From Bacteroidota bacterium (GTDB lineage Bacteria > Bacteroidota > Bacteroidia > UKL13-3): a DNA stretch of 36,322 bases. Within the stretch, counting starts at the first letter, position 1. Every line of letters begins with the position of its first letter. Below are positions 1-36,322 of this stretch, one piece after another. The translations under genes and the position numbers were made by a program. The stretch covers positions 1 to 36,322 of the forward strand of contig CANFHJ010000013.1 in assembly GCA_947446605.1 (NCBI GenBank), given 5' to 3'. A model generated the notes under the pieces. The model did no database searches. It worked only from the letters and a program-made list of their open reading frames with translations, and had not been told where the DNA came from.

Positions 1-83
1 GTTGCTGGATTGACATTATCTAAGTATTGGCCAGAAATAGGTTCTAACAAATTACCGTCAATATAATTTAGAATCTTTTGCAT
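1..83 (-). CDS. Aldehyde dehydrogenase, N-terminal fragment (runs off the window)
   Basis: Reverse-strand reading from ATG at 83: MQKILNYIDGNLLEPISGQYLDNVNPA, resembling the N-terminus of (hydroxymuconic-)semialdehyde/aldehyde dehydrogenases (NYI.G.L..P.SG.YLDN.NPA). Confidence 0.7.
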   Translation of the reverse strand, partial: MQKILNYIDGNLLEPISGQYLDNVNPA

Positions 84-170
84 CTTTCAAACCTATGCAT
101 TAGCGGTGTATTCTCAAAATTGAGCACACAAAATATTATTAGAAACGCCAATTAAGAAAGGGTATTAAAC

Positions 171-875
171 CTAGGCTTGTGAATAATAAAACCCAAATTG
201 TTGCGCAATGTTCGCTTTTAATTTCTGCGAAACTTCATTAAAATCTACTGCATAACCCAGCTCCTTTTCTATACTGGTAACTGCTTTATCGTCTATTCCG
301 CAGGGGATAATATTTTTAAAATAAGACAAATCTGTGTTTACATTTAAGGCCAAACCATGCATGGTTACCCAACGGCTGCATCGTACACCCATGGCACAAA
401 TTTTTCTGGCAGACTTTTTATCCGCTTCGAGCCAAACACCTGTATACCCCTCATACCGGCCTCCCACAATACCATATTCTGCTAGAGTTGTAATGATGGC
501 CTCTTCCAAAAAACGAAGGTATTTATGGATATCTGTAAAGAATTGCTCTAAATCAAAAATTGGATACGCCACCAATTGCCCCGGACCATGGTAAGTAATA
601 TCGCCGCCGCGGTTAATAGGATAAAAGCTAGCAGCAGCATTTGTTAGACCATCATCGTCTAAAAGTAAATTGCTTTTATTACCACTCTTTCCTAATGTAA
701 ATACATGCGGATGCTGACAAAAAATTAAATTATTGGGAAGTGTTTCACGAACGCTTGGATCCATTTCTCTTTGGGTAAATTTGAGGTCAACTACACTTTT
801 AAAAAGCGCTTCTTGCTGATCCCAAGCCAACTGGTAATCTATTAAACCCCAATCGCTAAATTTAACCTCTGGCAT
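171..875 (-). CDS. lipB: Lipoyl(octanoyl) transferase LipB
   Basis: RGGDITYHGPGQLVAYPI, GVRCSRWVTMHGLALNVNTDLSYF..I.PCGI motifs typical of LipB. Confidence 0.95.
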   Translation of the reverse strand: MPEVKFSDWGLIDYQLAWDQQEALFKSVVDLKFTQREMDPSVRETLPNNLIFCQHPHVFTLGKSGNKSNLLLDDDGLTNAAASFYPINRGGDITYHGPGQLVAYPIFDLEQFFTDIHKYLRFLEEAIITTLAEYGIVGGRYEGYTGVWLEADKKSARKICAMGVRCSRWVTMHGLALNVNTDLSYFKNIIPCGIDDKAVTSIEKELGYAVDFNEVSQKLKANIAQQFGFYYSQA

Positions 876-881
876 AAATTA

Positions 882-1646
882 TTACTTGTAAATATCTTTC
901 AAAGTAACAGGATTTGATTTCTTCTTTCTCATTTTCATGTTTAATAATTCAACAATGACCGAGAAAGCCATTCCAAAATAAACATAACCTTTAAGGTTAT
1001 AATGTTCTGCAATTTCATGGCTCCAACCTTCAACTAATAACATTATTCCAATAACCAATAAGAAGGCCAAGGCCAATAATTTAATACTTGGATGTTTATT
1101 GATAAATTCTGCAATTACACCAGAGAAAAATAACATAATAATCATTGAAATAATTACGGCCAAAATCATTACAGGTAATTCTTGTGCCAAACCAACAGCC
1201 GTTATTATTGAATCAAAAGAAAAAACAATATCAATTAAAATTACCATAAAAACCACATTCCAAAAACTTGGATGGGCTTTGGGATTATTGGCATCACCAC
1301 CTTCTTCTAATAATTCAAATATCTCCAAAGTACTTTTATAAATTAAAAATAAACCACCAGCTAAAAGGATTATATCTCTCCAACTTACGCCGTGTTCCAT
1401 CAATTTAAAAATGGGATCTTTTAATTCATGAACAATATAACTAATAAACGCCAACAGAACGATGCGAATAAACAAGGCAAAAAACAAACCTAATTTACGT
1501 GCTTTGTTTTGTTTCACCTTAGGCAAACGCCCCGTTACAAGTGAAATGAAAATCACATTGTCTATCCCTAAAACAATCTCCATAACGGTAAGTGTTATAA
1601 GAGATAACCAAGTAGATGCTTTTAAAAAAAGTTCAACTAATTCCAT
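882..1646 (-). CDS. TerC/YkoY-type integral membrane protein
   Basis: Multiple hydrophobic helices; MEIVLGIDNVIFISLV and DIVFSFDSIITAVGLA motifs of the TerC family. Confidence 0.9.
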   Translation of the reverse strand: MELVELFLKASTWLSLITLTVMEIVLGIDNVIFISLVTGRLPKVKQNKARKLGLFFALFIRIVLLAFISYIVHELKDPIFKLMEHGVSWRDIILLAGGLFLIYKSTLEIFELLEEGGDANNPKAHPSFWNVVFMVILIDIVFSFDSIITAVGLAQELPVMILAVIISMIIMLFFSGVIAEFINKHPSIKLLALAFLLVIGIMLLVEGWSHEIAEHYNLKGYVYFGMAFSVIVELLNMKMRKKKSNPVTLKDIYK

Positions 1647-1698
1647 GCTTTTTTAATTCAAGGCAAAGGTAATATTTTTTTGGGGCATTTAAACCTTA

Positions 1699-2580
1699 CT
1701 AATTCAAGGTCTTTTGAATTTGACTAAGACCATTTTCAGGAGACACCCATTGAATTGTTGGGTCGGCCTTAAACCATGTCATTTGGCGTTTGGCGTAATT
1801 ACGGGTATGCTGTTTGATTAAATGAACAGCTTTTTCTAAATCTATTTTCTCTTCAAAAAAATCAAACAATTCATTATAACCTACCGTTTGCAATGCGTTT
1901 AAATGACGCATAGCATGCAGGCCCTTTGCCTCCTCTAACAACCCTTCAAGCATCATCAAATCAACCCGTTTATTTATTCTTTCATATAATAATTCTCGTG
2001 GCATTTCAACACCAAATTTAACAATTGCAAATGGCCTAACTACCTTTGGCTTGGCCACTATAGGCGCTTGACTTGCTAATTCAATGGCACGCATCAATCG
2101 TTGCGGATTGTGATGGTCTACGCGGGCATATTTGGTAGTATCAATCGCTTTTAATTTTTCTTGAAGCCAAACAATTCCATGCGTTTCAAAATTTGCAATT
2201 AAGTCATTGCGCAACTCCAAATCCACTTCTGGCATTTCATCCAATCCTTCACACAACGCTTTAACATAAAGCCCAGAACCTCCAACGGCAATAATATATT
2301 GATGCCCTTTACTAAAAAGTTCCTCAATTTTTTTTAGTGCATCGCGTTCAAAATCACCCGCCGAATAATAATCTGAAACAGAACAAGTATTAATAAAATG
2401 ATGCGGTACTGTCTTTAGTTCTTCCTCGTTTGGCTTTGCCGTTCCAATTGACATTTCCTTAAAAAATTGGCGTGAATCTGTAGAGATTATTTCTGCTTTT
2501 AACTGCAAGGCAAGATCTATAGCGAGTTTTGTTTTACCAACCGCTGTGGGTCCTGTAATAACAATTAGTGTGGGCTGCAT
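1699..2580 (-). CDS. miaA: tRNA dimethylallyltransferase MiaA
   Basis: GPTAVGKTKLAIDLA P-loop, ISTDSRQFFKEMSIGTAKP, GGSGLYVKALCEGLD. Start placed at internal ATG (MQPTLIVITGPT) rather than at the longer ORF start 2625. Confidence 0.95.
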   Translation of the reverse strand: MQPTLIVITGPTAVGKTKLAIDLALQLKAEIISTDSRQFFKEMSIGTAKPNEEELKTVPHHFINTCSVSDYYSAGDFERDALKKIEELFSKGHQYIIAVGGSGLYVKALCEGLDEMPEVDLELRNDLIANFETHGIVWLQEKLKAIDTTKYARVDHHNPQRLMRAIELASQAPIVAKPKVVRPFAIVKFGVEMPRELLYERINKRVDLMMLEGLLEEAKGLHAMRHLNALQTVGYNELFDFFEEKIDLEKAVHLIKQHTRNYAKRQMTWFKADPTIQWVSPENGLSQIQKTLN

Positions 2581-2604
2581 GGTGCGAATGAAGAGAAAAA
2601 GTAG

Positions 2605-2650
2605 CGAAAAAAAAATGCCTTTCAAATATAAATTTGAAAGGCATTTTAAA
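2605..2650 (-). terminator. Rho-independent terminator downstream of the giant T9SS gene
   Basis: Perfect 16-bp inverted repeat AAAATGCCTTTCAAAT-ATAA-ATTTGAAAGGCATTTT (2612-2627 / 2632-2647), flanked by an A-run that is a T-run on the minus strand. Confidence 0.8.
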
Positions 2651-2666
2651 AATACGCTTTTTGTTA

Positions 2667-5600
2667 TTATTGTTCGGTCTGAACCAAACGAATGAACTGT
2701 GATTGCTCACCAATTTGAAGACGCACCAAATAAACTGCGGCAGCTGTTCCTGCTTGCTTAGCATCAAAAATAAATTCTGCCTTACCTGCATGTAAATCTG
2801 CTTTATTCACTATTGATTGTATTAATCTACCTGTTAAGTCAAATACTTCTAAATTAACCTTGGCAGGGGAATTTAAATTAAATGCTATTTTAGTTTGACC
2901 ACTAAATGGATTTGGTGTGGCAGTCATTCCAAAATTTGCCGCAAATAAATCTTGCAAACCAACTTGTGACATGTCTAAATCCATACTGCTATCACTTACA
3001 CATCCTGCTTTACTTACTGCATGCAATTGAATTGTATAAATTCCATTTAATGCATAAAAATGTGTAGGAACACCAAAGGTACTTGAATCGCCATCACCAA
3101 AATACCATTTGTAATTCATACCCGATTGCGCAGGATTTAAGGTAATTGCACCACCAGATTGGAACAATGAGAAATAAGCACTTGGCAAAGGATTTATTGT
3201 AACATTTCTTACTGCCACTGCCTTACATCCAGTTCCATTCATTGAATCAAGCAAATATATTCTTGCATTGCCACTTGTTGCCCAAGCCACTTGCACATTT
3301 GCTGTACCTTGTCCTGCAACTACTGAACCTCCTATTGGCGTCCACACATAAGTTCTGTTTGGATTATTAATAGTACCATAAGTAGCAATTGCATTGGCAC
3401 AAATTACATTTACACCAGAAATTAAGGCGGTAGGACTTACACCGATAGAAACCATGAATGGTAGTGTTTGAGATTTACAACCTGTTGCAATAACACTATC
3501 GCTTACAGAAACTGAACCTGTTCCTAAAGTACCCCACTGCACATCAATACTTGAGGTTCCTTGACCAATTAATATTGTTCCTCCAGTTACCATCCAAGTA
3601 TACACTCTACCTGTATTATTTGTTGTTGTATAAGTTGCAGTTGAATTTAAACAAACCGTACTAGAACCTGTAATAATTGGAGCAGGGCTAGCTACTATAC
3701 TAACTGTATATATTGGAGTTGTTGCAATACAGCCCGAACCAATTACAGAATCGCTCACAGTTAAAGTTCCGGTTCCAACGCCATTCCATAAAACATTTAT
3801 GTTATCTGTACCTTGTCCTGAAATAATTACCCCTCCGGTTATAGTCCACACATAAGCTCTACCAGTATTTGCTGGCGTTGTATATGCTTGGAAAGAACCA
3901 TCACAAACTGTGCTTGCACCTGAAATTACCGGAGTAGGATTTGGAATCAATAAAATTGTATAGGGTGCAGTAGTAGTTTTACATCCTCCAATATTATTTG
4001 AATCTGAAACAACTACGCTTCCAATACCAGCGGCACCCCAAGTAATTAATATATTTGGAGTTCCTTGTCCTGCAATTATATTTCCGCCTGTGGCAGTCCA
4101 AAAATAGGTTCGGCCTGGATTAAACGGAGTTGAGTAAGCTGCAGAACCAGTTGCACAAAGCGTGGTTGGTCCAGAAATTACAGGGTTTGGATCGGATTGG
4201 ATACTTACTGTTAAAACAGGAGAAATACCAATACAACTCGAACCATTTAAAGAGTCTTTTACTTGAACTGTTCCAACTCCCATTGCGGCCCAATTTACAT
4301 CAACGCTAGCAGTTCCTTGACCAAATACAATTGAACCACCAGAGATAGTCCAGGTATAGGTATGACCGCTTGCTGCAGCACAAGTATACGTTTTAACAGA
4401 GCCTGTGCAGACAGTATCTTTACCACTCACTATTGGCGTAGGAATAGGATTAATGCTAACACTCAAACTATTTGAAAATGTCTTACAACCAGTTGAATTA
4501 TTTGAATCGCTTACAACCAATGAACCTGTTCCTGGTGTTCCCCATGCAACAGTTACATTTGCCGTTCCAGCTCCTCCAGTAATAATACCACCGGTTATAG
4601 TCCAAACATAGGTTCTTCCATTATTAAATGGCGTGCTATAAGTTTTACTAGCGCCTTCACAAACATTTGCCGATCCAGAAACCACTGGGCTTGGATTAGC
4701 ATTTATAGTTACAAATAAATTAGAAGAAGTTGTTTTACAACCTGTGGCATTTATTGAATCTTTCACATTTACAGTTCCAAATCCTGCAGTATTCCAAGCA
4801 ACGGTTAAACTTGAAGTTCCTTGTCCTAAAACAATTGTACCATTGGTAACAGTCCAAATATAAGTTCTACCTAAGTTGGATGGTGTACTATATGTTTTAA
4901 CACTACCTACACAAGCAGCATTTGCACCAGTTACAACAGGTGTAGGATTTGCATTTATTGTAACAGCAAATGGAGCTGTAGTTATTTTACAAGAACTGGC
5001 ATTTATTGAATCACTTACCGTTAAGGTTCCTGAACCAACTGCACCCCAAGTAACACGAATACTATCTGTATTTTGACCAAAACCAATTACCCCACCACTG
5101 ATGGTCCAACGGTAACTATGACCAGCATTTTTAGGTGTTGTATAATAAGCAGTGCTATTGGCACAAACATTATTTAAACCTGAGATAACTGGTGAAGGTA
5201 AGGCATTTAATAGTACATCTATTTGTGGACTTATAGCTTTACAACCAGTAGCAATAGCTGAATCAAGTACCGTTAAGGTTCCCATTGGAATTCCTGTATT
5301 CCAGGTAACATTTATGCTTGATGTACCTTGACCAGAATTTATGACACCATTTGTTATTGTCCAAACATAATACCTGCCAATATTTGAAATTATTGAATAG
5401 GTTGCATTGCTGCTAGCACACATGGCAACAGGTCCTGTTATTATTGGATTTGGTAAAGGTAAAACTGCAACAGTTATACTTGGAGAAATTCCAATACAGC
5501 CACTTGTTGTATTTGAATCTTTTAAAGATACACTGCCAGAGCCCGCTACCGTCCAAGAAACTAAAATGCTTTCAGTACCTTGACCAGATAAGATAGTTCC

Positions 5601-8600
5601 ACCAGTTACCGTCCATTCGAAGGCATGTCCTAATGCCAAAGTTGTTTGGTAATAATTACTACTAGAAGCACAAACTGAATCTTTCCCTGTTACACCAGGT
5701 GTTGGAACCGCATTTATAAAAACATTAAATGGTAAAGTACTTCCTTTACATCCAGTAGCATTTATAGAATCTGTAAGCACCAAGGTTCCAGCTCCTGCTG
5801 CACCCCAAGTAACATAAACAGTATCTTTATTTTGTCCACCAGAAATAATACCACCAGTAACTGTCCAATGGTAAGACATGCCTGCAATACGATCTGTAGT
5901 AAACATGGTATTACTAGAAGCACAAACTTGGCTCGGACCATAAATTACTGGACTTGGCAGTGAGTTAATGGTAACAACTAAATTTGAGCTCTTGCCTTTG
6001 CAACCTGTAACATTTACGGAATCATAAACATTTAAGGTGCCAAAACTTACACCTACATTCCAGGTAACATTAATGGCACTTGTACCTTGTCCAGAAACAA
6101 TTACACCATTATTTACTGTCCACGTATAGGTATGGCCTGCCACTTGGAAGGTACTATAACTATAATTTGAGCCTGCACATGCATTGTTTGAACCAATTAC
6201 AAGCGGTGTAGGATTAGCCAAAACACGTACATTTAAAACACTTGAATTTCCTTTACAACCAGTAACAGTATTTGAATCGCTAACCGACATAGTGCGCAAA
6301 CCTGCAGTACTCCAGGAAACATAAATACTATCTGTTCCTTGACCAGTAATAATTGTTCCACCAGTTAAGGTCCATTGACAAGCATGTCCTGTGGCATTTG
6401 AAATTTTATAGGATTGAAAGCTTTGCGCACATACCGAGTCTTTTCCAATAATTACGGGACTTGGATTTGCATATATTGTAACATTATAAATAGCTGAAAC
6501 CGCAAAACATCCACTTGCATTTACAGAATCACTTACCTGCAATGTACCTATTCCCGCAGCTCCCCATGTTACATTAATACTATCTGTTGCTTGTCCGGAG
6601 GTAATGGTACCTCCAGTAATTACCCAATTATAGGTTCGACCCGAATTTTTTGGTGTTTTATAAATAGCACTTGTTCCGGCACAAAGTGCAATTCTTCCTG
6701 AAACGAATGGTGTTGGAATCTTATTAAGAATAACTAGGGTATTATCTGAACTTGGGCAACCAAATTGATCCAAAACCTGAACCGAATAGCTAATACTTTT
6801 CTTGGCATAAATAGCGGAGGTGGTTTCACCCGTGCTCCATAAATAGCTCGCATAATTTGACGTAACATCTAATACCACACTATCGCCGCAAACGGCAGTT
6901 GTATCATTTAGGTTTAATACATAAGGTGTACAAAAATTAAATCCAGAAATGGTATCTGAACCAAATGCATTAACAACAATAATATCTCCAGAGTTACCTG
7001 TACCAAGAGTAGCACTAATTAAGGTATCACCAGTTATGGTAAAACCAGCTGCAGGAAATCCGCCAAAACTTACAAAAGACGCTCCTGTGAAGTTAGTTCC
7101 TTTTATATATACAATTTTACCCACCCCAATTGAATTGGGTGAAAATGAAATTATGTTTGGCATAGCTATATAGGTGAATCCAGCAAGCGTAACTCCTCCA
7201 ACAGGAGTTTGAACAAATACATTACCACTTGCACCGGCTCCAACAACTGCTTTTATTAAATTAGGAGAATTCACCACATTGTAGGAAGATGCCGCAGCTC
7301 CAAAATTAACAATATTGGCTCCTGTTAAATTGGTTCCCGTAATTGTTATGGTATCACCCGTTTTAGCAATTTTAGGTGTGAAATTAGTTAATGTTGGATT
7401 TAGAGGTTTATCCCAATCTGCATAGGTGTACCAAGATTGTGCCCCAGAAATAAAATCTGCTGGCGTTTGGGTAGCTGCAGAATTATAAGCTGAAACGCCT
7501 ATACTATCAATATTCTCAAGAATGGATATTTTGCAGAAAGTATCGCTGGCAATATTTATTGATTTTGAAAATAAACCTGCAGAAGACCCTCCATAATAAA
7601 TTTTGTATCCAGCCAAATCCTCACCTGTTTTTCTATTCCAATAAACCAAAACAGAATCGCCAATAATGGCTTTTAAAGGTTGAATAACTGCTGAAATTGG
7701 GCAATCTAAACGAGGAGTTGTTTGGTAAGGAGTGAAGTTAATTTGACCTTGGTTTACATCATCCAAAATATCGTAAATAATTGCTTGAATAGCACCACTA
7801 GAAAGAGCTCCAGCTGTTTTCCAAAAGCAATTTTGAACTGGCGCAATAATGGTATTATCGTTATTCAACAACTGCATCATATAGGTAAAACCAGTATTAC
7901 TCATGAAATTATTTTCGATGGCACTTGAAGGATAAGTACCTTCAAATTTCACTAAACCTGTATTTGCGGCGCCTGATTTATTGTTAGAAAACGCATTACG
8001 ATTAATTGCTAAAGTATTAAAAGTACCTGTATAATTAAAAACTACAGGCGCGCTGTTATTGATATATTGATTGTGGTTATTGTATTGGTTCCTATTAACC
8101 TTTAAAATGTCAATGGTAGCAGTGTTATAGGCAAAAACATTTTTAGTAGCACTGTCCATTGCACCAAAAAATCCAGAACCATTGGTGCCAGAATTTCCAA
8201 AAATGAAATTCGAAGAAAGTGAACCACCACTTAAAGTTGAAATATTGGTAATTGAATAAACACCAGCACCACTGGTTGCAGTATTTTTAAAGATTTTATT
8301 GTTTAAAATTTTAGCACGACAATTATAATAAATACCTCCACCATTACCCGTTACGGAATTGTTGTTTTGGAAAATTTGGTTATTGGTAATTCTTGCAAAA
8401 AATGTACTGCTATTAATAATTGCAATACCCGCACCTGTATTTTTTGCTATCAAACAGCCATCAATTGTTGTAGCATTTGTGCTACTTTGTATATTGATAC
8501 CTGCAGCTGAGTTGGTATAACTACCTGTACTTGTACCCGCAGCACAATCATGCACATAGGTGTTTTTAATATAAACAGCACTGGTACCATTTTTTGAATA

Positions 8601-9128
8601 GATACCAGGATAGGCACCGAATCTAATTTCAGAATTAGTAATATAGGGAGATGCCAAGCCTGTTAAAGCAATAGATCCAAAAACACCACTTGTAACACTA
8701 CCCGCATATTCAATAATTACATTATTCACTATTGGTCCAGAAATATAATTGCCACTAGCATCTACTGAGGCAACACTTGAATTGGCTCCAAAAGAAATCC
8801 CTCCCCAATAACCTGCACTTGGACTGCTGGTATTTGCAGTAAAGGTAATGGGTGCAACTGCAGTTCCATTTGCCTTTAACTGGCCTAAAATCAACAAGCT
8901 CATATTTGCATTGAACTTAACAGTTACACCAGGGTTAATGGTTAGTATAAAGCCATTTGACATAACTAAATTTCCCGTAACAATATATGGACTACCTGCT
9001 AATGTTAAAGTGGAATCAGAGGTGAGCACACCGCTAATATTGGTTTGGGCAACGCTAAAAAATTGCTGTGCAATTAAAATTAGCATGATAGAAATACGAA
9101 CCATTGTTCTAGTAAATTTTGAATCCAT
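2667..9128 (-). CDS. Giant secreted multidomain protein: signal peptide, right-handed beta-helix, two IPT/TIG-like domains, Ig-like domain, 14 PKD-like repeats, PKD domain, T9SS type A sorting domain
   Basis: 2153 aa. N-terminal signal peptide (ISIMLILIAQQFFSVAQ). Repeated NN.I..N beta-helix motifs. IPT/TIG-like segments (NPTLTNFTPKIAKTGDTITITGTNLTGA; PNIISFSPNSIGVGKIVYIKGTNFTGA). Tandem PVISG...VC...TY.W.I.GG.I..GQGT..I.V.WG..G.G...V.DS....GCK repeats. PKD-like YKWYFGDGDSSTFGVPTHFYALNGIYTIQL. C-terminal MTATPNPFSGQTKIAFNL...VFDLTGRLIQS...YLVRL T9SS-type sorting domain. Confidence 0.9.
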   Translation of the reverse strand: MDSKFTRTMVRISIMLILIAQQFFSVAQTNISGVLTSDSTLTLAGSPYIVTGNLVMSNGFILTINPGVTVKFNANMSLLILGQLKANGTAVAPITFTANTSSPSAGYWGGISFGANSSVASVDASGNYISGPIVNNVIIEYAGSVTSGVFGSIALTGLASPYITNSEIRFGAYPGIYSKNGTSAVYIKNTYVHDCAAGTSTGSYTNSAAGINIQSSTNATTIDGCLIAKNTGAGIAIINSSTFFARITNNQIFQNNNSVTGNGGGIYYNCRAKILNNKIFKNTATSGAGVYSITNISTLSGGSLSSNFIFGNSGTNGSGFFGAMDSATKNVFAYNTATIDILKVNRNQYNNHNQYINNSAPVVFNYTGTFNTLAINRNAFSNNKSGAANTGLVKFEGTYPSSAIENNFMSNTGFTYMMQLLNNDNTIIAPVQNCFWKTAGALSSGAIQAIIYDILDDVNQGQINFTPYQTTPRLDCPISAVIQPLKAIIGDSVLVYWNRKTGEDLAGYKIYYGGSSAGLFSKSINIASDTFCKISILENIDSIGVSAYNSAATQTPADFISGAQSWYTYADWDKPLNPTLTNFTPKIAKTGDTITITGTNLTGANIVNFGAAASSYNVVNSPNLIKAVVGAGASGNVFVQTPVGGVTLAGFTYIAMPNIISFSPNSIGVGKIVYIKGTNFTGASFVSFGGFPAAGFTITGDTLISATLGTGNSGDIIVVNAFGSDTISGFNFCTPYVLNLNDTTAVCGDSVVLDVTSNYASYLWSTGETTSAIYAKKSISYSVQVLDQFGCPSSDNTLVILNKIPTPFVSGRIALCAGTSAIYKTPKNSGRTYNWVITGGTITSGQATDSINVTWGAAGIGTLQVSDSVNASGCFAVSAIYNVTIYANPSPVIIGKDSVCAQSFQSYKISNATGHACQWTLTGGTIITGQGTDSIYVSWSTAGLRTMSVSDSNTVTGCKGNSSVLNVRVLANPTPLVIGSNNACAGSNYSYSTFQVAGHTYTWTVNNGVIVSGQGTSAINVTWNVGVSFGTLNVYDSVNVTGCKGKSSNLVVTINSLPSPVIYGPSQVCASSNTMFTTDRIAGMSYHWTVTGGIISGGQNKDTVYVTWGAAGAGTLVLTDSINATGCKGSTLPFNVFINAVPTPGVTGKDSVCASSSNYYQTTLALGHAFEWTVTGGTILSGQGTESILVSWTVAGSGSVSLKDSNTTSGCIGISPSITVAVLPLPNPIITGPVAMCASSNATYSIISNIGRYYVWTITNGVINSGQGTSSINVTWNTGIPMGTLTVLDSAIATGCKAISPQIDVLLNALPSPVISGLNNVCANSTAYYTTPKNAGHSYRWTISGGVIGFGQNTDSIRVTWGAVGSGTLTVSDSINASSCKITTAPFAVTINANPTPVVTGANAACVGSVKTYSTPSNLGRTYIWTVTNGTIVLGQGTSSLTVAWNTAGFGTVNVKDSINATGCKTTSSNLFVTINANPSPVVSGSANVCEGASKTYSTPFNNGRTYVWTITGGIITGGAGTANVTVAWGTPGTGSLVVSDSNNSTGCKTFSNSLSVSINPIPTPIVSGKDTVCTGSVKTYTCAAASGHTYTWTISGGSIVFGQGTASVDVNWAAMGVGTVQVKDSLNGSSCIGISPVLTVSIQSDPNPVISGPTTLCATGSAAYSTPFNPGRTYFWTATGGNIIAGQGTPNILITWGAAGIGSVVVSDSNNIGGCKTTTAPYTILLIPNPTPVISGASTVCDGSFQAYTTPANTGRAYVWTITGGVIISGQGTDNINVLWNGVGTGTLTVSDSVIGSGCIATTPIYTVSIVASPAPIITGSSTVCLNSTATYTTTNNTGRVYTWMVTGGTILIGQGTSSIDVQWGTLGTGSVSVSDSVIATGCKSQTLPFMVSIGVSPTALISGVNVICANAIATYGTINNPNRTYVWTPIGGSVVAGQGTANVQVAWATSGNARIYLLDSMNGTGCKAVAVRNVTINPLPSAYFSLFQSGGAITLNPAQSGMNYKWYFGDGDSSTFGVPTHFYALNGIYTIQLHAVSKAGCVSDSSMDLDMSQVGLQDLFAANFGMTATPNPFSGQTKIAFNLNSPAKVNLEVFDLTGRLIQSIVNKADLHAGKAEFIFDAKQAGTAAAVYLVRLQIGEQSQFIRLVQTEQ
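3180..6710 (-). repeat. Tandem array of 14 protein-coding repeats, about 252 bp (84 aa) each
   Basis: Hand segmentation at the P(V/I)(I/V)SG boundary gives 14 units over 1177 codons, each with one Cys near the start (VCA/VCx) and one near the end (GCK/SCx). Confidence 0.9.
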
Positions 9129-9135
9129 ATAGGTG

Positions 9136-9143
9136 CAAATTTA
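9136..9143 (-). promoter_or_regulatory. Bacteroidota -7 box (TAAATTTG) just upstream of the giant gene
   Basis: Matches TAnnTTTG; 7 nt upstream of the ATG at 9126-9128. No convincing -33 element read. Confidence 0.4.
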
Positions 9144-9330
9144 TTTTTTTTAAAAACACTGGATTTAGACATTAAGTTAAGAGGTAAAACACCTCAGGCC
9201 TATGCATAAAATCACGAATCAAAGCTAAGTAAAATAATAAAGAATACCATTTTTCAATGGGAATTTTGAGCCCTAAGTTTCTTAATTAATACATAAAAAT
9301 GACCAAAACCTTCAAAAATGGTCTTTATTT

Positions 9331-10503
9331 CTATGCAAAAGGCAATAGTTTCCAATAAAGGCTTGTTAGTTTTTTTGCCTCCAATTGCCAATTAAATTGC
9401 GCATTGGCAGCCAAAATATTATTAAGGGCGAAAGATTTTTGCTTGGTAGGATCGCATAGGATACTTTTTAGCGTGCGAGCAATTTCATTTGCATCTTCCA
9501 AATTTACGGCAACTCCAAGTTCAAATTTTGTGTTTATAGAGGTGTAAATTTCTCTGTTACAAAAAACGGAAGGCAATCCAATACACATGTATTCAAACCA
9601 TTTACGTTCATGTGAAACCAACATAGATTCCGGTTGGTTTTTAATACATAAACCAACTTTACACTTCATAGAAATTTGATAGGCTTCTTCCTTTTCTAAG
9701 AACCCGTAAAAATGTATTTGGGATTTAATTTCATTCCAAAATGGCAAGTTTGAAAAAGAAGAATTGGTGCGCGAACCAAAATATCCTAATAGGTGGAGTT
9801 CACATAAAAACCCTTCCCCTTTCAATTTATAAATGGCCTCCAACACTGTATCTATATGGTAATACATATCTCTTATCATACCTACATAAAAGATATGATT
9901 GCCTGGCAACTCAGAACGATTTTTAACCAAATAAGGCTCCCAATCTTTTGGGTCGGCAAAATTCTGAATGATGGTACATTCTTCCGCTGCAACAAAAAAT
10001 TTATTTAAAAATTTAGGGTCGGCTACTACAATAATGTAATGCATAAACTTAGAACCAAACCAAAGCAATGCATTGTAGGTTCGAGCCAAGAACAAGCGTA
10101 AAGCCTTATTTACCCAAGGCTTAAGAAGAATATCGTCATAGGTATTTTCATGAATATCATAAATTACTTTTTTGCCCAAAATGCTTAATACAATTCCAAA
10201 TGGAATCATTTCAGCATCATGAATATGATATATCTGAGCATCTTGTTTTACAGCAAGAATAAACACATGAAATACAGTAATAAAAAAACGATAGAAAATA
10301 TTTTTCGGCTTCGTAATACCAATTACATGAACACCCTGCTTTACAAAATCACCTTTACCGATAGCAATTAGTGTTACATCAAATTCTTTAGCAAGAGAAA
10401 CACATTCGCGGTAAAATACACGCGTATCCCAAACATGGTGCACAGAAGAAAAATGGCAAACCTTAGGCCTTGTATTATTAGCTATTTTTTCATTTGGCAC
10501 CAT
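9331..10503 (-). CDS. Glycosyltransferase (GT4-like)
   Basis: KVCHFSSVHHVWDTRVFYRECVSLAKEFDVTLIAIG N-terminal domain; HIHDAEMIPFGI; C-terminal KWFEYMCIGLPSVFCNREIYTSI donor-site region. Confidence 0.85.
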   Translation of the reverse strand: MVPNEKIANNTRPKVCHFSSVHHVWDTRVFYRECVSLAKEFDVTLIAIGKGDFVKQGVHVIGITKPKNIFYRFFITVFHVFILAVKQDAQIYHIHDAEMIPFGIVLSILGKKVIYDIHENTYDDILLKPWVNKALRLFLARTYNALLWFGSKFMHYIIVVADPKFLNKFFVAAEECTIIQNFADPKDWEPYLVKNRSELPGNHIFYVGMIRDMYYHIDTVLEAIYKLKGEGFLCELHLLGYFGSRTNSSFSNLPFWNEIKSQIHFYGFLEKEEAYQISMKCKVGLCIKNQPESMLVSHERKWFEYMCIGLPSVFCNREIYTSINTKFELGVAVNLEDANEIARTLKSILCDPTKQKSFALNNILAANAQFNWQLEAKKLTSLYWKLLPFA

Positions 10504-10519
10504 TCAAAAAACTAATATA

Positions 10520-11662
10520 CTATTTTAAAATGGACCTTGAAATAACTAATTTCTGAATTTCACTTGTCCCCTCTCCAATGGTACAAAGCTTAGAATCGCG
10601 GTAAAATTTCTCTACAGGAAAATCTTTCGTATAACCATATCCTCCAAATACCTGCACGGCTTCATTGCTTACCCAAACAGCTGTTTCGCTGGCATAATAC
10701 TTTGCCATGGCACCTTCCTTATTTACAGATAAGTTTTTATTTTTTCTATCGGCAGCTTGTAAAATTAGCAATTCTGAAGCTTCAATTTTAATTGCCATAT
10801 CGGCAAGTTTAAAAGAGATCCCTTGAAAATTGCATATTGGCTGACCAAATTGTTGTCTTTCTTTAGAATATTTCAAAGCTGCTTCATAGGCTCCCTTGGC
10901 AATTCCTAAAGAGAGCGAAGCAATTGAAATCCTGCCCCCATCTAATACTTTCATGGCTTGCTTAAAACCATCACCTATATTTCCTAAAATATTTTCTTTG
11001 GGAATTCGGCAATCTTCAAAAATTAATTCGGCGGTTTCACTTGCACGCATCCCCAATTTATTTTCTTTTTTGCCACCACTAAATCCGGGTGTTCCACGCT
11101 CTACCACAAAAGCTGTAATGCCATTGCTATCTAATAATTCGCCGGTTCGAGCCAATACCACAACAATATCTCCAGAGATACCATGTGTAATCCAATTTTT
11201 GCTTCCGTTTAAAATATAAGAATCACCATCTTCTTTGGCTACACATTGCATGCGCATGGCATCACTACCTGTATTGGCTTCGGTTAATCCCCAAGCACCA
11301 ATACTTTCGCCACTGGCTAAGCGAGGTAACCATTTCTTTTTTTGCTCCTCATTGCCAAAATACATAATATGTCCTGTGCATAAACTATTGTGAGCGGCCA
11401 TACTTAAGCCTATAGAACCACAAACTTTTGACAATTCTACAATTGCGGTAACATATTCAAAATAACCAAAACCTGCACCACCATATTCTTCTGGAACCAA
11501 TACCCCCAACAATCCCAATTTCCCCATTTCTTTAAATAAATCAACTGGAAAAATTTGTTTCTCATCCCATTCCATCAAATTGGGACGAATATTACGCTCA
11601 GCAAAATCACGCACCATTTGCGCGATCATTATTTGATTATCGGTAGTTTCAAAACTTAACAT
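10520..11662 (-). CDS. Acyl-CoA dehydrogenase
   Basis: [97 protein letters not shown]. Start placed at MLSFETTD. Confidence 0.95.
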
Positions 11663-11767
11663 AAAAAGAAATATGATTATACAGCAATAATAGGACAATT
11701 AATAGCTTAGAAGAATGTCAAAAATCAACAATTTCATAAATAGAAAATAAAGGGACCATGAATTAAC

Positions 11768-12478
11768 TTATTTACCTATTACACAGTAGGGTAAAATTAA
11801 ATGATAAATAGAATCATTGACCATTTTTATTTTTTTTAGATCTTCCAAATTTTGGAATGGACCATGTTGCATTCTATAATTTACCAAAGCCTGTGAGAGC
11901 GTATACTTAAAATAAGGATGTTTTTTCAAATCTTCCAAGGCAATGGAATTCAGTAAAACTGGTTTTGCAAGGCTTGTATTTAAGGTTATTTTACCTTCCA
12001 AATCATAGAGCATGTCCTCTTTAAAACCCCATATTTCTGTCAATTGTTTAAGCGACTTAAAACCTCCTAAACGTTCACGGTAATTTACAATTCTACCTGC
12101 TAAAACAGGACCAATTTTAGGCAAGTTTACCAAATCAACACTATCTGCAGAATTGATTTCAACTACCCTAAAAGGTTTTGTTTTTTTATGAAAATTAGAA
12201 TCGGAATAAACAGATGGCATTGCAGGATGAAAATTTCTTTTATTATAAGTCCTGTAATTATTTTGCTCAGCGTAATTCTTAGAAGGAACCTCTATTTGCA
12301 AACTATCCGACCAAATTACTGTTTCAACAGATGACATTTTTAGGGGTAAAAATGAAGCATACAAATAGTTAGCTATTTGCATAAAAATTACCAATAAAAC
12401 CATCCCTACCAAGCCTTTTCTTTCTTGCTTGTTAAAATAGAAATAGGTCCTAATAAAATAATCAAGCTTCGTCTTCAT
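11768..12478 (-). CDS. ComEA-like helix-hairpin-helix protein with an N-terminal transmembrane segment
   Basis: VEINSADSVDLVNLPKIGPVLAGRIVNYRERLGGFKSLKQLTEIWGF and a second HHH-like YFKYTLSQALVNYRMQHGPFQNLEDLKKI; one hydrophobic helix near the N-terminus. Confidence 0.85.
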   Translation of the reverse strand: MKTKLDYFIRTYFYFNKQERKGLVGMVLLVIFMQIANYLYASFLPLKMSSVETVIWSDSLQIEVPSKNYAEQNNYRTYNKRNFHPAMPSVYSDSNFHKKTKPFRVVEINSADSVDLVNLPKIGPVLAGRIVNYRERLGGFKSLKQLTEIWGFKEDMLYDLEGKITLNTSLAKPVLLNSIALEDLKKHPYFKYTLSQALVNYRMQHGPFQNLEDLKKIKMVNDSIYHLILPYCVIGK

Positions 12479-12623
12479 CCCTTTGGCGCGGCTTATTTAT
12501 TTTAGGATTTTTAACAATAAAAAAATACAAAAGTAAAACTACTACTGCCGCAAAAAACAATTCGGTTAAGAACCAAAATGTAAAGCTTGCAGGTTCTGCA
12601 GCTGTTAATAAAACCATTTTCAT
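12462..12623 (-). CDS. Small single-pass membrane protein (53 aa), absent from the supplied ORF track
   Basis: Reverse-strand ORF MKMVLLTAAEPASFTFWFLTELFFAAVVVLLLYFFIVKNPKINKPRQRDEDEA*. Its ATG overlaps the upstream gene's stop (ATGA) and its 3' end overlaps the start of the 12478 CDS, filling an otherwise unexplained gap. Confidence 0.7.
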   Translation of the reverse strand: MKMVLLTAAEPASFTFWFLTELFFAAVVVLLLYFFIVKNPKINKPRQRDEDEA

Positions 12624-13525
12624 ATTTGTGCTTTTAATTGTTGATCTAATAATGCCAATCCTTCTTCAAAACTCCTAGGATTATATCCTAAATCTTTTAC
12701 AGCCTTGTCTAACCTAAACCCAGTAATAGGTGGACGCCTAGCAGGTTGTTTAATTCCTTCACTTGTTGAAATATTCAATAAATTCTTATCCAATTTCCAA
12801 AAATTGGCTACACGGTAAACCAAATCAAATACACTCATAAAATCTCTGCCCGAAATATTATAAATACCACTCGCTTTTTGTGCAGCAATGAGGGCACAAC
12901 CAATGGCTAAATCCTCCGCTAAAGTGGGTGTTCTAAATTGATCCGAAACCACATTAATTGGCTTTCCACTTTCTAATGCTCCTTTGGCCCATAATACAAT
13001 ATTGCTTCTGCTCATATCACTCACAATACCATAAACAAGCACCGTTCTTGCAATAGCCCAACTTTTACTTTCTGCTTGTATGAATTCTTCAGCCTTTAAT
13101 TTCGACAATCCATAATAACTAATAGGATTTGGCTTTTCTAATTCGTCAATTGGGCCATGGGTTCCTTCAAAAATAAAATCAGTAGAAAGGTGCACCAAAT
13201 GAGCATTGTTAGCATTACAAGCCGCTACCAAATAACCAACAGCTTCAATATTCAAACTATCACATAGTTCTTTTTCAGATTCACATGCATCCACATTGGT
13301 CATGGCCGCAGTATTAATAACTACATCTGGGAGGTATTTACCTATTACGTCTAAAACCTCTTCCCTTTTAGTAATATCTAAAGATTGATAGATAAAACCA
13401 TCGGCATTACCATACCTGTTGTTGCCCTTTGCAGTGGCTATTAATTGATGCTCGGATTGGATTTTATAATAGTCGATTAATTTCTGACCCAATAAACCAT
13501 TGCTACCTGTAATGAGTACCTTCAT
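12620..13525 (-). CDS. RmlD-like (dTDP-4-dehydrorhamnose reductase-type) sugar-nucleotide-binding SDR protein
   Basis: MKVLITGSNGLLGQKL, NTAAMTNVDACESE, HLSTDFIFEGTHGP, PISYYGLSKLKAEE, RTVLVYG. Confidence 0.85.
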   Translation of the reverse strand: MKVLITGSNGLLGQKLIDYYKIQSEHQLIATAKGNNRYGNADGFIYQSLDITKREEVLDVIGKYLPDVVINTAAMTNVDACESEKELCDSLNIEAVGYLVAACNANNAHLVHLSTDFIFEGTHGPIDELEKPNPISYYGLSKLKAEEFIQAESKSWAIARTVLVYGIVSDMSRSNIVLWAKGALESGKPINVVSDQFRTPTLAEDLAIGCALIAAQKASGIYNISGRDFMSVFDLVYRVANFWKLDKNLLNISTSEGIKQPARRPPITGFRLDKAVKDLGYNPRSFEEGLALLDQQLKAQI

Positions 13526-13762
13526 GAATAAATTGCTGTATTAATGGCGCAATATCCGAAAAAAGAAATGAAATCAATCTTTCTTAAATATGAAAGTATT
13601 GTTAATCCTATTGTAAAACTTAAAATTAAGCTTAAAAGCACTGTCAATAAAGAGAACTTTCCAAATTCTAGTTTCTAGGATTTTAGCTATAAAAAAACAA
13701 AAACCTCTTACTATCAGGACCAATATTTTACACAAAAACTGCCACTCTGTCATAATAATACA

Positions 13763-13770
13763 TATATTTG
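13763..13770 (+). promoter_or_regulatory. Bacteroidota -7 box (TATATTTG) upstream of miaB
   Basis: Matches TAnnTTTG, 21 nt before the ATG at 13792. Confidence 0.4.
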
Positions 13771-13791
13771 CAAGCATTATAAAATTCGTAA

Positions 13792-15174
13792 ATGAAAGGT
13801 GTTACTTCAGAAAATAAGCCACTAACGGCAACCCGAAACCTCTATATTGAAACCTATGGTTGTGCTATGAACCTAGCCGACAGTGAAGTAGTTGCTTCCA
13901 TAATGGCCGATCAAAATTTCAAAACAACAAACATCATTGAGGAAGCTGATGTAATATTTGTCAATACCTGTTCCATCAGAGACAACGCAGAGGCGCATAT
14001 TTGGGGTCGTTTAAAAGAAATGCGCCCGCATAAAAGAAGTAAACCCAATATGATAATTGGTGTTTTGGGATGTATGGCCGAACGCTTAAAAACACAATTC
14101 TTAGAAAAAGAACAAATTATTGATTTGGTGGTTGGACCAGATGCCTACCGCGATATTCCCCAATTAATTGCCCAGGTGGAAGACGGTCAAAAGGCTGTAA
14201 ATACATTATTGTCGAGGGAAGAAACCTATGCCGAAATTTCTCCAGTTAGGCTAAGCACCAATGGCATTACGGCCTATATTAGTATTATGCGTGGTTGCGA
14301 TAACATGTGTACTTTTTGTGTTGTGCCATTTACACGTGGAAGAGAAAGAAGCAGATCTGCGGCATCTATTGTAAATGAAGCCCTTGACTTATACAGAGAT
14401 GGCTATAAAGAAGTTACCCTTTTAGGACAAAATGTAGATTCGTATAAAGAGCTTGATGATGCAGGAAATACCATTTGCACCTTTGCACAATTATTAGAAA
14501 AGGTGGCACAAATTGCACCAGACCTACGCTTGCGCTTCAGTAGCTCCCACCCAAAAGACATTACAGATGAGGTTTTGTATACCATGAAAAAATACAATAA
14601 TATCTGTAAACATATTCACTACCCTATTCAATCTGGAAATACCCGTGTATTGGAATTGATGAACCGAACCTACGACCATGAGTGGTTGAAAAAACGTTTG
14701 GATAAAATTAGGGAATTGATGCCCGATTGCGGTATTTCTACCGATTCTATTTCGGGATTTTGCACAGAAACAGAAGAAGAACACAAGGATACTTTAGAAC
14801 TTTTTAGGTATGGCCAATTTAACTTTGCCTATATGTATCAATACAGCGAACGCCCTGGCACATTGGCCTCAAGACGCTATCCTGATGATATTCCTGCCGA
14901 CGTAAAATTGAGACGCTTGCAAGAAATAATAACATTACAACATGAAAACAGCAAACGCATCAATGCTGCTTTAGAAGGAAAAATTGTTACTGTTTTAATT
15001 GAAGGCTTATCCAAAAAATCTGCCCATGATTTAAGAGGAAGAAGCGATCAAAATGCCATTGTAATTTTTCCGAAAGAACAATACGAAAAAGGCCAATACG
15101 TGAAAGTTAAAATAGAGAAAAGTACTATTACCAGTTTAATTGGAAAAGTAATTGAAGTGATACCACATCCATAA
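13792..15174 (+). CDS. miaB: tRNA-2-methylthio-N6-dimethylallyladenosine synthase MiaB
   Basis: [25 protein letters not shown], radical [35 protein letters not shown]-terminal TRAM-like region. Confidence 0.95.
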
Positions 15175-15176
15175 AA

Positions 15177-16472
15177 ATGAATGTCGACTTGTTTTCTACA
15201 CAATGGGAATCCTTCTTGTATGATTACCATTTATACTATAGGAATTTAGACCAAGAGGGCAAAAAACGCTTTATTAAAAGAGTGCAATCAATCCTCAAGA
15301 ACCTTGTTATTATTGGCAAAGAAGGACTTCAAGTTACAGAAGAAATTAAAATCTTAGTGGTAGCCAATTTGGTACAATTAACATTTGGATTAAAAAAATA
15401 TTGGCTTTATGGCTATGAATATATTTATCTCTATCCAGAAACTTTTTCATTGCCAAACCAAACAGAGGCTGTTGCAGGTTCAACCTACCAGCAAAAAATA
15501 ATTGCCCTCTCCTGGCGCAATTTTGCCATCGACCACTTAAAGGCAAATGATGGACATAATATCAGCTTATCCCAATATGCCTTAGGATTGGTTCAAACTG
15601 TATTAAATGGAAATAGCTACGATAGTAAATTTGGAAGTTATTTGGATACTTGGTTCGAAATAATAAATAAAGAAATTGGTCTTAAAACCAATAAAGACGG
15701 AATAGGGGGAATAGAATCGACTACTGAAAATTTAAAGCAAACCTTTGCCAAATGCGTAGAATTGTTTTTTGAAAAACCCGCCTTTTTTAAAAAAGAATTG
15801 CCTACCTCATACGCTCATTTTTGCTTATTGCTGAACCAAGACACTTTAAATATCAGCGAAAATTATGCTTACAATTGGGAGCGACAAAACAAAATAAACG
15901 TGTTGAGTCCATTGCCGAAGTTGATACCAATTCATTATAAATACAAGGATTGGCATTGGCTTTATAATCTTCCCTTTTTAGGTGTTTTTAGTACACCACT
16001 CCTTGTCTTTTACCTTACACAAAACTTATTGGTTCGAACCGAATATATTCTTTTGGTAATGTTTTTAGTGGGAAGTATTTTAGCCATTACCTTTTACAAA
16101 CCGCTAAGGCAAATATATTTATATAAAAATTTTGGATGGCTTTATTTAAGCGCTGTTCTTGGCTTTGGGCCAATTTTGGTGTGTGGATTATTATCAATCA
16201 ACCAAATTCATGGCTATGCATTTTCTGCCACTTATAGCAAACACCCTGTTGCAAGTTATTATTTAAAAGAAATGCCCAATAACCCGCAGGAGAAACAGGA
16301 AGTTGTATTTAACTTTAGTGACAATTTCTTAATTGATTTTCCAAAAGCAAGAACCTTTGATTTCAATTCACAACCCCTCACAAACAAACTGACATTTTTT
16401 AACGAAATAGGTTATGAAATACGCCATGGATTAATTGGCATACCTATTGTAACAAAAAGAGAATTATTTTAA
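15177..16472 (+). CDS. Membrane protein with an N-terminal MtfA/M90-like domain lacking HExxH (putative pseudopeptidase)
   Basis: IKILVVANLVQLTFGLKKYWLYGYEYIYLYPETF...IALSWRNF...DGHNISLSQYALGL...CVELFFEKPAFFKKELPTSYAHFCLLLNQD follows the MtfA order (IAa.A..L.....Y.....i.vYP..F ... LSW ... DGHN.v.HEFAH.LD ... SE.FFE.P..L....P.lY..L...y..D). C-terminal half has about 3 hydrophobic helices. Confidence 0.6.
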   Translation: MNVDLFSTQWESFLYDYHLYYRNLDQEGKKRFIKRVQSILKNLVIIGKEGLQVTEEIKILVVANLVQLTFGLKKYWLYGYEYIYLYPETFSLPNQTEAVAGSTYQQKIIALSWRNFAIDHLKANDGHNISLSQYALGLVQTVLNGNSYDSKFGSYLDTWFEIINKEIGLKTNKDGIGGIESTTENLKQTFAKCVELFFEKPAFFKKELPTSYAHFCLLLNQDTLNISENYAYNWERQNKINVLSPLPKLIPIHYKYKDWHWLYNLPFLGVFSTPLLVFYLTQNLLVRTEYILLVMFLVGSILAITFYKPLRQIYLYKNFGWLYLSAVLGFGPILVCGLLSINQIHGYAFSATYSKHPVASYYLKEMPNNPQEKQEVVFNFSDNFLIDFPKARTFDFNSQPLTNKLTFFNEIGYEIRHGLIGIPIVTKRELF

Positions 16473-16473
16473 T

Positions 16474-17712
16474 ATGAATCTACAAGACATAAAACAGCGA
16501 TTTGAAATCATAGGAAACTCCCCCCTATTGAATATTGCCCTAGAAACTGCTGTAAAAGTGGCAGCAACTGATATAACCGTTTTAATTAATGGAGAGAGTG
16601 GTGTGGGAAAAGAAGCTTTTTCAAAAATTATTCATGCCTTAAGCAACAGAAAACATGGTCCATTTATAGCTGTTAATTGCGGTGCAATTCCAGAAGGAAC
16701 AATAGACAGCGAACTATTTGGACATGAGAAAGGTTCTTTTACAGGCGCCCACGACACCCGCAAAGGCTATTTTGAAACCGTTAGTGGTGGCACTATTTTT
16801 CTTGATGAAATTGGAGAATTACCTTTAGAAACGCAAGCCAGGTTACTCCGAATTTTAGAAAGTGGAGAATTTATAAAAGTAGGTTCAAGCAAAGTTCAAA
16901 AAACGGATGTACGTATAGTAGCGGCAACCAATAAAGATTTAATGGAATTATCTTATAAGGGTAGATTTAGGGAAGACCTTTATTATAGGCTATCTACCGT
17001 TCCTATTAAAGTGCCTTCTTTAAGAGATCGTAAAGAAGATATTCATATATTATTTAGAAAATTTAGTGCGGATTTTGCAGAAAAATATCGCTCTAAACCT
17101 GTAACCTTAGAAGGTGATGCTTTGCAAATCTTACAGCATTATAGTTGGCCAGGTAATATTCGTCAGCTAAAAAACATTGCAGAACAACTTTCTGTTTTGG
17201 ATGAAGATAAAATTGTTAATGGCCCAGAACTTACTAGGGTATTACCTGCTGAAAAACCAGGATTACCAATGTTAATTGGCTCTCATGCACCAGAGCAACA
17301 ATTTAGTGAGCGCGATATTTTCTACAAGGTACTATATGATTTGCGCAAAGATTTAAGCGATTTGAAATCAATTGTTTTTGATCTAATGCAAGGTAACCAG
17401 GGAAACTCAAACAATGAGGGGGCCAAAAATTTCAGTAATAATTTTGTGCGAGAGGAAATGAATTCAAATACCAACAATAATAATTTTGTAAATATTCCAA
17501 CGCCAGTTAATACCTCCTCCAACAACCCTCAAATTATTGATATTACAGAGGCTCAAGCCGAACCTGAATCATTGAGTTTAGAAGACAAAGAAATAGAACT
17601 AATTAGAAAGAGTTTAAAGAAACACAATGGCAAACGCAAGAAAGCCGCGCAAGAATTGGGAATATCTGAACGAACCCTTTACAGAAAAATAAAACAATAC
17701 GACTTAGAATAA
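16474..17712 (+). CDS. Sigma54-dependent Fis-family transcriptional activator without an N-terminal sensor domain
   Basis: GESGVGKE Walker A, GSFTGA loop (variant of GAFTGA), GGTIFLDEIGELP Walker B, YYRLSTVPIKVPSLRDRKEDI, Fis HTH NGKRKKAAQELGISERTLYRKIKQY. Confidence 0.92.
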   Translation: MNLQDIKQRFEIIGNSPLLNIALETAVKVAATDITVLINGESGVGKEAFSKIIHALSNRKHGPFIAVNCGAIPEGTIDSELFGHEKGSFTGAHDTRKGYFETVSGGTIFLDEIGELPLETQARLLRILESGEFIKVGSSKVQKTDVRIVAATNKDLMELSYKGRFREDLYYRLSTVPIKVPSLRDRKEDIHILFRKFSADFAEKYRSKPVTLEGDALQILQHYSWPGNIRQLKNIAEQLSVLDEDKIVNGPELTRVLPAEKPGLPMLIGSHAPEQQFSERDIFYKVLYDLRKDLSDLKSIVFDLMQGNQGNSNNEGAKNFSNNFVREEMNSNTNNNNFVNIPTPVNTSSNNPQIIDITEAQAEPESLSLEDKEIELIRKSLKKHNGKRKKAAQELGISERTLYRKIKQYDLE

Positions 17713-17717
17713 AACGC

Positions 17718-17756
17718 AAAAAAAAAAGTCTCGCCAATGGCGAGACTTTTTTTTTA
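17718..17756. terminator. Bidirectional rho-independent terminator between convergent genes
   Basis: A-run, GTCTCGCC-AAT-GGCGAGAC stem (17728-17746), T-run; lies between the sigma54 activator and hppA stops. Confidence 0.9.
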
Positions 17757-17772
17757 ATATAATTGAAAGCTA

Positions 17773-20340
17773 TTAGTGCTTACATTCTTTTTTAGCTTCA
17801 CCTTCTGCGCAACATTTTCCTTTTGGAGCAGCATCCTCATGAGATTTCACACATTCAGCACCACAACTTTTGGTACAAGCTTCTGCAGACTCACATCCTT
17901 TTTTGCAATTATCTATACAAGCACCTGCTGCATTTGCATTGTGTTTGCTGCATGTTTTTGACTCCATAGAACAATCCATTTTACCTTTGCACATTTCTTT
18001 GCATTTGGCTTCATCAAACTTACCATCTGCTCCATACATGCTCATGCACATTTCTTTTTGCTCAGCTGAACAAGCATTGCTATCGCAATAAGCAGCACAT
18101 TCTTCTTTGGTCATGGTCATGCAACGACTTAAATCGCAGTTACCCATTTTAACGCCACAATGAGCAGATGCCATGGCATCACATTGTTCCATTTGGGCAC
18201 CGTCCATTTTACATTGACCTTTAGTCATACCACCTTCTACAGCAATGTAGGGTGCAATTACCAATGAAACAATAGACATTAATTTAATTAATATATTCAT
18301 TGAAGGACCAGAAGTATCTTTAAATGGATCACCAACTGTATCTCCAGTTACAGAAGCTTTATGTGGCTCAGATTTTTTGTAAAACATTTCGCCGTTGATC
18401 ATTACACCTTTTTCGAATGATTTCTTAGCATTATCCCAAGCACCACCAGCGTTTGATTGGAAAATACCCATCAATACACCACTTACAGTTACACCAGCTA
18501 ATAAACCTCCTAAAACTTCAGGACCAAATGTAAATCCAACAATTATTGGTGTAATTAGGGCAATAGCACCTGGCAACATCATTTCGCGAATAGATGCCTT
18601 AGTTGAAATAGCAACACATTTTTCGTATTCAGGTTTTGCTTTGTATTCCATAATACCAGGAATTTCGCGGAACTGACGACGAACTTCTTGTACCATATCC
18701 ATTGCAGCTTTACCTACCGCTTGAATACACAATGCTGAGAAAATAAATGGAATCATTCCACCTACAAATAAACCAGCCAAAACTGGTGCTTTGTAAATAT
18801 CAATTGCATCAATACCTGCAATACCAACGAAGGCAGCAAATAATGCCAATGAGGTTAATGCTGCAGAAGCAATTGCAAATCCTTTACCAGTTGCAGCGGT
18901 AGTATTACCAACAGCATCCAAATTATCTGTACGTTCACGAACTTCAGGAGGTAATTGACTCATTTCAGCAATACCACCTGCATTATCTGCAATGGGTCCA
19001 AATGCATCAATTGCTAATTGCATAGCAGTTGTTGCCATCATACCTGCAGCGGCAATTGCAACACCATATAAACCTGCAAAATGGTAAGATAACATAATAC
19101 CAGCAGCTAAAGTTAATACTGGAATTACTGTAGATTTCATACCTACAGATAAACCACCAATAATATTTGTAGCATGACCAGTAGAAGATTGTTGAATAAT
19201 AGACAATACAGGTGCTTTACCCATTGCAGTATAATATTCAGTTACAATACTCATAATAGCACCTACAACAGTACCAACTAGAATGGCATAGAATACACTC
19301 ATTTTTGTAAACTCATATCCACGTAGGCTTAAATTTTCAGGCAACATCCAGTTTACAATAAAATAAGAAGCGGCCACAGTTAACAACATAGACGACCAGT
19401 TACCAAGGTTCAATGCATTTTGTACACTAGATTTATCATCTTTAATAGTAACGAACCAAGTACCTACGATAGAGAATAATATACCTAGACCACAAATGAT
19501 CATTGGCAATAAAATGGGAGATAAACCACCAAAATTATCAGTCACTATAATTTCTTGTCCCAAAACCATGGTAGCAAGAATGGTAGCAACGTATGAACCA
19601 AATAAATCGGCACCCATACCAGCAACGTCGCCCACGTTATCACCTACGTTATCTGCAATAGTAGCAGGGTTACGTACATCATCTTCAGGAATACCTGCTT
19701 CTACCTTACCCACTAAATCTGCGCCAACATCGGCAGCTTTGGTATAAATACCACCACCCACACGGGCAAACAAGGCAATAGACTCAGCTCCTAAAGAGAA
19801 GCCTGTTAATACCTCGATGGCAGTTTTAACTGTATCGGTGCCTAAATCAGCAAAATAAGTTAAGAAAGCAATAAACAAGCCTCCTAAACCTAAAACGGCT
19901 AAACCAGCAACGCCTAAGCCCATAACTGTTCCACCAGTAAAAGAAACTTTTAGAGCTTGTTTTAAACTGGTACGCGCAGCTTGTGTGGTTCTAACGTTGG
20001 CTTTGGTAGCCACTTTCATTCCAATATATCCGGCAGTTGCAGAGAATACTGCACCAATAATAAATGCGATAGAAATAACCCAACTAGAATGGATTGGTTT
20101 TCCATTAATTTCATGAATGGTTCCTGAATAAGCCAATAATGCAGCAGCAAATGTTACAAAGATGCCCAATACTTTCCATTCAGCTTTTAAGAAGGCCATA
20201 GCACCATCTGCTATGTAACCAGCTAGTTCTTGCATTTTAGCATCACCAGCGTCTTGCTTAGAAACCCAAGCACTTTTAATGGCCATTACAATGAGGCCAA
20301 CTACCCCTAGGGCAGGAACTAGATAAATCAATTGCGTCAT
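17773..20340 (-). CDS. hppA: Membrane-bound (K+-dependent type) ion-pumping pyrophosphatase with a Cys-rich C-terminal extension
   Basis: [77 protein letters not shown] (Ala of the K+-dependent class), [50 protein letters not shown], then the Cys-rich tail. Confidence 0.95.
17776..18234 (-). other. Cys/Met/Lys-rich C-terminal tail of the pyrophosphatase (153 aa, 22 Cys)
   Basis: [12 protein letters not shown]...[58 protein letters not shown]...[23 protein letters not shown]...[15 protein letters not shown]; in frame with the catalytic domain. Confidence 0.9.
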
Positions 20341-20378
20341 AAGTTTTTCCTATAAGTTGTATTTTCTTTTGAAGGTTG

Positions 20379-20410
20379 CAAAAATAGGGATTGACAGCCA
20401 TTTTAAGCAA
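20379..20410 (-). promoter_or_regulatory. Bacteroidota-type promoter upstream of hppA
   Basis: On the minus strand: TTG (20408-20410), 21 nt spacer, TATTTTTG (20379-20386), matching TTG-N17-23-TAnnTTTG. Confidence 0.5.
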
Positions 20411-20484
20411 GTAAAATTAAAAATCCTTTTATTTAGTAATCAGCAAGTTAGGAATAACCATGAAATTAGGCTCAAATTTTAGTC

Positions 20485-21312
20485 ATGAAACCCCACATTT
20501 TACCCCTTTTAGCTTTCTTGCTTTGGCAAGATGCATCTCAAGCTCAATTAATTGGCCGAAGCTATGGCGCAAAGCCTTTGGCATTGGGCGGAATAAGCAG
20601 CCTAAGCGATAATGGATTTGAAACAATTAACAATCCAGCCTTACTCGCAAATGGAGCAGAAAACAGCGTATCGCTATTTCAAGAAACCCCATACCTGCAA
20701 AAGGATTTAGGCGTTTCTGGAATAAGTTACCAAAGAAAAAACACTAATTTCTCCCAAGGGATTTGTCTTATTCAATCTGGCAATTCCTATTTCAAACAAC
20801 AACTCTTAGCGTTTGCCCTCGCAAAAAAATTAAGTGAGCACCTTTATTTAGGGGCTGCATTGCATTACCAAGTTAGCTACCAATTTCAATTGCAAACACA
20901 ATATAATTTAATGGGAGCCTTGGGATTGCTATTGCACTTAAAGAAAAATTGGACATTTTCTTCCTGTATTCTTAACTTAAATGCCGCTCGTAATCACTTA
21001 AAAATTGAGCCTAGCCCAATTACAGTAATGCGTTTTGGGTGCGCCTACAAGGTAAACGACAATCTCAATTTTCTAGCTGAGCAAGAACAAATTCTAGGCA
21101 GCCAAGGTCAATTAAAATTGGGCATGAGTATTCGGTTCGACCCAAAATTTGACCTTTACCTTGGATTGAACAAAAGTGCCCAGTTATATAGTTTTGCTTG
21201 TAGTTACCAAACAAAAAAAACGCGCAGTATAGTTGGCGCAAGTGTGCATGCTGTATTAGGAATTAGCCCATATATTGAATTTCAGTATTTACCCTTTAGC
21301 AGTAAAAAATAA
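20485..21312 (+). CDS. Putative outer-membrane beta-barrel protein (PorV/PorQ-like)
   Basis: Signal peptide; RSYGAKPLALGGISSLSDNGFETINNPALLA is the typical GA.alGga......d.....NPA.la opening of this family; alternating amphipathic strands. Confidence 0.6.
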   Translation: MKPHILPLLAFLLWQDASQAQLIGRSYGAKPLALGGISSLSDNGFETINNPALLANGAENSVSLFQETPYLQKDLGVSGISYQRKNTNFSQGICLIQSGNSYFKQQLLAFALAKKLSEHLYLGAALHYQVSYQFQLQTQYNLMGALGLLLHLKKNWTFSSCILNLNAARNHLKIEPSPITVMRFGCAYKVNDNLNFLAEQEQILGSQGQLKLGMSIRFDPKFDLYLGLNKSAQLYSFACSYQTKKTRSIVGASVHAVLGISPYIEFQYLPFSSKK

Positions 21313-23330
21313 TGCGCTTTTTATTTCTTATACAACTCAGTTTAATTACACAATTGTTGTTTTCCCAAAACATTGATGTGCCTAAAAAGTGGATCAAAGA
21401 GCAAGTGGTTATTTTATGTGAAAACCAAAGTATGGCTATAGATCAAAGCGACTTGGAAATGAACATGAATGAATGGCTTGAAAACCCATTAATACTGAAT
21501 AAAACTGATTTTTTTGAAATCAATAAATTCCTTTTCTTAAATCAGAATCAAAAGGCAAACCTATTACAACACCTAAAAAAATATGGTCCATTTTTAGACC
21601 AATATGAGCTGCAAGCTATTGAAGGTTTTGATGAAAAAACGGCGCAATTATTGAGTTATTTTGTAATTATTGACGAACGCAATGGGATTGATTATTACTC
21701 TTTGAAAGAGATACTCAAAAACGGCAAAAACGAACTCATACTTGGTTTGGATCAAAACTTCCAAAAAAGTAAAGGCTATGAGGCCCCAGAACAATTTGTT
21801 GGTTCGAACCAACGCATTGCCTTGCGGTACAGATTTGCATTGGCCAACAAACTATATTTTGGCTGTAGTTTTGAAAAAGATGCTGGAGAAAGCTGGGGAA
21901 CTATTGGAGATTTTCAAGGATTTCACTTCGTTTATAAAGGCAAAGGGCTTTTACAAACCCTTGCGCTTGGCGATTACCAAGCAAATTTTGGAAAAGGTTT
22001 GTCCATAGGCAGTTCTATGTTTAATGGTAAATCAGCTCTGGTATTTCAAAATCAATATTTAAATGAGGGAATAAAAGCCTACCGTTCCTTAAATGAAAGC
22101 GGATTTTTTAGAGGCATTGCCATTGGTTTAAAGAAAAATCATTTCAATTTTCATGTGATGGCAAGCTTACTCCCACAAAGTGCATTGGTAAAATATGACA
22201 GCCTATTGCAAGAGGATAAAATTGGCAATATCATAGCAAGTGGCTTGCATAGAACACAACTTGAAATAGCTAAAAAGAATAGTGTTTATAAAACCTTTTT
22301 TGGCATTCAAATTACCTATCAAAAAAAGAAATTACAACTTGGTGCCAGTTATAATAAACAAGAAAATAGTAGCAATTCTAAATTAGAAAGTGATTTCAAA
22401 AACTGGCAAAACCCTATATTAAACAGCCATCTTGGGCTATCTGGTAATTATTACCTAAACAATATCTTAATAGGTACCGAATTATCTTTTATGGGGAATG
22501 GAGAACAGGGCATAATTGCAAATGCATTAATTCCCCTAAATGCCAAATTGGATGCCATGTGCATTCACAGAAATTTCAGCAAAGCCTTTGAAAACAATTA
22601 CGGAAATGTTTGGAGCGCAAACAGCAGTATTGGCAATGAAAAAGGAACCTATATGGCATTTAGTTACCGACCAAAGAAATACCACCAAATAGATTTCTAT
22701 ACGGATGTATTTAAAACAAGTGGCCCAAGTTATCAAGCGGCCTATGCCAATTTAAGCAAGGATTATTTTGTGCATTATACTTGGCAACAATCAAAAACAT
22801 TTCAGATTGAAATGAGGTACAGACAACAAGAAACAGAAAAAAACATACCATCAGAAATGAGTAAAACAAAAATATTAGTACCAGAAACACGCAGCCAATT
22901 CAGGTTTCAGGCAAATTACAGTATTAATAAAGCGTGGACCTACCAATTTAGGGCAGAGAAAATTATAGCACAAAAAACAGATGGTATAAAATATGCAGGA
23001 CAATTAATTTTCCATGATTTAAACTACCATCCAAAAGGAGAAAAAATGAGTTTACATGCCAGGTTTTGCATCTTTCAGATTGAAGATTTTTGCGCCCGAA
23101 TTTACATGCAAGAAGGGGATGTAATTTATAATTACGCGCAAACACAATTAAATGGAAATGGCTATCGTACCTATTTAATTGCGGGATATAGGATCGGCAA
23201 AAAGACACAACTACAAATTAAAATTGCACAAACCTATTTACCAGAAAAATTAGAAATAGGAAGTGGCTTAGACCAAACCAAAGGTCCTTTTCAAAGTGAA
23301 GGAAAAATTCAATTGTTTATGAAGTTCTAA
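21312..23330 (+). CDS. Helix-hairpin-helix protein with C-terminal outer-membrane beta-barrel
   Basis: Signal peptide; ENPLILNKTDFFEINKFLFLNQNQKANLLQHLKKYGPFLDQYELQAIEGFDEKTAQLLSYFVI is a double HHH; the remainder is alternating barrel-like strands ending in a terminal Phe (IQLFMKF). ATG overlaps the upstream stop (TAATG). Confidence 0.75.
   Translation: MRFLFLIQLSLITQLLFSQNIDVPKKWIKEQVVILCENQSMAIDQSDLEMNMNEWLENPLILNKTDFFEINKFLFLNQNQKANLLQHLKKYGPFLDQYELQAIEGFDEKTAQLLSYFVIIDERNGIDYYSLKEILKNGKNELILGLDQNFQKSKGYEAPEQFVGSNQRIALRYRFALANKLYFGCSFEKDAGESWGTIGDFQGFHFVYKGKGLLQTLALGDYQANFGKGLSIGSSMFNGKSALVFQNQYLNEGIKAYRSLNESGFFRGIAIGLKKNHFNFHVMASLLPQSALVKYDSLLQEDKIGNIIASGLHRTQLEIAKKNSVYKTFFGIQITYQKKKLQLGASYNKQENSSNSKLESDFKNWQNPILNSHLGLSGNYYLNNILIGTELSFMGNGEQGIIANALIPLNAKLDAMCIHRNFSKAFENNYGNVWSANSSIGNEKGTYMAFSYRPKKYHQIDFYTDVFKTSGPSYQAAYANLSKDYFVHYTWQQSKTFQIEMRYRQQETEKNIPSEMSKTKILVPETRSQFRFQANYSINKAWTYQFRAEKIIAQKTDGIKYAGQLIFHDLNYHPKGEKMSLHARFCIFQIEDFCARIYMQEGDVIYNYAQTQLNGNGYRTYLIAGYRIGKKTQLQIKIAQTYLPEKLEIGSGLDQTKGPFQSEGKIQLFMKF
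21798..21813. repeat. Perfect 16-bp palindrome GTTGGTTCGAACCAAC (copy of the recurrent GGTTCGAACC motif)
   Basis: Direct reading; other exact 10-bp cores at 16031-16040 and 33748-33757. Confidence 0.9.
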
Positions 23331-24050
23331 TTAATTCTTTTTTCCTGTTGTTAGTTTGGTATTTAACTCACGTTTTACGCGTGCATGCAATACCGCTTGA
23401 TGCTTTACCATAAAATTTTCAACTTCATTTTTACCAATACTAGAAAGCATTCGCAGGGACCAGGACAAAGCTTTTACTACCATATCATGCCGGTCATTTA
23501 CCAATAATTCGCAAACCGCTAAAGTTTTTTCAATATCGCCCTTCCCACCGCGAGATTTCATATTGAGTGGTATGGTGGCTACTAATGCCAACCTGCGCAT
23601 CCAAAAATCTGAATGCTTTGCCAATTGGTGAATAAATTTTGTACTGAGCTGTTTGTTTCGCCAAGCAATTCCAAAAACATTTACGCCAAAAGTGTCAACA
23701 CAAACCCAATTGTCCATTCCTTTTGTAAAATCATTAAAATCTGCTTCAGTAAATAGTTCCAATGCTTTCTTTTCTAGACCAATAAATTCATAAGCCAATT
23801 GTACCGTTTCCATATAGCCTTCATTAATCAGAAGCTTTGCCAATTCCATTTTTTGGGCTGCAGTAAAATCTTTACAAATTACGCTAAGTTCCTTTAAAAT
23901 CAACTTTAGATCTGGATTTTTAACGCCATATATTTTCAAAATGCTGGGATAAGAAATGATGGCAAATTCCTTTCTGCCCTCATCCTTGAGTTGCAAAAAG
24001 CTTTGGTGCAATCCTTCTATTATATTTTTCAAATCCTGCTTGTTTTTCAT
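23331..24050 (-). CDS. DNA alkylation repair (AlkD-like, HEAT-repeat) protein
   Basis: DNWVCVDTFGVNVFGIAW and SDFWMRRLALVATI match the AlkD-like NWd..D / W.rR.a pattern. Confidence 0.75.
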   Translation of the reverse strand: MKNKQDLKNIIEGLHQSFLQLKDEGRKEFAIISYPSILKIYGVKNPDLKLILKELSVICKDFTAAQKMELAKLLINEGYMETVQLAYEFIGLEKKALELFTEADFNDFTKGMDNWVCVDTFGVNVFGIAWRNKQLSTKFIHQLAKHSDFWMRRLALVATIPLNMKSRGGKGDIEKTLAVCELLVNDRHDMVVKALSWSLRMLSSIGKNEVENFMVKHQAVLHARVKRELNTKLTTGKKN

Positions 24051-24121
24051 TTCTTACTTAAAATTTAGTCACTTAAACCATGTTCTCCACAAAAAAAGCG
24101 AATAAGAGTCATAAATTCACA

Positions 24122-24153
24122 TTTGGAATCACTTAACGATTTGGTTACTTTTG
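24122..24153 (+). promoter_or_regulatory. Bacteroidota-type promoter upstream of the SPT/KBL-like gene
   Basis: TTTGG (24122-24126), 19 nt spacer, TACTTTTG (24146-24153); 24 nt before the ATG at 24178. Confidence 0.6.
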
Positions 24154-24177
24154 CCCGCAAATAAAGCAAACAGACAA

Positions 24178-25431
24178 ATGGATCTTTTTGAAAAACTACA
24201 GAAGAAAGCGGGCCCATTAGGCCAATATGCCGATGATGCATACGGCTATTACATGTTTCCGAAATTAGAAGGCGAAATTGGTCCTGAAATGGATTTCCGT
24301 GGCCAAAGGATGCTTAATTGGAGTCTTAACAATTATTTAGGTTTAGCCAATCACCCAGAAGTACGCCAAACAGATGCGGAAGCAGCTGCTAAATTTGGCT
24401 TAGGCTATCCAATGGGTGCGCGCATGATGAGTGGAAACTCTGTTTACCACGAACAACTAGATAGAGAATTGGCTGCTTTTGAATCTAAAGAAGATGCTGT
24501 TTTATTAAACTATGGATACCAAGGAATGGTGAGTGCCATTGACGCCTTGGTTGATAGACATGATGTAATTGTATACGATGCCGAAAGTCATGCTTGTATT
24601 GTTGATGGTGTTAGACTTCACATGGGCAAGCGCTTTGTGTTCGAACATAACGACATGCTAAGCTTAGAAAAGCAATTGCAACGCGCTACTCGTTTAACAC
24701 AAGAATCGGGAGGTGCTATTTTGGTAATTACTGAAGGTGTATTTGGAATGACAGGTGCACAGGGAAATTTGAAAGATATTGTTGCACTAAAATCAAAATA
24801 TAATTTTCGCTTATTTGTAGATGATGCGCATGGATTTGGCACCATGGGAAAAACAGGCGCTGGTACAGGTGAGGAGCAAAATTGCCAAGATGGGATAGAT
24901 ATTTATTTTGGAACCTTTGCAAAATCAATGGCATTAATTGGAGGTTTTATTGCTGCCAATAAAGAAGTAGTAAAATTCTTGCGTTACAATTTACGTTCTC
25001 AGATTTATGCTAAATCGGTGCCAATGCCAATTGTAATTGGTGCTCTAAAAAGATTGGACTTAATTCGCAATCACCCGGAATTTAGAGAAAATTTATGGAA
25101 AGTAGTGAATGCGTTACAAACCGGATTAAAGGCAGAAGGCTTTGACTTGGGTCGAACCAACTCCCCTGTTTCTCCTGTTATTATGCACGGAACTGTTGCT
25201 GAATCTACAGCAGTAGTGCACGACTTAAGAGAAAATTACCATATTTTCTGTTCTGTAGTTGTTTATCCTGTTATTCCAAAAGGCATGATTTTATTGCGTT
25301 TAATTCCTACAGCAGTTCATACAGTGGAGCAAGCGGAAATAACCATCAAAGCTTTCAAAGAAATTAGAGAGAAATTGAAAGATGGTGCTTATAATAACGA
25401 CAAGGTGATTAACATGGCAGAAAAAAATTGA
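24178..25431 (+). CDS. PLP-dependent alpha-oxoamine synthase family (serine palmitoyltransferase / KBL / cysteate acyltransferase-like)
   Basis: NWSLNNYLGLANHPEV, GARMMSGNSVYHEQLDRELA, YDAESHACIVDGVRLHMG, FVDDAHGFGTMGKTGAGTGE, PLP-Lys FGTFAKSMALIGGFIA. Start placed at ATG 24178, not the upstream TTG at 24151. Confidence 0.9.
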   Translation: MDLFEKLQKKAGPLGQYADDAYGYYMFPKLEGEIGPEMDFRGQRMLNWSLNNYLGLANHPEVRQTDAEAAAKFGLGYPMGARMMSGNSVYHEQLDRELAAFESKEDAVLLNYGYQGMVSAIDALVDRHDVIVYDAESHACIVDGVRLHMGKRFVFEHNDMLSLEKQLQRATRLTQESGGAILVITEGVFGMTGAQGNLKDIVALKSKYNFRLFVDDAHGFGTMGKTGAGTGEEQNCQDGIDIYFGTFAKSMALIGGFIAANKEVVKFLRYNLRSQIYAKSVPMPIVIGALKRLDLIRNHPEFRENLWKVVNALQTGLKAEGFDLGRTNSPVSPVIMHGTVAESTAVVHDLRENYHIFCSVVVYPVIPKGMILLRLIPTAVHTVEQAEITIKAFKEIREKLKDGAYNNDKVINMAEKN

Positions 25432-25515
25432 CAAAATATTGTCGATTGAATTTCGTTAGTTTGACATTGGTATTTATTTAACTTTTAAATACCTCAAAAA
25501 CCTATTAGTAAATAA

Positions 25516-25977
25516 ATGACTATTAAAAAAATTGGATTTCTATTGCTCATTTTTGCAGCAATCTCATTTAAATCTGCCGAAGAAATTAAGTGGCTTGATT
25601 TCAACAAAGGCTATGAAATGGCCAAAAAGAAAAACAAGATCATGTTGGTAGATGTATATACCGATTGGTGCGGCTGGTGCAAGAGAATGGACAAAGATGC
25701 CTATGCAAAAGAAGGTATCATTAAAGCTGTAAATGCAGATTTTGTTGCAGTAAAATTTAATCCAGAAATCCAAGGTGTAACCTATACATATGATGGTAAA
25801 AATTATACTGGGGAGCAATTAGCTGGTGTAATAAGCAACTATCAAATTAATGGGTATCCAACCACCATATTCATATATCCTAAAGGTAAAAAAATAGAGG
25901 TAATGGCAGGTTATAGAAATGCTGAGCAATTGGCGCCAATTTTAGGTGATATCAAACAAAAGTTTCGCAGTAAATAA
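25516..25977 (+). CDS. Exported thioredoxin-family protein
   Basis: N-terminal signal-like helix; VDVYTDWCGWCKRMDKDAY active site (CGWC); INGYPTTIFIYPKGK cis-Pro loop. Confidence 0.9.
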   Translation: MTIKKIGFLLLIFAAISFKSAEEIKWLDFNKGYEMAKKKNKIMLVDVYTDWCGWCKRMDKDAYAKEGIIKAVNADFVAVKFNPEIQGVTYTYDGKNYTGEQLAGVISNYQINGYPTTIFIYPKGKKIEVMAGYRNAEQLAPILGDIKQKFRSK

Positions 25978-25992
25978 TATTCCCTAAACCAT

Positions 25993-26030
25993 AAAAAAAG
26001 CCGCTCATTATATTATGAGCGGCTTTTTTT
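25993..26030. terminator. Bidirectional rho-independent terminator
   Basis: AAAAAAAGCCGCTCAT-TATATT-ATGAGCGGCTTTTTTT between convergent genes. Confidence 0.9.
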
Positions 26031-26044
26031 ATTTTATCTAAATA

Positions 26045-26911
26045 TTAAATATGACGTTCTGCATGGTAAGAAGACCTTACCAAGGCGCCAGATTCTACAT
26101 AATTAAAGCCCATTGCCAAACCTGCTTCTTTGTAATAAGCAAATTGTTCTGGCGTAATAAAAGCCTCAACATTCACGTGCATTTTTGTTGGTTGCAAATA
26201 TTGACCTAGTGTTAATACATCACAATTATGAGCGACCAAATCTTGCATTACTTCTAGCACTTCCTGTTCCGTTTCGCCAAGGCCTAACATTACGCCACTT
26301 TTGGTTCTTCTTCCACGTGCTTTGGTTAATTTAATTTGCTCTAAACTACGCTCGTATTTGGCTTGAGGACGAACCTTGCGGTATAAACGTTTTACAGTTT
26401 CCATATTATGAGATACTACCTCTGGTTTTTCATCTAATACCTGGTAAAGTAAATCCCAATGCGAGAGAAAATCTGGAATTAACACTTCCATAGTAGTTCC
26501 AGGACTTTCCTGTTTTACCATACGAATTGTATCGGCCCAAACTTTTGCACCTTTATCTGGTAATTCGTCTCTGTTTACAGAAGTGATAACAGCATGCTTA
26601 ACTTTCATTAAACGAATGGCATCTGCTACCCTGCGTGGTTCATCTAAATCATAGTTGTGAGCTCTTCCTGTAGCAACCGCACAAAACGAGCAACTGCGCG
26701 TACAGGTATTGCCCAAAATCATAAAGGTTGCCGTTCCTTCTCCCCAACATTCGCCCATATTCGGGCAATTCCCACTTTCACAAATCGTATGTAATTTATG
26801 TTCGTCCACTAAACGACGAACATTTCTATAGCTTTCGCCTGTAGGTAATTTCACTTTAAGCCAACTTGGCTTTTTCACTTTCTCTTCTCCTAATACGGGT
26901 AATTCAATCAT
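26045..26911 (-). CDS. lipA: Lipoyl synthase LipA
   Basis: [36 protein letters not shown], both 4Fe-4S motifs; [11 protein letters not shown]. Confidence 0.97.
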
Positions 26912-26914
26912 CTC

Positions 26915-27670
26915 TTAATTTCTATTTCCAAAATCGTATGCAATATAAAAACCATAAAAAAGTTGGTCGTAATTGGTATGTGCCATAATAGGAACACCTT
27001 GCATAAAGGCATCCACAGTAAGCCCAGCTTCCAAACATCTCATTTCATCGGCATATTGCCCCCATTCTACTTGAATTGCTGCCCTACCAAAACCGCCCAA
27101 TTTCAGTTGGGTTTCTCCAAATCCTTTAAAAAAGCTAGAATTTCCATAAATACGATAAACGTCTGTATGCTTCTCTGGATCGTATTTTTCACTAACATAA
27201 TAGCCCTCACCAGGAGAATTATCATATTGATATAATATTTCTAAATAAACTGGCTTTAAGAAAGCTACGGTAGCACCCAAGCTATAAACAAAGTTAACAC
27301 CCACTGCATTTTTGTATGGTCTATCTGCAATTACTATGGTTTGCCCTAAACTGGTTCTAAGAAAAAAAGCTGCATTCATGCGACCAAACGTATATTGGCT
27401 TTGACTTTGCGTATAGCCTTGTCTGCGAACCTCCTTAGGATGACGAATACGAGAAAAATCGAATTCTAAATGATTTTGTTGCTTGCCTGTTTTGTGCCAA
27501 CCATAGCGGTAATAAATACCTGTGGAGGCAAATGAATTCCTATCAACGCCAAACAAATGACTTTGGGTATACATCAATTGCGGTTCGGTAATAGGTGCAT
27601 TTTGTGCAAACACCTGATTTGCTAGCGTTAACAAGCAAATTACAAAAAAGAAATTCCTGAACTTTTTCAA
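26915..27670 (-). CDS. Hypothetical exported, probably outer-membrane, protein
   Basis: Signal peptide MKKFRNFFFVICLLTLANQVFAQ; alternating aromatic strands; 3 nt upstream of lipA on the same strand. Confidence 0.6.
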   Translation of the reverse strand: MKKFRNFFFVICLLTLANQVFAQNAPITEPQLMYTQSHLFGVDRNSFASTGIYYRYGWHKTGKQQNHLEFDFSRIRHPKEVRRQGYTQSQSQYTFGRMNAAFFLRTSLGQTIVIADRPYKNAVGVNFVYSLGATVAFLKPVYLEILYQYDNSPGEGYYVSEKYDPEKHTDVYRIYGNSSFFKGFGETQLKLGGFGRAAIQVEWGQYADEMRCLEAGLTVDAFMQGVPIMAHTNYDQLFYGFYIAYDFGNRN

Positions 27671-27675
27671 ATGAT

Positions 27676-27683
27676 TAACTTTG
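27676..27683 (+). promoter_or_regulatory. Bacteroidota -7 box (TAACTTTG) upstream of the OsmC gene
   Basis: Matches TAnnTTTG, 21 nt before the ATG at 27705. Confidence 0.35.
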
Positions 27684-27704
27684 CTTCAAATCTATAAAAA
27701 AAAC

Positions 27705-28112
27705 ATGGCAACTTCAGAAGTAGTTTACCAAGGCGAATTAAGGTGTAAAGCTAAACATTTACAATCAGAAAGCATAATTGTGACAGATGCTCCAATTGAC
27801 AATCATGGAAAGGGTGAGGCATTTTCCCCAACTGATTTATTGGCAACCTCATTGGGTGTGTGTATGCTCACCATTATGGGCATTGAAGCCAATAAACACC
27901 ATGTAAACATTGATGGAACACAAATAAGTATTACCAAACACATGGGTACACTACCTAGGAGGGTAACTAAAATTGAAATAAAGGTAAATGTTCCTACGCT
28001 TGGATTAAGCGATAGGCAAAAAACGGCTCTAACAGAAGCAGGGATAAATTGTCCAGTGGCCAAGAGCCTGCACCCGGATTTACTTCAGGATATTGAAATT
28101 AACTACAATTAG
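27705..28112 (+). CDS. OsmC/Ohr-family peroxiredoxin-like protein
   Basis: FSPTDLLATSLGVCMLTIMGIEA and INCPVAKSLHPDL two-Cys motifs. Start placed at MATSEVVYQG. Confidence 0.9.
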   Translation: MATSEVVYQGELRCKAKHLQSESIIVTDAPIDNHGKGEAFSPTDLLATSLGVCMLTIMGIEANKHHVNIDGTQISITKHMGTLPRRVTKIEIKVNVPTLGLSDRQKTALTEAGINCPVAKSLHPDLLQDIEINYN

Positions 28113-28222
28113 AAGCTAATTCCAATGGCTGGAACTGGAATAGAAAACTTGGGGCAGCTTCCTTTGCAAGCACTTAAGCTCAACAGAGCAAAAATGGCGA
28201 TGGCATAAATTATCTTTTTCAT
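28109..28222 (-). CDS. Small lipoprotein (37 aa precursor)
   Basis: MKKIIYAIAIFALLSLSACKGSCPKFSIPVPAIGISF*: signal peptide with lipobox LSAC. The 82-aa ORF in the track starts too far upstream. Confidence 0.7.
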   Translation of the reverse strand: MKKIIYAIAIFALLSLSACKGSCPKFSIPVPAIGISF

Positions 28223-28239
28223 ACTAAAATTATTAACTA

Positions 28240-29445
28240 TTGAATACAACGAGCCAATTTGTCCAACTATTGCAATCATTTGATTTGGAAGGTTTTTTGA
28301 CCCAAAACAAACAAATGGATGCCAGCCGATTTTTATTGGCCCACAAAGGTAATACAAATGATTTGAATTGGCTATTAGCTGAACAAATCAAATTATATCC
28401 CAAGGCTTTCCACAAACTTCCTCATTTTGTTAAAAACCATTGTTGGTTCACCTCAAAAAGTTATGAACAAGCCAGTGGGGAAGCGTCTGCTTTATACAAA
28501 TCTAAATTAATTTCAGGAGCAAAATTATTAGACTTGTCTGGTGGCTTAGGTGTAGATGATTGGGCTTTTTCACGAAATTTTGACAAAATCATTTCCCTGG
28601 ATCCAGATGAAACCCTCAATGAAATTGTAAGAGAGAACTACCGAAGGTTAAAATGTACTAACATTGAAAGAATTAGTATTACCGCGGAGGAATACCTTCA
28701 ACATACCCAAGAAAAATTTGACCTCCTATACCTAGATGCCGACAGAAGACCAGCCAATGGAAAAAGTTATTTCTTAAACCAAGATGCCCCAAATTTTTTA
28801 GAAATTCAGGATGCTTGCTTTTTACTTTCACAAAGAATCCTCTTGAAACTTTCACCTATGGCCGACCTTCATTACTTGCAAGAAACACTTTCACATATTG
28901 AGAAAATAATTGTTGTAGGAGACAAAAAGGAAGTAAAGGAAGTATTGGTTTTGTTAAACAATTCCAATGAAATTAAGCCAATTATTGAAAGTGTAGTGCT
29001 CATGGAAGAGGAAGAGTTTCTGCACTTTTCTAGCGAAAAGGACATTCAATTAGAAATTAGCTATGTAAATACCCTTGCTAAATTTTTCTTTGAGCCCCAT
29101 GTGGCAATTATTAAAGCACAACTCAGCTTAAACTATGCAAATGCGTGTGGTTTGAACCAATTGGCTGCTAACAGTTCCTTTTATATTGGTAAACATATTC
29201 CCGAAAATTTTATGGGACGAAGTTTTGAAATTGTTAAGGCCTTTGAATTCTCCAAGCGTATATTCCAGCAATACTTAAAAACTACGCATTTGGATCAGGC
29301 CAATATTACCAAAAGAAATTTTGTACTGAGCGTTGAAGAAATTAGAAAAGCCTATAAAATAAAAGAGGGTGGCAAAGATTATTTATTCTTTAGCACCCTC
29401 TCTGATGGAACCCGTATGGTTTATCACTGTATCAAAACAGCCTAA
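28240..29445 (+). CDS. Class I SAM-dependent methyltransferase (THUMP-like/RNA-type)
   Basis: LLDLSGGLGVDDWAFSRNFDKIISLDPDETL SAM-binding motif and LLYLDADRRP; TTG start presumed. Confidence 0.75.
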   Translation: MNTTSQFVQLLQSFDLEGFLTQNKQMDASRFLLAHKGNTNDLNWLLAEQIKLYPKAFHKLPHFVKNHCWFTSKSYEQASGEASALYKSKLISGAKLLDLSGGLGVDDWAFSRNFDKIISLDPDETLNEIVRENYRRLKCTNIERISITAEEYLQHTQEKFDLLYLDADRRPANGKSYFLNQDAPNFLEIQDACFLLSQRILLKLSPMADLHYLQETLSHIEKIIVVGDKKEVKEVLVLLNNSNEIKPIIESVVLMEEEEFLHFSSEKDIQLEISYVNTLAKFFFEPHVAIIKAQLSLNYANACGLNQLAANSSFYIGKHIPENFMGRSFEIVKAFEFSKRIFQQYLKTTHLDQANITKRNFVLSVEEIRKAYKIKEGGKDYLFFSTLSDGTRMVYHCIKTA

Positions 29446-30695
29446 ACCTTATTGGAATATATCTTTAGTTTTTGTCCGCGAGAGACTTTATTTCTCCTAA
29501 TCACGCCCTTGTTCCAACGTTTTAAATCGGCAACGCTAACATCAAATTTCCGTGCAATTTTTGCCAAATAATCTCCGCTTTTAACCTTGTAAACAATTTT
29601 CTCGGGACGTGCGTTTTCAATTTCACGGTTCATCGCAATCAGGTCTTGGTTCAACTGATTACTCAAATTGGTGTCATTGCGCAAGGCTGCAACCCTTACC
29701 GCCATATGGTACGGCAGTGTAAGCACAATACCATTGCTTGAAAAAGGAATTACACCACGGCGAAGGGAAGGATTGTAATTGCGAATTTCTTCGGCACTTG
29801 TATTAAGGGCTAATGCCAATTTTTCAATCGACATTCTATTGTCTACAATAACCGTATCTAAATGAAAATACATTTCATCCTCAGCTGGATAAATATTATG
29901 CTCGCTGGCATAATTCATTACATAAGCTGCAGCAATAAATGCAGGCACATAACCTCGGGTTTCACGTGGTAAATAGGGCATAATTTCCCAAATATTACGC
30001 TTTCCACCTGATTTACGGATGGCTTTAGAAACATTACCCGGACCACAATTATAACTTGCTATCACCAACAACCAATCGCCATAAATGCGGTATGAATTTT
30101 TGAAATATTTTACAGCAGCCTCGGTAGATTTAATGATATCTTTTCTATCGTCGATATAAGAATCTGATCGCAAACCATACATTCTTCCTGTAGGTGCCAT
30201 AAACTGCCAAAGACCAGCAGCACCAACAGGTGAGATTGCCCTTTGGTTCAATGCACTTTCAATTACAGCTAAGTACTTCAATTCCATTGGCACATTTTCG
30301 CGGTCGAAAACTTCTTCGAAAATTGGAAAATAGAATTTAGAACTGCTTAATACTTTACTTACCAATTTACGCTTGCGGTTTGCGTATAAATCTATATAGG
30401 CTCTAACCTGTTGGTTGTATTCAAGTGGAATTTCTGTTTCCAAAAGACTCAAACGGAAAGCGTAGGTAGAATCTGAGTATACTGGAATATCACCCGCATC
30501 AAAACCATAAATATTTAACTCACCTGCATCTGTAACAGGGTATAATTTATTTCTCCAATGAACGGTATTGCTGTCAATTTTAGCTACAAGCATGTCTCGG
30601 TCCGAACCAAAACCGCCTACAAGTGGCTGAGCAACAAGGCCTGTAACCACAGTAGTTAGAACTAAAATTAAATATATTATTTTCTTATTCAACAT
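29442..30695 (-). CDS. MltD-like lytic transglycosylase with LysM
   Basis: PMELKYLAVIESALNQRAISPVGAAGLWQFMAPTGRMYGL SLT domain; VYKVKSGDYLAKIARKFDVSVADLKRWN LysM. Start placed at MLNKKIIYLILVL; a TATATTTG box lies at 30718-30725. Confidence 0.9.
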   Translation of the reverse strand: MLNKKIIYLILVLTTVVTGLVAQPLVGGFGSDRDMLVAKIDSNTVHWRNKLYPVTDAGELNIYGFDAGDIPVYSDSTYAFRLSLLETEIPLEYNQQVRAYIDLYANRKRKLVSKVLSSSKFYFPIFEEVFDRENVPMELKYLAVIESALNQRAISPVGAAGLWQFMAPTGRMYGLRSDSYIDDRKDIIKSTEAAVKYFKNSYRIYGDWLLVIASYNCGPGNVSKAIRKSGGKRNIWEIMPYLPRETRGYVPAFIAAAYVMNYASEHNIYPAEDEMYFHLDTVIVDNRMSIEKLALALNTSAEEIRNYNPSLRRGVIPFSSNGIVLTLPYHMAVRVAALRNDTNLSNQLNQDLIAMNREIENARPEKIVYKVKSGDYLAKIARKFDVSVADLKRWNKGVIRRNKVSRGQKLKIYSNKV

Positions 30696-30717
30696 GCGTA
30701 TTCGATAGTAGTAATCC

Positions 30718-30725
30718 CAAATATA
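30718..30725 (-). promoter_or_regulatory. Bacteroidota -7 box (TATATTTG) upstream of the transglycosylase
   Basis: Matches TAnnTTTG, 22 nt upstream of the ATG at 30695. Confidence 0.35.
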
Positions 30726-30883
30726 CATTGGATGTCTATCATTACTTTATTTATACAAAGGTAAGTATCCACAGCATATTTTCCTAATAAACGCCAAATG
30801 AGCAGTTTAGAGTACACTTTATGATATTTTTCTAAAAAATTGACACAAAAAGGGGAACTTGCACTTTTAAAATTGCGCGCATT

Positions 30884-31948
30884 TTGAACCTAATTCAACT
30901 CTTACTTTTACCCTTATCATTTATCTACCAGTTGGTTCTGCGGCTCAGAAACAGTTTGTATACCCATGGTATTTTTGGCGTAACTAGTTTTGATTTACCT
31001 ATCATTAATGTGGGAAATTTAGCATTTGGAGGAACCGGTAAAACACCACATATAGAATATCTCATCCGTCTGCTAAAAGACTCCTATAAAGTTGCCGTTT
31101 TAAGCAGAGGTTACAAAAGAAAAACAACAGGATATTTATTTGGAGATCAACAGGCCACAGCAATGAGCTTAGGAGATGAACCCTATCAAATATTTAGAAA
31201 ATTTAGGGAAATTGAAGTTGCTGTTTCTGAGAATAGGGTTTTGGGTGTTCCTAATTTATTATTTGATGCGCCAGAAACAGAAGTCATATTATTGGACGAT
31301 GCCTACCAACATAGGGCCATCAAACCTGGATTAAATATTTTATTAACAGAACAAAATAGTTTGTACGTTAACGACCATTTAGCACCAGCCGGTTACTTAA
31401 GAGAATATGCCAGTGCTGCAGAACGTGCCAATTGCATTGTAGTTACTAAATGTAAAACAGACCTTAGCCTGGAAGAAAGAAAAAGCATCATTGCTCAATT
31501 GAAACCATTGGGCCACCAAAGTGTCTATTTTTCCTATTTAAAATACGGCGAATTGGTTCCCTATTTTGAGCCATTAGTTCACAATGAAACAACTGCCGTT
31601 ATAGCATTTGCCGGAATTGCCAACCCATTGCCTTTCTTCCAATACATTGAATCAAAATATCAACATGTAATTACCAAATCATTTCCTGACCACCACCAAT
31701 TATCAGAAATTGAAATTGAGAGATTACTTGAAACGTTTGATGAAATAAACAGCGATCACAAAATATTTGTATCCACTGAAAAGGATTTTCAAAAATTGGT
31801 TCAAGGTCCTCAAGCAGAAAAATTAAAAAAATATCCCTTCTATTATATACCCATTGAAGTTGCTTTCTTTGCAGAGGACAGTAGCAATTTCAATCAAAAA
31901 GTAATTCACTATGTTAGCGAAAATAGCCCAAACACATACATACCTTAA
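30884..31948 (+). CDS. lpxK: Tetraacyldisaccharide 4'-kinase LpxK
   Basis: VGNLAFGGTGKTPHIEYLIRLL Walker A, VLSRGYKRKTTGY, GDEPYQIFRKF, ILLDDAYQHRAIKPGLNILLTE. TTG start presumed. Confidence 0.93.
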   Translation: MNLIQLLLLPLSFIYQLVLRLRNSLYTHGIFGVTSFDLPIINVGNLAFGGTGKTPHIEYLIRLLKDSYKVAVLSRGYKRKTTGYLFGDQQATAMSLGDEPYQIFRKFREIEVAVSENRVLGVPNLLFDAPETEVILLDDAYQHRAIKPGLNILLTEQNSLYVNDHLAPAGYLREYASAAERANCIVVTKCKTDLSLEERKSIIAQLKPLGHQSVYFSYLKYGELVPYFEPLVHNETTAVIAFAGIANPLPFFQYIESKYQHVITKSFPDHHQLSEIEIERLLETFDEINSDHKIFVSTEKDFQKLVQGPQAEKLKKYPFYYIPIEVAFFAEDSSNFNQKVIHYVSENSPNTYIP

Positions 31949-32720
31949 TTCATTTTACAACCAAGCAAAAATTGGCATCATCTTAGGAACTGGCTTAGGT
32001 GCTTTGGTAGATGATATGGAAATTGAATACAGCCTACCTTACGGTGGTATTCCAAACTTTCCAATCAGTACAGTTGAAAGTCATCAAGGACGTTTGTTAA
32101 TAGGTAAATTAAACAATGTACCTGTAGTTGTTATGCAAGGAAGGTTTCATTATTATGAAGGTTATGATATGCAAGAACTTACATTTCCTGTAAGGGTGAT
32201 GAAGCAATTGGGTATCGAAAATTTATTTATTTCCAATGCCTCCGGTGGCTTAAATCCAAGCTATGAGGTGAGTGATTTAATGATATTAAACGACCATATC
32301 AATTTGTTACCTGAGCATCCATTAAGAGGGAAAAATGAAGATACATTAGGACCAAGGTTTCCAGATATGAGTGAGGCTTACGACCCAAAACTAATTGCAT
32401 TGGCGCATGAAATTGGATCGGAATTAGGTATTAAATTACAAGAAGGCGTATACGCTGCTGTTCAAGGACCAACACTTGAAACAAAGGCAGAATACAATTA
32501 CCTGCGCATAATTGGTTCAGATGCAGTAGGTATGAGTACCATTCCAGAAAACATTGTTGCCCGCCATATGGGTATGAAAGTGTTTGCCATTTCTGTGATT
32601 ACAGATTTAGGTGTACCGGGATTAGTGAAGAAAATTAGCCTGCAAGATGTTTTAAATGCTGCAGCTATTGCCGAACCAAAAATGACAAAATTGATTAGCC
32701 AAATGGTGACGCGCGTTTAA
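31911..32720 (+). CDS. Purine nucleoside phosphorylase
   Basis: GIILGTGLGALVD, MQGRFHYYEGY, ISNASGGLNP, QGPTLETKAEYNYLR, DAVGMSTIPENIVARHMGM. Confidence 0.95.
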   Translation: MLAKIAQTHTYLNSFYNQAKIGIILGTGLGALVDDMEIEYSLPYGGIPNFPISTVESHQGRLLIGKLNNVPVVVMQGRFHYYEGYDMQELTFPVRVMKQLGIENLFISNASGGLNPSYEVSDLMILNDHINLLPEHPLRGKNEDTLGPRFPDMSEAYDPKLIALAHEIGSELGIKLQEGVYAAVQGPTLETKAEYNYLRIIGSDAVGMSTIPENIVARHMGMKVFAISVITDLGVPGLVKKISLQDVLNAAAIAEPKMTKLISQMVTRV

Positions 32721-32737
32721 GAGCGACACAAATACAT

Positions 32738-32745
32738 TACTTTTG
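32738..32745 (+). promoter_or_regulatory. Bacteroidota -7 box (TACTTTTG) 4 nt before the engB ATG
   Basis: Matches TAnnTTTG; spacing would imply a leaderless or near-leaderless transcript. Confidence 0.35.
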
Positions 32746-32749
32746 AAAA

Positions 32750-33382
32750 ATGGATATAACCTCAGCAGAATATAAAACGAGTTCTAATAGCTTAAAAGAT
32801 TGCCCAAAAACAGACTTTCCAGAATATGCATTTATTGGGCGAAGCAATGTTGGAAAATCTTCGTTGATAAATATGTTGGTTCAAAGAAAAGAATTGGCTA
32901 GGACTTCTGGAACACCCGGAAAAACCATTAGCATGAATTTCTTTTGTGTAAACAACGAATGGAATTTAGTTGATTTACCTGGTTATGGCTATGCTAGAAG
33001 ATCTAAGGATTTAAGAGCTTCTTGGGAAAAAACACTTTGGAATTACCTAGAAAAAAGAGACTTTCTAGTTTGTTTGTTCGCGCTCATTGATTCGAGAATA
33101 GAGCCGCAAGAAAAAGATTTAGCTTTTATCAATAAATTAGGTGAGGTGGGCATTCCTTTTCATTTGGTATTTACTAAATTAGATAAATTAAAAGCTGCGC
33201 AAGCCGAAGCCAATATTGAAAACTTTAAGTTAAAACTTTTAGAAACTTGGGATGAATTACCAACAATTTTTATCACCTCAGCCCTCGATAAACGTGGCAG
33301 AGAGGAAGTTTTAAAAAGCATTCAAAAAATGAACAAAGAATTCCATAAAGTTCAAAAGTTGAAAGTTGCCCAAATGCGCTAA
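32750..33382 (+). CDS. engB: Ribosome biogenesis GTPase EngB/YsxC
   Basis: EYAFIGRSNVGKSSLINML, TSGTPGKTISMNFF, LVDLPGYGYARRSK, VFTKLDKL, ITSALDKRG. Confidence 0.95.
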   Translation: MDITSAEYKTSSNSLKDCPKTDFPEYAFIGRSNVGKSSLINMLVQRKELARTSGTPGKTISMNFFCVNNEWNLVDLPGYGYARRSKDLRASWEKTLWNYLEKRDFLVCLFALIDSRIEPQEKDLAFINKLGEVGIPFHLVFTKLDKLKAAQAEANIENFKLKLLETWDELPTIFITSALDKRGREEVLKSIQKMNKEFHKVQKLKVAQMR

Positions 33383-33405
33383 TTGAATATTTCAATAGAA
33401 GTGAT

Positions 33406-34161
33406 ATGCAAAAAAAGGTTTTTGGATTAATAGGAAATAATTTGGGAAACACCTTTTCCAAAGATTATTTCACACAAAAATTCAATTCCAATAATTTGCC
33501 CTATTCCTATGAAAATTTTAGTATCCCAAGTATTGAGGCCATAGAAAACATTTTTAAAACAAATGACCTTGCGGGCTTAAATATTACCAAACCTTACAAA
33601 GAAACTGTTATCCCCTATTTAGATGCATTAGCAGAATCTGCCAGCGCTTGTGCTGCCGTAAATTGTATTGAAATATTACCAAATGGCAAACGCATCGGTC
33701 ACAATACAGATCGCTTAGGCTTTCAAAACTCCTTGTTAAATTTTATCGGTTCGAACCGAAATTTAAAGGCATTGGTTTTTGGCGATGGCGGTGCTGCTAA
33801 AGCAGTTATAAGCTGTCTATCAAAATTAGAAATTCCCTTTCTTCAAGTTACTAGAAAAGAAACACTTCAAGCGCATCAAATTGCTTACCATTCACTGAGT
33901 GAAAATGTAATTGCAAAGCATTTATTGCTCATTCAATGCACGCCAGTTGGCATGTTTCCAAATGAAATGGAATTGCTTCCAATACCTTTTAACGGAATTG
34001 GTTCGGAACATTATTGCTTTGATTTAATTTATTTACCAGCAAAAAGTAACTTTCTTTTGGCAGCAGAAAAGTACGGTGCAAAAATCAAGAATGGTTTAGA
34101 AATGCTGCACCTACAAGCCGATGAGGCATATCATATTTGGATGAACCAAGAAACTTTTTAA
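33406..34161 (+). CDS. aroE: Shikimate dehydrogenase family protein
   Basis: GLIGNNLGNTFSKDYFTQKF, GLNITKPYKETVIPYLD (catalytic Lys), AAVNCIEILPNGKRIGHNTDRLGF, VFGDGGAAKAV. Confidence 0.9.
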   Translation: MQKKVFGLIGNNLGNTFSKDYFTQKFNSNNLPYSYENFSIPSIEAIENIFKTNDLAGLNITKPYKETVIPYLDALAESASACAAVNCIEILPNGKRIGHNTDRLGFQNSLLNFIGSNRNLKALVFGDGGAAKAVISCLSKLEIPFLQVTRKETLQAHQIAYHSLSENVIAKHLLLIQCTPVGMFPNEMELLPIPFNGIGSEHYCFDLIYLPAKSNFLLAAEKYGAKIKNGLEMLHLQADEAYHIWMNQETF

Positions 34162-35129
34162 ATTGCGGCATGGGAATATTTTATAATTATTGCAAACACA
34201 ATACACGACTAACCAGTCATTTATTTTACAATAATATTCTGGTGAGTGGTGCCGAAAATATTCCACAAGGAAAGCCTATACTTCTAGTTGCTAATCATCC
34301 AAATTCTTTCTTAGATGCAATTGTTATTGGCGCTGCCATTAATAGACCCACTTACTTTTTAGCAAGGGGTGATGCCTTTAACAACAAATATGCTTTTCCA
34401 ATATTAATATCACTTAACATGCTGCCGGTTTATCGCTTATCGGAAGGAAAAGAAAACCTAAACAAGAACGCAGATACCTTTGATGCTTGTCATCAAATAT
34501 TAGAAAAAAAAGAAACTGTATTAATTTTTTCTGAAGGCATTAGTTTTAATAATTGGGATTTGCGCCCCTTAAAGAAAGGTCCTGCAAGGGTAGCAAAAAA
34601 AGCTTGGGCAAGCAAAGATGCTGGTGATTTGGTAATTATACCCGTAGGTTTAACATATGAGCATTTTAATGGGGCAGGTAAAAATATTTTGATAAACATT
34701 GGCCCAGCCTTTTACAAAGAAGATTTCAATGCAGAAGATTTAGAGGCTACTTTTGTAAAGAAATTTAATGAGAAAATTTCCAATGCATTTGAAAAACTTG
34801 CCTATGTAAACCCTCAATTGACAGAAGGTACAGCGGATTATGCCAGTTTCAGAAAACGTTTTCAATTTGCAGTAAATAAAAAAATGAATGCAATGGATGC
34901 ACTCACCTATTTAAAAGGAGAGGAAACTCCAAACATTCAAATAAGTGATAGAAAATTCATTCTAAACAGTTTACTATTTGCTCCGGTTTATTTTTTAAGC
35001 ACCTGGCTCACGCCAAAAATTGTTAAACAGAAATTGTTTTTCGATTCAATTTCTTTTGGATTGGTGATGTTTTTATGGCCGGTATATATAGTATTATTAG
35101 GCTATCTAATTGCTTGTTTGGTCAACTAA
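34137..35129 (+). CDS. PlsC-like 1-acyl-sn-glycerol-3-phosphate acyltransferase
   Basis: ILLVANHPNSFLDAIVIGAAI (HPNSFLD in the HX4D position), IFSEGISFNNWDLRPLKKGPARVA; C-terminal hydrophobic helices. Confidence 0.85.
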   Translation: MDEPRNFLNCGMGIFYNYCKHNTRLTSHLFYNNILVSGAENIPQGKPILLVANHPNSFLDAIVIGAAINRPTYFLARGDAFNNKYAFPILISLNMLPVYRLSEGKENLNKNADTFDACHQILEKKETVLIFSEGISFNNWDLRPLKKGPARVAKKAWASKDAGDLVIIPVGLTYEHFNGAGKNILINIGPAFYKEDFNAEDLEATFVKKFNEKISNAFEKLAYVNPQLTEGTADYASFRKRFQFAVNKKMNAMDALTYLKGEETPNIQISDRKFILNSLLFAPVYFLSTWLTPKIVKQKLFFDSISFGLVMFLWPVYIVLLGYLIACLVN

Positions 35130-36169
35130 TCTTTAATTTTATTAAGTCCCATTAATGAAACCATCCAATTTGGCAAAGGTTTATGCTGACCTCTTTTCTT
35201 CAAGTTTAGATACCAACCAAACTTTTTAAGAATTGGCACTTTGTGTGTTTCCACCATTTCAATAAGCGTTCCATCTGGGTCTTCAACGTAGGCAAATCGC
35301 CCGCCAGATTCTCCCATATCAAAAGTATCACCACTATCAACAGTAAAAGCGTAATGGTGCTTTTCTAGGTTGTTTTTTAGTTCCAACATATTTGGCACAT
35401 CAAAACATAAATGAATAAAACCTAAATCGCCCCAATACCTATTTTCAAAAGTTTTAATTGGGCTGCGATCTAATGCCTGAATTAATTCTATTTGAATATC
35501 TCCCAACAACTTGCTAAAAGGCGCAGTTTGAGGATTCTTAAAAGTCAATAAAACCCTGCGAAAGGATTGGTTTTTATAGCCTTCGCCAAGATCATCAAAT
35601 TTTCCAGTTACATCATAAACAAGTTCAGACAAGCCCAATCCATTTTGATAAAATGCAATAGATTGATCCATGCTGCTAACACCAATAAGTGCTCCACAAA
35701 AACCACCTATCATTTGGGATTCTGTTTTAAACCAAGAATTATCTTTTACCACCTGATAATTGTTTCCAGTTTCATCTTTTAAGAAAAAACTAGCCTCCCC
35801 TTTTGGGTCGTTTAGCGGTTCGGTACAAGGTGTATTGGCATTAATAATTGAATAGGATTGAGCCGCGTTTGTTGTTTTAATTTTAACGGCATTTATTCCT
35901 AAATCTCCCCATTGAACGGCAGGACCAGCAACAGATTTTCTGCTGGTAAATTGCCAAATTTCTGCTCCGCCACCCCCATTCATATTCATTGCTAAAATGG
36001 CTCTGCGACTTTGAACAACACCTCCTGTATAGGGCGTCATTAAAGGCGCCGGAGCCTCATCATCAAAAATCTGAACATTGATGTCAAAAGTTTTTCTTAA
36101 CCATTTAAATGTATTTGGAGCGTTTTCACAACCAATACCTACTTGTTGTATGCCGGAAATAAGTGCCAT
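35126..36169 (-). CDS. VOC (glyoxalase/bleomycin resistance/dioxygenase) superfamily protein with two VOC modules
   Basis: ISGIQQVGIGCENAPNTFKWLRKTFDI and IGVSSMDQSIAFYQNGLGLSELVYDVTGKFDDLGEGY...LGFIHLCFDVPNM...FAYVEDPDGTLIEMVETHKVPI. Confidence 0.85.
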   Translation of the reverse strand: MALISGIQQVGIGCENAPNTFKWLRKTFDINVQIFDDEAPAPLMTPYTGGVVQSRRAILAMNMNGGGGAEIWQFTSRKSVAGPAVQWGDLGINAVKIKTTNAAQSYSIINANTPCTEPLNDPKGEASFFLKDETGNNYQVVKDNSWFKTESQMIGGFCGALIGVSSMDQSIAFYQNGLGLSELVYDVTGKFDDLGEGYKNQSFRRVLLTFKNPQTAPFSKLLGDIQIELIQALDRSPIKTFENRYWGDLGFIHLCFDVPNMLELKNNLEKHHYAFTVDSGDTFDMGESGGRFAYVEDPDGTLIEMVETHKVPILKKFGWYLNLKKRGQHKPLPNWMVSLMGLNKIKD

Positions 36170-36244
36170 AAAATTATGCCAATTTAAGTTTTTTAACGAG
36201 CCAAAAGTACAAAGGAGGAATTACTTTTCTTAGTGTTATCAATA

Positions 36245-36322
36245 CTATTTCGCCTTGTACAATATAAATTTTCCTTCTGTTTTTTTGAATTCCTTTAACA
36301 ATTTTGCCAACACAAACTTCCA
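36245..36322 (-). CDS. C-terminal fragment of an unidentified gene running off the window
   Basis: Reverse-strand open frame ...WKFVLAKLLKEFKKTEGKFILYKAK* ending at TAG (36245-36247); short, so only weakly supported. Confidence 0.35.
   Translation of the reverse strand, partial: WKFVLAKLLKEFKKTEGKFILYKAK

Follow-up and report, generated by a model that had tools for sequence, protein, structure and literature searches.

An M90-fold protein with a degenerate peptidase site, encoded between miaB and a sigma54-dependent activator gene in Bacteroidota

What use can be made of a peptidase fold once its peptidase site is gone, and what might such a protein do beside a transcriptional activator? 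The question is raised by an ATG-initiated open reading frame on the plus strand of a 36,322-nucleotide stretch of Bacteroidota DNA (the window, meaning the whole stretch analysed). This gene, at positions 15177-16472, encodes a protein of 431 residues (P0001), here called the pseudo-M90 protein. It starts 2 nt past the stop codon of miaB (13792-15174, plus strand), the first gene of the operon, which encodes a 460-residue tRNA methylthiotransferase with UPF0004, Radical_SAM and TRAM domains. Only 1 nt separates its own stop codon from the gene of a 412-residue sigma54-dependent activator (16474-17712, plus strand), in which the Sigma54_activat (AAA+) domain already begins at residue 12, leaving no N-terminal sensor domain. 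The activator has kept its GSFTGA loop (residues 87-92) and carries an HTH_8 domain (residues 369-409); sigma54 itself (rpoN) is encoded in the genome of the window. The -7 element of Bacteroidota promoters has the consensus TAnnTTTG, and a putative promoter of the miaB operon that fits it, TATATTTG, was read by eye at 13763-13770 (plus strand). A scan of the window for sigma54 promoters with up to two mismatches gave 34 matches where 23 were expected, none of them in front of miaB. As a separate observation on the whole genome (G000), the sigma54 promoter pattern TGGCAC-N5-TTGCW, one mismatch being allowed, has 134 occurrences, as compared with 27 for the reversed control.

The first part of the protein belongs to the M90 peptidases. 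Residues 6-215 (15192-15821) match Peptidase_M90 (PF06167) with E=1.1e-18 and a score of 68.2 bits (cut-off 26.2), and the solved MtfA chains 9srw and 3dl1 are retrieved from the sequence alone with E values of about 6e-4. An AlphaFold model of the 431-residue protein, for which the input consisted of 21 sequences from the window and the genomes, has a mean pLDDT of 77. When the model was compared with the PDB using Foldseek, Klebsiella MtfA (3khi and 3dl1) was found with E=5.8e-7 and 1.2e-6, a probability of 1.00 and TM scores of 0.71-0.73 on the target. No other PDB entry was matched below E=0.001, so that the fold match is not a chance one. The MtfA/M90 fold proposed in the preliminary description is thus borne out, and the protein shares with MtfA (Mlc titration factor A, YeeI) the fold, the core and the order of the landmarks. 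It does not reach the MtfA orthology group PRK15410 (32 bits against an NCBI equivalog cut-off of 400), and a link to Mlc or to glucose transport belongs, on present evidence, to MtfA alone.

The second part of the protein had been described as a membrane domain followed by an exposed tail, and the model agrees with this view. Three membrane helices are predicted from the secondary structure of the model and from hydropathy (residues 261-280, 288-312 and 319-344; 15957-16208). They precede a beta-rich C-terminal tail (residues 352-430; 16230-16466) that is predicted to be extracytoplasmic. From the positive charges of the loop that follows helix 2, the M90 domain would face the cytoplasm and the tail the exterior. 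The tail gave no match in a fold search of the PDB below E=0.001, and no Pfam family was obtained for it when tail-bearing proteins were run against Pfam. Helices and tail are shared with active long M90 proteins of Bacteroidota (L020-L023, L138, L140), which have the whole architecture of the pseudo-M90 protein, including a WHW stretch. These active proteins differ in that they keep HExxH, Tyr and Glu, often carry an N-terminal membrane helix and are not found beside miaB. Since the membrane and tail module is present on active M90s elsewhere, its role in signalling or at the membrane would predate the miaB locus. The same module also occurs as a separate small gene, assigned to no Pfam family, at 2781-3359 of L027, directly following an active M90 gene, and at 1710-2300 of L179.

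The catalytic residues of MtfA were assigned from a review, which gives HExxH together with a Glu and a Tyr arranged in a Y-x6-E motif (PMC6356308), and from the E. coli MtfA sequence. In the alignment, H148, E149, H152, Y204 and E211 of E. coli MtfA correspond to S132, Q133, L136, S181 and Q188 of the window protein. The SQYAL stretch (residues 132-136; 15570-15584, plus strand) aligns column for column with the HExxH of the relatives, and the preliminary description was therefore right to place the motif there and to regard both metal-binding His and the catalytic Glu as lost. It had located the third zinc ligand in VELFFEKP, and this must be corrected: the Glu of VELFFE is E195, which aligns to MtfA E218, is kept in active and in nearly all dead copies and probably has a structural role. 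The ligand column is that of Q188 (15738-15740), where Glu is found in 71 of 71 active relatives. S181 (15717-15719) stands in place of the catalytic Tyr, in a gappy loop where the column is less certain. As the third ligand and the catalytic Tyr are replaced too, the site is more fully lost than was first thought. The 71 active relatives all have H132, E133, H136 and E188, and 68 of them keep R179, Y181 and N185. In the dead clade, by comparison, H136 is gone from every member and the other three survive in few: H132 in L016 alone, E133 in L018 and L042, and E188 in L009, L011 and L018. None of the 27 copies linked to miaB has HExxH, which answers the earlier suggestion that miaB-linked orthologues be searched for it. 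Two outcomes that were named beforehand as telling against the assignment, the absence of an MtfA fold and an HExxH column lying elsewhere in the protein, were both tested and neither occurred. Judged from its sequence, the window protein is almost certainly a pseudoenzyme, in which the M90 fold is retained and the peptidase site is lost. It departs from MtfA in the loss of all five catalytic residues and in its fusion to three membrane helices and a tail.

The same condition is found well beyond the window. An M90 match was obtained in 36 of the 64 genomes of the window's family, and dead copies occur in five genera, with SQYAL or AQYAL in g1, AEMGL, KELSY or YHHAE in g2, YQLGM in g5, HQLAL in g6 and YHFAQ in g7, plus minor variants. 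The relatives named are metagenome genomes of uncultured Bacteroidota. A class-wide search gave an M90 match in 137 of 395 genomes; the sequences fetched were taken from the better-scoring matches rather than at random, and among those read HExxH is absent, outside the dead clade, only from L169 and L195. Both belong to other families, and miaB was not found beside either of them. L169 (383-1690, plus strand) has YGLAH for HExxH with Tyr and Glu kept, and L195 (243-1676, plus strand), on a very long branch, has MEWTS. When the motif columns were left out of a tree of the M90 domain, the 27 miaB-linked dead copies grouped together (SH-aLRT 97), and a more careful tree, built from 69 sequences after removal of the catalytic columns, supports the dead-copy clade at 100/100.

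Genome position follows the same division. Wherever the neighbours of a dead copy can be read (L046-L066, L074-L080), miaB precedes it and a sigma54 activator gene follows, all three in the same orientation, and this holds for divergent members of 31-40% identity as well; in L077, about 1.5 kb of extra DNA follows miaB, and the stretch ends within the activator gene. Neither miaB nor a sigma54 activator was seen beside other M90s at 93 loci, some of which overlap and many of which have short flanks. In relatives devoid of the pseudo-M90 gene, miaB is directly followed by the activator, an arrangement not seen in L100-L103. The activator thus still adjoins miaB where the pseudo-M90 gene is absent, and does not need it. 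On the tree of MiaB and the activator, the presence of the gene requires 8 changes, which fits one gain followed by repeated loss, transfer being also possible; repeated loss means that the protein is dispensable. In the scenario that may be envisaged, a protease of the long M90 form found in Bacteroidota, with its M90 domain, three membrane helices and extracytoplasmic tail, would have entered the slot between miaB and the activator once, and its catalytic site would have been lost.

Repeated losses among relatives could be taken as the mark of a functionless gene in decay, but this idea is scarcely credible. Pairwise dN/dS values, from which several pairs saturated at silent sites were left out, are 0.05-0.18 for the pseudo-M90 protein, as compared with 0.02-0.07 for MiaB and 0.004-0.06 for the activator. 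Every pair that could be measured falls far short of 1, and the two halves of the protein each give low values, the top value for a single segment being 0.23. The dead copies listed contain no internal stop codons, and the gene is intact over a wide divergence. Decay is ruled out by these values and by the intact reading frames, and purifying selection supports a retained, non-catalytic role. It is also quite improbable that the protein is still an enzyme, using another metal site or another chemistry in the old cleft. Such an activity would be in line with a set of residues conserved specifically in the clade (K107, H120, Q133, T141, N144, S154 and D157), but the old catalytic positions vary freely across the motifs listed above, and no new constant set of His, Cys, Asp or Glu appears in the alignment. 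A further notion, slightly less probable still, is that the protein acts on an active M90 paralogue as a decoy or dominant-negative partner, by competition for substrate or in a mixed complex. Some genomes do combine a dead copy with an active HEFAH paralogue (G003, G005, G013, G034, G067, G069 and G080). No active M90 accompanies the dead copy in the genome of the window (84.5% complete) or in many relatives with a completeness of 96-99%, and as a general role the decoy is ruled out by these many carriers.

It is then plausible that the dead M90 scaffold serves as a binding or sensing module, as had been suggested. The reading that we favour, tentatively and with a little less than even confidence, is that the protein is anchored in the membrane as a pseudopeptidase and binds a partner without cutting it, the partner being most likely the adjacent sigma54 activator. 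The M90 domain would be located in the cytoplasm and bound to this sensorless activator, which would be tethered or released by the pseudo-M90 protein on a signal read by the membrane and tail part. The partner is suggested by the position in the operon and by analogy with MtfA, the known partner of which is a transcription factor, the repressor Mlc; PDB entry 9srw, where MtfA is found together with Mlc, provides a solved complex between an M90 protein and a transcription factor. Two facts given above count against this reading: the activator keeps its place beside miaB in genomes without the pseudo-M90 gene, and the gene has repeatedly been lost. In a more specific and rather unlikely version, the M90 fold, having lost catalysis a single time, would have become established in Bacteroidota as the transmembrane sensing half of a new sigma54 switch, the tail reading an envelope signal and the M90 domain holding or releasing the activator. 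A quite different partnership is possible, if somewhat doubtful: the pseudopeptidase would bind peptides or membrane proteins as an adaptor or chaperone, in the manner of inactive rhomboids, and the operon would reflect co-expression only, the activator being irrelevant. Fold, catalytic loss and selection are explained equally well in this way, and the occurrence of the membrane and tail module on active M90s elsewhere speaks in the same sense. So does a comparison of activator residues with the presence or absence of the pseudo-M90 gene, which revealed no covariation beyond a variable linker. Against such independence from the activator, an operon position held across the whole clade, its divergent members included, seems to be more than chance co-expression needs.

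Control of the activator by the pseudo-M90 protein would have a precedent in PspA and PspF, where a membrane-linked protein controls in trans a sigma54 activator lacking its own sensor (PMC3791423). The likeness is one of analogy: PspA is a coiled-coil protein, unlike the pseudo-M90 protein, and the patch of PspF on which PspA docks, made of Y51, L52 and W56 (PMC3791423), is absent from the window activator, where A, L and K are found and the loop reads HALSNRKHGPFI. As this docking patch is missing, any contact with the pseudo-M90 protein would have to differ. If control by the pseudo-M90 protein does take place, the latter may be regarded as a candidate input for a sigma54 activator without a sensor of its own.

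Protease folds that remain under selection with their active site replaced are known among inactive zincins and other pseudoproteases, such as inactive ADAMs and CLCA members (PMC3650047) and iRhoms (PMC6451368). These resemble the pseudo-M90 protein in that respect but belong to families other than M90. For PF06167, a 2013 survey reported HExxH in 100% of the members (PMC3650047), and a literature search covering open-licence papers found no paper on an inactive M90 clade. As far as these sources show, M90 would have had no described pseudoenzyme clade before the present one. Moreover, since the catalytic loss coincides with one change of genome position, the clade is a clean natural experiment on the ability of the M90 fold to bind regulators without cutting them.

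Other genes of the window may be mentioned. Two adjoining open reading frames on the plus strand (20485-21312 and 21312-23330), of 275 and 672 residues, have no Pfam match. On the minus strand, positions 2667-9128 encode a protein of 2153 residues that contains about 14 PKD-like domains and ends in a secretion-system sorting domain. Downstream of the activator, also on the minus strand (17773-20340), lies the gene of an 855-residue integral-membrane protein that, from its sequence, resembles an ion-pumping pyrophosphatase. Its C-terminal extension abounds in Cys, Met and His, with 22 Cys among the last 150 residues; this extension is possibly metal-binding and is also found in the relatives L046, L048-L051 and L059.
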